A stretch of 64,000 nucleotides of DNA from Nitrospiraceae bacterium (GTDB taxonomy: Bacteria; Nitrospirota; Nitrospiria; Nitrospirales; Nitrospiraceae): positions 558,001-622,000 of the forward strand of contig JAHBWI010000002.1 of the NCBI GenBank assembly GCA_019637075.1. Direction: 5' to 3'. Position 1 is the first letter of the stretch; every line of letters begins with the position of its first letter. A program made the position numbers and the translations under genes. A model generated the notes under the pieces. That model searched no databases, was not told where the DNA came from, and was given only the letters and a program-made list of their open reading frames with translations. Below, piece by piece: positions 1-64,000 of this stretch.

Positions 1-1209
1 GAACCTCGGGAAGACTATCGAACCAGCGGCAGTACCATTCGTCAGCACCTCACCGATTCGAAGTGGGTCATCGACAACGATCAATTCAAGGTCAACCAGT
101 TCCTGCACCCCTACGGCGGCAGCGTGTATTACGGCTTGGCCCGATCTTCAGGATTGTCCTTCTGGGAATCCTTTCTCTACAGCACGGCAGGGAGCTTCGC
201 CTGGGAAATCGCAGGGGAACGGACCAACCCTTCGATCAACGACATGATCGCCACCCCGATCGGAGGCAGCCTGCTGGGAGAGGCACTGTTCCGCATGGCC
301 GGCCTGGTTCTCGAAACGGACGACGGTCGTCCCGGCTTCGTTCGCGAAGCGGCCGCGGCCGCAATCTCGCCCCCAACCGGATTCAACCGTTTGGTCTTCG
401 GCCATCGCTTCGATGCGGTGTTTCCCAGCTACCACCCTGCCACGTTCTTCAGGTTGGAAGCCGGCGGCACGCTGACCTCCAGCAGCCACAACGTCTCGTC
501 GAGCGTAACCGAACATGGTGCCGTTGGCGATCTGACGTTGACCTATGGATTGCCCGGCAAATCCGGCTACCACTATTCGCGCCCCTTCGACTATTTCGAT
601 TTCCACGTCACCGCCGTCACGGCGAACACGCTGGAAAGTCTTAACACCCGTGGGCTCCTGCTGGGGACCACCTACGCATCGGGGAATGACACGCGGGGGC
701 TGTGGGGTTTGTTCGGCAGCTACGACTACATCTCGCCGCAAGTATTTCGGGTGTCGAGTACCGCGCTGTCGCTTGGTACCGTCTGGCAAACCTGGCTGTC
801 CGATGACATTGCGCTCCAAGGGACCGCACTGGGCGGCGCAGGGTACGGTGCGGCCGACAGCATTCAGCGCAAAGAGGAGCGGGACTATCACTACGGCATG
901 ACCCCGCAGGCGCTGCTCGCGCTGCGGCTCATCTTCGGCAACCGGGTCATGATCGACTTTACGGGGCGAGAATACTATGTGAGCCGGGTGCTCTCACCGG
1001 AAGGCAACGGCCAGGAAAACATCATGCGGGGCGATGCGGCGTTCACGCTGCGGATCTTCGACCGCCACGGCATCGCCGTCCGGTATGCCGTGGCACAGCG
1101 AAACGCCGGCTATCCGAGCGTCGAATATCGGAATCAGACGGTCAGCACGGTCAGCTTGATGTATGTACTGTTGGGGTCGTCGGGATTCGGCGCGGTGGAG
1201 TGGCGCTGA
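1..1209 (+). CDS. DUF3943-like outer-membrane-associated protein, 5' partial
   Basis: The frame is open from the first base, so the start lies outside the window. The visible part is about 402 residues. The N-terminal part carries the DUF3943-type pattern: W..D.D.F.vN...HP..G..Y...R..G.SFW.S, then a GE-rich segment before a long stretch of alternating hydrophobic residues typical of a beta-barrel (for example FDYFDFHVTAV and LLGTTYASG). It ends in a short strand-like tail. I infer an outer-membrane or periplasmic barrel of unknown role. It is convergent with the aldo-keto reductase on the opposite strand, with a 65-base gap. Confidence 0.75.
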   Translation, partial: EPREDYRTSGSTIRQHLTDSKWVIDNDQFKVNQFLHPYGGSVYYGLARSSGLSFWESFLYSTAGSFAWEIAGERTNPSINDMIATPIGGSLLGEALFRMAGLVLETDDGRPGFVREAAAAAISPPTGFNRLVFGHRFDAVFPSYHPATFFRLEAGGTLTSSSHNVSSSVTEHGAVGDLTLTYGLPGKSGYHYSRPFDYFDFHVTAVTANTLESLNTRGLLLGTTYASGNDTRGLWGLFGSYDYISPQVFRVSSTALSLGTVWQTWLSDDIALQGTALGGAGYGAADSIQRKEERDYHYGMTPQALLALRLIFGNRVMIDFTGREYYVSRVLSPEGNGQENIMRGDAAFTLRIFDRHGIAVRYAVAQRNAGYPSVEYRNQTVSTVSLMYVLLGSSGFGAVEWR

Positions 1210-1274
1210 AACGGCCCACCGTTCCTTGCGTGGAAGCACCCGGCTGGTGATCGAGGTGTTCGCCTCGAGTCTCG

Positions 1275-2330
1275 TTACGACAGGCCGTGCTGCTCGCGCC
1301 CAATGCGGCCGTCGTAGCGGTTGGTGGACTTGAAGAGTTCGAACTGGCCGTCCGACGCATAGTGAGCGACACGGCTCCGCAAGGCATCGCGCTCGGCGGT
1401 CGTCATGGGCGCAAATCGGCGCACGATGTCGAGATTCTGCTTCAGTACGGCCGCAGAATCGATGCCGCTGACGAGCGACGCAATGGGCAGGCTCAGGACA
1501 TAGCGAATCGCCTCTTCGGGAGTCACAACTCCCTGTTTGATCGGCTCGGCGTTCCCGCTCAGGCTCTTCATACCGATCGCAGCAATCCCTCGCTGTTGCA
1601 ATACCGGCACCACTTCCTGTTCGAAGCTTCGGTACGTCCCGTCGAACACGTTCAAGGGCATCTGGCAGGCATCGAACGGGAAGTCGTACGAGAGCATCTT
1701 GAGGTGAATCTTCGGGTGCTTGTGGCCAGTGAATCCGACGAAGCGCACCTTCCCCTGCCGTTTGGCCTCCAGCAGCGCATCGGCCGCGCCGTTCGGCGCG
1801 AAGTGCTGATCCGGATCGTCCTCGTAGACCACTTCGTGGATTTGCCACAGATCGAGGTAGTCGGTTTTCAAGCGGCGGAGCGACTCCTCGAGTTGCTGCA
1901 TGGCGACCTTCTTGTCCCGGCCATGCGTACAGACTTTGGTCATGAGGAACACCTGTTGCCGCTTGCCTTGTAAGCCCTTCCCCATCAGCTCTTCGCTGCG
2001 CCCGCCGTTGTACTCCCAAGCGTTGTCGAGAAACGTCATCCCGGCATCGATCGCTTCGTGAAGGATGCGAATGGCCTCGGCATCATCCTGATTGCGCCCC
2101 CAATGGGCGCCGCCGAAGCACATGGCCGAAACTTGCACGCCTGTCTTTCCCAGCGGGCGCATGGGCACCGCCCCGGCTGCCTGGCTTGAGGCCGTGTCGG
2201 CCAAGGCTTGGGCCCACCGGCCGGGGCCACCGAGCGCCGCCAACGAGCCGGCCACGCCGAGCGTCTTCAAGAGCTGCCGCCGATTCATCCCACCAGACCC
2301 GAGCATCCCTTTGAGCCCCTTGCCCGTCAT
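1275..2330 (-). CDS. Aldo/keto reductase with Tat-type signal
   Basis: 351 residues. An N-terminal twin-arginine motif (MNRRQLLKTLG, residues 15-25) precedes a hydrophobic stretch, so export as a folded protein by the Tat system is likely. The AKR barrel follows, with a readable catalytic tetrad: D102, Y107 (LDNAWEY), K132 (TKVC) and H165 (QIHEV). Family knowledge: NAD(P)H-dependent reduction of carbonyls; the substrate cannot be read here. The ATG at 2330 overlaps the HAD stop as ATGA and has a GAGG site upstream. A second start at residue 15 would still keep the RR motif. Third gene of the osmC-HAD-AKR operon. Confidence 0.85.
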   Translation of the reverse strand: MTGKGLKGMLGSGGMNRRQLLKTLGVAGSLAALGGPGRWAQALADTASSQAAGAVPMRPLGKTGVQVSAMCFGGAHWGRNQDDAEAIRILHEAIDAGMTFLDNAWEYNGGRSEELMGKGLQGKRQQVFLMTKVCTHGRDKKVAMQQLEESLRRLKTDYLDLWQIHEVVYEDDPDQHFAPNGAADALLEAKRQGKVRFVGFTGHKHPKIHLKMLSYDFPFDACQMPLNVFDGTYRSFEQEVVPVLQQRGIAAIGMKSLSGNAEPIKQGVVTPEEAIRYVLSLPIASLVSGIDSAAVLKQNLDIVRRFAPMTTAERDALRSRVAHYASDGQFELFKSTNRYDGRIGREQHGLS

Positions 2331-3034
2331 GGCGCACCTCTTTCTCGTCTCACGCCGACTTCATCGAGATGTTTGAGCAACTCTGCTGGATCCTGATACA
2401 CACGGTAGGCTCCGGCCCGCTCGAGTTCCTCACGGCCGTACCCGCCGGACAGCAGCCCGACCGACAGCGCGAAGGCGCGGCAGGCCGCCAAAAGATCCCA
2501 GACACTGTCTCCCACGATGACACAACGCTCCATCGGCACATTGAGCCGAGCACCGGCGGCCAAAAAGAGATCGGGGTCCGGCTTGGCGAAACGAACATCG
2601 TCCCTGGTCACGACCGGCGTGTTCTCCCGCAGCCGGAGGAGTTGCAGCGCATGACGCGCGTTGGCCAGGCGGCCGCTGGTGGCAATCGCATGCGGAATGT
2701 TTTCGGCAGCCAAGGTGTCCAACAGCTCTTGAGCGCCTGGAAGCACTCGCAGCGAAGACGCCTGTTTGGCAAAAGCCTCGGAGTGGATACGCTGGATTCG
2801 CGCCGCCTGCTCATCCGAAACGGGCCGGCCCGTTTCTCTCAACAGGGCCGCCAGCATGAGCCCCCCGCTCATGCCGATCTGCCGATGGATGCGCCAGACC
2901 GGCAGTTCGATCCCGGCCGCTTGCGTCGCCTCGCGCCAGGCCAGCACATGCTGGTACACGCTGTCGATCAGCGTCCCGTCGAGATCGAACACAAACGCCA
3001 ATCCATCCGAATCTCGTCGATGCGTCGCGGCCAT
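2327..3034 (-). CDS. HAD-superfamily phosphatase, phosphoglycolate-phosphatase/phosphomutase-like
   Basis: 235 residues. Motif I is FVFDLDGTLIDS, with nucleophile D17 and acid D19. The alpha-helical cap follows, then motif II near ATSGR. Motif III/IV is KPDPDLFLAA...CVIVGDSVWDLLAA, with the metal-binding GDS. This places it in HAD subfamily IA (Gph/beta-PGM-like); the substrate is not predictable. It starts one base after the osmC stop and overlaps the aldo-keto reductase start by four bases, so the three genes are probably co-transcribed. Confidence 0.85.
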   Translation of the reverse strand: MAATHRRDSDGLAFVFDLDGTLIDSVYQHVLAWREATQAAGIELPVWRIHRQIGMSGGLMLAALLRETGRPVSDEQAARIQRIHSEAFAKQASSLRVLPGAQELLDTLAAENIPHAIATSGRLANARHALQLLRLRENTPVVTRDDVRFAKPDPDLFLAAGARLNVPMERCVIVGDSVWDLLAACRAFALSVGLLSGGYGREELERAGAYRVYQDPAELLKHLDEVGVRRERGAP

Positions 3035-3035
3035 C

Positions 3036-3461
3036 TTACTGCTCGAGTTTGGCTTCCATCGTGATCGTGGTATTCAGCAGGCGTGAAATCGGACAGCCGG
3101 TCTTTGCGGCCTGCGTGGCCTTCTCCCAGGCAGCCTGGTCCGCTTTGGGGACCCTGCCCTTCACGTCAAGCTTGATCCCGGTCACAGTCCACCCCGGTTC
3201 CTGCTTCTCGAACGTCACGGTCGCAGTCGTGTTAAGCGAATCAGCGGTGAGCCCGGCATTGGCGAGTTGCGCAGACAGCGCCATCGTGAAACAGCCCGCA
3301 TGCGCCGCCGCGATCAATTCTTCCGGATTGGTCCCCTTGCCGTTTTCAAACCTCGTCGAAAACGAATATTGGGTTTGCGACAGGACGCCGCTGTCGGTCG
3401 AGACCGTACCCTTGCCTGTTTTTAGATCTCCCTGCCAATGGGCCGAAGCTTTCCGCTGCAT
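3036..3461 (-). CDS. osmC: OsmC-family peroxiredoxin
   Basis: 141 residues, full length for OsmC. The two redox cysteines of the family are visible: C57 (AHAGCFTMAL) and C123 (TGCPISRLL), as is the NPEELIAAAHA signature. Family role: thiol-based reduction of organic hydroperoxides, usually stress-induced. First gene of a minus-strand operon with the HAD phosphatase and a Tat-exported aldo-keto reductase, which suggests an oxidative or carbonyl stress response. A good ribosome site (AGGAGG) precedes the ATG. Confidence 0.9.
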   Translation of the reverse strand: MQRKASAHWQGDLKTGKGTVSTDSGVLSQTQYSFSTRFENGKGTNPEELIAAAHAGCFTMALSAQLANAGLTADSLNTTATVTFEKQEPGWTVTGIKLDVKGRVPKADQAAWEKATQAAKTGCPISRLLNTTITMEAKLEQ

Positions 3462-3633
3462 GACTGCCTCCTGTTTAGGTGTCGGCGAACCCCGGTCATC
3501 GTGCCGAGCCGAGGATTCGATCCGAAGAGCTAGGAGTATGATGCAGGAACCGGCGGACGAGTTCTAGTGCAAACCCGAGCGACCCTGGAGGCAGGACTTC
3601 TCCGGGCAGCCTCCGCCGTCGCCCGTATCTCGC

Positions 3634-3725
3634 GAAGCGTATCTCGCAGGGTATGGAGTGAAACGAAAGTCGTGAAACGGGAGACTCGAAATGCAAGCGT
3701 GACTTTTTAAGACGAGATACGCTTC
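3634..3725. repeat. Intergenic inverted repeat GAAGCGTATCTCG / CGAGATACGCTTC
   Basis: GAAGCGTATCTCG at 3634-3646 is matched by its exact reverse complement at 3713-3725, 66 bases apart. A second direct copy of CGTATCTCGC sits at 3624-3633. The block lies between osmC and the lipoprotein gene and codes for nothing I recognise. The layout (short GC-rich palindromic arms) resembles a REP/RAYT-associated or small MITE-like repeat. Confidence 0.5.
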
Positions 3726-3744
3726 ACCAAGGACGAAGCCCTTT

Positions 3745-4236
3745 TCAATACCGATACTCCACCTTATCTTGGAATCGCACCGTGCGTTGGGCCGGTTGTT
3801 GAAAGCTGGTCGCCTTATCGGCCGTGCTCTCAAGATGCATCTCGCTGAAGGGGCGACCAAAGTCGTAATCGGTCTTCGTCCGCGAGAGGCTGGTCACCAC
3901 CCCGCGGTGGTCGAAGAAGATGCTGAGGTCATGCCTGGTATCCGGCGTCCCAATGCCGTTGTTCCACAATCCATACAGCAACACATAGTCCAACGGATTG
4001 ACCACCGACGTCGAGTAGTTGTAGGCCCACCACTCACGGCTCGCCCCGCCCATCTCGATGGCCTGCCGGTTTGCAGGATCACCCAGGAGGCTCTCAACCT
4101 GCTGCTTGGTGCTCTCACCCACCTTGATCTGTTCCATGGTCGGCTCGTCGGCGAGTTTCGAAGTGCCGGTCGAAATGCAGCCGGCAAGCGACAGACAGAG
4201 GCCTAGTAGCACCGAGATCGGGATGCGTCGCGTCAT
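3745..4236 (-). CDS. SmpA/OmlA (BamE)-like outer-membrane lipoprotein
   Basis: 163 residues from the ATG at 4236, chosen because GGAGG lies just upstream and the product then opens with a lipoprotein signal peptide ending in LAGC. The mature part starts IKVGESTKQQVESLLGDP, the typical helix-turn pattern of the SmpA/OmlA fold. Family role: the fold is used by BamE and by many uncharacterised lipoproteins, so no precise job is claimed. Divergence from classical BamE in the second half makes a non-BamE function likely. Confidence 0.75.
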   Translation of the reverse strand: MTRRIPISVLLGLCLSLAGCISTGTSKLADEPTMEQIKVGESTKQQVESLLGDPANRQAIEMGGASREWWAYNYSTSVVNPLDYVLLYGLWNNGIGTPDTRHDLSIFFDHRGVVTSLSRTKTDYDFGRPFSEMHLESTADKATSFQQPAQRTVRFQDKVEYRY

Positions 4237-4303
4237 GGCTCCCTCCTGACTGCGCCTATTGCAGCACTGCGGGATTCGGAAGTCAACGCCGGCCTTGGGT
4301 CGC

Positions 4304-5089
4304 CTAGAACCCGACGGACACTCCGAAGGTCCCCAAAAGAGCCGCACGATCGGCAGGCCCAGCGAACTCGGTGCCGAGCCCCGCATCCAACACGATCCGC
4401 GAGGTGAGTTGATGCCGAAGGCCGACCTCGGCGCCGGTGTGGTTACGCTGCCCGCGCAGGTCGGACTCGCGGGAGTACACACTGGCAATGAGCGTATCGC
4501 GAAAACTGGTGGGGTAGCCAAGCGGATAGCTCACCGCCGCGACGGCCCGATAGGCTCCCGGCCGCTCCTGCCCCTGCGGCGATCCCAACACCGTATAGCC
4601 GACGTTCAGGTGAGTGCGCAGACGACCGAACGAGCGTGTCAGGATGCCGGTGACCTGCGTATCGACGCCTTTGGAATTCACGCCCGTGGGAAAGTCCGCC
4701 TCGACCCGCAACGCCAGAGCCGGGATGTTCAGCGTTTCCGTATTGAAGTTGTACAGCACACCCACATGCAGGTCTCCCGACTTGGCCGCCCCGACCAACG
4801 AATGGGGCTCGGTGAACAGATCGCCTTGGATCTCGATCTGAGTATTGTTGAACGCGCCGTAGATGATCTGCGGTTGAAACACCACGCGAGTCCGTCCTTC
4901 GCGACGGTCGTTGAACCGGACACCCCCTTCCATCCCGATCTCGCCCTTTGGAATCGCATACGCGTCTTCCATCCCGATCGGCCGATTGGGGTCGAGGTTG
5001 TCATGATCCAGAGCCGTCACGATACCAGGCCACAAGGTGAGGACGACAACCAGCAACGCGATCAGCCTCTGTCCTCTTGCCTGCTTCAA
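4304..5089 (-). CDS. Putative outer-membrane transporter-like beta-barrel protein
   Basis: 261 residues from a TTG at 5089. This start overlaps the upstream stop as TTGA, has GGGAG eight bases upstream, and gives a clean signal peptide (MKQARGQRLIALLVVVLTLWPGIVTA). The mature protein begins with an RPIGMEDAYAIPKGE motif seen in putative outer-membrane transporters, then shows amphipathic strands to a C-terminal aromatic (GVSVGF), the usual barrel-assembly signal. Last gene of a three-gene operon with a lipoprotein and a DUF4396 membrane protein. Substrate unknown; the His-rich partners hint at a metal. Confidence 0.65.
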   Translation of the reverse strand: MKQARGQRLIALLVVVLTLWPGIVTALDHDNLDPNRPIGMEDAYAIPKGEIGMEGGVRFNDRREGRTRVVFQPQIIYGAFNNTQIEIQGDLFTEPHSLVGAAKSGDLHVGVLYNFNTETLNIPALALRVEADFPTGVNSKGVDTQVTGILTRSFGRLRTHLNVGYTVLGSPQGQERPGAYRAVAAVSYPLGYPTSFRDTLIASVYSRESDLRGQRNHTGAEVGLRHQLTSRIVLDAGLGTEFAGPADRAALLGTFGVSVGF

Positions 5090-6042
5090 TGGTGATGCTC
5101 CCGCTCGAGTGACGTCTTTACGATCATGGGATTGGCCGCATCGGCACTGGCCAGGTAATAGCTGTTTACAATGCGATAGATCTCCGCTCGCTTCTCCTCC
5201 CATGTCCCCAGCGCTTCGCTTGCCAGGATGTCGCTGATGTTGTCATGCAACATGTGGAGGTTATCGAAGATATTGGCGATCTCCTGGTACCGCGCGGCAA
5301 ATGCGGGACTCAATTCCGCCGTCAACGGCATGAACGTCCATTGCACGGGAGGCTGGGCCAAATAGCCGCGGTAGGTCGCGAGGATCGGCCGCACGGCTTG
5401 TTTCTTCTCATCGAGGCTGTGCGCAGCCCGCAGTGGGTCATACACGGCCACCTGCAGATAGTGATAGGACCAGATGGTGGCGTTGAAGAGCGGGAACCTC
5501 GTGCGGAACGTCTTGGAATAGGGGAATTGGTCCAAGCGATGGTGATCCAGACGCTTCGCCGTGATGGCATAGTCGCTCTGTTGGTAGTAGGCCAATACAT
5601 TGTGCAGTGCGCGATCCTTATCCGGCTCGTCCGAGGCCATGATGTCGTAGGTGGCACGGTGCAGCGCATGGGCCTCGTCAAACGTATTCTGCGCGCGCCA
5701 GGCCAACCTCATATACGTCGGGGCGATCGCTTCCTCGTTCGGGTTCAGCTGCGGTTTCGTGGCGATGAAGGCCAGGGTTTCCTTGCGAGCCCGGTCGTCG
5801 ATCGCCGCCACATCCTTTCCGCCGGTGAGCAGCAGGTTCTCATACAGATTGGAGTGGCCGAAATCCACACCGTTGAATTCGCTGTCGAGTTCCGCAAGGT
5901 CCTCGCGCAACGCAAAGTTCCACAGCGCCCGATAGTAAAACCGTTTGTCCCGCGGTTCGAACTGGTTGCAGGCGGCGATTCCGACGGCGATCACGGCTAA
6001 GGCCGCGATCACTGCGTCGCGCATGGATTTCCGAATCCTCAT
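5086..6042 (-). CDS. Hypothetical lipoprotein with His-rich C-terminus
   Basis: 318 residues from the ATG at 6042, preceded by GAGG. The signal peptide ends in IAAC (residues about 21-24), so lipidation is likely. The remainder is helical with many aromatic and charged residues, and it ends in EREHHH. I do not recognise the family. It overlaps the barrel gene downstream by four bases and follows the DUF4396 gene by 115 bases. A longer reading from 6189 is possible but would bury the signal peptide. Confidence 0.6.
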   Translation of the reverse strand: MRIRKSMRDAVIAALAVIAVGIAACNQFEPRDKRFYYRALWNFALREDLAELDSEFNGVDFGHSNLYENLLLTGGKDVAAIDDRARKETLAFIATKPQLNPNEEAIAPTYMRLAWRAQNTFDEAHALHRATYDIMASDEPDKDRALHNVLAYYQQSDYAITAKRLDHHRLDQFPYSKTFRTRFPLFNATIWSYHYLQVAVYDPLRAAHSLDEKKQAVRPILATYRGYLAQPPVQWTFMPLTAELSPAFAARYQEIANIFDNLHMLHDNISDILASEALGTWEEKRAEIYRIVNSYYLASADAANPMIVKTSLEREHHH

Positions 6043-6157
6043 CCTCAATTCCTCTTGTTTGCCTACCTTCTGCCGGGTCGTCGCGAAATCGTCAAGCCGC
6101 GTCGTGAGATGAGCCCGCTCGCCCGGCTGCCGCCGATCGGCAGCCAGGCGCACCGTC

Positions 6158-6769
6158 TCAGTGGCAATGGTGCTCATGTACCAACGCATCCCCCTTTCCC
6201 CGCGCGATCAACCAACGATTGACGGGAAAGGCGGCAGGCCCGGCCAAGACGAGCGACAATACCAGGGTGGCCCACAACAACGGGTCGGAGAGGCCCACGT
6301 CCATGGCGCCGGGGATCACCAGCATGAGCGCATTGTCGACGAATTCCATCGTCGACATCGAGAGCGTATCGGACGCAAAGGCCAGCGCCAAGGCCGTGCT
6401 CCAAGCCATCCCGGCCCGACGCAAGGGATAGAGCGTCATGCCATACCCGAAGAGAAAAGCCAAGGCGACGGCCAGGCCAACGGTCGGCCAATTACTCCAA
6501 CCCAACACAGTCCCGACCGCCATGCCCAACACCTCCCCGATCGTGCAACCGCTCAAGCAATGCAACGTCGCCATTAGCGCCGTTCGATTCAAGAAAATCT
6601 CCTGATGGGTTCCGTGCTGTTTCCCCGATGCAGTCGCCGGCCTGTGTTGGTGGTGCGCGTGACCTACAGCATGGCCGACGGCCTTGTGTCCGGCCGGCTC
6701 TTCGCCGCAGCAAGCCTCGCGTCCCGTAGCAGTGGACGGTGAAGTCGGTCCCATTTCAAGCTCCATCAT
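6158..6769 (-). CDS. DUF4396 integral membrane protein with His-rich ends
   Basis: 203 residues from the ATG at 6769, the first of two consecutive ATGs, with GGAGG at a good distance. A His/Cys-rich N-terminal tail (REACCGEE, AVGHAHHQHR) precedes four predicted membrane helices with the DUF4396 pattern (HCLSGCTIGEVLGM, FASDTLSMSTMEFVDN, WATLVLSLVLAGPAAFPVNRW). It ends in VHEHHCH. DUF4396 has no established function; the metal-ligand residues suggest a transport or metal-handling role. First gene of the operon with the lipoprotein and barrel genes. Confidence 0.75.
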   Translation of the reverse strand: MMELEMGPTSPSTATGREACCGEEPAGHKAVGHAVGHAHHQHRPATASGKQHGTHQEIFLNRTALMATLHCLSGCTIGEVLGMAVGTVLGWSNWPTVGLAVALAFLFGYGMTLYPLRRAGMAWSTALALAFASDTLSMSTMEFVDNALMLVIPGAMDVGLSDPLLWATLVLSLVLAGPAAFPVNRWLIARGKGDALVHEHHCH

Positions 6770-7116
6770 GTGAAACCTCCTGGGTGATAAGATGAGTGGT
6801 CTGTTCATCCCTACAGACGGAGCAGGGGTCCGATCATTACAGTCGGGGTACCGAGGGCGATGAGCGGTCGGGAGGGGTCTCGCAGCATCCGAATCGGGAC
6901 AGGATCGTCCGGCACTGTGGGACTTGAGCGCGTTCTGTGAGGTTTATGTGACGGTCAATAATTGCCTACTTGGGCCGGATCGATCATTCGACCGTCCAAG
7001 ACCGTTGGATTGATCAAGAGTTGGGCTCATCGGACGGGTGAATGGGAAAGGAAACGTCTCTGGGAACAGCACTTGCTTTCTTTCATGGGTAAAACGGAAG
7101 AGAAGGAGGCCTCGCC
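6770..7116. other. Intergenic region between divergent genes
   Basis: About 350 bases between the minus-strand DUF4396 operon and the small plus-strand gene at 7117. It must hold both promoters. I see no convincing paired -35/-10 boxes, no tRNA-like fold and no coding frame with a ribosome site. Confidence 0.4.
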
Positions 7117-7287
7117 ATGCATGACCCCGAAATCTGGACCAGTTGGTATGTCTGGTTGTTAGCGATCCCTGCCGTCGTCATCGGGACGATGATCGGCGAT
7201 TGGATCGAACATCGCCGTACGGTGCGGGTTCGTCACAGCACCAGAACCCGTCGCGACATCACCCCCGCTCGTCGTCCTCGGTTGTAG
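7117..7287 (+). CDS. Small single-pass membrane protein, 56 residues
   Basis: The ATG at 7117 is preceded by AAGGAGG at ideal spacing, and the frame runs to TAG at 7285-7287. The product opens MHDPEIWTSWYVWLLAIPAV, has one membrane helix (about residues 10-28), then an Arg-rich cytoplasmic tail. No family recognised. It is convergent with the sigma factor gene on the other strand. Confidence 0.55.
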   Translation: MHDPEIWTSWYVWLLAIPAVVIGTMIGDWIEHRRTVRVRHSTRTRRDITPARRPRL

Positions 7288-7402
7288 CCGGCGGTCGATC
7301 GCATCCGGCGTCGCCTCAGCCCCGACTGCTCGGCAGCTTACGCCAGCCCGTGACCGTGACGCTCCTGCGGGCAGCACGTCATGGACCTTACACGCAGGTA
7401 CA

Positions 7403-7957
7403 TTACACACAGCCATACTTCGTGCAAAAACCGCAGGCCTGTTCGAGCCGCTCGCGCAATGCCTGACGAGCCCGATGGAGCCTCACGGTCAAGTTGTTGG
7501 CGGTGACGCCCAGCGCCTTGGCCACGGCCGCCGGTGATTCTCCCTCCAAGTCGATCCGCCGAATGAGGTCGGCATAGGCCGGCCGCAACTCCGGAAACAA
7601 CGTCCCCAGACAGGCACAGACCGTCGGTCTCGCAGCATCGAGCGACGGGACTTTATCATCCTCCGCACGCTCCAACTCCTGCTGCCACCCCTCCTCTTTT
7701 CTCTGCTCCGCGGCACGAGACCTGTAGTAATCCACCGTGTCGTTCCGCAGGATGCGATAGAAACAACCGACGACGTTGTCGGCCTGTTTCAACGCATGGT
7801 GGCGCTCGATCGCCTTCATCAGACTCTGCTGCAGCAGGTCCTCCACGACATGGTCGTCGCTCACCCGCTTGCGGAGGAAGGCTCGGAACGCAGATGCTTC
7901 CCCCATCAACCGTTGACTGATATCGTGAAGAACCGCCGATTCAGGCTCATTGCTCAT
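7403..7957 (-). CDS. ECF-type RNA polymerase sigma factor with shortened Cys-rich tail
   Basis: 184 residues from the ATG at 7957 (GGAG upstream). Sigma-70 region 2 is seen around VEDLLQQSLMKAIERH...FYRILRNDTVDYYR, and region 4 around DLEGESPAAVAKALGVTANNLTVRLHRAR. The protein ends ACGFCTKYGCV then TAA. Reading through gives CTCV before a second TAA (7388-7390), which would complete a CxxC...GCxxCxC tail of the type I recall for some ECF-like factors. The target regulon is unknown. It is divergent from a BON-domain lipoprotein 55 bases away, which may be a target. Confidence 0.8.
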   Translation of the reverse strand: MSNEPESAVLHDISQRLMGEASAFRAFLRKRVSDDHVVEDLLQQSLMKAIERHHALKQADNVVGCFYRILRNDTVDYYRSRAAEQRKEEGWQQELERAEDDKVPSLDAARPTVCACLGTLFPELRPAYADLIRRIDLEGESPAAVAKALGVTANNLTVRLHRARQALRERLEQACGFCTKYGCV

Positions 7958-8012
7958 AGAAAACTCCGGTTTCGATGTGTCAAGATCAGACGCGCCCCCG
8001 CAAAGGAGTTCC

Positions 8013-8342
8013 GTGCCGACTCGATCGATCAACCTGCTCTGTCTGTTCCTCCTGCTCACGCTCTTGCAGAGTTGCGGTCTTCGTTCCGTTCAGACGGGGT
8101 CCGATCTCCGCAACGACAGCACGATCTCCACCGACGTGGAGGCGAAGCTGAAGGCCGACCGCCTGGAGGATCTCTCGGAAATCCTGGTCTCCACGGAGGC
8201 CGGCACCGTGACTCTGGTCGGTTCCGTCCAAACTCCTCAGCAGAAAGCGAGGGCGGCCGAACTGGCGCGCCAGGTCAAGGGCGTCAAACGCGTCAAAAAT
8301 GACGTCGAGATCCGCGGCCACTTCATCGAAGACTCCCGCTGA
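8013..8342 (+). CDS. BON-domain lipoprotein
   Basis: 109 residues from a GTG at 8013, selected because AAGGAG lies four bases upstream and the product begins with a lipoprotein signal peptide whose Cys is C21 (LLTLLQSCG). One BON domain follows (DVEAKLKADRLEDLSEILVSTEAGTVTLVGSV...VKGVKRVKNDVEI), as in OsmY-type periplasmic or outer-membrane stress proteins that bind lipid surfaces. It is divergent from the sigma factor gene, so co-regulation is plausible. Confidence 0.8.
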   Translation: MPTRSINLLCLFLLLTLLQSCGLRSVQTGSDLRNDSTISTDVEAKLKADRLEDLSEILVSTEAGTVTLVGSVQTPQQKARAAELARQVKGVKRVKNDVEIRGHFIEDSR

Positions 8343-8357
8343 ATAGGCTCGGCTCCG

Positions 8358-11300
8358 CTATGGCTCCCCTCCCTCGCTTCCGATCAGCTCTTCGGTCAGC
8401 TCGAAGGCGTCCTTCGGCAGGTTGATGGCATTGACCAGAATGTCGAAGGCCAGCTGGGCCGTCCCCCTCACCCCGTTCACAAACGTTTCCTCCGGCAGGT
8501 ACCGCACCTCCGGTTCCTTGGCCTTGCCTGAGACCGAAAACATCGCCGTATCGAACCCCTGCCGGTCTCCGGCAAGGAGGGTCCGAAACAGGGGGAGTGT
8601 CTTCAGCAGCCCCGAATAGGAACCTAGCGGACTGGCCGCCACTACCATATCGAACTCGTCCGCCATGAGATCGTACTTCCCGATTCCGCTGAGTTTGAGG
8701 ACCGGGCTGTCGAGGAGGAATTGTTTGACCACCACGATCCCGTGATCCACCCCGGCGACGATCTTGAGTCGTCGAAAGGAAAGACCCCGTTCCTCGAAAT
8801 TCACTTCACCCATCAGCAGCACGGGCAGATTCATCACGTACAGCAGTTTCGTGATGACGGGAAAATCGAGGATACGGCCGTCCTCCACAAGCACTTGGAT
8901 GGGACGGCGACTGGTGAGCGATTTCAGTTGCGGCGCGGTCTGCACGAATTCACCCTGCACCTTCCCGCTGGTCGTGAGCCAACCGGTGAGGACCGGCCGG
9001 TCCGTCGCCAACCCAAGCAGCCGCTCCACCGACATCCCGCCCACCCGAAACTCGGTGCGGACCTGCGCGCTGCGAGGTCCCTCGTGCCGCAGGACGACCC
9101 GCCCTGCCACGTGTCCATCGTCGGTGTCGCCGCTGACCCGATCCACCGTCAACGCGCCGTGAGCCCACCCGATGTGACAAGACAACCCGGTAACGAATAG
9201 TTTCCGGTGATAGAGATGGTCGATGAATAGCGTGGCATCCACCGTCGCATCCCGCCACCAAGCGGTCTGACCGGTGTCGTCGGCGTGTGAGTCCAGGGAC
9301 GATGGAACCGGCTGAAGCGTCTCCACATTGAGCTGCGACGACTGGACGAGCAACCTTGCCGCAGGCGCATGGGTCCAATGGTCGATGACGCCGCTCACGC
9401 GGGCGTCGCTGTCGCCCAAACGGAAGGTCAGCCTGGGCACATCGATCCGATCGCGATCGAACCGGAGCGTGACGAAGAGATCGCGGACCGGCGCCGCCAG
9501 TCGTTCGCTCCGTATCACGCCCTCGTCCAAGGTCACCTGTCCGGAAGCCCGATAGGATTCCCGGTCGCGAATGCGACCTTCGACATGAAGCGCGGCACGC
9601 AAAAATCCCGCGGTCAGAGGTCCCAACGACAGGCCCTGCGGCACAGTCTTCAGCGACAGACCTTTGGAGCGCACATTGACGGCGAACGACTGTTCCTTCT
9701 CCAGCGAAAGCGTCCCGTCAGCGAACAGGCGAACCGATCCGAACGTAAGGGCCGCGCGGCGCAACTGCAGGGTCACAGCCTCTGTGAGTCGCGCGTCGAA
9801 CGACAGAGTAGCAGGGACGTGACGAGCCTTGGTAATGACGGGAGGCAGCCGCAACTCGACGGCTTTCAATTCTATGGCTCCTTGCATCCGCGGCCGATCG
9901 AGCGGTCCTGTGACCGCAGCTTCGAGCCGAGCAAGTCCCTCCATCTTCAGCCGGAGCCGCTCAGGTTGCTCCGCACCGAAGAGCTGGCCCAGTTCTGAGG
10001 ATTGGGCCACGGCGGACAGCCGCAAATCCGCCAATGTGCCGGCTTTGGTGCTCGTGACGGTGCCGCCCGCGGTCAGCCCGATCGGTCCCAAGCGTCCTTC
10101 CAGTCGCTCCACCTGCACGACCGTCGTCGAAGCTCTGATTTTGGCCTTGATCTGATCGAGCGGCAGCGGCAGCCAGGACGTAGCGAAGCCCGCCTCCTGG
10201 GTGCTGAGCTCCACATCGACGATTGGAGTATGGCCCATGCCATCCGTCCCGCCGACCACATGCGCCACGAGTTCCAGATCCCCTTGCACCTGCCGAATTT
10301 GGCTCAGTTGACCCCGAACCCGAGCCGGGAGATCGAGCCGACCGACCAGTTCGAGCACCCCTGCCAAGGGCGATTGCCCCTTGACCCGTATGTCATAGCG
10401 AGGCGCATTCAGCCACTGCATCACCAGCAACTCCTCGCCGAACAAGCGAACTGGTCCACAGCGGGCACGGAGTCCGATGACGCGGAGTTGCTGCGCGTCA
10501 TACAAGAGCGTCGCGGCCAGGTCTTCGAGGACCGGCAGCTGCGGATCAATCTGGGCGCGTCCATTCCGAACGGCGGCGGAACCGGCGATCGTCCAGCCTC
10601 CGTCGGACGCGATCGGGCCCGCGACGGACAGGGATTGGAGGGTCAGCAAACCATCGACGCCGCGACTTTGAAGATTGGCCCGCAGTTCTGAGGGCATCCA
10701 GGCGCTTGGCGTCTGGCTCATCAGCCTGGTCATCGTCACCGGCGTTGCCGTCACAGTCGCGGCCAAACGCGGTGCCGGACTTCCCATGCCGGTAATCTCG
10801 GCGCTGCCTTGCAGCGACAAGTCGGAAAGCGTCACCGACCAGGTGTCCGCAGAGAGGTCATACCCTCCCATTCGCGGCGTCAATCGCAGATGGGCTGAAG
10901 CCTGCGCCGAGCCGCGCAAGCCGTCTGATATCGGTTGGAGAGGCGTCCAGGCGGAGATCAGATGAGGCACGTCGACGCGATGGAACTGCGCATCGCCCTC
11001 CATCTGCAACTGACCGGTCGTCTCGCGCTGCGCAGGATCCGGCGCGGACTGAACCAGGGTGCCGTCGAAGGTGAAGGCTGCGCGGTCCCGCTCCTGCGGA
11101 ATTTCCCCCGCCATGTGAATAGTCGCACTGCGGCCGGGCACACTCTGCATAAGCGTAGCGCGGCTGAGCTCGATCTTCATCGGCTGTCGTAGCGCCCGAC
11201 CGCTCTCATCGTGCACCGTCAGCGACGCCCCCGTCACAAAAACCGTACCGACATCGTCCAACACGGCGAGGGGACCTCGTGAGGGTTCGCTCGACTCGAC

Positions 11301-11723
11301 GGTCGGCTTGGCCCCGATTGACCAACTACCGGAACGTTCACGGCGTACCCGGAGCGTTGGCCGATCGATCACGAGCTGTTGCCCGACGAGCTTGCCGTCG
11401 AGGAGAGGCAAGAATTGGAAGGAAAACTCGAGCCGATCAGCCAGGAAAAATGGATCGGTCGCGGGACCGTCGTGAACCTCCGGTTTGGCCATCACCAAGC
11501 GGGGCCCGCCCCACAGCTGCCATCGAGTGGATTCGGAGGTGATGCGGAATCCGGTTCGCTGCTCGACCTGCTGCAACGCCCAGTTCGTCACAAGCGAGCT
11601 GTTGAGCAGGACAGGGACTGCGAGAAGACCCGCGATCGCAAGGCACAGCACTAACAGAAGTCCGAGCAGAACCCAGCGGACCGCTCCCTGTGCCCCCAGC
11701 CCCTGCCACTTCCAGCTGTTCAT
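8358..11723 (-). CDS. AsmA-like (YhdP/TamB-type) large envelope protein
   Basis: 1,121 residues. One N-terminal membrane helix (LLGLLLVLCLAIAGLLAVPVLL) is followed by a very long periplasmic part rich in short beta-strand repeats. It has an AsmA-like opening (WALQQVEQRTGFRITSESTRWQLWG) and a C-terminal AsmA_2-type section (IQVLVEDGRILDFPVITKLLYVMN, then MVVAASPLGSYSGLLKTLPLF). Family knowledge: members form hydrophobic grooves bridging inner and outer membranes and support phospholipid transport. It stands alone, convergent with the BON gene, with the methyltransferase gene upstream. Confidence 0.8.
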   Translation of the reverse strand: MNSWKWQGLGAQGAVRWVLLGLLLVLCLAIAGLLAVPVLLNSSLVTNWALQQVEQRTGFRITSESTRWQLWGGPRLVMAKPEVHDGPATDPFFLADRLEFSFQFLPLLDGKLVGQQLVIDRPTLRVRRERSGSWSIGAKPTVESSEPSRGPLAVLDDVGTVFVTGASLTVHDESGRALRQPMKIELSRATLMQSVPGRSATIHMAGEIPQERDRAAFTFDGTLVQSAPDPAQRETTGQLQMEGDAQFHRVDVPHLISAWTPLQPISDGLRGSAQASAHLRLTPRMGGYDLSADTWSVTLSDLSLQGSAEITGMGSPAPRLAATVTATPVTMTRLMSQTPSAWMPSELRANLQSRGVDGLLTLQSLSVAGPIASDGGWTIAGSAAVRNGRAQIDPQLPVLEDLAATLLYDAQQLRVIGLRARCGPVRLFGEELLVMQWLNAPRYDIRVKGQSPLAGVLELVGRLDLPARVRGQLSQIRQVQGDLELVAHVVGGTDGMGHTPIVDVELSTQEAGFATSWLPLPLDQIKAKIRASTTVVQVERLEGRLGPIGLTAGGTVTSTKAGTLADLRLSAVAQSSELGQLFGAEQPERLRLKMEGLARLEAAVTGPLDRPRMQGAIELKAVELRLPPVITKARHVPATLSFDARLTEAVTLQLRRAALTFGSVRLFADGTLSLEKEQSFAVNVRSKGLSLKTVPQGLSLGPLTAGFLRAALHVEGRIRDRESYRASGQVTLDEGVIRSERLAAPVRDLFVTLRFDRDRIDVPRLTFRLGDSDARVSGVIDHWTHAPAARLLVQSSQLNVETLQPVPSSLDSHADDTGQTAWWRDATVDATLFIDHLYHRKLFVTGLSCHIGWAHGALTVDRVSGDTDDGHVAGRVVLRHEGPRSAQVRTEFRVGGMSVERLLGLATDRPVLTGWLTTSGKVQGEFVQTAPQLKSLTSRRPIQVLVEDGRILDFPVITKLLYVMNLPVLLMGEVNFEERGLSFRRLKIVAGVDHGIVVVKQFLLDSPVLKLSGIGKYDLMADEFDMVVAASPLGSYSGLLKTLPLFRTLLAGDRQGFDTAMFSVSGKAKEPEVRYLPEETFVNGVRGTAQLAFDILVNAINLPKDAFELTEELIGSEGGEP

Positions 11724-11808
11724 GCGTCGGCTCGATGGTTTTTGAACAGGCTCCGTCGTCTTGTCAGCTTACACGGTCAACGGAGCCGCTACCACCGGCG
11801 ACCGATCT

Positions 11809-12822
11809 TCACTTGTAGCCGATGACCATCCCGTCAGGCCCAGCCAACCGCTCGACCTGCGTCCTGCGGAACCCGACCTGTTTCATCCAGACGCGGCAAT
11901 CGGCCCCGGTGTAATCAAACCCACCGTGGGTCTCGATCAACATGTTGAGACTCATCAGCAGGCCGAACGCATTGGTTTTCCGCGCATCGTCGATGAGCGA
12001 CTCATGAATAATCACGGCGCCTCCGGTCGGAACCGCTTCATAGGCCTTGTGCAGGAGCATCAGCTTCTCGTCCAGATTCCAATCGTGCAGGATGTGGCCC
12101 ATGACAATGACGTCGGCGTTGGGCAGGGGCTCTTTGAAGAAATCGCCGGGGTGGAACCGCATGCGCTTCTGCACGCCGCGAGACTTGGCATAGGCCTCGA
12201 ATAGGGGCTGTACCACCGGCAGATCCATGCCGCCGCCGATCAGGTGCTTGTGCGCGAGCGCGATCTCCGCCGCCACGCCTCCCTGCGCGCAGCCGACATC
12301 GACGAAGCTCTGGTACTTCTTCCAGGGAAATTTCTTCGCGATCGCCCGCGCGGTGCCCACGCTCAGACCGGTCATGGCCTTGAGGAACCCCTCCAACCTT
12401 TTCGGGTCTGCATAGAGAGTCCCGAAGAAGTCGCCGCCGGTCTTGACCTCATTCTGCGGTTTCCCGGTGCGCAGGCCGTCGGTGAGCGCCCCCCAAAATC
12501 CATACAGCCGCGTGTTGGCCATCTCGAGCATGCCGCCGATGTACGAAGGTCTGGTCCGGTCCAGAAAGGTCGCGGTGGCCGGAGTGTTGGCGTAGCGCGT
12601 CCCCGTTCGTTTCAGCATACCCAACGCCACCAGGGCATCGAAGAAGTCCCGTGCGCTCCGTCGATGGAGGCCGAGTTTTTGGGTGAGCGTCTTCTCGTCC
12701 TTCGCCCCCCTCGCCAACTCCGTGAAGAGACCCAATTCGATCGCGCTCAGCAGCGTTTTCGAACCCCAGAATGCAAACCCGAGTTGCAAGATCCCCTCTG
12801 GCGTGACCGCTCGCTTTGCCAT
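11809..12822 (-). CDS. SAM-dependent O-methyltransferase (acetylserotonin/CrtF-like family)
   Basis: 337 residues with two parts: a winged-helix dimerisation domain (residues about 10-100, [25 protein letters not shown]) and a Rossmann methyltransferase domain with SAM motif [12 protein letters not shown] near residue 173. Acidic and His residues typical of the plant O-methyltransferase family are present ([16 protein letters not shown]). The substrate is probably a small hydroxylated molecule; no biosynthetic neighbours identify it. Confidence 0.8.
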
Positions 12823-12934
12823 GTGTCGCCCCCTCCCGCTGGAAGGCAGCAGGCTACGGTCGGGTCGTTCTCTCTGTCAACGGGTGGATTCTACGAATAG
12901 GGGGCCGAGTGCTGCGAGGAGAGGAGAGCGGGAC

Positions 12935-13600
12935 TTATCTCGCGCGAGGCCCTGCGAGAAAGACGCGTCGGGCAGACGCACCACCGGTTGTCTCGGGTGC
13001 TGCAAACTCGCGACAATCCAATCGCAATTGTCCGTCGTCCATCGGTCGATCCACAAATACGCAGTGATGGGGCTTGGCGGAATCCCCATGCACATAGGGC
13101 CTGAAGTAGCGGCAGCCGGCACACATGCGGACAATAGAGATGGCCCCCTGTTCCTGCAGCGAGCAGATCACCTTGGACAGGCCGCGGAGAAAGACCCGCT
13201 GTTCTTCCGGCGCCAACTCTACAAGCCCACCCTGCAGCACGTCATTCCAGGCGCTACTGTGACGAGCCTCGCGTCTGCCTGCGGCAGTGAGGGACAGGAC
13301 CAAGGCTCGACTATCCGCATTGGAACGCGCCTTGTGAACCAGCTTCTTTCGCTCCAACGCCTTCACCGCATCACTGGCCGTGGCCGCGGTAATCGCCAAA
13401 GCCTCCGCTACTTCACCGAGCCGGACCGGACTTCCGGCTCGGTCTGCCAGCAACGTCAAAATGTGCCCCTGGGTTGGGGTGAGTTTCCGACTCGTGCCCC
13501 CGTCCCAGGCCTGGCTGCGCAGGGCCATCGCAATCTTCAAGAGGCCCACCGTAATGTGCTCGGTGACCGTCTTCTCGCCGACGAGGGGAAGCTGTTTCAT
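12935..13600 (-). CDS. MarR-family regulator with C-terminal Cys cluster
   Basis: 221 residues. The N-terminal winged helix (PTQGHILTLLADRAGSPVRLGEVAEALAITAATASDAVKALERKKLV) is a standard MarR domain. Beyond residue about 155 the protein carries MCAGCRYF, HHCVF and LRLDCREF: four cysteines plus His residues that could bind a metal or Fe-S centre. It is the second gene after a DUF2024 gene on the same strand (27-base gap). A palindrome beside the promoter upstream of that gene is a likely autoregulatory operator. Confidence 0.8.
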   Translation of the reverse strand: MKQLPLVGEKTVTEHITVGLLKIAMALRSQAWDGGTSRKLTPTQGHILTLLADRAGSPVRLGEVAEALAITAATASDAVKALERKKLVHKARSNADSRALVLSLTAAGRREARHSSAWNDVLQGGLVELAPEEQRVFLRGLSKVICSLQEQGAISIVRMCAGCRYFRPYVHGDSAKPHHCVFVDRPMDDGQLRLDCREFAAPETTGGASARRVFLAGPRAR

Positions 13601-13627
13601 GGTCTCTCTCGCTAGTCCCTCGCGAGT

Positions 13628-13882
13628 CTAGGCGGGCAAGGGAACGATGAAACCGCCTTTTGCACGGAACTCCTGCTGCTGCCCTTGGTTAAACATCACC
13701 AGTGGTTCCTGATGGCAGAACTGACATTCCTGCGCCGTGACCGTAACCGCCTGATGCCCCAAGCTCGCCACATATTCGTTGGCAAGCTTGAGCGCCGTGG
13801 CCTCATTGGTAGTCATCACATCGAAATGCAGCATCTTGCCCTTGATCTCCACCCACGTGTCGAACACCTTCACCGTATCCAT
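13628..13882 (-). CDS. DUF2024 family protein
   Basis: 84 residues, matching the DUF2024 pattern: MDTVKVFDTWVEIKGK at the start, ECQFCHQEP in the middle with a CxxC, and GGFIVPLPA at the end. The start is taken as the second of two adjacent ATGs (13882) because GAGGAGG is too close to the first. Function unknown in the family. It leads an operon with the MarR-type regulator. Confidence 0.75.
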   Translation of the reverse strand: MDTVKVFDTWVEIKGKMLHFDVMTTNEATALKLANEYVASLGHQAVTVTAQECQFCHQEPLVMFNQGQQQEFRAKGGFIVPLPA

Positions 13883-13911
13883 CATGCCTCCTCGTGACAA
13901 CTTGAACCATT

Positions 13912-13928
13912 ACTAAGGACTCCTAACT
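13912..13928. promoter_or_regulatory. Palindromic operator candidate for the DUF2024-marR operon
   Basis: ACTAAGGACTCCTAACT is a 17-base imperfect palindrome (6 of 8 base pairs symmetric around a central C). It abuts the -10 box of the predicted promoter, where a repressor would block initiation. The regulator encoded two genes downstream is MarR-type and such proteins commonly autoregulate. Inference only. Confidence 0.5.
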
Positions 13929-13956
13929 ATTTACTCGACACCGGTCACCCCGTCAA
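13928..13956 (-). promoter_or_regulatory. Sigma-70-like promoter of DUF2024-marR
   Basis: On the minus strand: -35 TTGACG (13951-13956), 17-base spacer, -10 TAAATA (13928-13933). Spacing is ideal and the start of transcription would fall inside the palindrome. Confidence 0.6.
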
Positions 13957-14274
13957 TCCCCCCCCGATCGACAGGCCCATGACGCACGGTAACGGTAGAT
14001 GGAGAAGGACCAGGCTACAGATGAGAGCCTGCACCAGAGGAAAGATGGCCCGTCGAAGCTTTCTGTCGCCTTATGTGGTTAGTGAGGAAATGGAGTGGCA
14101 GGGCTGCCGTTCAGTGGGCGCATTGACCAAATTGGAACCGTCCCACCAAGCTTGCTACCCTCGACCCGCTCGGCGGGGAGGCAGCTCGGTGGATACCGGA
14201 CGCGCGCGTCGAACGAGGTCCTTCCGAGGGCGCGCGTTCCGCGAGCGAGTGGCACTCACCGACTGCCTCCTCCC
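13957..14274. other. Non-coding region between DUF2024 promoter and DEAD-box helicase stop
   Basis: About 320 bases. No frame with a credible ribosome site or recognisable product; no clear terminator hairpin with a U-run for the helicase gene upstream on the minus strand. Confidence 0.4.
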
Positions 14275-15981
14275 TCATTCCCGAAACACCCTCACCGCCA
14301 CCTTTTGCCCCTTGAGTCTCGTTCGCCCCAATGCCTCGATCACTTGCCTCGCAGCGTCCTCCGCCACGTCGACGATGGAAAACCGTTCTTCCACTTCGAT
14401 TGCGCCGATCGAGCGCGAGGTGATACCGGCTTCGTTGGTGATCGCCCCGACGAGGTCGCCGGGTCTGATCCCGGCCGCGCGACCGGCTCCGACGTAGACT
14501 CGCACCATGCCGGCCGAACGGCCGCCTTTGGCCAGTCGTCCACGGCCGGGGGATTCGTACCCAGGCCGGCCCATCGGCCGCATGGGCTCGGGCCCGCGTG
14601 CTTGCACCGTCGGAATCTCTTCCTCAGCCCGTTCACCCCCGAAGGCGCGATAGACCAGTTTCAACGCGGCCGCGGCCACGTCCTGAGCCGAACCTTCTCC
14701 CCCGAGCGCTTCCACGACGGCCCGGAACGACTCCAGATCACCCGAGGCTATGGCCTCCTGCACGGCAGCACCGGTCCGCTCCAGGCGCTTGCGCTTCAAG
14801 TCAGCCACCGACGGCACGGGCGCCAATGTGATCCTGGCTTTGGTCATGTGCTCCACGCTGCGCAACAGCCGATGCTCTCGCGGCTCGAGAATCGTGATGG
14901 CCGCCCCTTCGCGCCCGGCCCGGCCCGTGCGGCCGATACGGTGCACATAGACTTCGAGCGACGACGGCAGGTCGTAGTTGATCACGTGCGACACGTGCGG
15001 GATATCCAGCCCGCGCGCGGCCACATCGGTCGCGACGAGCAGCTCGGTCTGCCCCGAGCGAAACGCCTGCATCACCCGGTCGCGCTGGACCTGGCTCATG
15101 CCGCCGTGAATGGCCTCGGCGCGATAACCCCGATTGTTCAACGCGGCCGTGACTTCATCCACTTCCAACCGCGTGCGACAGAAGACCAGGGCGGACTTCG
15201 GCGCCGTCATGTCGAGCACCCGCGCCAACGCGGCGCTTTTGTGCTGTCGATACACGACGTATGCCGTCTGTTGCACCTTCGGCGTCGCTCCGGCCTTCAC
15301 CGGCTCCTTGGCGATCGACACCTCGACCGGGTCCTTCAAATGACGCCGAGCGATGGCCGCGATCCGCGGAGGCATGGTTGCCGAAAACAGCGCGGTCTGT
15401 TTCGTTGCGGGGGTCTGTTCGAGAATCGCTTCGAGATCCTCGGCAAACCCCATATCGAGCATTTCGTCCGCTTCGTCGAGGACCACGACTTGGAGGCCTG
15501 CCAGACGCAAGGTCTGACGCCGCAGGTGATCCAAGGCGCGACCGGGCGTGGCCACCACCACATCCACCCCACGACGCAGGGCCTGCAGCTGAGGCCCCAT
15601 CGCCTGGCCGCCGTAGATCGCCAGCACCGACATCCGCAATTCTTTTCCGTACCGCTGCACCGCCTCGCCCACCTGCACCGCCAGCTCGCGGGTCGGCACC
15701 AGAATCAGGGCCGACGGCCGCTGACGCGGCGCATGCGCGATCCGTTGGAGCAACGGCAGACTGAACGCAGCCGTCTTACCGGTACCGGTCGCGGCCTGCC
15801 CCAACACGTCGCGCCCCGACAACAAGGGAGGAATCGCCTCGCGTTGGATCGGCGTCGGTTCCTCGTACCCCAAGGTTTCGAGTGTCGCCAGCAGGGAAGC
15901 TTCCAGCCCCAGGGCGGCAAAACCGGGGGAAAATCCATGCACCGAGGTGGTCGGATCGGAGTGTGTCTTGTCCTCTTTCAT
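14275..15981 (-). CDS. DEAD-box ATP-dependent RNA helicase
   Basis: 568 residues. Motifs in order: Q motif (FAALGLEASL...PTPIQREAI), Walker A AATGTGKT (residues 63-70), PTRELA, VLDEADEML, SATMP, VFCRTR, ARGLDIPHVSHVINYD and HRIGRTGR. A C-terminal DbpA-type RNA-binding domain (VRVYVGAGRAAGIRPGDLVGAI...VAVRVF) follows an acidic/Pro-rich linker. This matches the DeaD/CsdA group acting in ribosome assembly and mRNA unwinding. The family usually helps cold growth. It stands 30 bases downstream of the pyrophosphatase gene. Confidence 0.92.
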   Translation of the reverse strand: MKEDKTHSDPTTSVHGFSPGFAALGLEASLLATLETLGYEEPTPIQREAIPPLLSGRDVLGQAATGTGKTAAFSLPLLQRIAHAPRQRPSALILVPTRELAVQVGEAVQRYGKELRMSVLAIYGGQAMGPQLQALRRGVDVVVATPGRALDHLRRQTLRLAGLQVVVLDEADEMLDMGFAEDLEAILEQTPATKQTALFSATMPPRIAAIARRHLKDPVEVSIAKEPVKAGATPKVQQTAYVVYRQHKSAALARVLDMTAPKSALVFCRTRLEVDEVTAALNNRGYRAEAIHGGMSQVQRDRVMQAFRSGQTELLVATDVAARGLDIPHVSHVINYDLPSSLEVYVHRIGRTGRAGREGAAITILEPREHRLLRSVEHMTKARITLAPVPSVADLKRKRLERTGAAVQEAIASGDLESFRAVVEALGGEGSAQDVAAAALKLVYRAFGGERAEEEIPTVQARGPEPMRPMGRPGYESPGRGRLAKGGRSAGMVRVYVGAGRAAGIRPGDLVGAITNEAGITSRSIGAIEVEERFSIVDVAEDAARQVIEALGRTRLKGQKVAVRVFRE

Positions 15982-16011
15982 AGAATGTGCGGATGGCCTT
16001 TCTGAATCGTA

Positions 16012-16698
16012 CTAATGCTTGAGCGACTGACTCCAGAGCGATTCCAGCTCCGGGAATTTTTCGCAATAGTCTGTGTGGCTGGCTCGGATGACCTCGAGGG
16101 CCTCTTCCCGGCCGTACATGCTGGTGATCTCGACTTTGTTGTGGTGCATGGCTCCCGGCGCCTGCTTGTATGTCAGGAAGTAATGTTGCAGCCGATCCAG
16201 CAGCGTGAGCGGACATTCTCCGATGTCGGTGAAGGCCCCATACACGGCATCGTCGCGCATCACGGCGATGATTTTATCGTCGGCCTCGCCGCCGTCCGCC
16301 ATGCTGAACCCACCGATCGGCAAGGCCGTCAGCAGAATGTCGCTATGGGGAATGGTCTTTTCGGTCAAGACGCAGATATCGAGCGGATCGCCGTCGCCGA
16401 CCATCCCCTTCCGCTTGGCCCGTTTGGCAAACAACGCCGCGACGTTGTCACCACAATAGGTTTGCGGAATCAGACCATAGTAAACAGGGCAGAAATTCGA
16501 GAACCGCTGCGGCCGATCCACCTTCAAGAATCCGCTGGCCTTATCGACTTCATACTTCACCGTATCGGTCGGCACGATCTCAATATAGGCCGTCACGACT
16601 TCCGGCGCAGCTTCTCCCATGGACACCCCGTGCCAAGGGTGAGCCTTGAACATCAGGCGCATTAACCGTTGAGACTGATCGATCTCTTTCTTGCTCAT
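16012..16698 (-). CDS. ppa: Inorganic pyrophosphatase, family I
   Basis: 228 residues. The family I signature DGDPLDICVL is present, with further active-site residues in YGLIPQTYCGDN, ADDKIIAV and the hydrophobic FLTYK near the end. It hydrolyses pyrophosphate to drive biosynthesis in the cytoplasm. It is longer than E. coli Ppa (about 175 residues), with an N-terminal extension (PWHGVSMGEAAPEVV) as in the eukaryote-like branch. An AT-rich TTATAACAT stretch lies upstream. Confidence 0.9.
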   Translation of the reverse strand: MSKKEIDQSQRLMRLMFKAHPWHGVSMGEAAPEVVTAYIEIVPTDTVKYEVDKASGFLKVDRPQRFSNFCPVYYGLIPQTYCGDNVAALFAKRAKRKGMVGDGDPLDICVLTEKTIPHSDILLTALPIGGFSMADGGEADDKIIAVMRDDAVYGAFTDIGECPLTLLDRLQHYFLTYKQAPGAMHHNKVEITSMYGREEALEVIRASHTDYCEKFPELESLWSQSLKH

Positions 16699-16787
16699 TA
16701 AACCTCCACTGAATTCATCAAGTCGCGCAATGCCTTATAACATATCGTCGGGGTGGCGAACAGGTGAGCCGCGGCACCGATCTCCGG

Positions 16788-18017
16788 CTACCGCTGCGCG
16801 CTCGTGGCCCGCCAGGCCAGGACCGCGGCGACCAGCAACATCACCCCCGAGAGAAGCAGCGGCGCCCCCGGCAAATGCAGGTCCGATCGGGGCCCGATAA
16901 AAAAGGCGAACGTCTCCGTGAAGACCCCGGGGCCGATCAACCCTGCGATGCCCATGAGGCTCCCGAGCGCCCCCTGAAGTTGCCCTTGCTCGGAGGCGCT
17001 GACTCGCCTCGTCATGAGGGTTTGAGCCGAGGGCCCGGCCAGTCCCCAGAATGCCATGATGGGAATCCCGCAATAATACACCAACCCGCTCGGCGCCAGC
17101 CCATAGATGGAAAAGCCCACGGCTCCGCACAGCAATCCAAGCAGCAGGGTCCGCCGTTCTCCCAATCGTGCCGTAATCGGTTTTACCAACCCGCCTTGGA
17201 CGACCATCGCGCAGGCCCCGACCACCGCAAGCGTAAGCCCGACCGTCGATGGTCCCCATCCATAGCGATAGCCGAGGTAGAGCACCGCCGTGCTCGGGAG
17301 CACCACATGGGCCAAGGACCCCAGAAATGAGACCGTCGCAAGCCCGAACAACTCATGGTGCGACCGCAACAGCGCCAGCGAGGCCAGCGGATTTGCCCGC
17401 TTCCACGCAAAGGGCATCCGCTTCGCGCTCGGCAGGGACTCCGGCAACACGAAATACCCGTAACACGCATTCGCCAAGCTCGTGACCGCCGCCCCCCAGA
17501 ACGGGAGACGCGGGTCCATGGCACCGAGGATGCCGCCCACGGCCGGCCCCAGGATGAACCCCAGCCCGAACGTCGCCCCGATCATGCCGAAGCCGGCAGC
17601 CCGTCGATCCGGCGGCGTCACATCGGCAATGTATGCCCCGGCCGTACTGAAACTCGACGCGGCCATTCCCGAGATCACCCGGCCGAGGAATAACCAAGTG
17701 AGATTCGGCGCCAACGCCATCAGCACATAATCCAGCCCCAACCCGAAATTGGACAACAGAACTACAGGTCGCCGGCCGAACTGATCGGACAACGCTCCTT
17801 GGATCGGCGAGCAAAAGAACTGCATCAGCGCCCAGGACGTCCCCATCAGGCCATACATCTGCGCGGCTTGCGCAGTGTTACCGCCCATGAACTCCTCGAC
17901 CAGCTTCGGCAGGACGGGAATGATGATTCCGAAGGAGAGGACGTCGAGCAAGACCGTAAACAGAATGAAGGAAACCGCCGCCCGTCGGGGCTCGGCAACC
18001 ATGTCGGATGACTGCAT
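16788..18017 (-). CDS. MFS transporter, TetA/MdtG-like drug efflux
   Basis: 409 residues, twelve predicted membrane helices. MFS signature GALSDQFGRRPVVLLSN lies in the loop between helices 2 and 3, and the antiporter motif C region is GPAVGGILG. The pattern LLDVLSFGIIIPVLPKLVEEF is typical of the TetA(DHA1) family. Likely proton-driven efflux of a small toxic compound. Start at 18017 with AGGA seven bases upstream. It is divergent from a TetR repressor gene 90 bases away that probably controls it. Confidence 0.85.
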   Translation of the reverse strand: MQSSDMVAEPRRAAVSFILFTVLLDVLSFGIIIPVLPKLVEEFMGGNTAQAAQMYGLMGTSWALMQFFCSPIQGALSDQFGRRPVVLLSNFGLGLDYVLMALAPNLTWLFLGRVISGMAASSFSTAGAYIADVTPPDRRAAGFGMIGATFGLGFILGPAVGGILGAMDPRLPFWGAAVTSLANACYGYFVLPESLPSAKRMPFAWKRANPLASLALLRSHHELFGLATVSFLGSLAHVVLPSTAVLYLGYRYGWGPSTVGLTLAVVGACAMVVQGGLVKPITARLGERRTLLLGLLCGAVGFSIYGLAPSGLVYYCGIPIMAFWGLAGPSAQTLMTRRVSASEQGQLQGALGSLMGIAGLIGPGVFTETFAFFIGPRSDLHLPGAPLLLSGVMLLVAAVLAWRATSAQR

Positions 18018-18058
18018 CGGAGCATCCTAGCAGGCCGTTCTGTCGGCCTGCAGAATAA

Positions 18059-18101
18059 AATAACTTTGTTATTGACTGATCATTCCATAATTCGCTATGC
18101 T
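18059..18101 (+). promoter_or_regulatory. tetR promoter with overlapping operators
   Basis: -35 TTGACT (18072-18077), 18-base spacer, -10 TATGCT (18096-18101). The spacer holds GATCATTCCA, also present in a full palindrome upstream of the gene at 18744. A second perfect inverted repeat, AATAAC-TTT-GTTATT (18059-18073), abuts the -35 box. With this promoter, transcription would begin at or next to the ATG at 18108, so the tetR message may be leaderless. Confidence 0.55.
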
Positions 18102-18107
18102 TCCCCC

Positions 18108-18692
18108 ATGGCACGCCCCAAAGAGTTCAATCCCGCTGAAGCGCTCGACAAGGCCATGCATGTCTTCTGGCGCAAGGGCTATGAAGCGACTTCCATGGAA
18201 GACCTCCTCACCGCGATGGATATCAATCGCGGTTCGCTCTACGCCACCTTCGGCAACAAACGCGAATTGTTCCTCAAGGCCATGGACCTCTACTGCACGA
18301 AAGGTAGCGTAGGGGCCAGAATTTCTCTCCTCAGCCAGCCGGGCCCTGCCCTCCCTCTCGTACGCAAGTTCGTCGAAGGCATGATGGAATTTGCCTTGTC
18401 GGATCCCCAACGTCGCGGCTGCCTCATCGCGAACACCGCCATGGAGCTGGCACCGCACCAAGCCGACATCGGGAAGAGAGTGGCCGGGAGGCTGACCCAT
18501 TTGGAAGACGCGTTCTACAAATTGCTCCTGCGCGCTAAGCAGGAGGGAGACCTCGATAAGGACAAAGACCCCCGTATACTGGCGCGCGTGCTCGTCACGA
18601 TGATGCAAGGCACAATTGTGATGATCAAGGCCGGCGCCCCGGCGGACGCAGTTCGGCAGACCGCCAAGGCCGCCTTGTCGATATTGGACTGA
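18108..18692 (+). CDS. TetR/AcrR-family transcriptional repressor
   Basis: 194 residues from the ATG at 18108. The N-terminal helix-turn-helix reads ALDKAMHVFWRKGYEATSMEDLLTAMDINRGSLYATFGNKRELF, and the C-terminal ligand domain has GCLIANTAMELAPHQADIG. No ribosome site precedes the ATG (TTCCCCC), consistent with a leaderless message. It is divergent from the MFS gene and is followed after 51 bases by a small monooxygenase-like gene, probably its second target. Confidence 0.85.
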   Translation: MARPKEFNPAEALDKAMHVFWRKGYEATSMEDLLTAMDINRGSLYATFGNKRELFLKAMDLYCTKGSVGARISLLSQPGPALPLVRKFVEGMMEFALSDPQRRGCLIANTAMELAPHQADIGKRVAGRLTHLEDAFYKLLLRAKQEGDLDKDKDPRILARVLVTMMQGTIVMIKAGAPADAVRQTAKAALSILD

Positions 18693-18714
18693 GCGTGTTT
18701 TTTTTCATCTATTT

Positions 18715-18730
18715 TGGAACGATCATTCCA
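18715..18730. promoter_or_regulatory. TetR operator palindrome TGGAACGATCATTCCA
   Basis: A 16-base near-perfect palindrome directly upstream of the AAGGAGG site of the gene at 18744. Its right half (GATCATTCCA) recurs inside the tetR promoter spacer at 18078-18087. The shared motif next to both targets supports binding by the adjacent TetR protein. Confidence 0.55.
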
Positions 18731-18743
18731 AGGAGGTCATTCC

Positions 18744-19043
18744 ATGGTGACGATCCTGCGGGATACCTGGCTGAAACCGGGCAAAGCAGCAGAAGGGATC
18801 AGGCTGACGCGTCGAATCTGGTCGGAGATGCGGCAATTCGAGGGCTTCCTTTTCCATCAGCTGTTCGTCGATGAACTGGCACCGACACACCTGCTGGCAC
18901 TCGCCCGTCGGCGGAGTCTGGCAGACGCGGACGTAGTCCGTGAACGTTACAAGGATTCAGATACCGTCCGGCAACTCACGCCGCTGCTCACGCGCCCGCG
19001 CGAACGGTGGATCACGCAGGACGATGACGTCTCATCGACATAA
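18744..19043 (+). CDS. ABM-like small protein (antibiotic biosynthesis monooxygenase fold)
   Basis: 99 residues from the ATG at 18744, with AAGGAGG upstream. The pattern MVTILRDTWLKPGKAAEGIRLTRRIW...FEGFLFHQLFVDE...RERYKDSDTVRQL resembles the dimeric alpha/beta ABM fold, though catalytic residues are not obvious. It starts right after the palindromic operator, so it should be in the TetR regulon and may act on the compound the MFS pump exports. Confidence 0.55.
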   Translation: MVTILRDTWLKPGKAAEGIRLTRRIWSEMRQFEGFLFHQLFVDELAPTHLLALARRRSLADADVVRERYKDSDTVRQLTPLLTRPRERWITQDDDVSST

Positions 19044-19078
19044 GACGCTCGCGTCTCACGCCAAGATGGAGGGCGCCG

Positions 19079-20419
19079 ATGAAATTGAACGACCATCCAA
19101 CCGTGAAACACTTTCGTGAGGTCCAGGCCTCCGCGGTCGCGGACCTTCCTCAAACCGTTTTGGACGCGGACGAACTCCGACAGCTCTGCCTCGAAGCGGG
19201 CGCCGATGACGTCGGCTTCGTTGAGATCGATCGGCCGGAGCTGGCCGCGGACCGAGGAGACATCCTCACCCTCCTCCCCTCCGCCACGTCGCTCATCAGT
19301 TTTGTGTGCCGCATGAACCGGGAACCGATCCGAAGTCCCGCCCGCTCCGTCGCCAATGTGGAATTCCATCGCACCGGGGACCACACCAACGACGTGGCGC
19401 GCCGCATCGTGGCCGTACTGGAACGGCGAGGCATCCGGGCCATGAACCCGGCCATGGGGTTTCCCATGGAGATGGACCGCTTCCCTGGAAAAATCTGGGT
19501 GGTCTCGCACAAGCCGGTCGCCGTGGCAGCCGGACTGGGGCAAATGGGCCTCCACCGAAACGTCATCCATCCCAAGTTCGGCAACTTCATCCTGCTCGGC
19601 ACCATCGTGCTGGATCGAGCCATCAATCGCTATGACCGGCCCCTCGCCTACAATCCTTGCCTCGAATGCAAACTCTGCGTGACCGCCTGCCCGACCGGCG
19701 CGATCGGCGCCGACGGCCGATTCGATTTCTCCGCCTGCTACACGCACAATTATCGGGAATTCATGGGAGGGTTCACCGACTGGGTAGACCAGATCGCTTC
19801 CAGCCGCAGCGCGCGGGATTATCGCGCCAGGGTCTCGGATACGGAATCCGCCTCAATGTGGCAAAGCCTGTCTTATGGCGCGAACTACAAGGCCGCCTAT
19901 TGCCTCGCTGTCTGCCCGGCGGGCGACGACGTGATTGCGCCGTTTCTGCTGGACCGCAAAGGCTTCACGGCCGCGGTTGTCCAACCGCTGACAGAGAAGG
20001 TCGAGACCATCTACGTCGTTCCCGGCTCGGATGCCGAGGCCTACGTGCCGGCACACTTCCCCAGGAAGCGCACCAAAACCGTAGGCAATGGACTCCGACC
20101 GGGCACGATCGCGGACTTCCTGCGGAGCCTCCCGCTTGTCTTTCAGCGAGGACAGGCCAAACATCTGTCGGCCATCTATCACTTCACGTTCACGGGAGAA
20201 GAGCCTTGCCAGGCCACGGTGAGGATTATCGATCAGCGTATTGAGGTACAAGCCGGCCATGTCGGCGCCGGAGATCTGCATATCCGGGCAGACAGCCGAA
20301 CCTGGCTCGAATTCATTCGCAAGGAGCGGGGTCTGCTCTGGGCGCTGGTGCGCAGGGCCATTCGCTTGTCAGGCTCCCCGCGACTGCTGATGGCATTCGG
20401 CCGGTGCGTCCCTTCCTAA
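19079..20419 (+). CDS. 4Fe-4S ferredoxin-type reductase fused to an SCP2-like domain
   Basis: 446 residues. The first part resembles the epoxyqueuosine reductase/reductive-dehalogenase-like fold (VVSHKPVAVAAGLGQMGLHRNVIHPKFGNFILLGTI). A CxxCxxCxxxCP cluster at C194, C197, C200 and C204 follows, then a second motif AYCLAVCPAGDD. From about residue 350 a sterol-carrier-protein-2-like domain follows (IYHFTFTGEEPCQATVRIID...LHIRADSRTWLEFI). Substrate unknown; electron transfer onto a hydrophobic ligand bound by the SCP2 domain is a reasonable guess. It lies 35 bases after the ABM-like gene, in the same direction. Confidence 0.75.
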   Translation: MKLNDHPTVKHFREVQASAVADLPQTVLDADELRQLCLEAGADDVGFVEIDRPELAADRGDILTLLPSATSLISFVCRMNREPIRSPARSVANVEFHRTGDHTNDVARRIVAVLERRGIRAMNPAMGFPMEMDRFPGKIWVVSHKPVAVAAGLGQMGLHRNVIHPKFGNFILLGTIVLDRAINRYDRPLAYNPCLECKLCVTACPTGAIGADGRFDFSACYTHNYREFMGGFTDWVDQIASSRSARDYRARVSDTESASMWQSLSYGANYKAAYCLAVCPAGDDVIAPFLLDRKGFTAAVVQPLTEKVETIYVVPGSDAEAYVPAHFPRKRTKTVGNGLRPGTIADFLRSLPLVFQRGQAKHLSAIYHFTFTGEEPCQATVRIIDQRIEVQAGHVGAGDLHIRADSRTWLEFIRKERGLLWALVRRAIRLSGSPRLLMAFGRCVPS

Positions 20420-20489
20420 ACAGGCGGTCCAACCATCGGCACCTCGTGGAGTGCCCCAGGGAACGGAATCGACCGCGAGAGGAGGCAGC

Positions 20490-21101
20490 ATGACAATACG
20501 GTATCACCAGGCAATGTTTACACCGGCCGTGCGCGAGACCCAACGGATCGCCTACGGGGCTGAACGTCACGTCTCTCCTCGTCCCGGTTCGGACCGTCTC
20601 ACGGAGGATGAGGCCGTATTCATCAGCGCGCGCGACAGCTTCTACCTCGCCACGGTTAACGAAGAAGGCTGGCCCTATGTGCAGCATCGCGGTGGCCCGG
20701 CCGGATTCCTGCGGGTACTCGACGCCGACACCTTGGCCTTTGCAGACTATGAGGGCAATCGACAATTGCTCACGATGGGACATCTTCGCCGCAACCCGCG
20801 TGTTGCGCTCATCCTCATGGATTATCCGCAGCAGAGCCGCCTGAAACTGATCGGGCATGCGCGCATCGAACCGGCAGAGGCCCATCCCGACATCGTGGCA
20901 CAGATCCCGGCGCCTGAGGCCGGAGCGACGGCGACGAGAGTGGTTTTCGTCGACCTCGTCGCCTTCGATTGGAACTGCACCCAGCACATCACGCCTCGCT
21001 ATACGGTGGAGGAGATCGAACGGTTCGCGGCACCCCTGCGTGCGCGGATCGCGGAACTTGAAGCTCGGTCGGCCGAACCGCCGCAACGAGTCTCAACATG
21101 A
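20490..21101 (+). CDS. Pyridoxamine-5'-phosphate-oxidase-like flavin protein
   Basis: 203 residues from the ATG at 20490 (GAGGAGG upstream). The split-barrel FMN-binding fold is indicated by FISARDSFYLATVNEEGWPYVQHRGGPAGFLRVLD...FADYEGNRQ...NPRVALILMDYPQQSRLKLIGHARIE. Proteins of this type reduce or bind small molecules using FMN or F420 cofactors. Position after the Fe-S/SCP2 gene suggests membership of the same detoxification cluster. It is not the biosynthetic PdxH, which has a different C-terminus. Confidence 0.75.
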   Translation: MTIRYHQAMFTPAVRETQRIAYGAERHVSPRPGSDRLTEDEAVFISARDSFYLATVNEEGWPYVQHRGGPAGFLRVLDADTLAFADYEGNRQLLTMGHLRRNPRVALILMDYPQQSRLKLIGHARIEPAEAHPDIVAQIPAPEAGATATRVVFVDLVAFDWNCTQHITPRYTVEEIERFAAPLRARIAELEARSAEPPQRVST

Positions 21102-21216
21102 AAGGAGAAGAGATTGTTCGGATTTGGTACAGAGCCGGTAAAGGGCTTGATCTCACCCTTCCAGACATGCTTGACTGCGTTATTCCATCCGCAGTCTTCC
21201 TGGGGGGTTATCGATC

Positions 21217-21726
21217 ATGCGATCCGGATTTTTATGGGGATTCCTACTGCTCTTTCTTGTCTTTATGTCCGTCCCGACACTCTCTCCCGCCGCCGATGTG
21301 CCGGACGCCGCCCTCACCCCACTCAAGCCCCTCGTTGGAGAATGGAAAGGCGCCGATGCCGACGGGAAGTCGTATCGGGTCGTCTATCAACTCACGTCTG
21401 GAGGCACCAGCCTCACGGAAACGTTGACGACGCCGGACAGTCCGCCCATGACCACGATGTATTACACCGACGGCGACCAGCTGATGCTCACACACTACTG
21501 CTCGCTGAACAACCAGCCGCGCATGAAGGCGACCAGCCCGAAAGAGGGCGACAAGACCGTGGCCTTCGCCTTCGTCGACGCGACGAATCTCAAGAATCCC
21601 AGCGACGCCCACATGCATCAGATGACGCTCGACCTGAAGGACCATGATCACTTTACGCAGACCTGGATTCTCAGCAAAGCCGGGAAGGACATCCCGAAAG
21701 TCTTCAACTTCGAACGGGTGAAATAG
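21217..21726 (+). CDS. Secreted DUF1579-like protein
   Basis: 169 residues. The signal peptide MRSGFLWGFLLLFLVFMSVPTLSPAA is followed by a lipocalin-like pattern (LKPLVGEWKGADADGKSYRVVYQLTSGGTSLTETL...LTHYCSLNNQPRM). Exported, with a likely ligand-binding barrel; no enzyme residues can be named. It is followed four bases later by a methyltransferase gene and probably shares its message. Confidence 0.65.
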   Translation: MRSGFLWGFLLLFLVFMSVPTLSPAADVPDAALTPLKPLVGEWKGADADGKSYRVVYQLTSGGTSLTETLTTPDSPPMTTMYYTDGDQLMLTHYCSLNNQPRMKATSPKEGDKTVAFAFVDATNLKNPSDAHMHQMTLDLKDHDHFTQTWILSKAGKDIPKVFNFERVK

Positions 21727-21730
21727 CGCC

Positions 21731-22585
21731 ATGCCACAGACCGCCGACGAAGTCATTGCCGCACAACGCCAGGATTGGAATCGAGTCGCCTCCGGCTGGG
21801 ACAAATGGGACGCCCTGTTCCAGCAGAACCTGACCGTGATCAACCACCGGCTGGTGGCGGATGCCCGCCTGCGGCCCGGCATGCGGGTGCTCGATCTGGG
21901 GTCAGGCACGGGCTATCCCGCATTGTTGGCAGGCCAAGTGGTCGGCCCGAGCGGGTCAGTGATGGGGCTCGATCTCGCGGAGTCGATGTTGTCGGTCGCC
22001 ACCCGCAAGGCCGCCGAACTCGGACTCCGCCATGTAAACTTCCGCACCGGCGACGTGTCGACGTTGCCCTTCGAAGACGGCGCCTTCGACGCCGTCATCA
22101 GCCGCTTCTGTTTGATGTTCCTGCCGGACATCCCCAAGGCCGCGAAGGAAATCGCCCGAGTGCTGGCACCGGGAGGCTACCTGGCCGCGGCGGTCTGGGC
22201 CTCGCCCGACAAGAACCCGTCCATCCGTATTCCCATGGACATTCTGAAAACGTTGGTCACGCTGCCGGCACCGGATCCGCAGGCGCCGGGGATCTTCCGC
22301 CTGGCGAAAGCCGGCGATTTGCGTAGCATGCTGGCACAGGCGGGCTTCGCGCCCACCACGGACGAGGAATTCGAAGCCGACACCCTGTATGCCTCAGCTG
22401 AAGAATACATGGGGAGCCTGATGGACATCGCCGCCCCGCTGCAGAACCTGTTCAAGACGTTGACGACCGCGCAACGGGCGGAAGCCGAGCGCGGAATTCT
22501 TAAGGCCGCGGCAGGCTATCGCCGGGGACAGACCATTGCCCTCCCAATTTCGGTACGACTCGTAGGCGGACGGAAGCCGTTGTAA
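21731..22585 (+). CDS. UbiE/BchM-like SAM-dependent methyltransferase
   Basis: 284 residues. Class I fold with motif I VLDLGSGTGYPAL, motif II near DVSTLPFEDGAFDAVISRFCLMF, and post-motif AKEIARVLAPGGYLAAAVW. The closest style is the UbiE/Methyltransf_11 group acting on quinones, lipids or small molecules. Its coupling to the secreted DUF1579-like protein gives no substrate clue. Start at 21731, four bases after the previous stop. Confidence 0.8.
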   Translation: MPQTADEVIAAQRQDWNRVASGWDKWDALFQQNLTVINHRLVADARLRPGMRVLDLGSGTGYPALLAGQVVGPSGSVMGLDLAESMLSVATRKAAELGLRHVNFRTGDVSTLPFEDGAFDAVISRFCLMFLPDIPKAAKEIARVLAPGGYLAAAVWASPDKNPSIRIPMDILKTLVTLPAPDPQAPGIFRLAKAGDLRSMLAQAGFAPTTDEEFEADTLYASAEEYMGSLMDIAAPLQNLFKTLTTAQRAEAERGILKAAAGYRRGQTIALPISVRLVGGRKPL

Positions 22586-22631
22586 CGACCAGTCACCACC
22601 AACCCTGAACCGGTCACGAAGGAGTCTACCC

Positions 22632-23066
22632 ATGCGACACACTCTTTTGGCTACGGCACTCGGTTTTGCCCTGTTAACCACCAGCGGCTGCAGCTATCTC
22701 TTCTATCCCCACGCGAAAGAGTTTGCCGAAAAGGCCAAGGGCGCCGACAGCGTGGACACCTTGATCAACCTCACCACCATGTTGGAGGCCAGCGCCAAGG
22801 CCGCCCAGCCCGGCAAAGGCGTCGACCAACCCCTGGACGACCTGCACAATCAGTTTCACGCCTTCGAAAATTCGCTGTGCTGCGTCGAGAAAGCCAAGCG
22901 CGAGACGCCGGCTTATGCGCTTGCCGTCACCCACCACAAGGAAATGACGGCGATCTTCAAGCGGGTGTGGAAATTTAAGGATGACCAGCCCCAACGGAGC
23001 CAGCACCTCGAGCTCTTTGCCGCGGAAGTCCGGGAACTGCGCGACTCGCTGCAGGCACTGAAGTAA
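22632..23066 (+). CDS. Hypothetical lipoprotein
   Basis: 144 residues. Signal peptide MRHTLLATALGFALLTTSGC with lipobox TSGC at residues 17-20. The rest is helical (VDTLINLTTMLEASAKAAQ, LDDLHNQFHAFENSLCCVEKAKRE) with a CC pair. No family recognised. A GGAG site is eight bases upstream. It probably sits in the periplasm, anchored in a membrane. Confidence 0.65.
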   Translation: MRHTLLATALGFALLTTSGCSYLFYPHAKEFAEKAKGADSVDTLINLTTMLEASAKAAQPGKGVDQPLDDLHNQFHAFENSLCCVEKAKRETPAYALAVTHHKEMTAIFKRVWKFKDDQPQRSQHLELFAAEVRELRDSLQALK

Positions 23067-23093
23067 TCCCGCATCCTGCGCAGGCACCCACAG

Positions 23094-23402
23094 ATGGCCG
23101 GCGACGGGTTCAAAGATTTCGTCCTGGATCAACTCCAGGACCTGCAAGGCCTCACCTGCCGTGCGATGTTCGGCGGGCACGGGTTGTATTGCCTGGGCTC
23201 GTTCTTCGGCATCATTCACCGCGGCCGGCTGTACTTTAAAACCGACGAAGACACACGGCCTCAGTACCGGAATCGGGGGATGGGACCGTTTCGCCCGACC
23301 CTCAAACAGACGCTGACCAGTTACTACGAAGTGCCGGTGGACGTGTTGGAAGATGCGGAAATCCTGTCGGCTTGGGCCGCCAGGGCCAGGGATTGTGCGT
23401 GA
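23094..23402 (+). CDS. TfoX/Sxy N-terminal-domain protein
   Basis: 102 residues. The pattern FKDFVLDQLQDLQGLTCRAMFGGHGLYCLGSFFGIIHRGRLYFKTDE...YEVPVDVLEDAEILSAWA matches the TfoX N-terminal domain. In enteric and Vibrio species full-length TfoX activates competence with CRP; single-domain versions like this one are widespread and uncharacterised. Starts 27 bases after the lipoprotein stop. Confidence 0.8.
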   Translation: MAGDGFKDFVLDQLQDLQGLTCRAMFGGHGLYCLGSFFGIIHRGRLYFKTDEDTRPQYRNRGMGPFRPTLKQTLTSYYEVPVDVLEDAEILSAWAARARDCA

Positions 23403-23578
23403 CGTGGCTTGCCGCTCCGGAGAAAAGGGCGCGCGGCGGATCCGTCTGGAAGTTCCACCAGCCAATCGTCACGCCTGGGTGTGACGATCTCCATCAACTG
23501 ACACCCTTTGCCCTGGTTGAGAACGGACGCCCGACCTACCCGCCGGCAGACGCCGCGCCTTCGCTGTGTTGATCCGCC

Positions 23579-23944
23579 ATGGTCTATCGACTTCTGGCCG
23601 ACTTGACCGTGCTGATCCATCTGGGATTCGTGCTGTTCGTCGTGGCAGGCGGACTGCTCGTGTGGCGATGGCCCAGTCTGGCCAAGTGGCACCTTCCCGC
23701 AGCAGCCTGGGGCGCGCTCGTAGAGTTCACCGGATGGATCTGCCCGCTGACACCGCTGGAGCAATGGCTGTGGGCACGGGGCGGGGCACAGGGATCAGAA
23801 GGCGACTTCGTGACGACGTATCTGCTGCCGATCCTCTATCCCGCGACGCTCACCAGAACGGTGCAGCTTTTATTGGGGACGGCGGTGCTGCTGGTGAACG
23901 GGACGGTTTATGTTTGGGTGTGGCGTCGATGGCGGCGCCGCTGA
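23579..23944 (+). CDS. DUF2784 family membrane protein
   Basis: 121 residues with three to four membrane helices. DUF2784 pattern: LADLTVLIHLGFVLFVVAGGLLVWRWP, ALVEFTGWICPLTPLEQWL, then a final helix and Arg-rich tail. Function unknown in the family. The 176 bases before it show no gene. Confidence 0.8.
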   Translation: MVYRLLADLTVLIHLGFVLFVVAGGLLVWRWPSLAKWHLPAAAWGALVEFTGWICPLTPLEQWLWARGGAQGSEGDFVTTYLLPILYPATLTRTVQLLLGTAVLLVNGTVYVWVWRRWRRR

Positions 23945-23959
23945 GATGAATGCACAGGC

Positions 23960-24544
23960 CTACCGCGCCGGTTCATTGCGCGAAGAAGTAATGACCAGCG
24001 CCAGACATCCCTGTTCGCTGTAGGTCATCGGATGCAGGCTGGAGGCCTCAGCCCGATGGTAATCTCCGGCCTTGAGCGATTGTCCGGCGGCGATGCAACT
24101 GCCTTCCAACACGTAGAACTCCTCGACCTGCGCATGTCGGTGGGCTGCGATCGTGCCGCCTGGAGCCAGCCGTACCAGCATGGTCATCCTGGCACCGGCA
24201 GTATCGTTGAACAGGAGTTTCATCGACGCGCCCCCGCCCAGTTCCTGCCAGCTCAGCCGATCGGAATGGACGAAGGTAAAGTCCCGCTCACCTTCCCGCT
24301 CTTGCGGTTCGAGCGCAATGCGCGCCATCAGTCGTTCTTTGAGCGATGCCGGGGGCGCGACCATCGGACCGGCAAACGCGAGCTCTTGCGCGACGTCCTG
24401 AAACGCAGCGGCCTCCTGACGGTCCGCAGCCGATGCCCGGTCGATTCGCTGCTCGAATCGCCGGCGCTCCTCGTCACCCAAGGCACCCGCCGCATAGAGG
24501 GCTGCGGACTCGGCAAACTCCCGTGGATCACGCGGATCAGTCAT
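23960..24544 (-). CDS. Anti-sigma factor with ChrR-like cupin domain
   Basis: 194 residues. An N-terminal anti-sigma-like helical part (AESAALYAAGALGDEERRRFEQRI) lacks the His/Cys zinc ligands of classical ZAS proteins. The C-terminal half is a ChrR-type cupin (MTMLVRLAPGGTIAAHRHAQVEEFYVLEGSC, then AGDYHRA). ChrR proteins release their sigma factor in response to singlet oxygen or peroxides. The start overlaps the sigma gene stop by four bases (ATGA), so the two are coupled. Confidence 0.8.
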   Translation of the reverse strand: MTDPRDPREFAESAALYAAGALGDEERRRFEQRIDRASAADRQEAAAFQDVAQELAFAGPMVAPPASLKERLMARIALEPQEREGERDFTFVHSDRLSWQELGGGASMKLLFNDTAGARMTMLVRLAPGGTIAAHRHAQVEEFYVLEGSCIAAGQSLKAGDYHRAEASSLHPMTYSEQGCLALVITSSRNEPAR

Positions 24545-25149
24545 GGCCGCAGTCCCTCCTCGTGCGGCGCCAGCACTTCGCGAAGTTTCATCATCCCCAG
24601 TCGCACGCGCGTCTTCACCGTCCCGAGCGGAATCTGCAGGCGATCGGCGATTTCACTTTGACTCAATCCCCAATAATACGCCAACGACACCGCCTCGCGC
24701 TGCTCGGACGTGAGTGCGGTCAGCGCCTCCCGCACCAGCCGCTGACGTTCGACTCCAGCCGCATATTGCTCCGGCGTCTCCCCCATCCCGGGAAGATCGG
24801 CGGCAGACTCTAACGGCGCCTGCGCGCCCCGCTCCAAATATCCGGCGCGAAACCGATCGATCGCCCTCGTCCGTGCCACGGTCATGAGCCAACTGCCCGG
24901 CGTGCCTCGTGCGGGATCGTAGCTGCCCGCCTGCCGCCATACCTGCGTATAGACTTCGAGCGTCACGTCCTCGGCCGCAGTCCGTTCGGCGAGCACTCTC
25001 AATGCCAGGCCGAACACCTGCGCGCTACTGGCATCATACAGCTCGGCGAGCGCGGACTGGTCGCCGGATGCGATCCGGGCGATCAGCATTCCCCAATGCT
25101 GTTCCTGTGTCGGTACGTGAGTCGCGGCCATGGCCATCATGTCGAGCAT
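24541..25149 (-). CDS. ECF sigma factor (RpoE/SigK-like)
   Basis: 202 residues. Region 2: LAELYDASSAQVFGLALRVLAERTAAEDVTLEVYTQVWR. Region 4: ALTALTSEQREAVSLAYYWGLSQSEIADRLQIPLGTVKTRVRLGMMKLRE. It is paired with the overlapping cupin-type anti-sigma gene, the standard arrangement for oxidative-stress ECF modules. It is divergent from the exported truncated haemoglobin gene, a candidate target. Confidence 0.88.
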   Translation of the reverse strand: MLDMMAMAATHVPTQEQHWGMLIARIASGDQSALAELYDASSAQVFGLALRVLAERTAAEDVTLEVYTQVWRQAGSYDPARGTPGSWLMTVARTRAIDRFRAGYLERGAQAPLESAADLPGMGETPEQYAAGVERQRLVREALTALTSEQREAVSLAYYWGLSQSEIADRLQIPLGTVKTRVRLGMMKLREVLAPHEEGLRP

Positions 25150-25367
25150 AGAGCTCCCCCCTGAACTACGAGAGAAGCTTGCCGTTGGATTCGTCTAATC
25201 GAGGGGAAAGCGAGCGAAACTCTATCACCTCACCTTTTTTCCCGCAACGACACTTTTTTTCACGTGCCTGAGATCCGTTCGCACGATGCCCGCGTAGACC
25301 TGAACAGAAAGCCGGACGTCTCAAGGCCCGGCCATCACCCACTGACCCACAACCAGGAGGAGTCATC

Positions 25368-25853
25368 ATGATCAGACGTCTCGTATCATTCACTCTCGTC
25401 GCCGGATTCGCCTCAATGTTGGCCGCTTGCAGCACGACCGGTTCGACCGGTTCCGCCGGCAGCGCACCGATGGCAACGGACAAACCTCTTTACGAGAGAC
25501 TCGGCGGAAAGCCTGCGATCACTGCCGTGGTGGATGAGTTCGTCGCACGCGTAGCGGCGGATACCCGCATCAACGGCAAGTTTGCCAATGCCAACATTCC
25601 CCGCTTGAAGAGCATGTTGGTGGATCAAATTTGCCAAGCCTCCGGGGGCCCTTGCACCTACACCGGCCGCGACATGAAGAGCACCCACGCCGGCATGGGC
25701 ATCAGCAGCGGCGACTTCGATGCCCTGGTCGGCGACCTGGTCGCCACCTTGAACAAGTTCAAGGTGCCGGAACGGGAAAAGAACGAACTGCTGGGCGCGT
25801 TGGGTCCGATGAAGGGGGACATCGTCGAGAAGCCGATGGCCTCAATGCAATAG
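25368..25853 (+). CDS. Group 1 truncated haemoglobin lipoprotein
   Basis: 161 residues. Lipoprotein signal with C21 (FASMLAACST), then a low-complexity linker and a group 1 truncated haemoglobin: LYERLGGKPAITAVVDEFVARV, VDQICQASGG and MKSTHAGMGI, whose H107 is the proximal haem ligand. Most truncated globins are cytoplasmic; this one should be tethered outside the inner membrane. Possible roles are NO or O2 handling. AGGAGG lies upstream of the ATG. It is divergent from the ECF sigma operon. Confidence 0.85.
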   Translation: MIRRLVSFTLVAGFASMLAACSTTGSTGSAGSAPMATDKPLYERLGGKPAITAVVDEFVARVAADTRINGKFANANIPRLKSMLVDQICQASGGPCTYTGRDMKSTHAGMGISSGDFDALVGDLVATLNKFKVPEREKNELLGALGPMKGDIVEKPMASMQ

Positions 25854-25881
25854 GCGCGTTGCATCTTCCCTCAAGAGAACT

Positions 25882-25908
25882 GCGGGGCGGCCGGTGCGGC
25901 CGCCCCGC
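25882..25908 (+). terminator. GC-rich hairpin after the haemoglobin gene
   Basis: An 11-base perfect stem (GCGGGGCGGCC at 25882-25892 with GGCCGCCCCGC at 25898-25908) and a 5-base loop lie 29 bases after the stop. There is no U-run, so it may act as an RNA-stabilising hairpin or a rho-assisted terminator. Confidence 0.45.
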
Positions 25909-26246
25909 TATGCCCAGGAAAAGCAGCGTGGACGAAGTGCCCAGCCACTGGTTCATGACCGGCTAAGATTCTCGCTCAGCAGCACGCCGTTTTTGGTACG
26001 CTCTCCGACTTTCTACGCGTGGACTCCCAGAATGATCGATATAGGGAATGTGTGTCCGGATCATAGTTGAGCTTCATGGTGTAACCCCTCGATCCGGAAA
26101 ATGCATTGTGAATCGTTGTCTTATCCTCAAGCATCACTAGCTGCCGGCGCAAAGACTTTACGGACGACCTGTGCGGTCTCTATGGAAGAAGAAACCATGG
26201 TTGCATAGCGCGATCAAGTCTACTGAAACCTCCGATATTTATTACC
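25909..26246. other. AT-richer non-coding stretch left of the IS3 remnant
   Basis: About 340 bases with lower GC than the neighbours and no supported gene. It borders the decayed insertion sequence and may be residue of lost or acquired DNA. Confidence 0.4.
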
Positions 26247-26284
26247 TGACCTGCCCCCTGTAGTTGTACCAGTGTGCATGTGAG

Positions 26285-27140
26285 TCACGCACAACACGGC
26301 GCGATTGCTTCCGGTGCCGGCGGGCGATAGCCTAGCGCACTGTGGGGCCGTATCCGGTTGTAGGTTTGCCGCCAGCGCTCCACGAGCACCTTCACCTCCC
26401 AGAGTGTATCAAACAGTTCCCGATCCAGCAGTTCATCTCGTAACTTCCCATTGAAACTCTCGATATAGCCGTTTTCCCAAGGGCCGCCCGGCGTGATAAA
26501 CAACGTGTCGGACACCAACTCGGGCCAGCCCTCGCCGCACGGCCTTTCGCCGCGAACTGGGCCGTTATCTGAACGAATGTGCAGGCACGCCGCGTTGCAC
26601 AAACAATTCTGCAAGCCGGAATAACACATCATCTGATCGAAGCCGTCGGCCCACATCATACACACACTCACGCGTGTATTCATCCACGATGGTTAGCAGC
26701 TTCACCGACGCCCATCTTCGGTGCGGGTGGCCATGAAATCATACGCCCACACACATGGTTCGGATGCTCCGCTCGAAGCCGGATGCACGAGCCATCCGTC
26801 AACCAGAGCCGCCGACGGCGGCTGCTTCTTCGGGACCTTCAGGCCCTCGCGTGCCGCCAGATCTCGCTCCACGCGCTTGTGATTCACGCGCCAGCCCTCG
26901 TTCCGCAGCAGGCCGGTGATTCGCCGATAGCCGTAGCGGCCATACTGCTGGCCAACTGAATGACGGCGGTCGTCAACGGCGCTTCATCATCGGGCGGCTC
27001 GCCGATAGCGCTGTGTAGATCGCGCTTGTCCTAAGGTCCGACATACCCGGCGCTCTGCAAGGCCCAGTTGTCACACAGCAGTGCGCCACCGTTCGTGCCG
27101 TCGGCGCGCTGGGCTTAGCGTCCCTCGGCCGCCTCCTTCA
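26285..27140 (-). pseudogene. IS3 transposase orfB, multiple frameshifts
   Basis: Same coding content as the intact orfB of copy 2, but broken by about twenty 1-3 base indels spread over the middle. Only the C-terminal third (NGYIESFNGKLRDELLDRELF...SALGYRPPAPEAIAPCCA) stays in one frame. The DDE catalytic set (YDFM, SDNGP, NGYIESFN) can be recognised but not in one reading frame, so no active enzyme is made. Confidence 0.85.
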
Positions 27141-27420
27141 GAATTAGTTTATCGACCGTGAGTTCGGCCACCGCGCGTTTCAACCGACTGTTTTCGCGTT
27201 CCAGTTCCTTCAGGCGTCTGGCGTGATCCACCGTCAGCCCCCCGTATTCGTTACGCCAGCGATAGTAGGTTTGTTCCGTAATGCTGAGCCCGCGACAGAC
27301 CTGTGCCACCGCTTGGCCCTTACTCAGCGCGACTTCGGCTTCCCGCAGCTTCGCAAGAATCTGTTCGACGGTGTGACGGAGACGTGGCATACGGCCCTCC
27401 TTTCGGCCCGACCCTAACAT
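27115..27420 (-). CDS. IS3-family orfA (copy 1)
   Basis: 101 residues, still open. Helix-turn-helix (RHTVEQILAKLREAEVALSKGQAVAQVCRGLSITEQTYYRWRNEYGG) followed by a leucine zipper (LKELERENSRLKRAVAELTVDKLIL). It differs from the copy 2 protein at a few residues and by its end (EGR rather than EGHF). Without a working orfB it could at most act as an inhibitor. Confidence 0.85.
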   Translation of the reverse strand: MLGSGRKEGRMPRLRHTVEQILAKLREAEVALSKGQAVAQVCRGLSITEQTYYRWRNEYGGLTVDHARRLKELERENSRLKRAVAELTVDKLILKEAAEGR

Positions 27421-27452
27421 AGGATCTGGACCCGTTTAAGGGGGGCAGGTCA

Positions 27453-27502
27453 ATACCGCAAGCCCTGTGTCAGGATCATAAATGGCAGGTTAATCAATCT
27501 GT
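27453..27502. other. Short junction between IS copy 1 and the lipoprotein gene
   Basis: 50 bases of AT-rich DNA with no feature, directly abutting the right inverted end of IS copy 1. Confidence 0.3.
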
Positions 27503-27949
27503 CTAACTCACAACCACAGCTTTATCTTCCAAACGTCCGTTCTGCCCAAAGTAGAAATATCCGTGCACGGTCCCATCGACAAAGACAAGAATCTTGTTAG
27601 CGTGTTTGCCTGTCGGCAACAAACGAAGCTCAGAAGGGTGGGAATTATTTATCGAACTAAGCGTACGAAATTCTACGGCAGTAGACTGCCTTATTGAAGT
27701 GAAGTATTGATAGATCCCTCGCGTCTGGTCAAACGCAATGTGTCCCAAAGGTTGCCCTAGCTGTTTCTTAAGCTCCTCTTCAGTAATCCCAGCGACGATC
27801 GATTGGAATTTCTTTTGAGCACGGATCTCGTCCGGATGATACACCGCCGTGTCGCAGGCCAGCAGCAGCGCACACAAGAAAGCAGCACATACAACACCAA
27901 AAAGACTACGGGCTTTGAACGCGCTCGATTCTAATACCTTGTAATGCAT
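27503..27949 (-). CDS. Small lipoprotein beside RHS gene, possible immunity partner
   Basis: 148 residues from the ATG at 27949. Signal peptide MHYKVLESSAFKARSLFGVV...CALLLACDT with lipobox LLAC. The mature part opens like an SmpA/BamE domain (KFQSIVAGITEEELKKQLGQPLGHIAF) and ends with a strand-rich piece (LVFVDGTVHGYFYFGQNGRLEDKAV). The start overlaps the last 19 bases of the RHS gene. A gene tucked behind a polymorphic-toxin tail is often the immunity protein; here that is only an inference from position. No clear ribosome site is seen. Confidence 0.6.
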   Translation of the reverse strand: MHYKVLESSAFKARSLFGVVCAAFLCALLLACDTAVYHPDEIRAQKKFQSIVAGITEEELKKQLGQPLGHIAFDQTRGIYQYFTSIRQSTAVEFRTLSSINNSHPSELRLLPTGKHANKILVFVDGTVHGYFYFGQNGRLEDKAVVVS

Positions 27950-29806
27950 CGTTGATAGCAATCTTGTGCCAAAGGACATGCCAATCCAAAGATGTTGGCT
28001 TGCTCATCGAGCACAGAATCTCGACGCTGTGCAGGGTCAAAAATGTACCCCTTCAAAGTCAATTGATAAGCTTCCCTCGCAACTCCTGCTGAGAATCCTG
28101 CAGCCGTGCCACATTGCTTACCGACCTCACAAGAAACTACACAGTGAACTCGTTTATCGTTATTCCGCCATCCTTGGCTACCAGCCTGGATCCAAACGTC
28201 ATCCCGAACGCGTGTGACGCAGGCATAGGCTGGCCCTATTGTATCGTTTATTGGGCGGATTGGACGATGCGGTCTTCGCGGGAATTCGCCTAATGGATCG
28301 TCTAAGTTAGCAGGGTTATCCAACACATATTGATAGAGATTCCATTCGCCACGACTGAGGCCGCGCGAATCCTTCTGAAAGAATCGCCCAGCCACAAAGT
28401 CGTAGAATCTAGCCCGTGCATGGTAAAGGCTGCTTTCCGTGTCAAATTCACGCCCCGTGTACGTATATGGCTGCTCCACTGTTCCCGGGGATTCCAGAAT
28501 GTTGCCGTAGGCGTCGTAAGCATACGCTTTGGCAACAGTCCCTGCATTGTCGGTCAGTTCGGTCACCGTCCCTAATCCATCTTGGTGATAGAAGAAGGTG
28601 CTCCCCGCTTTGGTGACGGCAATTGGCTCATCAATGCCCGGGCCGTGCGTGTACCGGGCTTGCAACACATTCGTTCCATCATATTCCAAGAGGATATCTT
28701 CGCCATCATAGACATACCGACGGGTCTGGCCGTTCCCAATCTTTTCGATCCGCCTTCCCAACCCATCGTACCGATAACTGGAGGTGGTCACCGGCGTGGG
28801 ATTGCCAGATGCAAATTCCTGCACTTGTGTCAGCCGATTCTCGGTATCGTACGTGTAGACGGTGAAGTTGCTCGTGGCGAGAGAAGTTTTCCGGGTCAGG
28901 TTCCCGTTATCGTCATACTGATAGGTGAACTGGGCATCGGCAGTGAGTTGATTGGCCGCGTTGTGACTGCTGCTATTGGTCGTCCTATTCCCGACTGGAT
29001 CGTACGCGAAATTCTGCGAGTTCAGCAACAGCGGATGGCTGGCTGTCGTCAGCCGATCAAGAACGTCGTAGCCGAAGTTCTGACTTCCTCTGCGATCAGT
29101 GAGACTCGTCCGATTGCCCACGTTATTGTAAACGTAATCAGCCTTGTTGATCTGCGCACTCGTCGCTGTCAATTGATGCAGGATATTGGTGACCTGGGAC
29201 GCGGGATCATACGTGTAGGTTGTGCGCGTCCCATTCGGCAGTGTCATGGCCGTTCTGCGACTCAACGCATCGTAAGTCCAGCCCACGTTCCCAACTGGGC
29301 TGGATAAGCTGCTCAGTCGGTTCAGCACGTCGTACCCATACGATTGTGCGGCGGTTCCATCGTTGAGGGTCAGTCTGTTCCCGTTTACATCGTACGTGTA
29401 CGTCAGCGTCACGGCGGGCTGGTTGCTCGATCCCGCCGTGCTGGTGGTCAACAGCCGGTTCGCCTGATCATAGGTCATCGCGAGCACGCTATCGGGATCG
29501 GTCACAGTGGTCACATTGCCCACGCTGTCGTACGTGTAGCTCGTGACGAGACTGCCCGGCAGGGTCTTCGAGAGCAACTGATTCACGGCGTCATAGGCAA
29601 AGACGATCTGATCCAGTTTCGGAGTGACCCGCTTGGTGAGATTGTCGTTGCCGTCATACTCATACGTTTCTACTTTTCCGAGCGGATCGGTCGTCGAGAG
29701 CAACCGGTTCCGGCTGTCGTAGGCAAAGGTCGTGACCTGGTTCTTGGCATCCTTGACGGTCAGCAAATTCCCATTGCCGTCGTAGGCGTATTCGGTCACG
29801 CCGCTG
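27931..29806 (-). pseudogene. RHS/YD-repeat protein, 5' truncated by IS3 insertion
   Basis: Over 620 residues remain. They start with YD repeats (YAYDGNGNLLTVKD, FAYDSRNRLLSTTDPLGK, TYTYDSVGNVTTVTD), then the RHS core ending (YHARARFYDFVAGRFFQKD...LNPANLDDPLGEF-type: NLYQYVLDNPANLDDPLGE). About 110 residues of variable C-terminus follow, rich in Cys (HCVVSCEVGKQC, LACPLAQDCYQRC). The 5' end is cut at the IS edge (29807), and the sequence beyond the IS is unrelated, so the N-terminal half is lost. The variable tail fits the polymorphic-toxin plan. Confidence 0.85.
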
Positions 29807-29844
29807 TGACCTGCCCCCTGTAGTTGTACCAGTGTGCATGTGAG

Positions 29845-30654
29845 TCACGCACAACACGGCGCGATTGCTTCCGGTGCCGGCGGGCGATAGCCTAGCGCAC
29901 TGTGGGGCCGTATCCGGTTGTAGGTTTGCCGCCAGCGCTCCACGAGCACCTTCACCTCCCAGAGTGTATCAAACAGTTCCCGATCCAGCAGTTCATCTCG
30001 TAACTTCCCATTGAAACTCTCGATATAGCCGTTTTCCCAAGGGCTGCCCGGCGTGATAAACAACGTGCGGACACCAACTCGGGCCAGCCCCTGCCGCACG
30101 GCCTTCGCCGCGAACTCCGGGCCGTTATCCGAACGAATGTGCTGTGGCACGCCGCGTTGCACAAACAATTCTGCAAGCCGGAATAACACATCATCCGATC
30201 GAAGCCGTCGGCCCACATCAATGGCCACACACTCACGCGTGTATTCATCCACGATGGTTAGCAGCTTCACCGGACGCCCATCTTCGGTGCGGGTGGCCAT
30301 GAAATCATACGCCCACACATGGTTCGGATGCTCCGCTCGAAGCCGGATGCACGAGCCATCCGTCAACCAGAGCCGCCGACGCGGCGGCTGCTTCTTCGGG
30401 ACCTTCAGGCCCTCGCGCCGCCAGATCCGCTCCACGCGCTTGTGATTCACGCGCCAGCCCTCGTTCCGCAGCAGGCCGGTGATCTGCCGATAGCCGTAGC
30501 GGCCATACTGGCTGGCCAACTGAATGATGGCGGTCGTCAACGGCGCTTCATCATCGGGCGGCTCTCGCTGATAGCGCTGTGTAGATCGCGCTTGTCCTAA
30601 GGTCCGACATACCCGGCGCTCTGCAAGGCCCAGCGTCACACAGCAGTGCGCCAC
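29845..30654 (-). CDS. IS3-family transposase orfB (DDE integrase)
   Basis: 269 residues. HTH_21-type region (ASQYGRYGYRQITGLLRNEGWRVNHKRVERIWRREGLKV), then the rve integrase core with D (VWAYDFM), D (SDNGPEF) and E (NGYIESFNGKLRDE). It is normally made as an OrfAB fusion by -1 frameshifting near the end of orfA; the frames overlap in the right phase here. A GTG at 30654 is the first in-frame start if translated alone. Confidence 0.92.
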   Translation of the reverse strand: MAHCCVTLGLAERRVCRTLGQARSTQRYQREPPDDEAPLTTAIIQLASQYGRYGYRQITGLLRNEGWRVNHKRVERIWRREGLKVPKKQPPRRRLWLTDGSCIRLRAEHPNHVWAYDFMATRTEDGRPVKLLTIVDEYTRECVAIDVGRRLRSDDVLFRLAELFVQRGVPQHIRSDNGPEFAAKAVRQGLARVGVRTLFITPGSPWENGYIESFNGKLRDELLDRELFDTLWEVKVLVERWRQTYNRIRPHSALGYRPPAPEAIAPCCA

Positions 30655-30677
30655 CGTCTGCCGTCGGCGCGCTGGGC

Positions 30678-30986
30678 TTAGAAGTGTCCCTCGGCCGCCT
30701 CCTTCAGAATTAGTTTATCGACCGTGAGTTCGGCCACCGCGCGTTTCAACCGACTGTTTTCGCGTTCCAGTTCCTTCAGGCGTCTGGCCTGATCCACCTT
30801 CAGCCCCCCGTATTCGTTACGCCAGCGATAGTAGGTTTGTTCCGTAATGCTGAGCCCGCGACAGACCTGTGCCACCGCTTGGCCCTTACTCAGCGCGACT
30901 TCGGCTTCACGCAGCTTGGCAAGAATCTGTTCGACGGTGTGACGGAGACGTGGCATACGGCCCTCCTTTCGGCCCGACCCTAACAT
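30678..30986 (-). CDS. IS3-family orfA
   Basis: 102 residues: helix-turn-helix DNA-binding part (SITEQTYYRWRNEYGG) and leucine zipper (LKELERENSRLKRAVAEL). It binds the element ends and supplies the N-terminus of the OrfAB transposase. AAAGGAGGG precedes the ATG. Confidence 0.9.
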   Translation of the reverse strand: MLGSGRKEGRMPRLRHTVEQILAKLREAEVALSKGQAVAQVCRGLSITEQTYYRWRNEYGGLKVDQARRLKELERENSRLKRAVAELTVDKLILKEAAEGHF

Positions 30987-31229
30987 AGGATCTGGACCCG
31001 TTTAAGGGGGGCAGGTCAATTCATCACGGCTCTCATTAATAGACCCGGCCCGCATACTATTCCTACGAACTCAGTCTCCTCCCAGCGCCCACCAGTTATC
31101 CAAATCACTTCCCGCTCCGCTGATCGAGAGGCTGCTCCCTCGATCTCTATGGATACACCATTGGTCGGAAAAACTTCTTCTGTAATGGCCCTCACAGAAC
31201 AGACGACCGGTCTCCTCTAGAGTGACCGC

Positions 31230-31469
31230 ATGGCACGCCTCACCATTTTGGCACACCAGGGCTGTCTCTCCATCCGCTCCGTGCAGAAGCTGGCGGAAGA
31301 GATACGCGGACAACTCCCGGACTGGACCATTGAGCTGATACCCGCAGAGCTCAGTGCTGAGTCCAGCGGGCTCGTTGCATTCCCGGCGTTTCTCGTCGAC
31401 GGGACATTGGTCGCGACAGGTCTTCCTGAAAGAGAATGGCTCCTGAAGCGACTCCGAGCGCACAGATGA
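31230..31469 (+). CDS. Small thioredoxin/glutaredoxin-like protein
   Basis: 79 residues. The pattern MARLTILAHQGCLSIRSVQKLAEEI...AFPAFLVDGTLVATGLPEREWLLKRLR fits a thioredoxin-fold core: strand, Cys-bearing turn (HQGC), helix, then the cis-Pro loop FPAFLVDG. It has one Cys instead of CxxC. It may be a thiol-binding or redox relay protein. It stands between the IS element and the Crp/Fnr gene. The ribosome site is weak (GAGTGACC). Confidence 0.55.
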   Translation: MARLTILAHQGCLSIRSVQKLAEEIRGQLPDWTIELIPAELSAESSGLVAFPAFLVDGTLVATGLPEREWLLKRLRAHR

Positions 31470-31531
31470 GAGAGAGGAAGAATCACTGCGAGAAGACCAA
31501 CGCCCATGGCGAGGCCGCACAGGAGGCGATG

Positions 31532-32233
31532 TTAAGAGGCAAGTCGAACCAGCGCGTCCGGCCGGAGAATGACGACAGTGCGACCATCCATATGGATCAG
31601 CCTCTCTTCCCTGAACCGCCCTAACGTCGCACTCACCGTTTCGCGACTACAGCCGATAAGATTGGCCATTTCTTGATGGGTCAGCTTCACCTTGAGACGC
31701 ACACCTTGCGGGTCCGGAGCGCCTTCGTTTCTGCCCAATTCCGAGAGCAGATGCGCCAGCCGAGCCGGCACGTCGCGGAACACCAGGTCCTCCACACGAC
31801 TCTGGATCTTCTTCAGCCTCAGTCCGATCAGCTTCGTCAGTTTGATGGTCACATTTGGGTGCATGGCTAAGTACTGGTCGAACTCCTTGCGAGGGATCAC
31901 GCAAAGCAATGCATCGTCGAGAGCCTCCGCTGAGGTGGACCTGGGAGTATCCTGCAGCACGTCGAGTTCCCCAAAGACTTCGCCTGCCTCGATGATTTCG
32001 AAGGTGATTTCCTTTCCATTTGCCGCCGTATTGGCGATTTTGACCCGGCCGCGCTTGAGCAGATATACGCTGCTGCTTGGATCGCCTGGAAGATACAGCG
32101 GCTGCCGTTTTCTGACTTCTTCCATGCGGGTAATCTTCTCCATCTCGTGCATGGCTGAGGGAGAGATCCCGTCAAACAAACGAATATGTTTCAGAAACCA
32201 CAGTTTATTCGGCATGGATGGCAACCGCTCCAT
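31532..32233 (-). CDS. Crp/Fnr-family transcriptional regulator
   Basis: 233 residues. N-terminal cyclic-nucleotide-binding-type barrel (LFDGISPSAMHEMEKI...GDPSSSVYLLKRGRVKIANTAANGKEITFEIIEAGEVFGELDVL), dimer helix, and C-terminal winged helix (KLTHQEMANLIGCSRETVSATLGRFREERLI). The N-terminal Cys cluster of Fnr is absent, so an Fe-S sensor is unlikely. A GAGG site precedes the ATG. It lies downstream of the bufferin operon on the same strand, 100 bases after doxX. Confidence 0.88.
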   Translation of the reverse strand: MERLPSMPNKLWFLKHIRLFDGISPSAMHEMEKITRMEEVRKRQPLYLPGDPSSSVYLLKRGRVKIANTAANGKEITFEIIEAGEVFGELDVLQDTPRSTSAEALDDALLCVIPRKEFDQYLAMHPNVTIKLTKLIGLRLKKIQSRVEDLVFRDVPARLAHLLSELGRNEGAPDPQGVRLKVKLTHQEMANLIGCSRETVSATLGRFREERLIHMDGRTVVILRPDALVRLAS

Positions 32234-32253
32234 GTGCGCACCTCATTGTTGGA

Positions 32254-32282
32254 ATTCTATACGGCTCATCTATCCCCGACAA
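32254..32282 (-). promoter_or_regulatory. Promoter of the Crp/Fnr gene
   Basis: -35 TTGTCG (32277-32282), 17-base spacer, -10 TAGAAT (32254-32259), about 21 bases before the ATG at 32233. A moderate sigma-70-type match, suggesting the regulator has its own message besides any read-through from doxX. Confidence 0.4.
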
Positions 32283-32331
32283 GGCAACGGCGTGAAAAAG
32301 CCGGGTCATCGCCCTTCTATCCCACAGCCCG

Positions 32332-32874
32332 TCAATCCGCCCTTGCCCTCTGTGGAGCTTGTGCCAGGATGAGTCCATCCGCGACATTGGCGCTTCTTTG
32401 CCGTCTCCGATAGAGCATCTGCAGAAGACCATCCGCCGACAACCGTCCCGGACCGTGCAGAACCAAATACAAGAACAGAATTCCCCAATAAAACGCCTCT
32501 TGGAGCGCGGCCGCTGATAGTTGGCCGTAGGATGTCACCGCCACAATGTTCAGGCCGAACAACGAGAGCGCCGCCCATCGTCCGGCGAGGCCGATCGCCA
32601 GCAGGAACGAACCGCCCAATTCAACGGCGGTGGCCAGGTAGGCTGCAATCTCCGGCGGCAGGACCGGCACATCGTAGACCATCGTGAAGAGCATGACGGT
32701 GGACATCCAACTGGATAACTTGACCATGCCTCCCTTCCAAAAAATTTGCGCCAAGTAGAGACGGACCGATAGGTCGAAGAACGGCAACAAAGATTCCAGT
32801 CCCAAGCTCAATCGACCGTGCAGGAGCGCGACACGCTTGACTGCGCGCGAAAAGAATCCATCGTGTGTTGTCAT
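32332..32874 (-). CDS. DoxX-family membrane protein of the bufferin operon
   Basis: 180 residues with four predicted membrane helices. DoxX pattern: LLPFFDLSVRLYLAQIFWKGGMVKLSSW, LATAVELGGSFLLAIGLAGRWAALSLFGLNIVAVTSY. Start overlaps the bufC stop as ATGA, giving translational coupling. DoxX-like proteins are frequent fourth members of DUF692/DUF2063/DUF2282 operons; their role is not settled (possibly quinone-linked or metal-linked membrane function). Confidence 0.85.
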   Translation of the reverse strand: MTTHDGFFSRAVKRVALLHGRLSLGLESLLPFFDLSVRLYLAQIFWKGGMVKLSSWMSTVMLFTMVYDVPVLPPEIAAYLATAVELGGSFLLAIGLAGRWAALSLFGLNIVAVTSYGQLSAAALQEAFYWGILFLYLVLHGPGRLSADGLLQMLYRRRQRSANVADGLILAQAPQRARAD

Positions 32875-33647
32875 GCCCGCACCTCCATCTCAACGCCACC
32901 CAACAGGCCCAACTGGAGGATGAATGCCATGAAACGCGAGAAATCAAACTCGCGGTCTCCCTGTAGGGCGATCTGCTCCAATTCGGCCGCAGTTTTTCGC
33001 TCGGCTATGGCTTCCAGCAATCGGTAGTCAAGCGCTGCAAGCGCTTTCACGTGGATGGCCCCTCCGGCCCTCGCGACAGCTACGCCCGTCTCCTCGACAT
33101 CGAGGGGCAGGTCGGCGTGCTTGTTTGCCGAAGCCTCCGCCTGGAACGCGAACCAGAGACGATGGACCGGTCGCGAGAGGCGCACCAGTCGAACCGTTGG
33201 GCTGAGGACAAGGATGACTCGCGATGGATCGGCTGAAGCGGCGGTCGCGAGTTGATCGTAGGATATCGGCGGAGCATCGGCCCCCTGATGCACGTCATGA
33301 CAGGCCCATTCCAATCGCGCGAGTTCGACCAGCAGGCCGGGAACCTGTAATTCACGCAGCAGTGCCGGGAGATGCCGTCCATAAGCAAACAGGTCGCCGC
33401 TGGCCGACGGGTATCGTGTGAGATAGCCACGCGCGAGAAAGCCAAAATACCGAGGCCCGACGAACCGGCGCAGAACCGGGTAAGTGACGCTGAGCACCTG
33501 CGTGTAGTTGGTGCGGATCAAGCGGCGATAGAGCGCCACACCGCGTAGGGATGAGCCGCCGGATACGATCGTGTCCGCCACCGCGTTGTATTTCCCCTCA
33601 GTCATCCCTTTGGTAAAAGCCTCCTGAATCTCACGAAGCCGGAACAT
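32871..33647 (-). CDS. bufC: BufC-like DUF2063 protein (MNIO partner)
   Basis: 258 residues from the ATG at 33647 (GGAGG five bases upstream; an in-frame TTG at 33659 is less likely). The N-terminal half is the DUF2063 domain (LREIQEAFTKGMT...LYRRLIRTNYTQVLSVTYPVLRRFVGPRYFGFLARGYLTRYPSASGDL). It is thought to guide the precursor peptide to the DUF692 enzyme. It overlaps bufB by 17 bases and doxX by four. Known role: partner in maturation of copper-binding bufferins. Confidence 0.85.
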   Translation of the reverse strand: MFRLREIQEAFTKGMTEGKYNAVADTIVSGGSSLRGVALYRRLIRTNYTQVLSVTYPVLRRFVGPRYFGFLARGYLTRYPSASGDLFAYGRHLPALLRELQVPGLLVELARLEWACHDVHQGADAPPISYDQLATAASADPSRVILVLSPTVRLVRLSRPVHRLWFAFQAEASANKHADLPLDVEETGVAVARAGGAIHVKALAALDYRLLEAIAERKTAAELEQIALQGDREFDFSRFMAFILQLGLLGGVEMEVRA

Positions 33648-34476
33648 AGCAACCTCCAAGCATCGCGTCCGCCTGCTTGGCCTGATCGACCAGGACAGAC
33701 AGCGGCGGGATGTTGGTATCCCATTCGATCAACGTCGGGCGCGGCCCGAAACGATGAATCGCCCACTGATAGAGGCCCCAGACTTCCGAATAGACCGCCT
33801 CGCCATGGGTATCAATGAGCCAACCCCCGAAACGATCGAACCCTGCCAGATGGATTTCCCAGACGGCCTCGTCCGGTAGTGCGTCCAGCAACTCGAACGG
33901 ATCCAGATGAAAATTGACCGCGTTCACATAGACGTTATTCAAATCGAGGAGAATCCCGCAGCCGGTCCGTTTGGCTGTCTCAGCCAGAAACTCCCCTTCC
34001 GGGATCGTGCAGTCACGCCAGGTCAGATACCGCGTGATGTTTTCGATCAGGAGGGGGCGTCGAAGAAACTCCTGCGCCTCAGTGATCCGCCGGCAGACAT
34101 GGTTCAGGCTTTCTTCGGTCAAGGGCAATGGGAGGAGTTCATTGAGGAACCGCCCGCCGACGGAACTCCACGAGAGATGCTCCGACACGAACGCCGGTTC
34201 ATATCGGTCGATCGCGTTCTTATATTTCGCAAGATGGGTCCGGTCGAGCGGATCGGCGGATCCCAACGAGAGGCTGACCCCGTGAAAACTCAATGGATAC
34301 TGGGATCTGATCCGCTCGAGGATGCGAAGCGGCGCGCCGCCCTCGCCGAAATAGTTCTCCGGATGGGTTTCCATCCAAGCGACCGCTGGAGTCGAATCCA
34401 GAATCTCCCGAAAATGCTGCGACCGCAGCCCGATCCCGGCCTGAGCCGGGATCGGGGTGGAATGTGAGCAAGACAT
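33631..34476 (-). CDS. bufB: BufB-like DUF692 multinuclear iron oxidase (MNIO)
   Basis: 281 residues, normal for DUF692. Conserved metal-ligand blocks are readable: ETHPENYFG, SFHGVSLSLG, SEHLSW, LLIENITRY, LLDLNNVYVNA, EIHLAGF, DTHGEAV and LIEWDTNIP. MNIO enzymes modify Cys residues of precursor peptides, in bufferins to thiooxazoles that bind copper. It starts 11 bases after the bufA stop. The precursor BufA is immediately upstream, so the substrate is clear from context. Confidence 0.92.
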   Translation of the reverse strand: MSCSHSTPIPAQAGIGLRSQHFREILDSTPAVAWMETHPENYFGEGGAPLRILERIRSQYPLSFHGVSLSLGSADPLDRTHLAKYKNAIDRYEPAFVSEHLSWSSVGGRFLNELLPLPLTEESLNHVCRRITEAQEFLRRPLLIENITRYLTWRDCTIPEGEFLAETAKRTGCGILLDLNNVYVNAVNFHLDPFELLDALPDEAVWEIHLAGFDRFGGWLIDTHGEAVYSEVWGLYQWAIHRFGPRPTLIEWDTNIPPLSVLVDQAKQADAMLGGCYVPAS

Positions 34477-34487
34477 CGCCGTCCGCC

Positions 34488-34823
34488 CTACATCTTCTTC
34501 ATCATCATGTCTTTCATCTTGGCCAAATCATCCTTGGTGACGGCCAACACCGTGCCCTTCGCGATCTTGGCGCAAAGGCCTTTCGGCAGAAACACATAGG
34601 AATCGGCTTCATTGTCGGTCTTGGCCATACCGACACAGGAATGGAGACTGGTCTTGACCGCGCAATCATTCATGCCGGCCTTGGCGACGCCGCCGCAGGC
34701 TTCCCAGCCGCTGGGCAATTCCGGCACCTTGGGCTCAGCACTCGCCGCTTCGGCCCCGGCCAAACTCAAGGCCACCAACAATGCGGACTGCACCACAGCA
34801 CTCTTCTTGGTCTTGGCATTCAT
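34488..34823 (-). CDS. bufA: BufA-type bufferin precursor (DUF2282)
   Basis: 111 residues from the ATG at 34823 (GAGGAG upstream). Sec signal peptide to about residue 29 (ALLVALSLAGAEAASA), then the DUF2282 core with four cysteines: C43 (WEACGGVAKAG), C54 (MNDC), C63 (LHSCVG) and C84 (PKGLCAKI). These are the modification sites in bufferin 1 peptides. A Lys/Met-rich tail ends the protein. First gene of the bufABC-doxX operon; likely exported to buffer copper or another soft metal in the periplasm. Confidence 0.9.
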   Translation of the reverse strand: MNAKTKKSAVVQSALLVALSLAGAEAASAEPKVPELPSGWEACGGVAKAGMNDCAVKTSLHSCVGMAKTDNEADSYVFLPKGLCAKIAKGTVLAVTKDDLAKMKDMMMKKM

Positions 34824-35041
34824 CGAAATCTCCTCATTAGGCTTCATGACATTGTGAGACACACTCGATATTGAACCTGTGCGCATCGTGACGGATTTAG
34901 GGCTCGGTCATGTGAATCCCCCTTTCTGGGGTGTAGGACGTCTCATCGGCTTCGCTCAGCCTACGACCAAGCTCTGTGAAGCCACTACAGCCCAGGCCCG
35001 CTCGATAGACCAACCAAGAAGAAGACCGAACGGCGCGCGGC

Positions 35042-35167
35042 CTATCCCAACAACCAGTAGGCCGCTCCGCCAACCATGAGCATGGCCATCACCACAACCA
35101 TCATCTTTTCATGAGCGCACATCCCAGGCTTCTCCGAACACCCCTTCATCGAACACATCATCGCCAT
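35042..35167 (-). CDS. 41-residue Cys/Met-rich membrane peptide
   Basis: The ATG at 35167 is preceded by AAAGGAGG at good spacing; TAG at 35042-35044 ends the frame. The product opens MAMMCSMKGCSEKPGMCAHE (C5, C10, C17, five Met), then has one membrane helix (MVVVMAMLMVGGAAYWLLG). No family recognised with certainty. It is on the same strand, about 220 bases upstream of the bufferin precursor, so a soft-metal role is an attractive guess. Confidence 0.6.
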   Translation of the reverse strand: MAMMCSMKGCSEKPGMCAHEKMMVVVMAMLMVGGAAYWLLG

Positions 35168-35866
35168 CCTCGTTCCTCCTTTGTGAGAGGCCCCCTCGCA
35201 ACATCACGCTGTCTCTGCGCAGACAACTGTCCCAGCAAGCGATGGTGTGGCTGACTGTATCGGCATCGAGCCGGGCAGTCTGTGAGCTGTGTTACAGTTG
35301 GAGCGAGGGGAGCAGCGAAAGGTTCTGCGTAGGGCACCGGCCGGAATCGTCGCGCGACCCCAGCCGGATCACCGGCTGTCTTCAGGCAACAGTGTCAGTC
35401 TTCGCCTGCCACGCCTGCGGCGCATGAGCGATGCGATTCAGATAGTCGCTCAATGTTTCAGCGAGACGAGCGTGAGCGCATCCAACAGGTGCGCTGAGCA
35501 CAGCCGGCCGCGCAAAATGGTCGAGATGCTGTTCCGGCACCCACCCCCAATGACGCAGGATCGACATCACCAATGTCCTGAGCGCATTGAGCTTGCGATT
35601 CGAAAGGGATGTCCGACATTGAGGCGCAAACCGTTCAGAAGTTTGCACGAAAGCATCAAGATGGGATCGGCTCGCGGACTAACACGAACGAATCGTTTCT
35701 TCTGAACGCCTGATAGGAACCGCCTATTCAGATTGCTGTATCGGTTTTTCCCTCCAAGTTTCTGTAAGCCATCTCACAGATCCCTTCGGCAGTCTCACGC
35801 TAGAGTAGGCACTCCAGAAGAAGTCACCGCGAGGGAATATTCTCTCTTCATTGAAAGGAGTGCAGC
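35168..35866. other. Mostly non-coding region with one weak small frame
   Basis: About 700 bases. Apart from a possible 61-codon frame on the minus strand (35382-35567) I see no gene. CTGTAAGCCATCTCACAG near 35762 is a weak inverted repeat upstream of the DsrE gene. No tRNA-like fold. Confidence 0.4.
35382..35567 (-). CDS. Possible small protein, 61 residues
   Basis: Frame opening MSILRHWGWVPEQHLDHFAR and ending WQAKTDTVA, with AGGA eight bases before the ATG and codon choice like the neighbours. No family recognised, no signal or membrane segment. It may be a real cytoplasmic peptide or a degraded end of a lost gene. Confidence 0.3.
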   Translation of the reverse strand: MSILRHWGWVPEQHLDHFARPAVLSAPVGCAHARLAETLSDYLNRIAHAPQAWQAKTDTVA

Positions 35867-36223
35867 ATATCCAAAGTCACGATTGTGGTTCTGGCGGATA
35901 CGGAGACCCATGAAAGCCTGGGGCGTGTCGTGAACGCGCTGGAAGCGGTCAAGGAGTTCAAGGATAGCCACGACGATGTGCGGCTGATTTTCGACGGAGC
36001 CGGGCCAAAGTGGATTCCCGAATTGGAGAAGCCTGACCACAAGATTCATGCGCTCTATGAGGCGGTGAAAGATCGGATCGCCGGCGCGTGCGAGTTCTGC
36101 GCCGGAGCGTTCGGGGTCAAGGACAAGGTCGTGGCGTGCGGGGTGAAGCTAGTAGGTGAGTACAACGGACATCCAAGTTTCCGTTTACTGATCTCGCAAG
36201 GCTATCAAGTCATTACCTTCTGA
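35867..36223 (+). CDS. DsrE-like sulfur-relay-type protein, apparent ATA start
   Basis: 118 residues if begun at ATA (35867-35869). The first strand, SKVTIVVLADTETHESLGR, is required by the DsrE/DsrF fold and lies before the first standard start (GTG 35885). A stop (TGA 35852-35854) closes the frame upstream, and AAAGGAG sits six bases before ATA. The protein keeps ACEFCAGAFGVKDKV with two Cys. DsrE-type proteins carry sulfur or interact with thiols. It lies upstream of the arsM-arsS cluster. Confidence 0.7.
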   Translation: MSKVTIVVLADTETHESLGRVVNALEAVKEFKDSHDDVRLIFDGAGPKWIPELEKPDHKIHALYEAVKDRIAGACEFCAGAFGVKDKVVACGVKLVGEYNGHPSFRLLISQGYQVITF

Positions 36224-36451
36224 CGACACTGCGTGGAAGCGACGGCTCCTCGACAGGGCCTCGCTTCCCCCTTCACGTCGCCGGTTGCACAAAGCGTCCG
36301 GAATCCTTCCACGGATTCCCGCGCTGAAGCGAATCCCCGGGCATAGGCTTCACCAGGCTGGCCAGCGCAGCGGACCTCGGTTGGCCGAACCGGCGCAAAA
36401 TGTGTTACATAGAGTTCATTCCATATCATCCCAGGAAGGCACGAAGCAGAC

Positions 36452-37642
36452 ATGGCCACCGACGACATCACCAAGAAAGTCAGCGAACGATACGCCCGCG
36501 CTGCCTCGACGGGCGAGCAGATGTGCTGCCCCACCAGTTACGACATGGGGCATCTCAAAACCTTCATTCCCGAAGAAGTGCTCAAGATTTCGTACGGTTG
36601 CGGCACCCCGGCGGGACTACAGACCGTCCACGCGGGCGAGCGCGTGCTGGATATCGGATCTGGCGGCGGCATCGACTGCTTCGAAGCGTCCCGGCTCGTA
36701 GGCCCCACCGGTGCGGTGATCGGCATCGACATGACGGACACGATGCTGGAGATCGCGCGCCGCAATGCACCGATCGTAGCGTCCAATCTCGGTTATGCCG
36801 TCTCCAACGTCGAGTTCCGCAAAGGCATGGCGGACGCGATGCCGGTCGAGAACGACACGATCGATCTCATCATTTCCAATTGCGTGATCAACCTGGCGCC
36901 CGACAAGCGGAACGTCTTCACGGAGATGTTCCGCGTCTCCAAGCCGGGCGGCCGGTTCACGATCTCGGACATCGTGTCGGATCAGACCGTGCCGCAATAT
37001 CTGATTCACGATGCGGGCAAATGGGGAGACTGCCTGTCCGGCGCGTTGACCCTGACCGACTATATGAACGGGATGGCCCAAGCCGGATTCCGAGGAATCC
37101 ACCTGCTGAAGTCGTCTCCCTGGCAGGTCATCGACGGGATTCATTTCTTTTCGGTCACGTTGACCGGGTACAAACTGCCTCCGGCAAATGCCGGGACCGC
37201 CCTGCGTCATGCCACGCTCGCCGGCCCCTTCAGCCAGGCCGTCGATGAACAAGGCACTGTGTACCACCGCGGCATCCCACAGCCGATCGATGCCGACACG
37301 GCCATGCTCTTGAGCCAGCCGCCCCTCGCGCCCCATTTTGTGCTGTCGGCCGAACCGCAGCCGCTCAATCGGAATGATTCACGCTGGGCTTCGGTGCTGC
37401 CGGCGGATGAGCCCTGCGTGTGGCGCGGCGACTTCGCGCTCTTGGCCGGTCCTTTCCTCGAAGTCGCCGACGACGACCAACATCGGTACCGTCGCGGGGA
37501 GCCACTGGAGATCTGCTCGAAGACCGTCGCGGTCTTGGGAGATACCCGTTATGCCCGGCACTTTGCGATCATCAATCGGGCCGGACAAGAGGTGAGCGGC
37601 GAAGCCGTGAGCTGCGCGCCCGGAGGAGCCTGTTGTCCGTGA
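36452..37642 (+). CDS. arsM: Arsenite methyltransferase-like protein (ArsM, long form)
   Basis: 396 residues. SAM motif I VLDIGSGGGIDC; conserved cysteines in [22 protein letters not shown] and WGDCLSGAL fit the As(III)-binding Cys set of ArsM enzymes. Beyond residue about 260 there is an extra domain ending in a Cys-rich tail (SCAPGGACCP). It is coupled to arsR (GTGA overlap) and arsS, so it probably supplies dimethylated arsenic for arsenosugar-type synthesis. AGGAAGG lies upstream. Confidence 0.85.
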   Translation: MATDDITKKVSERYARAASTGEQMCCPTSYDMGHLKTFIPEEVLKISYGCGTPAGLQTVHAGERVLDIGSGGGIDCFEASRLVGPTGAVIGIDMTDTMLEIARRNAPIVASNLGYAVSNVEFRKGMADAMPVENDTIDLIISNCVINLAPDKRNVFTEMFRVSKPGGRFTISDIVSDQTVPQYLIHDAGKWGDCLSGALTLTDYMNGMAQAGFRGIHLLKSSPWQVIDGIHFFSVTLTGYKLPPANAGTALRHATLAGPFSQAVDEQGTVYHRGIPQPIDADTAMLLSQPPLAPHFVLSAEPQPLNRNDSRWASVLPADEPCVWRGDFALLAGPFLEVADDDQHRYRRGEPLEICSKTVAVLGDTRYARHFAIINRAGQEVSGEAVSCAPGGACCP

Positions 37643-37995
37643 AATCAAAGACGACCGGAACGGTTCTGACCTCCGGCCAATGCGCGGCCGTCCTGAAAGC
37701 CATCGGAGACGAAACCCGTCTGCAGATTCTGGAATATTTGCTCATCAACGATCATTGCGTGACGGAACTCATGCTCAAGCTCAGCTGCGCGCAGCCCCAT
37801 GTCTCACACCACCTGCGCATTCTTCGGCATGCCGGGCTGGTCGAGGGAATCCGCGAAGGAAAACGGGTCTGTTATCGCATCACACCGGGCATGAAGCGCG
37901 CGCTGGCCAACGGGCAAGGACAGTCCTTAGATTTCGGCTGTTGTGAGGTGCGCTTTCCGGCCTCAACGTTATCGAACCTGCAGCGCGGAAAGTAG
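37639..37995 (+). CDS. arsR: ArsR-family repressor of the arsM-arsS cluster
   Basis: 118 residues from a GTG at 37639 that overlaps the arsM stop; a TTG at 37633 is an alternative. Winged helix: AIGDETRLQILEYLLINDHCVTELMLKLSCAQPHVSHHLRILRHAGLVEGIREGKRVCYRI. The Cys residues (DHC, LSC, FGCC) may form the arsenic site and differ from the CVC type at 41329, so this is a distinct ArsR type. It sits between arsM and arsS. Confidence 0.85.
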   Translation: MKSKTTGTVLTSGQCAAVLKAIGDETRLQILEYLLINDHCVTELMLKLSCAQPHVSHHLRILRHAGLVEGIREGKRVCYRITPGMKRALANGQGQSLDFGCCEVRFPASTLSNLQRGK

Positions 37996-38041
37996 CGAGA
38001 CCCAGGTCATCGTAACGCCCTTCCACCCCAACTGAACAACC

Positions 38042-39079
38042 ATGGCACAGTCGCTCCTGGCACAAGGCAATCCGCTGGCCGCTCCCGCGGAACAGCTGAA
38101 GCACTTACACGAAATCAACGGCTGCCCGCCGTTCGACGCACTGATCCAGCGCCACGGCCTCTTTCCGTTGCACGCGACCGGCATTTCGGTCCTGCAGATC
38201 AACGTCGGGAAGCTGTGCAACCAGGCCTGCCGCCACTGTCATGTGGATGCCGGACCGGACCGAACCGAACAGATGTCCAAGGAAACGGCCGAACAGTGCA
38301 TCGCCGCCTTGGCACAGACCGACATTCCGACCCTCGACATCACCGGGGGCGCGCCGGAGCTGAACCAGAATTTTCGTTGGCTGGTCGAACAGGCTCGTGC
38401 GCTCAACCGACAGGTGATGGATCGCTGCAATCTGTCGGTGTTGTTGTTGCCCTCTCAGGCGGATCTGGCCGAATTCCTGGCGACGCATCGGGTGGAAGTC
38501 GTCGCCTCACTCCCCTCGTTCCGCGCCGTGCAGACCGACGCACAGCGGGGCGACGGAATCTTCGACAAGTCAATTGAAGGATTGCGCCTGCTCAATCATT
38601 TGGGATACGGCCGTGAGGGCAGCGGGTTGGTATTGAATCTGGTCCACAACCCCGTCGGCGCCTTCCTCCCTCCCAAGCAGGAAGCGATCGAGGCGCAATT
38701 CCGCAAAGAATTACTCGCCAAGCACGGCATCGTGTTCAATCACCTGTACACCATCACGAACATGCCGGTGAGCCGCTTTTTGGAATTTTTGGTGGAGAGC
38801 GGCAATTTCGAAGGTTATATGGAGCGCTTGGCGAATGCGTTCAATCCCGCGGCTGCGGCCGGGGTCATGTGCCGCTATACACTCTCAGTGGGATGGGACG
38901 GGAAGCTCTACGATTGCGATTTCAACCAGATGTTGGACCTTCCAGTACATTCCGACGTCCCAACGCATATTCGGGACTTCGATCCGGTTCGGTTGCAACA
39001 CCGTCGCATCATCACGCGTAACCATTGCTATGGCTGCACGGCCGGCTCCGGCTCTTCGTGCGGCGGCGCAGTCACGTAG
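38042..39079 (+). CDS. arsS: Arsenosugar-type radical SAM protein ArsS
   Basis: 345 residues. Radical SAM cluster C59-xxx-C63-xx-C66 (LCNQACRHCHVDAGP), then ITGGAPELNQNFRWLVEQA. The C-terminal DUF3641 domain ends with a Cys-rich tail (LYDCDFNQML...CYGCTAGSGSSCGG), matching ArsS. Known role: adding a 5'-deoxyadenosyl group to dimethylarsinous acid on the way to arsenosugars. It follows arsM and arsR in the same direction. Confidence 0.9.
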   Translation: MAQSLLAQGNPLAAPAEQLKHLHEINGCPPFDALIQRHGLFPLHATGISVLQINVGKLCNQACRHCHVDAGPDRTEQMSKETAEQCIAALAQTDIPTLDITGGAPELNQNFRWLVEQARALNRQVMDRCNLSVLLLPSQADLAEFLATHRVEVVASLPSFRAVQTDAQRGDGIFDKSIEGLRLLNHLGYGREGSGLVLNLVHNPVGAFLPPKQEAIEAQFRKELLAKHGIVFNHLYTITNMPVSRFLEFLVESGNFEGYMERLANAFNPAAAAGVMCRYTLSVGWDGKLYDCDFNQMLDLPVHSDVPTHIRDFDPVRLQHRRIITRNHCYGCTAGSGSSCGGAVT

Positions 39080-39178
39080 TAGGGAGGTTGCGGTTCGGGC
39101 TGAGATCGAGCGCAACCCACGTGGTTCTGCCCCCAGATCACTCCACACGTTAGCCTCAACCTTGTCCTCGACCTTGCG

Positions 39179-40306
39179 ATGGAGATTCTCCTTTTCATTC
39201 TGGTATTTGCCCTTGCTTTCGCCAACGGGACCAACGATGTCTCCAAAGCGATCGCCACACTGGTCGGCAGCGGCGTCACGGACTATCGGCGCGCCATCCT
39301 GTGGGGAACGGCCTGGACAGTCGCCGGCGCCAGTACATCGGCCTTCGTCGCAGGGGCCATGGTCAAAACATTCAGCAGCGGACTACTACGGGCCGGCACT
39401 GCATTGCCACCGGCCGTAGCACTGGCCATCCTCTGCGGGACCGTCGCCTGGGTCTTAGTGGCCACGAGAACGGGACTTCCGGTCTCGACGACGCATGCGC
39501 TGACGGGTGCCATCGTCGGGAGCAGCCTCGCTGCCATGCTGGGTGAACGGCTGCTGTGGCCGGCGATCCAAGCCAAGATCGCTCTCCCCCTTTTGCTGAG
39601 CCCGCTCCTGGCCCTTTCCGTATCATTGATCGTCCATCCGGTGATTCGACTCGCTGCCACGAAGTGGGGAGGTCATTGTCTTTGCGTCATGCCGGACTCC
39701 CGCGCGCTTGTCGCCATCGACCCCCAGGGCAGTGCGCGCCTGCTGTTCCACAACAAAGTCTTTGGTGGTCCCTTCGTGGCAATCCCCGAGCAATGCGACC
39801 GTGCGGGGTTGCAAGGGCTGATCGTCGGATTGGACACGATTCATTGGGTCTCCGGCGGACTTGCCGCGTTTGCGCGGGGGACGAACGATGCGCCGAAAAT
39901 CGTGGCCATGCTGTTGCTCGGCGCCGCAACGGCGACATGGCCCAATCGACTTATGCAATTCGGCGCCTATGCGGGTGTGGCATTGGCCATGGGCTTGGGC
40001 AGTCATCTGGGCGGGAAGCGCGTCACTGCGGTGCTGGCGGAGAAGGTCACGCAGATGAACCATGCAGAAGGCCTCTCTGCCAACCTCACCACCTCGACGC
40101 TCGTCCTCACCTCCGGAATCCTCGGCTGGCCGGTATCGACCACGCACATCAGCAGCTCGGCGATCATCGGCATCGGGTTGTTCAAGGGCCGCGCCGCCGT
40201 CCGCTGGGGCACGGTTCGCGACATGGTGTTGGCCTGGATCGTAACGCTGCCCGCGTCGGGCTGCTTCGCGGCGCTCGCCTGCTGGATCCTCTTGCGCATG
40301 CGGTAA
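39179..40306 (+). CDS. PiT-family inorganic phosphate transporter
   Basis: 375 residues, about ten membrane helices. Duplicated PiT signature: FANGTNDVSKAIATLVGSG and FARGTNDAPKIVAML, each followed by a STTH motif (GLPVSTTHALTG, GWPVSTTHISSS). It moves phosphate with protons or sodium. In an ars cluster it may give selective phosphate supply in the presence of arsenate, or export a phosphorylated arsenical; the sequence does not decide. It is 99 bases after arsS. Confidence 0.88.
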   Translation: MEILLFILVFALAFANGTNDVSKAIATLVGSGVTDYRRAILWGTAWTVAGASTSAFVAGAMVKTFSSGLLRAGTALPPAVALAILCGTVAWVLVATRTGLPVSTTHALTGAIVGSSLAAMLGERLLWPAIQAKIALPLLLSPLLALSVSLIVHPVIRLAATKWGGHCLCVMPDSRALVAIDPQGSARLLFHNKVFGGPFVAIPEQCDRAGLQGLIVGLDTIHWVSGGLAAFARGTNDAPKIVAMLLLGAATATWPNRLMQFGAYAGVALAMGLGSHLGGKRVTAVLAEKVTQMNHAEGLSANLTTSTLVLTSGILGWPVSTTHISSSAIIGIGLFKGRAAVRWGTVRDMVLAWIVTLPASGCFAALACWILLRMR

Positions 40307-40357
40307 TCCTTTCCCGTTCATCCCCTGACCGGCGCCTCACCAAGGCCGGCACACACA

Positions 40358-40379
40358 ACATATAGACATATCTCGATGT
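40358..40379. promoter_or_regulatory. Imperfect palindrome between convergent ars genes
   Basis: ACATATAGACATATCTCGATGT has 8 of 11 symmetric base pairs and is AT-rich in a GC-rich setting. ArsR/SmtB-type operators often look like this. No gene start is nearby, so it may be a relict operator. Confidence 0.3.
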
Positions 40380-40458
40380 ATTGCTTTATGAAGAGCGTCG
40401 TCTCCGCGGACGCTTCCCGACCCGACGCACCGAGGAGAAGCGGCACTCACGCCGTCGT

Positions 40459-41274
40459 TTACAGTGGCTTCCTGGCACGAATGAAGGCGCTGGCGAACTT
40501 GCCTTCGACCTCATGCACCAGACTCTTTTGCTCAAGACCCGCGCCGGAGAGGAATTCCGCGATGTCCGCCGCCGTGTAGATCCGTGTCGGTTCAATCCCG
40601 ATCTCGACAAACCCTGCTGTCTCGAGCATGGCATGGTACCGGCGATCTTCCAGGGCTCCGGCTACACAGCCCGCCCACAATTCCAAGTTTCGTCGAATCG
40701 CGTCGGGCACCTCTCCCCGCACTACGATGTCCGACACCGCCAACCGTCCTCCGGGTTTGAGGACGCGAAATGCTTCGGCCAGAACGCGATCCTTTTCTCC
40801 CGAGAGATTGATCACACAGTTGGAGATGATCACATCGACGGAATTGTCGGGCAGCGGAATCTTCTCAATTTCCCCCTTGAGAAACTCGACGTTGTGCAAG
40901 CCGGCCTGCTTTTGATTGTCCCTGGCCAGGTCCAACATTTGATCCGTCATATCAAGCCCGTAAGCTTTGCCAGTCGGGCCCACGCGCCTTGCGGAAAGCA
41001 AGACGTCGATTCCGCCGCCCGATCCGAGATCCAGTACGACTTCCCCGGGATGGAGTTCTGCCAACGCCGTCGGATTCCCACAGCCCAACGACGCAGCCAC
41101 GGCGACTCTGGGCAGTCCGTCCTGCTCCTCGGAGGAATAGAGCCCCGAGGTAATAGGATCGACGTTGACTAATGCGGGAATCGCCCCGCAGCAGGAACTT
41201 CCCCCCTTGGTGGCTCGCTCGGCTGCCGCCCCGTATTTTTCCTTCACCAGTTCGCGAATACCCTGTGCATCCAT
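40459..41274 (-). CDS. arsM: Arsenite S-adenosylmethionine methyltransferase (ArsM)
   Basis: 271 residues from the ATG at 41274, chosen for the GGGAGG site upstream. SAM motif [17 protein letters not shown]; conserved cysteines in [23 protein letters not shown] and WAGCVAGAL fit As(III)-binding ArsM enzymes. It methylates trivalent arsenic. It is downstream of a CVC-type arsR, with an ArsR box in the 54-base gap, so it is arsenic-inducible. A second ArsM of a different length lies 4 kb away. Confidence 0.92.
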
Positions 41275-41292
41275 GGTAGACCTCCCGTATTG

Positions 41293-41308
41293 ATCAACAA
41301 TTCTTGAT
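41293..41308. promoter_or_regulatory. ArsR box upstream of arsM
   Basis: ATCAACAATTCTTGAT: the ATCAA-N6-TTGAT pattern, same as the box in the arsR promoter, within the gap between arsR and arsM. A second control point for arsM is implied. Confidence 0.7.
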
Positions 41309-41328
41309 GCATAAGACACAAAAAAATA

Positions 41329-41649
41329 TCAGCAACAGGTGCTGGAACGACGTACCCGGCGGGCTTCCTTGAGTGAGTCAATGACTGCTTCAAGCTCGTT
41401 CAATGTCTCGATCTGTAACCGATAATACATCCAACGTCCTTCGCGCCGATCCAAGATGAGTCCGGCGTCCTTGAGGACCTTGAGATGAAACGAGAGACGA
41501 GATTGTCCTGCGTCCAACGCCTCGGTCAGCTCGCATACGCACCGCTCGCCGTCCTTCAATTCCTCCAAGATGTCCAATCTCGTCGGATCAGCCAGGGCGT
41601 GGAAGAGCTCCGCTGCCCGCGCGGTATCCTTTACAACGCTCGTATTCAT
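41329..41649 (-). CDS. arsR: ArsR/SmtB-family arsenic-sensing repressor
   Basis: 106 residues. Winged helix with the classical arsenic site ERCVCEL (C37, C39) in the alpha3 helix: DGERCVCELTEALDAGQSRLSFHLKVLKDAGLILDRREGRWMYYRL. It ends in a further CC pair. Family role: released from DNA by As(III)/Sb(III). An operator of canonical form lies in its own promoter, supporting autoregulation with the downstream arsM. Confidence 0.92.
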   Translation of the reverse strand: MNTSVVKDTARAAELFHALADPTRLDILEELKDGERCVCELTEALDAGQSRLSFHLKVLKDAGLILDRREGRWMYYRLQIETLNELEAVIDSLKEARRVRRSSTCC

Positions 41650-41656
41650 GAAAAGT

Positions 41657-41686
41657 AAATTACATCAACATTTCTTGATCAGTCAA
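41657..41686 (-). promoter_or_regulatory. arsR promoter with ArsR box in the spacer
   Basis: On the minus strand: -35 TTGACT (41681-41686), 18-base spacer, -10 TAATTT (41657-41662). The spacer is filled by ATCAAGAAATGTTGAT (41664-41679), a perfect ATCAA-N6-TTGAT ArsR operator. Repressor bound here would block RNA polymerase. Confidence 0.75.
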
Positions 41687-41776
41687 GCGGATCGGGCTTG
41701 CCTGTTGCTCAAGCCGGCCCACTTTGTTAAGGTGTGCAGGCACGCGATCTTGTCCTTAGCCGAATCGAGCTTCCGC

Positions 41777-42820
41777 ATGGTCTGGGATCCCAAGGATCCT
41801 TGGAGCAAAAAGGGCGATAAGTTCGATGACGCCTTCAAGCAGGCGCAGGGTCAATTTCGCCAGCTGATGCCCTCCGGCGGTCTTCGCAATTTCCTCCTCG
41901 TCACGCTCATCATCTTCCTCATCTGGCAAAGTGCCTTCATCGTCGGTCCCGACGAAGAAGGCGTGGTGAAGCGCTTCGGCGTGCCGGTCCGGGTCGTCGA
42001 TCCCGGTCCTCACCTCAAAATTCCGGTCGTTGAAAGCGTTCTGCAACCGAAAGTCGCCAAACTTCACCGTGTCGAGGTCGGATTTCGCACCGATCGGCAA
42101 GGGCGGCAACAGATGGTTCCGCAGGAAGCGTTGATGCTGACCGGGGACATGAACATCCTCGCCATCGAATTCATTGTGCAATACAAGATCAAGAGCTCGC
42201 GCGAATACCTGTTCAACGTGGCCGACATCCACGACACAATCGGCAAAGCCGCGGAAGCCTCCATGCGCGAAGTCATCGGCAAGAGCAAAATCGACGAGGC
42301 GTTGACGACCGGGAAGGCACAGATTCAGCAGGACACGCAGGAACAGCTCCAACGTATCCTCGATCAGTATAAGACCGGCGTGCAGGTCGCGGCCGTTCAG
42401 CTGCAGGACGTGCATCCGCCGGAAGCCGTTGCCGCTGCCTTCAAGGACGTCACCAATGCCAAGGAAGACCGCGAGAAGCTGATCAACCAGGCTCAGGGCT
42501 ACCGCAACGACATTATTCCCCGAGCAAAGGGCGAAGCGGCGCAGCTCGTGAACCAGGCAAAGGGCTACGCGCAAGCGCGCTTGAACCGCGCTCAAGGTGA
42601 AGCCAATCGCTTCCTCGCGACCTTGAAAGAGTACAACCAGGCCAAGGACATCATCAGCAAGCGAATCTATATCGAAACGCTCGAGGAGATCCTGCCCAAC
42701 ATCGACAAGTTCGTCCTCGACGGGAAAGGCGGCGACCGCGCTCTGCCCTATTTGCCCCTTGATCGTTTCGCCAAACCGGCGCCCGCACCGTCAAGCGGAG
42801 TACACGAACGGACGCAATGA
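41777..42820 (+). CDS. hflK: HflK, membrane protease modulator
   Basis: 347 residues from the ATG at 41777, giving MVWDPKDPWSKKGDKFDDAF, the normal HflK opening. One membrane helix (FLLVTLIIFLIWQSAFIVG) is followed by the SPFH domain (GVVKRFGVPVRVVDPGPHLKIP) and a coiled coil rich in AQ/AR. With HflC it forms a cage around FtsH and tunes membrane-protein turnover. It is coupled to hflC by an ATGA overlap and is divergent from arsR. Confidence 0.9.
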   Translation: MVWDPKDPWSKKGDKFDDAFKQAQGQFRQLMPSGGLRNFLLVTLIIFLIWQSAFIVGPDEEGVVKRFGVPVRVVDPGPHLKIPVVESVLQPKVAKLHRVEVGFRTDRQGRQQMVPQEALMLTGDMNILAIEFIVQYKIKSSREYLFNVADIHDTIGKAAEASMREVIGKSKIDEALTTGKAQIQQDTQEQLQRILDQYKTGVQVAAVQLQDVHPPEAVAAAFKDVTNAKEDREKLINQAQGYRNDIIPRAKGEAAQLVNQAKGYAQARLNRAQGEANRFLATLKEYNQAKDIISKRIYIETLEEILPNIDKFVLDGKGGDRALPYLPLDRFAKPAPAPSSGVHERTQ

Positions 42821-43677
42821 GCAAACAAGGTTTCATTCTCGCATTCGTTGGCGTCTTGGTCGGGCTGCTCGTCCTTGGAGCCTCTCCGTTTTACATCGTG
42901 GACGTAACGCAAAATGCCATCGTGGTGCAATTGGGCAAGCCGGTCCGCAATGTGACCGAAGCGGGCTTGTACCTCAAGGTCCCCTTCATCGAGGAAGTGA
43001 CCTACTTCGACAAGCGTCTGCTCGATTACGATTCCGATGCGCAGGATGTGATCACCCAAGACAAGAAGACCCTGTTGCTGGACAACTTCGCGAAATGGCG
43101 GATCACCGATCCGCTCAAGGTCTACCAGGCGTTCCAGAGCCAACGCGGGGCGCTGCAGCGGCTGCATGACATCATCTATTCCGAACTGCGCGTGGAACTC
43201 GGACGTCACGACCTGGCGGAAATCGTGTCCACCGCCCGAGCCGATCTGATGACGGTGGTGACCCAGCGATCCAACGAAAAAGCTTCGGCCTACGGCATCG
43301 AAATCCAGGATGTCCGGATCAAGCGGGCGGATTTGCCGGAACAGAACGAGAAGGCCGTGTTTGCTCGAATGCAGGCTGAGCGGGAACGCCAGGCCAAGCA
43401 GTATCGGGCCGAGGGAGCGGAAGAATCGCAGAAGATCAAGTCCGATGCGGAAAAGGATCGCGAAATCATCCTGGCAGAGGCGTATCGCGAATCAGAGGAA
43501 CTGCGGGGAGGCGGCGATGCCAAGGCCTTTCACATCTATGCCGAGGCCTATCGGCAAGATCCTCATTTCTTCGAATTCACCCGGACCATGGATGCCTACC
43601 GCAAGACCTTCAAAGACAAGACCACCATTCTGGTCAGCCCCGACTCCGAGTTCTTCCGCTACCTCAAGCAGCATTGA
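42817..43677 (+). CDS. hflC: HflC, membrane protease modulator
   Basis: 286 residues. One N-terminal membrane helix (LAFVGVLVGLLVLGASPFYIVD), SPFH domain (NAIVVQLGKPVRNVTEAGLYLKVPFIEEV) and coiled coil (ARMQAERERQAKQYRAEGAEESQKIKSDAEKDREII). Partner of HflK; its start overlaps the hflK stop by four bases. It ends five bases before the fhs stop on the other strand. Confidence 0.9.
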   Translation: MSKQGFILAFVGVLVGLLVLGASPFYIVDVTQNAIVVQLGKPVRNVTEAGLYLKVPFIEEVTYFDKRLLDYDSDAQDVITQDKKTLLLDNFAKWRITDPLKVYQAFQSQRGALQRLHDIIYSELRVELGRHDLAEIVSTARADLMTVVTQRSNEKASAYGIEIQDVRIKRADLPEQNEKAVFARMQAERERQAKQYRAEGAEESQKIKSDAEKDREIILAEAYRESEELRGGGDAKAFHIYAEAYRQDPHFFEFTRTMDAYRKTFKDKTTILVSPDSEFFRYLKQH

Positions 43678-43682
43678 ATCGC

Positions 43683-45365
43683 TTACGACAGGCCGACGAT
43701 CGTTCCGGAAATGGAATCGAAATCGATTCGCTCCCCGGCTGGTTTGGTCGGCAAGCCCGGCATCAACTGCATCCCCGAACAGATAGCAGTGAGAAACCCC
43801 GCCCCGCTCAGGATGCGGACCTCTTGAATCGGCACGATGAATCCCGACGGGCGTCCCTTCAGGCTTGGATCATGGGATAGGGACAACGGAGTCTTGGCCA
43901 TGCAAATAGGCAGCTCGGCGCACCCGAGTTGCTCCGCCAACTTGATATCTGCTTCGGCCTGTTGACTGAACGAAACCCCTGACGCTCCATAGATGGTTGT
44001 CGCAATGGCCTCAATTTTTTTCTTGATTGGCCACGTCAGCTCGTACAGATGGCGAAACGCGGTCCCTTGCGACGCCGCCTTCACGACTGCTCGAGACAGC
44101 TCTTCAGACCCACGCCCCCCGTCAGCCCAATGCGTCGACACGGCCGCGTCAACCGCCCCGGCAGCCTGAGCCCGTTCTCGCACCCAGTTGAGTTCCTCGA
44201 CCGGATCATCCTTGAAGGCATTGACCGCCACGACAACCGGTACGCCATGGGCGCGCACGTTGGCGATGTGCTGTTCCAGATTGCCGAATCCCTTTTCAAG
44301 CGCCGCCTGGTTAGGGCCCGTCAGTCCGCTCGGAAGCGGAACCCCCACCCTGACGATGCCGCCACCTCCATGAAGCTTCAACGCCCGGAGGGTCGCCACT
44401 ACCACCGCAGCATCGGGGTAAAGCCCAGATGCGCGGCACTTAATGTTGAAGAATTTCTCCGCCCCCAAGTCACTCCCAAACCCCGCTTCCGTCACCACAT
44501 AGTCGGCGCAGCGAAGGGCCAACTGGTCCGAGACGATGGAACAGTTCCCGTGTGCAATGTTTCCAAACGGCCCGGCATGTACGAAAGCCGGTGTCCCCTC
44601 AAGTGTCTGGACCAAATTGGGTAACAAGGCATCCTTCAGCAAGACCGCCATCGACCCGACACAATTGAAATCTCTCGCACGAAGCACCTTGCCATCCTTC
44701 GTCACTCCGACAAGAATGTTCCCAAGACGGTGCTTGAGGTCGGCGTAATCGGTGGCCAATGCAAGGACGGCCATAATTTCTGATGCTTCGGTAATCACAA
44801 ACCGCCCATGCCGCCCGCCGGTTCCCTCCCCCAAGGCAACCTCTCGAAGGGCTCGGTCACTCACACCCAGCGTCCTCGGCCAATGGACGGTTTGGGGATC
44901 AAGGTTGAGGCTATTGCCGTGAAAGAGATGGTTGTCGACAAAGGCGGACAGGAGATTGTGCGCCGACGAAACGGCATGGGCATCCCCTGTAAAGTGCAGA
45001 TTGATATCCTCCATCGGATAGACCTGCGCTCGACCACCCCCCGTTCCCCCGCCCTTGATCCCAAACACCGGACCGAGCGAAGGCTGGCGGAGTGTCACGG
45101 CAGCCCGATGGCCAAGTCGGCAGAGCCCCATACCCAGCCCAATGGACGTCGTGGTCTTCCCTTCGCCGAGTGGCGTGGGATTGATGGCAGTCACCAGCAC
45201 ATAGCGTCCCTTCGGACGAGTCCGGAGCGACTCGGTCAATCGAAGCGATAACTTGGCCTTGTACCGGCCGAACGAGATAAGGTCATCGGATGGAAGCCCC
45301 AACGCCTGTCCGATTTCGAAAATGTGCTTGGGTGTGATTGAGCGCGCAATCTCCAAATCCGTCAT
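43683..45365 (-). CDS. fhs: Formate-tetrahydrofolate ligase
   Basis: 560 residues, full length. P-loop TPLGEGKTTTSIGL near residue 70, LRQPSLGPVFGIKGGGTGGG, family block VVATLRALKLHGGGG and NNxE-like EDINLHFTGDAHA. It makes 10-formyl-THF from formate, ATP and THF in the cytoplasm, feeding purine and formyl-Met synthesis or one-carbon flow. No folate partner gene adjoins it. A TATACT box lies about 45 bases upstream of the start. Confidence 0.95.
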   Translation of the reverse strand: MTDLEIARSITPKHIFEIGQALGLPSDDLISFGRYKAKLSLRLTESLRTRPKGRYVLVTAINPTPLGEGKTTTSIGLGMGLCRLGHRAAVTLRQPSLGPVFGIKGGGTGGGRAQVYPMEDINLHFTGDAHAVSSAHNLLSAFVDNHLFHGNSLNLDPQTVHWPRTLGVSDRALREVALGEGTGGRHGRFVITEASEIMAVLALATDYADLKHRLGNILVGVTKDGKVLRARDFNCVGSMAVLLKDALLPNLVQTLEGTPAFVHAGPFGNIAHGNCSIVSDQLALRCADYVVTEAGFGSDLGAEKFFNIKCRASGLYPDAAVVVATLRALKLHGGGGIVRVGVPLPSGLTGPNQAALEKGFGNLEQHIANVRAHGVPVVVAVNAFKDDPVEELNWVRERAQAAGAVDAAVSTHWADGGRGSEELSRAVVKAASQGTAFRHLYELTWPIKKKIEAIATTIYGASGVSFSQQAEADIKLAEQLGCAELPICMAKTPLSLSHDPSLKGRPSGFIVPIQEVRILSGAGFLTAICSGMQLMPGLPTKPAGERIDFDSISGTIVGLS

Positions 45366-45585
45366 GCGTGATTCCCCATATCAGAGGTGGTCGAGCAGGA
45401 ACGCGGGAGTATAGCAAAACCCTTGGAATGAACTAAACCGGACGGGATCTAAGATAGATGGAGCTGCTGTCTGGGGTAGAAGAAGTCAGCGATGGACCGT
45501 TACGGGCAGCCGTCGTCAGATCCAAGGGAGGGGAGGCCGATGTCACAAACTGCAGAAACCTACGAATTCTGAATTGGTGGACGGC

Positions 45586-46605
45586 TTAGTCGAGGATGAA
45601 CTTGGTTGGGTCCAGTGCCTGACCGTTTTTCTTAACCATGTAGTGGAGGTGCGGACCAGTCGAAAGGCCGGTACTTCCGACGAGAGCCACCACTTCACCA
45701 CGCTTCACCCGCTGGCCTTCCTTCACCAAGGCTTTAGCTAAGTGGCCGTAGACGGTTTCAATGCCATACCCGTGGTCTAGCTTGACCATGTTGCCCATCT
45801 TGGAATCAAAGCTCACCGAGATCACGCGGCCAAGGGCGGGAGCCTGGACAGGAGCATTTGCAGCAGCACCGATATCCAGCCCGTCATGCCAGGCTGGTTT
45901 CTCCGTGAAGGGGGAAACCCGGGGACCAAAGCCTGACGTTACCCAACCGCGAACCGGCCAGATGGAAGGGGTCGAGGCCCACTGGGTCGACCGCTGCTCG
46001 GCAACTTCAGTCAACTCCTGGAGTACCCGCTCTTCCAGAGACGCTTCCTTGGCTAGAGCACTGATGCTGTCGCGGACCTGCTGGGCGATCACTTCAGCAT
46101 CTTCAGCAGTCACGTTTGCATCCAACCCATTGGAATCTTTGAATTCTGAGATTTGTTGACGGGGATCGTTGCCGGAGGTCAGGTTCGAGGAGTTCGTTGC
46201 ATTTCCCTTACTATCGGGAAGGGGCAACTCTTCACCACCTCGGCCATTGGCCAAGTCACCGGTCTGCTTCGTGGCGTCAATACCAAGCATGACGCGGAGG
46301 CGCTGGTTGACTTCACCCATTGCCGCCAGACGCTTCTTCAGGTCGTCGATGGCGCTGGAGAAAGCCGCCGTCTGCTCACGGGCACTCATCGCTTCCGCAC
46401 GGAAAGCCGACAACTGCCACACTTCGCCCGTCCGAATAACGTAGTGGGAAATGACCAACAGGTCGGCAACAACTAAAATGGCAGACAAAATCAACAGCTT
46501 ACGAACGAATTTCCGCGGGAAGCTGAACCGAAGGGGCTTCGAGGAAGAGCCTCGGAACACCACAACGGTGTAGGCATCACTGGTTTCGGTCGCTTGCTGG
46601 CTCAT
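45586..46605 (-). CDS. M23-family metallopeptidase (LytM/NlpD-like)
   Basis: 339 residues. Cytoplasmic N-terminus with RKFVRKLLIL, one membrane helix (LSAILVVADLLVISHYVI), coiled coil (SAIDDLKKRLAAMGEVNQRL), a Ser/Asn-rich linker, then an M23 domain with HDGLDIGA and HLHYMVKK zinc residues (HxxxD and HxH). It cuts peptidoglycan cross-links, or activates amidases if degenerate; the zinc residues are intact. It stands alone. Confidence 0.88.
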   Translation of the reverse strand: MSQQATETSDAYTVVVFRGSSSKPLRFSFPRKFVRKLLILSAILVVADLLVISHYVIRTGEVWQLSAFRAEAMSAREQTAAFSSAIDDLKKRLAAMGEVNQRLRVMLGIDATKQTGDLANGRGGEELPLPDSKGNATNSSNLTSGNDPRQQISEFKDSNGLDANVTAEDAEVIAQQVRDSISALAKEASLEERVLQELTEVAEQRSTQWASTPSIWPVRGWVTSGFGPRVSPFTEKPAWHDGLDIGAAANAPVQAPALGRVISVSFDSKMGNMVKLDHGYGIETVYGHLAKALVKEGQRVKRGEVVALVGSTGLSTGPHLHYMVKKNGQALDPTKFILD

Positions 46606-46724
46606 AGCACATACCTCTTTAACGGATTCAATAGAAGGTGAGCGTCAATCTACTCTGCGCAGTGTACTGATCTCATTCCGCTTGGTCAACCTTTTGTTTC
46701 AAATAATATTGCGAGTGTATTCAA

Positions 46725-47054
46725 CTACTTCCGCGTTTCATCCCTAATCCACTGCAGATACGGCGCGGAGCCGGCAATAATCGGAAGAGCAATGACCTCA
46801 GGGACCGAATAACTATGGTTCTCTTTGATGATCTGTTCAAGTTCCTGATAACACTTCCTCGAACTCTTGAATATCAACAGGCACTCGGTTTCGACGTTGA
46901 CTCGCCCTTCCCAACGGAACAAGGATCGAATATCTCTAACAACGTTGAGACAGGCTGCGAGTTTCCGCTCTATGACCTTTTGCCCTAAGTGCTCCGCTTC
47001 TTCCTGGGAGGCCGCCGTGACGAGCACCACAATTTCGGTTATGTCCTCCTGCAC
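46725..47054 (-). CDS. cutA: CutA1-family protein
   Basis: 109 residues from a GTG at 47054, with AGGGGG five bases upstream; a TTG at 47078 with GGAGG eight bases upstream would add eight residues. Family blocks: EIVVLVTAASQEEAEHLGQKVIERKLAACLNVV, SLFRWEGRVNVETECLLIFKSS and HSYSVPEVIALPI. CutA1 forms very stable trimers; the old copper-tolerance link is not well supported. Confidence 0.88.
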   Translation of the reverse strand: MQEDITEIVVLVTAASQEEAEHLGQKVIERKLAACLNVVRDIRSLFRWEGRVNVETECLLIFKSSRKCYQELEQIIKENHSYSVPEVIALPIIAGSAPYLQWIRDETRK

Positions 47055-47356
47055 GTCTGCCCCCTTCCCTTTACGCAACTTTCATGCCTCCAGATCTCAG
47101 GGACGTCCCCTAACTTACTGTTATTTAAGGACGTAAAATTCATTTCCCGGCCCTGGCCTCCATTACACTGATTACAAAGGACAGAAACCGTACAGAGCGG
47201 ACAAAAAACGACCGCTATTCCAGCAGGAGAGAACGAGTCGCGAGGGGATCAACCACCATTCCTACGGTTGCCCGGTCGCTCGCGAGCTAGAGCCAGTGCA
47301 GTTGACTCTCCTTTTCAGGCTCGCTTATGATCCGAGTTACTGACGGAGGTGCCACG

Positions 47357-47677
47357 ATGGCGTTCACGATCACAGTCAAAGATCTCAAAGCAAAGCTCGA
47401 TAAAGGCGAAAAACCGGTGCTGGTAGATGTTCGCGAGCCGTGGGAATATGCCCTGGCGAAGCTGGACGGATCTGTCCTCGTTCCGCTCGCATCCCTGCCA
47501 CAGTCCCTTGATAAGATCGACCGCAACGCCGAGATTATCGCCTACTGCCATCATGGGATGAGAAGCGCGGACGCGACAGCCTTCTTACTCCAGCAGGGTT
47601 TCCCTAACGTGAAGAACCTCATCGGTGGGATCGATGCCTGGTCCATTCAAGTGGACCCGGGAGTGCCTCGATACTGA
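47357..47677 (+). CDS. Rhodanese-like domain protein
   Basis: 106 residues from the ATG at 47357 (GGAGG upstream). Rhodanese fold with VLVDVREPWEYALAKLDGSVLVPLASLP and active loop YCHHGMRSAD, containing the catalytic Cys that carries persulfide. Single-domain, cytoplasmic, like GlpE. Sulfur transfer or thiosulfate handling is expected; the partner is unknown. Convergent with the epimerase gene, 8 bases apart. Confidence 0.88.
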   Translation: MAFTITVKDLKAKLDKGEKPVLVDVREPWEYALAKLDGSVLVPLASLPQSLDKIDRNAEIIAYCHHGMRSADATAFLLQQGFPNVKNLIGGIDAWSIQVDPGVPRY

Positions 47678-47685
47678 GGCACCGA

Positions 47686-48609
47686 TCAGCCGATTTGTTC
47701 GCGAAAATACTCGACCGTCTCCCTGAGCCCTTCCCGCAAATCAAACTTGGGTTCCCATCCCAGTTCTGTCCGAATCTTCGTTGAATCGAGCACGCTGCGA
47801 GCCTGCTCCCCCTTCTTCGCCGGACCGTGCACTTCCTTGAACTCGGTCTTCGTCAACTCGACCAACAGGTGAAACAAGTCGTTGACCGACGTTTCCACGC
47901 CGGTGCCGACGTTATACACCCCCTGAACCTCAGGCCCCAGTGCCATGAGGTTTGCCTCGACGACGTCCTCGACAAACACGAAGTCTCGGGTCTGACGCCC
48001 ATTTCCATTGACCACCGGCTGTTCTCGATGCAGCATCTTTTCAATGAAGATAGACACGACGCCAGCCTCTCCCTCAGGGTCCTGGCGGGGGCCGTAGACA
48101 TTGGCATATCGGAGACTGACGGTCTGAATCCCGCTCAAACGGCTGTAATAGGATAAGTAATGCTCCCCGCAGAGTTTACTGATGCCGTAGGGGGACAGGG
48201 GCTGAGTGACATGTACTTCGGCTGCAGGAAAACTCTGCTGCTCGCCATATATGGCGCCGCCAGATGACGAAAAGATCACCTTTCGCGCCCCGTGGCGCGA
48301 CGCCTGCTCCAAGACGTTCAAAGTGCCTAAGACGTTCACCTGTGCATCGAACATGGGATCGTCCACCGAACGCCGCACGTTCATCTGAGCGGCCAAATGC
48401 ATGACGACCGCTGGCCGTTCGTTGCGAAATACTCGCTCCAGTTTGGGGTTCTCGATTTCGATTTTATAAAACTGCGCGGCCTTCGGGACATTGCTTCGCT
48501 TCCCGGTAACCAGGTTATCGACGACCACCACGGCATGCCCTTCTTGCAGCAATCGATCCACCACGTGCGAACCAATGAAGCCCGCGCCCCCCGTCACCAA
48601 AACTTTCAT
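47686..48609 (-). CDS. NAD-dependent sugar epimerase/dehydratase (UDP-glucose 4-epimerase-like)
   Basis: 307 residues. Extended SDR: NAD motif TGGAGFIGSHV at the start, HLAAQMNVRRSVDDP, catalytic Ser/Tyr/Lys in SSSGGAIYG and YGISK, then RYANVYGPRQDPEGEAGVVSIF. The style is GalE/WbpP-like; the exact nucleotide sugar is not predictable. No glycan cluster surrounds it. Confidence 0.85.
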   Translation of the reverse strand: MKVLVTGGAGFIGSHVVDRLLQEGHAVVVVDNLVTGKRSNVPKAAQFYKIEIENPKLERVFRNERPAVVMHLAAQMNVRRSVDDPMFDAQVNVLGTLNVLEQASRHGARKVIFSSSGGAIYGEQQSFPAAEVHVTQPLSPYGISKLCGEHYLSYYSRLSGIQTVSLRYANVYGPRQDPEGEAGVVSIFIEKMLHREQPVVNGNGRQTRDFVFVEDVVEANLMALGPEVQGVYNVGTGVETSVNDLFHLLVELTKTEFKEVHGPAKKGEQARSVLDSTKIRTELGWEPKFDLREGLRETVEYFREQIG

Positions 48610-48758
48610 GCCATTCCTCGCTGCTCAGCCGGTTGGTTGGATGCTCTGTTGAACCACTTCCCCTACCCAGGGTGATCGATCGCAGAGTACACCTTCTCTC
48701 CGAAGCCGCAAAGTCAATTCGCGTTGTGCAAGTGAGGGAACCGTCGAGGTATTCATCT

Positions 48759-49532
48759 TCAAGAACCCTGCTGTGCGGATGAGGCGACAGTTACCCCACG
48801 ACGGAACCAAGCCAAAATTTCTCGATTTCCCTTTCGCCCCTCGACGGGAGAATCGATACGTTCGACGAGCATCAAACCGAATTCGGTGGCGCAGGCCGCC
48901 ACTTTTTCAACAGCCCCTTCACGCAAACCATCATCCCGCACGATCCCCCCTTTCCCGACCTGTCCTTTTCCAACTTCGAACTGCGGTTTGATGAGCGTGA
49001 CGATGCTGCCCTGCGGAGCAAGCGTCTGCACAACGGGAGGAAGGACCATGGTCAAGGAAATGAAAGACACGTCGATGACGATGAGGTCGATCGGCTCACT
49101 GATTCGATCAGGCTCGAGATACCGCACGTTGGTGCGCTCCCATAGAACCACCCGCGGATCCTGCCGCAACCGCCAATCGAATTGCCCATAGCCGACATCC
49201 ACGGCATAGACCTTCGAGGCACCCCGTTGAAGCAGGCAATCCGTAAACCCCCCGGTCGAGCAGCCTACGTCGAAACAGACGAACCCCTTCGGATCGATCT
49301 TGAACTGATCCAGCGCCGCGGCCAATTTCTCCCCACCGCGCCCGACATAAGGAGATCGAGGCCCGGTGATCATGACTTCCTCCATCGGCGAGACCAACCG
49401 TGCCGGCTTGTCCGCGATCGATCCCCCCACGCGCACCGCTCCCGCAAGAATGACCCGTGCCGCTTCTTCACGGCTGGAGACAAGCCCCCTCGTCACCAGC
49501 GCACGATCGAGCCGTTCGCGTTCAGCACGCAT
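48759..49532 (-). CDS. tlyA: TlyA-family rRNA 2'-O-methyltransferase / hemolysin-like
   Basis: 257 residues from the ATG at 49532, favoured over 49544 by a GAGG six bases upstream. N-terminal S4 RNA-binding domain (ERLDRALVTRGLVSSREEAARVILAGAVRVGG), then an FtsJ-like methyltransferase domain (GFVCFDVGCSTGGFTDCLLQRGASKVYAVDVGYGQF...LIVIDVSFISLTMVLPPV). It methylates ribosomal RNA at cytidine ribose. Start of a conserved run with xseB and xseA upstream on the same strand. Confidence 0.9.
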   Translation of the reverse strand: MRAERERLDRALVTRGLVSSREEAARVILAGAVRVGGSIADKPARLVSPMEEVMITGPRSPYVGRGGEKLAAALDQFKIDPKGFVCFDVGCSTGGFTDCLLQRGASKVYAVDVGYGQFDWRLRQDPRVVLWERTNVRYLEPDRISEPIDLIVIDVSFISLTMVLPPVVQTLAPQGSIVTLIKPQFEVGKGQVGKGGIVRDDGLREGAVEKVAACATEFGLMLVERIDSPVEGRKGNREILAWFRRGVTVASSAQQGS

Positions 49533-49606
49533 CCGCGACCTCATAGCAACATCACGACAAGTTGTAACGGGATCGAGTGGACAGGTCCGCTACCGACCGA
49601 TGGATT

Positions 49607-49864
49607 CTAGACTTTGGCAGAGGGGGCACCGGCGTCGTCATCCTCCAGGGAAAAGGCCTGCAACCGCTTACGGCCGTCCTTTTCCTGCACAAGGATTTCA
49701 ACTTTGCGCTCGGCATCCTCTAACATCTTTAAGCAGGTTTTCGACAGGCGAATACCTTCTTCAAAGATTTTGAGCGACTCATCGAGGGGTAGATCACCCT
49801 TTTCGAGCTCGCCGACAATCGTCTCGAGTCGAGCCATTGCTTGTTCGAACTTAATGGCAGCCAC
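49607..49864 (-). CDS. xseB: Exodeoxyribonuclease VII small subunit
   Basis: 85 residues. Family core KFEQAMARLETIVGELEKGDLPLDESLKIFEEGIRLSKTCLKMLEDAERKVEIL. It forms helical bundles on XseA to make exonuclease VII, which degrades single-stranded DNA. Encoded 58 bases downstream of xseA, the usual pairing. Confidence 0.93.
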   Translation of the reverse strand: MAAIKFEQAMARLETIVGELEKGDLPLDESLKIFEEGIRLSKTCLKMLEDAERKVEILVQEKDGRKRLQAFSLEDDDAGAPSAKV

Positions 49865-49922
49865 TTCCGCTCCTACTCCAGGGGGACGAATCGAGCATTA
49901 TTGGTCCACACCCCCATGCAGG

Positions 49923-51281
49923 TCAAGTCGACACATGGGATTGAACATCTTGGACCGAACAGACCAACCGCCCGGTCGCCAATCTCGCCGTCACCTTGTC
50001 GCCAATATGAACTTCCGATGCCCGCTTGATGATCTGCCCGTCAGGGACGGTCTGCAGCAAACAGTATCCGCGCTGCAAGATGGCCAATGGGCTCAGTGCA
50101 TCGAGCGAGGCCAGCCTGGCATGGAGCACCTGCCGCCGTTGCAGCAACCTCTTCCCAATCGCATGATCCAGCCGCTGAAGGAGTTGCGGGACCAGGCCCA
50201 TGGATTGCCTGATCGTCCGTTGAGGGCTGGAGACCCGCACCTGATAATCCAATTCCACCGCGTGGCGATGCAATTGCGTCACACGCTGACTCATCCATCG
50301 TACCAAGGCCGCCTCCGCCTCGTCGAGCCGCTGAGTCTGACGGTGGACCAGATACCGCGTGTCCGCCAGCAGACTCACGTACCGGTCCAACATATGCCGC
50401 GACTGCAGTAGACAGACCTTCATCGCCCGCCGCACGCGGCTTTCGGCTGAGGCCAGACGATCGACCACTTCCTCCAACACCGGCACGACCGCTTCGGCCG
50501 CCGCCGAGGGAGTCGGCGCGCGATAGTCGGCGGCAAAATCTGACAGCGTCACATCGATTTCATGCCCGACCGCCGACACGACCGGCACCGGTGACCCCGC
50601 GATGGCACGGACCACGATCTCTTCATTGAAGGACCAGAGATCTTCCAGCGACCCGCCGCCCCGTCCGACGATGAGCACATCAACATCCCGCTGGGAACCC
50701 AAAGCGCTGATCGCATCGGCAATCTGAACCGCGGCCTCCTGCCCCTGTACCGCCACTGGTGCGATCAGGACGTCGGCGACGGGAAACCGTCGCTGCAACA
50801 CCGCGAGGATGTCACGGATGGCCGCGCCGGTCAGGGAAGTCACGACGCCGACGGTTCGAGGAAACGCCGGAAGGGGACGCTTCCGGTCCTCTGCGAACAG
50901 GCCTTCAGCCTCCAATCGTGCTTTGAGCTGCTCGAACGCAAGTTGGAGCGCGCCAATCCCCTTCGGCTCTGCATAGTCAACGATCACTTGGTACTCGCCA
51001 CGCGGCTCATACACCGTGACGCGTCCACGCACGATGACCGACAAGCCCTCTTGCAAAGCAAACCTCAGCCGGCCCGCGCCCGATCGGAACAGCACCGCGC
51101 GAATCTGAGCCTGCTCGTCCTTCAACGTGAAGTACATGTGGCCGGAACTAGGGACACGAAGGTTGGACACTTCTCCTTCAATCCACACATCCTGGAATTG
51201 CTCTTCCAGAGAACGGCGGATGATCCGAGTAAGTGCTGAAACGGAAACGATTTGGCGAGGAAGCGCATCAGGCCCAGGCAT
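49923..51281 (-). CDS. xseA: Exodeoxyribonuclease VII large subunit
   Basis: 452 residues. N-terminal OB fold (QDVWIEGEVSNLRVPSSGHMYFTLKDEQAQIRAVLF), catalytic domain (PRTVGVVTSLTGAAIRDILAVLQRRFPVADVLI, VDVLIVGRGGGSLEDLWSFNEE, SAVGHEIDVTLSDFAADYRAPTPSAAAE), long coiled-coil stalk and a C-terminal cap (LDALSPLAILQRGYCLL). Processive degradation of single-stranded DNA in repair. Confidence 0.95.
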   Translation of the reverse strand: MPGPDALPRQIVSVSALTRIIRRSLEEQFQDVWIEGEVSNLRVPSSGHMYFTLKDEQAQIRAVLFRSGAGRLRFALQEGLSVIVRGRVTVYEPRGEYQVIVDYAEPKGIGALQLAFEQLKARLEAEGLFAEDRKRPLPAFPRTVGVVTSLTGAAIRDILAVLQRRFPVADVLIAPVAVQGQEAAVQIADAISALGSQRDVDVLIVGRGGGSLEDLWSFNEEIVVRAIAGSPVPVVSAVGHEIDVTLSDFAADYRAPTPSAAAEAVVPVLEEVVDRLASAESRVRRAMKVCLLQSRHMLDRYVSLLADTRYLVHRQTQRLDEAEAALVRWMSQRVTQLHRHAVELDYQVRVSSPQRTIRQSMGLVPQLLQRLDHAIGKRLLQRRQVLHARLASLDALSPLAILQRGYCLLQTVPDGQIIKRASEVHIGDKVTARLATGRLVCSVQDVQSHVST

Positions 51282-51316
51282 GGTTCACCGGGCCAGTCGC
51301 CACGCAGGGTGAGAGG

Positions 51317-52096
51317 TCAATCCACCACTCTGATGCGCTGAATGGACAGCGCTTTGCCGAGTTTTGCATCCAAATCCACGAGAACGGCACAGAAGACGGT
51401 CGGACCGGAGGCGACTTCGAACCGACGGGGCATGCCCGTCAAAAACTTCTCGATCGCAAGCTCCTTTTTGATGCCGATGACGGAATGCAGCGGCCCCGTC
51501 ATGCCGATATCGGTAATGTAGGCGGTACCCTTGGGAAGTATCTGTTCGTCCGCAGTTTGGACATGGGTATGGGTCCCGACCACCGCTGTCACCTGCCCGT
51601 CAAGAAAATGCCCCATAGCCATCTTTTCGGACGTCGCCTCGGCATGCATGTCGACGACCACCGCCGCCACCTGGGTCTTCAGACGGGACAGCTCACGCTT
51701 CGCGACCTGAAAGGGACAATCGATTGTCGGCATGAATGCCCGCCCCATCAATTGCAGCACACCGAGTGACTCCCCACCGGGCGTCGTCATGATGTAACTG
51801 CCTCTTCCCGGTACGCCCTCGGGGTAGTTGGCCGGCCGTAGCAACCGTGCCTCCTGAGGAAACATGTCCAGAAGTTCCTTCTTGTCCCAAGCGTGATTGC
51901 CCGTCGTAATGACCGACACGCCCAAATCGAACAGCTCGTCGCAGAGGTCGGGAGTAATCCCGAATCCCCCCGCGACGTTTTCTCCATTGCCGATCACGAC
52001 ATCGATATCGTGCTGAGCAATCAGTTTCGGCAAAAGCCGACCGACAGCTCGACGGCCCGGTTCCCCCATGATGTCGCCGATGGCCAAAACTTTCAT
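51317..52096 (-). CDS. ymdB: YmdB-type metallophosphoesterase (TIGR00282)
   Basis: 259 residues. Metal-ligand set: AIGDIMGEPGRRAV, VIGNGENVAGG, TTGNHAWDKKE, VDMHAEATSEK and VVGTHTHVQTAD. Homologues cleave cyclic nucleotides and affect RNase Y and development in Bacillus. It follows rny by 10 bases on the same strand, a widely conserved pairing. Confidence 0.93.
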   Translation of the reverse strand: MKVLAIGDIMGEPGRRAVGRLLPKLIAQHDIDVVIGNGENVAGGFGITPDLCDELFDLGVSVITTGNHAWDKKELLDMFPQEARLLRPANYPEGVPGRGSYIMTTPGGESLGVLQLMGRAFMPTIDCPFQVAKRELSRLKTQVAAVVVDMHAEATSEKMAMGHFLDGQVTAVVGTHTHVQTADEQILPKGTAYITDIGMTGPLHSVIGIKKELAIEKFLTGMPRRFEVASGPTVFCAVLVDLDAKLGKALSIQRIRVVD

Positions 52097-52106
52097 ATTC
52101 CTTCAC

Positions 52107-53699
52107 TCACTTGGCGTAATCGACGAACCGGCTTTCCCTGATCACTGTCACTTTGATCTGGCCCGGATAGGTCAATTCCTGTTCGATCTTCTTCGCCAGA
52201 TCCCTCGACAGCTGAAAACACTCGGGATCGGTCAAATCTTCCTGTTTCACAATGACGCGAATCTCACGGCCGGCCTGAATCGCGTAGGCCTTCTGCACTC
52301 CCTTGAGCCCGGTGGCCAGCGACTCTAATTTCTCAAGCCGCTTGACGTACGATTCGAGCGCTTCTCGCCTTGCCCCTGGCCTGGCGGCCGAGAGCGCCTC
52401 AGCCGACGCGACCAAGACCGTCTCAGGACAAATCGGCTCGACCTGTTCGTGGTGGGCAGCGATCGCGTTCACCACCTTGGGATGTTCCCCGTATTTCTTC
52501 GCGATCTCGGCCCCGAGCATGGCGTGGGGCCCTTCCTCTTCATGGCTGACGGCCTTGCCGATGTCGTGCAGCAGCGCACCGCGCTTTGCCAACTTCACGT
52601 CCAGGCCGAGTTCGGAAGCCATAATACCGCAGATGTACGCGGCCTCGCGGGCGTGGTAGAGATTGTTTTGGCCGTAACTGGTGCGATACTTCAACCGCCC
52701 AAGTACCTTGACCAGTTCAGGATGGAAATCCGAGAGCCCGACCTCGAAGATGACCTTTTCCGCCTCTTCGATCATCAGCTTCTCGATCTCCGTCTTCACC
52801 TTGTCGACGATTTCCTCGATACGCGTCGGGTGAATCCGACCGTCGTGCATCAGGCGCTCAAGGGAAACCTTCGCGATCTCTCGGCGTAGCGGATCGAATC
52901 CGGAAATAATGACGGCTTCCGGTGTTTCGTCGATGATGAGATCGATGCCGGTCGCCGCCTCGATTGCCCGAATATTCCGGCCCTCGCGACCGATGATGCG
53001 CCCCTTCATGGCGTCATTTGGAATCGGAACCACAGAAATCGTGGCTTCGTTCACGTAGTCGCGGGTAACCCGCTGAATCGATCGGGCGATTATTTCACGC
53101 GCCTCGCGTTCGGCGTTTTCCTTTGCTTCCTCGAGCGTCCGTTTGGCAAGCCCCGCAGCTTCCAACCGTGCCTGGCTCTCCATCTCCTGAACCAGCTGCC
53201 GCTTGGCTTCGTCGGCCGTCAGTCCGGCCACCCGTTCCAACGCTTCACGATGTTCTTTGACAGCCTGGGCGCACTGCGCCTCTTTTTGAACCAAGCCCTC
53301 TTCACGCCGGATCAACTCTTGCTCGCGCTTGAGTGCTTCACCTTCCCGCTTTTCGAGGACGCCGAATTTCTTGTCGAGGGTTTCCTCTCGCTGGGCGATG
53401 CGCCTCTCGACCGTCGCGGTCTCAGCTAGCCGAGACTTCTGCTCCTTTTCCACATCAGTCTTGGCCTGAAACACCAAGTCCTTGGCCTCTAGTCTGGCCT
53501 CCTTCACCACATTCTCGGCTTCCCGTTGCGCCGCTTGAATGATCTGCGCAGACTGGTCCTCGGCTTCAACCCGGCGAGCCTGTGCCGACCGGCGGCGAAG
53601 GAACTCATACAACCCGACGCCCGCGCCCGCGCCTAACAATGTTGTCAGAATATAGGCAATCACGCTGAGAGAAATGGGAACCACCTCCCTTACATGCAC
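52107..53699 (-). CDS. rny: Ribonuclease Y
   Basis: 530 residues. N-terminal membrane helix (LSVIAYILTTLLGAGAGVGLYEFL), a long coiled coil (residues about 40-200), KH domain (PNDAMKGRIIGREGRNIRAIEAATGIDLIID) and HD domain (RGALLHDIGKAVSHEEEGPHAMLGAEIA). It starts mRNA decay at the membrane. AAGGGAGG lies inside the first codons of the 53699 start, so translation may begin a little further in (GTG or ATT just after it). Confidence 0.94.
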   Translation of the reverse strand: MHVREVVPISLSVIAYILTTLLGAGAGVGLYEFLRRRSAQARRVEAEDQSAQIIQAAQREAENVVKEARLEAKDLVFQAKTDVEKEQKSRLAETATVERRIAQREETLDKKFGVLEKREGEALKREQELIRREEGLVQKEAQCAQAVKEHREALERVAGLTADEAKRQLVQEMESQARLEAAGLAKRTLEEAKENAEREAREIIARSIQRVTRDYVNEATISVVPIPNDAMKGRIIGREGRNIRAIEAATGIDLIIDETPEAVIISGFDPLRREIAKVSLERLMHDGRIHPTRIEEIVDKVKTEIEKLMIEEAEKVIFEVGLSDFHPELVKVLGRLKYRTSYGQNNLYHAREAAYICGIMASELGLDVKLAKRGALLHDIGKAVSHEEEGPHAMLGAEIAKKYGEHPKVVNAIAAHHEQVEPICPETVLVASAEALSAARPGARREALESYVKRLEKLESLATGLKGVQKAYAIQAGREIRVIVKQEDLTDPECFQLSRDLAKKIEQELTYPGQIKVTVIRESRFVDYAK

Positions 53700-53899
53700 G
53701 AGGCCGTCGCACGCCTCAGTGCAACAGTCAACTGTACGAATCTGAGGGAGGGAAAGCGAGCCAGCCGAGACCGGCGGAAGAAAACCGAAAGGAAGAGAAC
53801 GGCCCTATCAGATCAGTGAAGACGAGTCGCGGAATCGCCCGAGCCCATTTGGAACGAGGCGTGGCCGTCCTCGACCCAAATCAACCATCTCTGCGCTTC
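53700..53899. other. Region between rny and the candidate 6S RNA
   Basis: About 200 bases with no supported gene. It holds the rny leader and probable 3' flank of the RNA. No U-rich terminator is visible. Confidence 0.3.
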
Positions 53900-54085
53900 G
53901 CCCCCGATTCCGGCAAAGCCGCCGAGACAAGTATGTTGTCCGTACGGGAAGAAGTCGCGCCTGCGGCGTGAGCCGAGCCAAGACATGTCCCTTCCCGCTG
54001 AGCATCCAATCTGAAATCTGTCGCACGATGACACAGGCATGTGCTGCGAACCGGCTGCCCCATGCCCCGAAGACCACGCTGACCA
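53900..54085 (-). ncRNA. ssrS: Candidate 6S (SsrS) RNA between zapA and rny
   Basis: Position: in several bacterial lineages 6S RNA lies directly after zapA and before rny, as here. On the minus strand the region folds into a long central hairpin: GCGGGAAG (53991-53998) with CTTCCCGT (53944-53951, one G-U pair), capped by CGGC-TCAC-GCCG. A small hairpin (GACAA-CATAC-TTGTC) follows on the 3' side, and an outer stem pairs GGCAGCC with GGCTTTGCC. This resembles the 6S layout. All three frames stay open across it, which also fits a non-coding gene. Ends are approximate. Confidence 0.45.
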
Positions 54086-54109
54086 CAACCACGAATTGTA
54101 GCGATTCCA

Positions 54110-54138
54110 TATGTTTAGCGCTCGAACACTGTCGTCAA
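54110..54138 (-). promoter_or_regulatory. Possible promoter of the candidate 6S RNA
   Basis: Minus strand: -35 TTGACG (54133-54138), then about 17 bases to AACATA, with TACAAT a little further down (about 54094-54099). The -35 box is good, the -10 uncertain. Confidence 0.35.
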
Positions 54139-54259
54139 ATTCCGCCCTACCCCAAACTTCCTTTCCTGTCGTGCGTTGGCTGCCCCCTCCAGGTTACAAC
54201 CACTCACTTAGAAACAGGGGAGACGATAACAAAGCACTTCTTCGATTGCAAGGCGAAAC

Positions 54260-54556
54260 TCAACGGGACAGGATCGATGGCATCTGTTGGTCGATCGAAT
54301 CCATGAGGGATGCCATACGGCGATCCACATCGGCCTCACCCTGCTGATGGCGGCGCTCCGACTCCAGCCATTCATGGGCAAGATTGATGGCAGCCAGGAC
54401 AGCCAGCTTGACGGGGGTGGCAGTCTTCATGCTCGTCGACACGTTTTTCATTTGTTTATCAACAATTTCAGCGAGGCGCCTCACATACGATTCATCGGCA
54501 TCACCATTGACGGTGTAGCGCTGTCCGTAGATCTCGACCTCGATGGTTTTAGTCAA
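54260..54556 (-). CDS. zapA: Cell division protein ZapA
   Basis: 98 residues. ZapA pattern: TKTIEVEIYGQRYTVNGDADESYVRRLAEIVDKQMK...LAVLAAINLAHEWLESERRHQ, with a helical tail. It binds FtsZ and stabilises the division ring in the cytoplasm. Its start overlaps the upstream coiled-coil gene by eight bases. Confidence 0.92.
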   Translation of the reverse strand: MTKTIEVEIYGQRYTVNGDADESYVRRLAEIVDKQMKNVSTSMKTATPVKLAVLAAINLAHEWLESERRHQQGEADVDRRMASLMDSIDQQMPSILSR

Positions 54557-54803
54557 GCGCCACCTCCTTGGATGTGTCTAAACACTCCAACACCTCGATT
54601 TCCCCCAGTACCTTTTCGATACGGGACCGAATATCCAGGCGTTCGCGCTCCCAACGGCGGTTTTCATCATCACGAGTTGCCAGGCGCTCCCGTGCAAGCC
54701 GAAGCTCGTCCTCGAGCGAGGCGTTCTTCCGCTTTACATCTTGGACCAACTTCACCAAATCGCGAATACGGGATTCCAGGGCATCAAGACGCTCTAAAGT
54801 CAT
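54549..54803 (-). CDS. ZapB-like coiled-coil protein
   Basis: 84 residues, nearly all coiled coil (LDALESRIRDLVKLVQDVKRKNASLEDELRLARERLATRDDENRRWERERLDIRSRIEKVL). It directly precedes and overlaps zapA, the position of small coiled-coil division genes of the ZapB type. Assignment is by context and shape; sequence alone is low in information. Confidence 0.7.
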   Translation of the reverse strand: MTLERLDALESRIRDLVKLVQDVKRKNASLEDELRLARERLATRDDENRRWERERLDIRSRIEKVLGEIEVLECLDTSKEVALD

Positions 54804-54879
54804 ACGAATTCCTCACTTTGCAGGAAATGTTCAGCAATAAAAAACAATGGGCGAAATATAGGAAGTTGGCCCAGGGTTG

Positions 54880-57162
54880 TCAAGAAACCGGAGCAGCGGA
54901 GGCGGTCGCGGCACCGCTTCGCAGACGGACATATTCACCATAACTTCGGAGTACCCGCTTCACATACAATCGGGTTTCCTGGTAGGGGATCAGTTCCACA
55001 AACTCATCTTGATCCCGCCCCCGATGCATGGCGATCCAGCCGTTCACGGCAATCGGACCGGCATTGTACGCCGCCACCGCATAGGCCATATTTCCAGAAT
55101 ATTGCTCGAGGAGCTGGCCCAGATAGCGCACGCCCAGCCGAATGTTCGTCTCCTGATCGAAGAGCTCTTCCCGGCTCACAGCAGGAAATCCATAGCGTTG
55201 CGCCACGGCGTTGGCCGTCACCGGCATGAGTTGCATCAATCCGATCGCGCCCACCATCGATACGGCTTTTTCATCGTACTGGCTCTCTTCCCGAATAATG
55301 GCAGCAGCCAGGAGTGGGTCGACCGTCTTGATCCCCTGCGCTTCAATCAACGGCAACAGACCCGTCGGGTACGCGACCGACCAGAGTTCCGGTGCAACGG
55401 GCATCCCCGCCCGCTCCAACTTGTCGCGGAAATGGATCTTGGCGATCCGCAATGCAGGATGGTAGGCACCCGCCTCACTCAGCATGGCGGAAAACGCGAG
55501 CAACACATCCTGATCGCGACTGTACAGTTCCGTCAGGTAGCCGATTTCGCGGGAGGCGTCCTGTCCCAAGCCCAAAGTCTTCAGTTCAATACCTCGGCGA
55601 TAGGCCGGATGCCGCTCAATCTCGGCACGGCGCGTCTCGGGCAGCCGCTCGCCATTCACACCGGTCGTGGACTCGGCAGGTTGAGGCGTAGAGGGCGGCG
55701 GGACCGATGGTGACAGCGTCGCGCGCTGTGCGGCCAGCTGGCAATAGTAGCTGTAGGCGTAGCGCTCACACACCTGGGCGTAGGACTCGGCTGACCTGTC
55801 CCTCTGACGAGCGTCACGCTCACTCGCCCGCACCTGCCAATACATCCCCTGAGAGTCCAATCCGTTTGCCCGAGACTCTGCGACGAGCCTGAATGTGCCG
55901 GCGGACTCTTGATACCGCGCCACGCGATACTGGGCCCAACCGACTCGCCAGAGCCCTTCGGCGCGTTGACTGGCGGAATCCCCAAGCTTGGCCACATGCT
56001 GGAACATCGCAATGGCCTCATCGAATCGCCCCTGGTCTTCCAGCCACACGCCAGCGAAGAGGTGGACCATCGCCCGCTGGTCACCGCTCAGCGAGCCGTT
56101 GCCGACAGACCGGGCCAAATCCAACAGCTTGTCCCCATGCCCCTGCCGCAGGTACACCCGCGCTAACCACACGGTGGCTTCGGCGGACTCCTGGACCCGA
56201 TCGGCCGCAAGCCCTCGGAACACGTCCCTGGCCACGTCGTATTGTTTCAACCGCACCGCCGCAACCCCCAACTTCAGACGCGCTTCGAAACGCCGTGGAT
56301 GTCCCGGTGCCATACCCAAAAACCGGCGGACCTCCTCGACTCCTTCAGCTTGGAGGGCCTGCGCGAAGAACGCCTGGGCACGGATGTAATGGTCCTCTGC
56401 CGTAGGAGTCCAGAATTCACCGCCGACACCCGCATCAAGTCGCGTCTTCGCGTCCTTCGCCTCCGGACTGTGGGGATACCGCAAATAGAGGAGCTTCAAC
56501 GTCGCCCGGGCCTCCGGAAATTTAGCATCTCGAACTTGGCAATCCGCCAAATGCAGTAACGCTGCCGGTGCCGCCGGATCTTTGTCGGCCAGGCCGAGCG
56601 CCCGACTGAACCAATCGGCCGCCTTCCCATAGGCGCCGGCCGCATACCAGGCGTCGCCCGTGAGATAGGCCGCCTTTGCCAACACATTGGAATCAGGCAC
56701 CGCCTGGGGAATGCTTTCGAGCATTTCAGCGGCTTGAGGCGCATCATTCATCTTGAGTAACGCGCCGCCGATCCACAGCCGGAGATAGTCGTCCAAGATG
56801 GGTGTGTCCCGCTGCGCCTCCCTCAGGTAACGAACCGCCTCGGCAGGTTCTCGCTCGACCAGCAGTGTGCCAAGCAAGATCTCCCCGCGTTTAGCCCAGA
56901 TCGTCCCAGGGTAAAGGTTCAACAGCTGGCGCAGCTGCTCGATCTTCGATGCCAATAATTGATCACGCTGAGCCGGCGTACCTCGCCCCTCCTTGATCCC
57001 GACTGCGGCTCGGAAACAGGCTTCCGGCTCCTCACAGGCTGGAGGCGTGGTCGCAGGAATCGGCGGAGAATCGGCAATGGCCGTCGGAAGGGCGCACGAG
57101 GCCAGGATCCACGCTGCAAGACAGACAGAAAGGGTCCGTCGGGAAGGTCGGCTCACGTTCAT
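54880..57162 (-). CDS. slt: Soluble lytic murein transglycosylase (Slt-type)
   Basis: 760 residues. Signal peptide with a lipobox-like LASC, then a long superhelix of TPR-like repeats (AAEMLESIPQAVPDSNVLAKAAYLTGDAWYAAG, AQYRVARYQESAGTFRLVAE). A C-terminal SLT domain has the catalytic Glu in AAIIREESQYDEKAVSMVGAIGLMQLMP and AYNAGPIAVNGW. It cleaves the MurNAc-GlcNAc bond forming 1,6-anhydro ends in the periplasm. It is divergent from rlmN. Confidence 0.9.
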   Translation of the reverse strand: MNVSRPSRRTLSVCLAAWILASCALPTAIADSPPIPATTPPACEEPEACFRAAVGIKEGRGTPAQRDQLLASKIEQLRQLLNLYPGTIWAKRGEILLGTLLVEREPAEAVRYLREAQRDTPILDDYLRLWIGGALLKMNDAPQAAEMLESIPQAVPDSNVLAKAAYLTGDAWYAAGAYGKAADWFSRALGLADKDPAAPAALLHLADCQVRDAKFPEARATLKLLYLRYPHSPEAKDAKTRLDAGVGGEFWTPTAEDHYIRAQAFFAQALQAEGVEEVRRFLGMAPGHPRRFEARLKLGVAAVRLKQYDVARDVFRGLAADRVQESAEATVWLARVYLRQGHGDKLLDLARSVGNGSLSGDQRAMVHLFAGVWLEDQGRFDEAIAMFQHVAKLGDSASQRAEGLWRVGWAQYRVARYQESAGTFRLVAESRANGLDSQGMYWQVRASERDARQRDRSAESYAQVCERYAYSYYCQLAAQRATLSPSVPPPSTPQPAESTTGVNGERLPETRRAEIERHPAYRRGIELKTLGLGQDASREIGYLTELYSRDQDVLLAFSAMLSEAGAYHPALRIAKIHFRDKLERAGMPVAPELWSVAYPTGLLPLIEAQGIKTVDPLLAAAIIREESQYDEKAVSMVGAIGLMQLMPVTANAVAQRYGFPAVSREELFDQETNIRLGVRYLGQLLEQYSGNMAYAVAAYNAGPIAVNGWIAMHRGRDQDEFVELIPYQETRLYVKRVLRSYGEYVRLRSGAATASAAPVS

Positions 57163-57227
57163 CCTGGAAAGAGGGTGGGCAGCGCTCTATTATAACAAAG
57201 CATCCAATAAAGGCGACCCGATTTGCA

Positions 57228-57256
57228 TTGCTTGTCGCAGGTTTTTTTCCTATGTT
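57228..57256 (+). promoter_or_regulatory. rlmN promoter, near-leaderless message
   Basis: -35 TTGCTT (57228-57233), 17-base spacer, -10 TATGTT (57251-57256). The start of transcription would lie about 5-6 bases before the rlmN ATG at 57268. No ribosome site precedes that ATG, in agreement. Confidence 0.45.
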
Positions 57257-57267
57257 AGGCTCTTTCT

Positions 57268-58356
57268 ATGCCCCCTTCCATCGGCGAACGCATCAATCTG
57301 CTGGCGCTGAGCGAAGCAGAACTCGCCGACTTCGTGCGCGGGCTCGGCTGGCCTGCCTATCGCGCACAGCAAATTCTCCGTTGGCTGTATCAGCACCGGA
57401 TCAAACACCCGGCCGCAATGACCAACTTGTCTCAGGCGGATCGCACACGTTTGACCGAAACCTGCACGATCGAGCAGCCGGAACGGGTTGAGCGCTTCTC
57501 CTCGAAAGACGGCACCCAAAAGTTCGTCATTACGCTCGTGGATAGTCGGCAGATCGAGTGCGTGCTGATACCCGACGACGATCGGCTGACGCTCTGCATC
57601 TCTACCCAAGTCGGGTGCACGCTCGACTGTCGATTCTGCCTGACCGGCACGATGGGGCTACAACGGAATCTGAAAACCCACGAGATCCTCGGCCAGGTGC
57701 TGCTGGCCCAGGATGAGTTAGGCGAGGACCGCCGCCTGACGAATCTCGTGTTCATGGGCATGGGAGAACCCCTAGCGAATCTGGATGCGGTGGCGGACGC
57801 CGTGATCAAGCTCACCAATCAACCATGGGGGCTGGGCTTCTCCCCTCGGCGCATCACAATCTCGACGGCTGGGCTCGCGTCGCGCATCAAAGACGTGGCG
57901 CCGCTGAAGGTGAACCTGGCCATTTCCTTGAACGCTCCGACCGACCAGCTTCGCCGCGAAATCATGCCCGCCGTCGATCGACTGCACCCGCTTGAACATC
58001 TCATGGCGGCCTGTCGGGCCTACCCCCTGGCACAGCGCGACCGTCTCACCTTCGAATACGTGCTGCTGGCTGACCTCAATGACGGCCCCGAACAAGCCCG
58101 AGCGTTGGTGCGGCTGCTTCGCGGGCTCCGCTGCAAAGTGAACCTCATTGCCTTCAACCCGTTCCCGGGCAGCCCCTATCGGCGGCCGACCGACGAAACC
58201 GTTGCGGCGTTCCAGGAAACTTTACGCCGCGCACACGTGGATGTGTATCTGCGGAGGAGCCGAGGTCGCGATGTGCTGGGTGCCTGCGGTCAACTCGGAC
58301 GCCTCGGTCAGTCGAATCCGCCGGTTGCCTTGACACAGATTCAGCCCCGTTGCTAG
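57268..58356 (+). CDS. rlmN: Dual-specificity RNA methyltransferase RlmN
   Basis: 362 residues. Radical SAM cluster C117-xxx-C121-xx-C124 (VGCTLDCRFCLTG), then NLVFMGMGEPLANLDAV, ISTAGLASRI and FNPFPGSPYRRP. The resolving Cys near the C-terminus is in RGRDVLGACGQL. It methylates C2 of A2503 in 23S rRNA and A37 of some tRNAs. It is followed by two M16 protease genes. Confidence 0.95.
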   Translation: MPPSIGERINLLALSEAELADFVRGLGWPAYRAQQILRWLYQHRIKHPAAMTNLSQADRTRLTETCTIEQPERVERFSSKDGTQKFVITLVDSRQIECVLIPDDDRLTLCISTQVGCTLDCRFCLTGTMGLQRNLKTHEILGQVLLAQDELGEDRRLTNLVFMGMGEPLANLDAVADAVIKLTNQPWGLGFSPRRITISTAGLASRIKDVAPLKVNLAISLNAPTDQLRREIMPAVDRLHPLEHLMAACRAYPLAQRDRLTFEYVLLADLNDGPEQARALVRLLRGLRCKVNLIAFNPFPGSPYRRPTDETVAAFQETLRRAHVDVYLRRSRGRDVLGACGQLGRLGQSNPPVALTQIQPRC

Positions 58357-58370
58357 CATGATTTTCTTAG

Positions 58371-59750
58371 ATGACTAGCCAGTCGACACGCCCCAATCGG
58401 TTCCGCGCGTCAATCCTGAGCGCTTTATTTCCGGCTCTGCTTCTTGCCTGGCTTCCGACGCCGGCGAAAGCCGTCGAACCCAAAGAATTTACCCTGTCGA
58501 ACGATATGAAGGTCCTGCTGGTCGAGGTGCCGAAGGCACCCGTTGCCACCGTGCAGGTCTGGTACAAAGTCGGCTCCCGCAATGAGGTCATGGGGCGGGC
58601 AGGCCTGTCCCACATGCTCGAACATATGATGTTCAAGGGAACGACCAAATACCCGAAAGGCTCGTTCTCCCGCCTGATTCGTAAGAATGGCGGCATGGAC
58701 AACGCCTTCACGAGTCAGGATTTTACCGCCTATTTCGAGAATCTCGCCGCTGACCGAGTGGGCCTCGCACTGGAACTGGAAGCAGACCGCATGCAGGGCT
58801 TGGTACTCGACGTGAACGAATTCAAGACCGAGCGCGAAGTGGTCAAGGAAGAGCGCCGGCTCCGATCGGAGGATGATCCGCAAGGAGCCCTGGTTGAATC
58901 ACTCTTCGCCCAATCCTTTATGAGCCACCCCTATCACTGGCCGGTCATCGGGTGGTTTGCGGATCTCGAGGCGATGAACCTGGACGATTTGCAGCGCCAC
59001 TATGACACCTATTATTCGCCCAATAATGCGACCCTGGTCGTGGTGGGCGACATCAAGGCCGAATCACTGTTGCCGACGATCGCCAGGCTGTTCGAGCCCA
59101 TTCCTAAGGGACCGTCCCCCAAACCGCTGACCGTGCGGGAGCCCGATCAACGAGGCGAGCGGCGCTTCCTGCTCAAGCGTGAAGCCCAGCTCCCCTTCGT
59201 CATGATGGGCTATCGGGTACCGAACTACACAAGCGATGACTCCTACGCCTTGAACATTCTCGAATCCATTTTGTCGCATGGGAAGAGCGCACGCCTCTAT
59301 CAAAGTCTGGTGTATGACCAGAAATTGGCCCTCGCGGTGGGAGCTGATTACGGTTTGATGCAGGCGGACCCAGGCCTCTTTTACTTTTATGCTTTGGTGA
59401 AGCCAGGCGAGAAGACGGAAGCGGTGGAAGAAGCCCTATTGAAGGAGATCCATCGTCTTCAGACGGAACCGCCGACCGAGCTCGAATTGCAGCGTGCCAA
59501 GAATCAAATCGAAGCCGCCCATATCTTTGAACAAGATTCCAACTTCCGGCACGCCATGTTGTTGGGCGAAGCCGAAACCGTCGGCGCCGGGTGGCGGAAG
59601 GTTGAGCAATTCATCGATCGAACGAGGGCCGTCACAGTGCAAGACGTGCTTCGCGTGGCCAATCAATATCTGAGCGCGGACGTGCGCACCACCGGCATCC
59701 TGTTGCCGAACCCTCCGCGCCAGAATGCCGCAGCCACGCCGGCCCCATAA
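58371..59750 (+). CDS. M16 zinc peptidase, active subunit
   Basis: 459 residues. Signal peptide (LSALFPALLLAWLPTPAKA), then the inverted zinc motif HxxEH: H81-MLE84-H85 (GLSHMLEHMMFKGT), with the downstream Glu of the pitrilysin family in the KTEREVVKEERR region. Exported to the periplasm. Paired with an inactive M16 partner six bases downstream, as in two-subunit M16B peptidases. Substrate unknown. Confidence 0.9.
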   Translation: MTSQSTRPNRFRASILSALFPALLLAWLPTPAKAVEPKEFTLSNDMKVLLVEVPKAPVATVQVWYKVGSRNEVMGRAGLSHMLEHMMFKGTTKYPKGSFSRLIRKNGGMDNAFTSQDFTAYFENLAADRVGLALELEADRMQGLVLDVNEFKTEREVVKEERRLRSEDDPQGALVESLFAQSFMSHPYHWPVIGWFADLEAMNLDDLQRHYDTYYSPNNATLVVVGDIKAESLLPTIARLFEPIPKGPSPKPLTVREPDQRGERRFLLKREAQLPFVMMGYRVPNYTSDDSYALNILESILSHGKSARLYQSLVYDQKLALAVGADYGLMQADPGLFYFYALVKPGEKTEAVEEALLKEIHRLQTEPPTELELQRAKNQIEAAHIFEQDSNFRHAMLLGEAETVGAGWRKVEQFIDRTRAVTVQDVLRVANQYLSADVRTTGILLPNPPRQNAAATPAP

Positions 59751-59756
59751 CAAGCG

Positions 59757-61142
59757 ATGCCCATGGTAAACCTCCTATCTGGTGACCGCGTGCAATCTCC
59801 ACGTCCCGACAGAATAGCCCAACTGGCTGCCGCACTGTGCGTGGTGCTCCTCCTGTGCGTCACCTGGTCGGCCCACGCTGCGGATATCACCCCGGTTCGG
59901 TTCGTCACGCCGAACGGCATGACCGTACTGTTCCTCGAACAGCATTTTCTGCCGACGGCCGAAATTCACGCTCTTCTGAAGGTGGGGGCCGCGCAGGACC
60001 CATCGGACAAGGCAGGACTCGCTCACCTGACGGCAAGCCTGCTCGACGAAGGCACGACGACCCGAACCTCGAAGCAAATTGCCGAGCAGATTGATTTCGT
60101 CGGAGGCTCGCTGGAAGCCAGAGCTTCGGAAGATTTTACGACCGCCTCTGCCCGCGTCCTCAAGAAGGATGTCGATTTGGGGTTTACGCTGCTGGCGGAT
60201 ATGCTGCAGCACCCAGCCTTCCACAAGCAGGAATTTGAGCGCGTTCGAACCCAAATCATCGGAGAGTTACTGAACGACGAGGACGACCCGGGCCACGTTG
60301 CAATGAAGGCGTTCAACCAGCTCGTGTTCCATGGCCACCCCTATCGCTGGCCTGCCGAAGGTACGGAGGAGTCGCTCAACCGAATCACCCTCGCCGATGT
60401 GCAGCAATTTCACGCACGAGAGTACCTGCCCAACCAGACCATCCTGGTCGTGGTCGGAGATCTGACGGTCGACCAGGTGAACAACCTGGTGCAAAGCCAC
60501 TTCGGCGGATGGAAGAAGGGGGCGTCGAGCACCGTTCAACTCAAGAGACCCGCCTCGCTCGACCGCAAGATGGTCCAGCTGATCGAAAAAGATCTGACGC
60601 AATCCACCATTGTGCTCGGACACACGGGAATCAGCCGGAACAATCCGGACTATTACGCCGTCACGGTCATGAATTACATCCTTGGCGCAGGCGGCTTCTC
60701 GTCCAGGCTCATGGATTCCATCAGGGACAAACAAGGGTTGGCCTACGGCATCATGAGCCAGTTCGACACGCGCCTGATGCCCGGCGCCTTCCTCGTTAAC
60801 TTACAAACGCGCACCGAAGCCACCAATCAAGCCATCACCGGTGTCCTAGCAGAGATCAAGAACATGCGTGAGGCTCCGGTCACGGATCAAGAACTCAGTG
60901 AGGCGAAAGCCTTCATCGTCGGAAGCTTTCCCCTGCGGATCGACAGCAGCGCCAAGCTGGCCAATGTCCTCGCACAGGTCGAGTTTTACAATCTCGGTCT
61001 GGACTACTTCACCCAGTATCCGAAAGCCATCGAGAAGGTCGCTAAGGAGGATGTTTTGCGCGTCGCCAAGCAATACCTCGACGTCCAACATTATGCCTTG
61101 GTCGTCGTCGGCGCCATTTCCAAAGCCAAGGTCAAGCAATAG
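59757..61142 (+). CDS. M16 peptidase-like inactive subunit
   Basis: 461 residues. Signal peptide (LAAALCVVLLLCVTWSAHA) and the full M16 fold (VTPNGMTVLFLEQHFLPTAEIHALLKVGAAQDPSDKAGLAHLTASLLDEGTT), but HxxEH reads HLTAS, so zinc cannot bind. The R/Y motif for substrate binding is kept in the second half (GGFSSRLMDSIRDKQGLAYGIMSQF). It forms the non-catalytic half of the pair with the previous gene. Confidence 0.9.
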   Translation: MPMVNLLSGDRVQSPRPDRIAQLAAALCVVLLLCVTWSAHAADITPVRFVTPNGMTVLFLEQHFLPTAEIHALLKVGAAQDPSDKAGLAHLTASLLDEGTTTRTSKQIAEQIDFVGGSLEARASEDFTTASARVLKKDVDLGFTLLADMLQHPAFHKQEFERVRTQIIGELLNDEDDPGHVAMKAFNQLVFHGHPYRWPAEGTEESLNRITLADVQQFHAREYLPNQTILVVVGDLTVDQVNNLVQSHFGGWKKGASSTVQLKRPASLDRKMVQLIEKDLTQSTIVLGHTGISRNNPDYYAVTVMNYILGAGGFSSRLMDSIRDKQGLAYGIMSQFDTRLMPGAFLVNLQTRTEATNQAITGVLAEIKNMREAPVTDQELSEAKAFIVGSFPLRIDSSAKLANVLAQVEFYNLGLDYFTQYPKAIEKVAKEDVLRVAKQYLDVQHYALVVVGAISKAKVKQ

Positions 61143-61177
61143 CCAGCTGTTTCCGGTTCCGAGTCATACCGCCTGAA

Positions 61178-62008
61178 ATGAGTGCTCCCATGCCCACCGC
61201 CATCCTCACCGAGAAGTTGCACCGCGCACAGGACGTCCTCCGGGAGTTGGGGTCCGTCATCGTAGCCTTCTCAGGTGGGATCGACAGCACCTTGGTGCTC
61301 AAACTGGCGCATGATACGCTCGGCGCACAGGCCGTCGCAGTCACGGCAGTGTCCCCCACATTGCCCGAAGCGGAACTTGAGGCGACGCGCCGGATTGCGG
61401 CCGAAATCGGGGCAACACACCGACTCGTGGAAACCGATCAGTTGGAGATTCCGGAGTTTGTCGTCAACGACGCCAGCCGTTGCTACCACTGCAAAACCGA
61501 CCTCTACTCGCTGCTCGGCGCGCTACGGCGAGCGGAGCAGTATGCTCACATTGTTGACGGAACCAATACGGATGACCTAGGCGACGATCGCCCGGGACTG
61601 AAGGCCGCACGCGAGTGGGGTGTTCGCAGTCCGCTGCTCGAGGCAGAGCTTTCCAAAACCGAGGTGCGTGCGCTGGCCAAGGAACTGGGGCTCTCAAATT
61701 GGGACAAGCCGGCAGCGGCCTGCCTGTCATCGCGCGTCCCACGAGGCATACCCATCACGCGCGTCACGCTCTCGCGCGTCGATCGAGCCGAAGCCGTGCT
61801 GGCGCGCGAAGGATTCCGTCAATGCCGGGTGAGAGACCACGGAGAGATCGCCCGCATCGAAGTCGCGACGGAGGAGTGCTTACGTCTCCTTGACGATGCA
61901 AGGCGCAACCGCATTGCAGCAGAGCTCAAGGCCTTGGGCTACCGCTTCGTAACGCTGGATCTGGAGGGATACCGCCAGGGAGGCGTGAGCCTAACCTCCC
62001 CGGCGTGA
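61178..62008 (+). CDS. larE: ATP-dependent sacrificial sulfur transferase LarE
   Basis: 276 residues. PP-loop IVAFSGGIDSTLVLKLAHD for ATP, RCYHCKTDLYSLL, and the donor Cys in DKPAAACLSSRVPRG. LarE moves sulfur from its own Cys to the nicotinic-acid mononucleotide precursor of the nickel-pincer cofactor. No larB or larC is in the window. Convergent with atpF. Confidence 0.9.
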   Translation: MSAPMPTAILTEKLHRAQDVLRELGSVIVAFSGGIDSTLVLKLAHDTLGAQAVAVTAVSPTLPEAELEATRRIAAEIGATHRLVETDQLEIPEFVVNDASRCYHCKTDLYSLLGALRRAEQYAHIVDGTNTDDLGDDRPGLKAAREWGVRSPLLEAELSKTEVRALAKELGLSNWDKPAAACLSSRVPRGIPITRVTLSRVDRAEAVLAREGFRQCRVRDHGEIARIEVATEECLRLLDDARRNRIAAELKALGYRFVTLDLEGYRQGGVSLTSPA

Positions 62009-62012
62009 AGGA

Positions 62013-62525
62013 CTAGTTGCGGCTCTGGTAGGTCTTCGCCAAGGCTTCCAAGGCCTCATCGGCCAGGCGCCGGTGATCGGCTTCCGTCAGCGCACGTCCC
62101 ACCACCTTCTCCGCGACCAGCAGTGCAAGGTCGGTAGTCTGGGATCGGATGTCCTGGATCGCGCGTCGGCGTTCCTGTTCGATCTCTCTGGTGGCATCGC
62201 CACGGATACGTTCAGCTTCCGTCGTCATCCGCTGCTCGTTCTCTTCCATCAGCCGTTGCGCGCGCTCCTTGGCCTGAGCCAATAAGCCTTCCGCTTCCTT
62301 GGAAGCGGCGGCCAGCTTGGCCTCATAGTCTTTCAGCTTCCGCTCAGCCTCGGAACGGTGACGCTCGGCCTGGTCCAAGCTGTCCTTGATCTTCTTTTCG
62401 CGCTCTTCCAACATGCCGAGCAAGCTCGGGAATGCGTACTTGTAGAGCAAGAAGAAGAGGATCCCGAACGAGAGGATCTCCCAGAAAATCAGCGACGAGA
62501 AAAAATGCGATTCGAATTGAGGCAT
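62013..62525 (-). CDS. atpF: ATP synthase subunit b
   Basis: 170 residues. N-terminal membrane helix (SSLIFWEILSFGILFFLLYKYAFPSLL) and a long coiled coil (REKKIKDSLDQAERHRSEAERKLKDYEAKLAAASKEAEGLLAQAKERAQRLMEENEQ). It forms the peripheral stalk. Fourth gene in the order AtpZ/I-atpB-atpE-atpF on the minus strand; the F1 genes are not downstream, as larE follows convergently, so they are encoded elsewhere. Confidence 0.93.
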   Translation of the reverse strand: MPQFESHFFSSLIFWEILSFGILFFLLYKYAFPSLLGMLEEREKKIKDSLDQAERHRSEAERKLKDYEAKLAAASKEAEGLLAQAKERAQRLMEENEQRMTTEAERIRGDATREIEQERRRAIQDIRSQTTDLALLVAEKVVGRALTEADHRRLADEALEALAKTYQSRN

Positions 62526-62612
62526 CGTTCTAACCCACTGTGAGGTTGAGGCTCAGGCTGGAGGAACGGACCGCATGCGGCTCGCCTACCCCTCAACCCT
62601 AACCTGACGGTG

Positions 62613-62843
62613 CTACTTGCGCAGCCCCATGATAATGAACGCGATGACGAGGCCGTACAGAGCGATGGCTTCGACCAATGCGAACCCGATCCACATATAC
62701 TTGCCGACACGACCTTCAGCTTCCGGCTGCCGCGCGACCGCTTCGATCATCTTGCCGAAAATGTAGCCGATGCCGACGCCTGCCCCGGCGAATCCCGCTG
62801 CGGCCAACCCCATACCGACCAACGCTGCTGCTGCTGCATCCAT
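62613..62843 (-). CDS. atpE: ATP synthase subunit c
   Basis: 76 residues from the ATG at 62843, giving MDAAAAALVGMGLAAAGFAG with GGAAGGA upstream. Two membrane helices and the proton-carrying acidic residue in helix two (LVEAIALYGLVIAFII, Glu). It makes the rotor ring. No clear sodium-binding Q/E pair beyond the usual, so a proton motor is likely. Confidence 0.93.
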   Translation of the reverse strand: MDAAAAALVGMGLAAAGFAGAGVGIGYIFGKMIEAVARQPEAEGRVGKYMWIGFALVEAIALYGLVIAFIIMGLRK

Positions 62844-62875
62844 TGTTTGTCCTTCCTCCCTTATGTACACGCCGT

Positions 62876-63625
62876 CTAATGGGCGTGCTCGCTATGACCG
62901 TGCAAGGTAATGGCATCGCCGAGATACACACAGCTCAGCACGGTAAAAATATATGCCTGGATGAATGCGATACCGACTTCCAAGCCGTTCATCGCAATCG
63001 TAAACGCAAATGGCAACCAACCGATCAGCAACCCGCCGCTGATGGCGAGGCCGAACAGCACGCCCAAGATAACGTGTCCTGCCGTCATATTGGCGAACAA
63101 CCGCACCGCCAACGAGATCGGACGAGCCAACTGGCTGATCAGCTCGATCGGAATCATGAGCGGCAACAACCACCCCGGCGTTCCTGGCGGAACCAGAATG
63201 CCCAGAAACTTGGCGCCGTGCAGCGAAAATCCGAGCACGAGGCTCAGTCCGTAGATGCCGACCGCAAACACCGCGGTCACGATGATTTGGCTGGTAACCG
63301 TGTAGGACCCGGGGATGAGCCCCAGCAAATTGCAAAAGAGAATGAACAGAAACAGGGTCGCAATCAACGGGAAAAACTTCATCCCTTGTTCGCCCATCGT
63401 GTCCAAAATGATGCCGCGAATGAAATCGACGATCATCTCGGCCAGGTTCTGCAACTTTCCGGGGACCAACTGTCTGGTGGCGGCAGCGGAAATCATCAGA
63501 AACGACACCAGGCCAACCACAATCCACATCAAGATCACGGCCTTGTTGATCGAGAGATCCAAGGCTCCCGCTCCAATGGAGATCAGGTCGTGCAGTTCAA
63601 ACGCATGTAAGGGACTTTCTTCCAC
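62876..63625 (-). CDS. atpB: ATP synthase subunit a
   Basis: 249 residues from a GTG at 63625. Five to six membrane helices; the essential Arg in ISQLARPISLAVRLFANMTAGHVIL. Proton half-channels against the c ring. It begins two bases after the small AtpZ/AtpI-like gene. Confidence 0.93.
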   Translation of the reverse strand: MEESPLHAFELHDLISIGAGALDLSINKAVILMWIVVGLVSFLMISAAATRQLVPGKLQNLAEMIVDFIRGIILDTMGEQGMKFFPLIATLFLFILFCNLLGLIPGSYTVTSQIIVTAVFAVGIYGLSLVLGFSLHGAKFLGILVPPGTPGWLLPLMIPIELISQLARPISLAVRLFANMTAGHVILGVLFGLAISGGLLIGWLPFAFTIAMNGLEVGIAFIQAYIFTVLSCVYLGDAITLHGHSEHAH

Positions 63626-63627
63626 GA

Positions 63628-63881
63628 TTATCCTTTGTCTTGACGGTCAGTCGTCTCTTGGCCGGCGGGCCATACCTGCGCCGCCCGGTAGGCGTTGCGC
63701 ATTCCTGCCGCAGCCCCGAATATCAAACCCACCACCAATCCCCAGGGATTGGAGTCGAAGAGATACGTATCAACAACCCAACCAAGTCCCCCACCGACGA
63801 TCAGCGCAGCAAGCAGTTCCGTCCCGATTCGGACAGCCTGTCCGAGCCCCGCATAAAACGGATCATTGGTGGCGGGCATAA
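63628..63881 (-). CDS. AtpZ/AtpI-like small membrane protein
   Basis: 84 residues from the ATG at 63881. Two membrane helices with the AtpI/AtpZ pattern (VRIGTELLAALIVGGGLGWVVDTYLFDSNPWGLVVGLIFGAAAGMRNAYRAA). It helps c-ring assembly or divalent-cation supply to the enzyme. First gene visible of the ATP synthase F0 operon; its promoter lies in or beyond the last 120 bases. Confidence 0.85.
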
Positions 63882-64000
63882 CACACCTACGGGCGGCGCC
63901 CGCTCCGCACAGTCGGATAGGGTTCGCCCTCAGGCGGGCGCGCCATTCAAGCAAAGTCACCGGGGTTTTGTCAAGAACATGGGCCCCTATGAGGCGGACC

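Follow-up and report, generated by a model that had tools for sequence, protein, structure and literature searches.

A small DsrE/DsrF-like gene, of a sulfur-metabolism type, in the window, by which is meant the whole 64,000-nucleotide stretch analyzed, appears to begin with ATA at the codon where its relatives carry ATG. The chance that this reflects a real, lineage-specific ATG-to-ATA substitution leaving a weak and probably leaky AUA start is put at about even. Under this explanation, one G-to-A change at 35869 would have turned the ATG into ATA in this lineage, the conserved AAAGGAG would still put the ribosome over the altered codon, and the initiator tRNA could pair with AUA through its first two positions. 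Since the ribosome site is kept and such pairing is available, the protein would probably still be made from the same first residue in smaller amounts, making the change a down-mutation and not a clean knockout. Both the reality of the base A at 35869 and initiation at AUA in this organism are here inferred.

The start region described in an earlier note on this DNA proved exact to the base, including the TGA that closes the frame upstream, the AAAGGAG, and the ATA TCC AAA GTC that follows it after six bases (TGCAGC) (Table 1). Past the ATA the frame stays open for 117 codons to a TGA at 36221-36223, and in a search of this frame for in-frame ATG, GTG, or TTG codons, the first to be found was a GTG at 35885-35887. 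With its six-base spacing, AAAGGAG forms a ribosome site at the proper distance from the codon at the true start position. The Shine-Dalgarno sequence, AAGGAGTG, is not extended (it is not GGAGGTG) and is identical to that of ATG-bearing relatives, offering no compensation for a weak codon. No Rfam element and no consensus sigma-70 promoter were found in the leader, and the predicted folding of the initiation region was no more stable than that of shuffled sequences (z 1.0), giving no sign of a structure that would hide or expose the start. A second GTG, at 35860, was rejected as a start because it is out of frame.

Table 1. Coordinates of the features discussed, in positions of the window
Feature	Position	Strand	Basis or remark
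DsrE/DsrF-like gene	35867..36223	+	118 codons from ATA plus stop; open frame, Pfam DsrE match, predicted DsrE fold
Start codon ATA, aligned to relatives' ATG	35867..35869	+	Alignment of relatives' starts
Shine-Dalgarno AAAGGAG	35854..35860	+	Sequence; same site precedes ATG in relatives
In-frame TGA closing the frame upstream	35852..35854	+	Sequence; common to many relatives
GTG, first ordinary start-like codon, rejected as start	35885..35887	+	Without Shine-Dalgarno; not kept as GTG in relatives
RNase Y gene (rny)	53675 down to 52107; start codon 53673-53675	-	ATT behind AAGGGAGGTG
DUF2282 / MbnB-TglH-ChrH-type cluster	33631-34886	-	Divergent from dsrE-like gene
arsM-like methyltransferase	36452-37642		Downstream of dsrE-like gene
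DUF3641 radical-SAM protein, preceded by ArsR-type regulator and arsM-like gene	38042-39079		

A scan of the genome collection for the dsrE-like gene returned 36 loci, mostly from Nitrospira, and a family-wide search gave matches in 84 of 175 genomes, approximately half of the family being without the gene. Among relatives at least 75% identical, all 33 distinct sequences have ATG at the codon aligned with the ATA of the window. The same holds for 43 of the 46 distinct relatives overall, an agreement beyond chance; in the remaining three, at 59 to 72% identity, the start is displaced by one to three codons. ATA was found at this position in none of the 46, and the non-AUG codon is thus not conserved. 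The relatives with ATG have the same ribosome site before the start and often the same in-frame TGA, and in several of them the leader is alike (tgaaaggagtgcagcATGtccaaagtc in loci L011, L025, L048, and L049 versus tgaaaggagtgcagcATAtccaaagtc in the window). Plasmid records yielded only distant homologues of the gene, below 60% identity. Because ATG occupies the aligned codon in relatives and the leader is common, 35867 is the ancestral and authentic start position and the window carries an ATG-to-ATA change, G to A at 35869. The comparison with relatives had been proposed in the earlier note, and its outcome matches the alternative offered there, a recent ATG-to-ATA change. Also supported is the view that the gene is arranged for translation from the ATA.

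That ATG is found in every close relative, that a single genome has the ATA, and that the frame appears fully functional would all be expected if the true base were G and the start a normal ATG, the A having arisen through an error of sequencing or assembly or from a mixture of strains. The contamination estimate of 4.94% points the same way. We regard such an error as somewhat unlikely, given an assembly of 22 contigs with a completeness of 100 in which RNase Y, infC, and the neighboring arsenic genes are intact, with no sign of error in the parts examined.

A real change might instead have silenced the gene, leaving a very young pseudogene without useful initiation at AUA. Its age and any decay were judged from pairwise dN/dS and from private residues. 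The frame contains no stops and no frameshifts; pairwise dN/dS against relatives ranged from 0.02 to 0.11 where dS was finite, and the mean for the window gene, 0.068, lies within the 0.039 to 0.077 of the relatives, so that relaxed constraint was not found. The protein nevertheless has the highest number of private residues among 34 sequences (6 of 117), two of them (A5T and Q39R) in columns where the other 33 do not vary, which favors the pseudogene. As RNase Y of the same genome also has many private residues for its set (16 of 526), those of the DsrE-like protein show no clear acceleration in these alignments and would fit an isolated lineage. An intact frame is no bar to a very recent loss of function. 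The gene also appears dispensable in the family and its loss tolerated, since about half of the genomes are without it and frameshifts or stops disrupt some extra copies (L078:2749-3100, L079:1970-2316, and L077:2167-2699, in genomes G131, G124, and G017). Each of those three genomes has an intact copy elsewhere, however, whereas the window gene is the only copy in its genome. With the Shine-Dalgarno sequence also intact and AUA not a null start in published cases, a silent gene is considered unlikely, even though a fresh loss would be a serious rival to a weak AUA start.

The match of the product to the Pfam DsrE profile (PF02635) is marginal, at 22.8 bits against a cutoff of 22.7, and covers residues 2 to 117 of the protein and positions 2 to 116 of the 116 in the profile. 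The AlphaFold model, numbered with Ser as residue 1, has a mean pLDDT of 94.4 and the alpha/beta fold of DsrE. Its closest PDB entries in Foldseek were 3mc3 (TM score normalized by query, 0.70), 2pd2 (0.67), and 2hy5 chain B, from DsrEFH (0.64), with which it has in common the overall fold and a length of about 117 residues, although sequence identity to these solved structures is only about 14 to 18%. A sequence-level search of the PDB matched nothing relevant. Together, a profile score just past the cutoff and the predicted fold support membership in the DsrE family. As regards the sulfur-carrying cysteine expected of the family, a pair, C74-x-x-C77, is invariant among the 30 aligned sequences of the protein's own relatives. 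The model places beta-1 at residues 2 to 7, as the earlier note had supposed in having the first strand encoded from the ATA onward.

In this numbering the GTG at 35885 is residue 6, and it is very improbable that translation starts there or at another codon to give a protein six residues shorter: GTG is an accepted start, and automatic gene callers would have no other choice here, but this one has no ribosome site, is a different codon in relatives, and would cost residues 1 to 5. In the alignment K2 and A9 are invariant, and V3, A4, and I5 are nearly so. The earlier note was right about the missing ribosome site and, in the main, about the strand, as a start at this GTG would take away most of beta-1 and leave two of its residues.

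Initiation at AUA has precedents. In Staphylococcus aureus, infC, ccpN, and citZ start with AUA, and AUA reporters gave about 10% of the AUG level, with ccpN reaching up to 30% in rich medium (PMC13009471). In Escherichia coli, protein continues to be made from an rpoS gene changed from ATG to ATA, at levels reduced up to 5-fold (PMC12864459); E. coli reporter data cited in the same paper place AUA at or below about 1% of AUG, which counts against a leaky start in the dsrE-like gene. The known AUA, AUU, and AUC starts (infC; S. aureus ccpN, cvfC1, and citZ [PMC13009471]) resemble the dsrE-like case in having AU plus another base at the true start position, preceded by a good Shine-Dalgarno sequence, with a lower yield expected. 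They differ in that infC, ccpN, and cvfC1 combine conservation across species with an extended Shine-Dalgarno sequence, whereas the ATA of the dsrE-like gene was found in one genome and has an ordinary site. The closest parallel is the AUA of citZ, which is confined to one laboratory strain lineage of S. aureus (PMC13009471). The E. coli rpoS change is likewise a single G-to-A substitution in the start codon, the rest of the gene being intact; in contrast to the dsrE-like case, it arose in laboratory cultivation, and the reduced protein was measured there.

To obtain a base rate, codons of AT plus another base behind a strong Shine-Dalgarno sequence were scanned over 464 kb, comprising the window and 400 kb of the same contig. 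Many noncoding matches were returned, and 35867 was the only ATA to head a recognized conserved gene, as judged by eye. The RNase Y gene of the window was found to have ATT at its start. Across 89 genomes, drawn from the family with a few from the order and class, the rny start position was ATT in 68, ATG in 16, and another codon in five. GGTG was present in the Shine-Dalgarno sequence of all 68 genomes with ATT versus two of the 16 with ATG, and in most of the ATT genomes an in-frame GTG lies inside the Shine-Dalgarno sequence. This GTG was rejected as the start on several grounds. Four genomes (L131, L132, L135, and L161) keep the ATT with the GTG shifted out of frame and have no ordinary in-frame start within four codons upstream; the triplet is always ATT (68/68) and never ATC, though ATC is the commoner isoleucine codon (23 ATC and 15 ATT in the rny of this genome); and in 16 genomes ATG takes its place in the alignment. 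Another four (L149, L155, L170, and L177) are ambiguous, since a GTG or TTG immediately follows the ATT. It is thus likely, from these alignments, that rny begins with AUU and that this start is conserved across the family. No paper reporting an AUU start for RNase Y was found in the open-licence literature.

Non-AUG starts of infC are a known class in many bacteria. In this family, ATC behind GAGGTG was found in all 30 members examined (L191 and L192 to L220), of which L191 is the genome's own infC (G000, contig 3, near 70137). In this genome the start regions of both infC (ATC) and rny (ATT) are conserved. The earlier note had called non-AUG starts of this kind very rare, a statement to be qualified for a family with 30/30 infC genes at ATC and 68/89 rny genes at ATT, and in view of the AUA starts documented in S. 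aureus and E. coli. The rny and infC cases show that non-AUG starts are conserved in this family and illustrate how a selected one looks, combining conservation with an extended ribosome site; the dsrE-like ATA has neither property. The same two features, a codon that is not conserved and a site that is not extended, argue against a selected, regulatory AUA in the dsrE-like gene.

A broader proposal is that Nitrospiraceae keep infC (AUC), rny (AUU), and here the dsrE-like gene (AUA) under weak starts read against discrimination by IF3, the AUA being used and regulatory. We consider this decidedly doubtful; if it were true, the state of the initiation factors in the cell would set the level of RNase Y and here also that of the DsrE-like protein. 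The conserved AUU of rny is the better-supported non-AUG start and the stronger lead, with more consequence: throughout a family of nitrite-oxidizing bacteria, RNase Y translation may be limited at the initiation step. The dsrE-like gene offers a clean example from nature of one altered start codon in a gene that is conserved in other respects. Gene callers generally propose no ATA or ATT starts, and annotation therefore shortens or misses genes that have them.

The dsrE-like gene sits between a divergent DUF2282 / MbnB-TglH-ChrH-type cluster and an arsM-like methyltransferase gene. In relatives (L016, L017/L070, L071, and L074) dsrE likewise immediately precedes arsM and the DUF3641 gene, and the recurrence of this order hints at a possible role for the protein near arsenic methylation. 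The divergent genes at 32332-34886, on the minus strand, encode a DUF2282 protein, an enzyme of the MbnB/TglH/ChrH family, a further open reading frame, and a DoxX protein; this looks like a metal-related modified-peptide cluster, and it is largely kept beside dsrE in relatives. A candidate small open reading frame of 88 amino acids was also identified at 35382-35648 on the minus strand, with translated matches of 42 to 51% identity that stand upstream of dsrE in many relatives.
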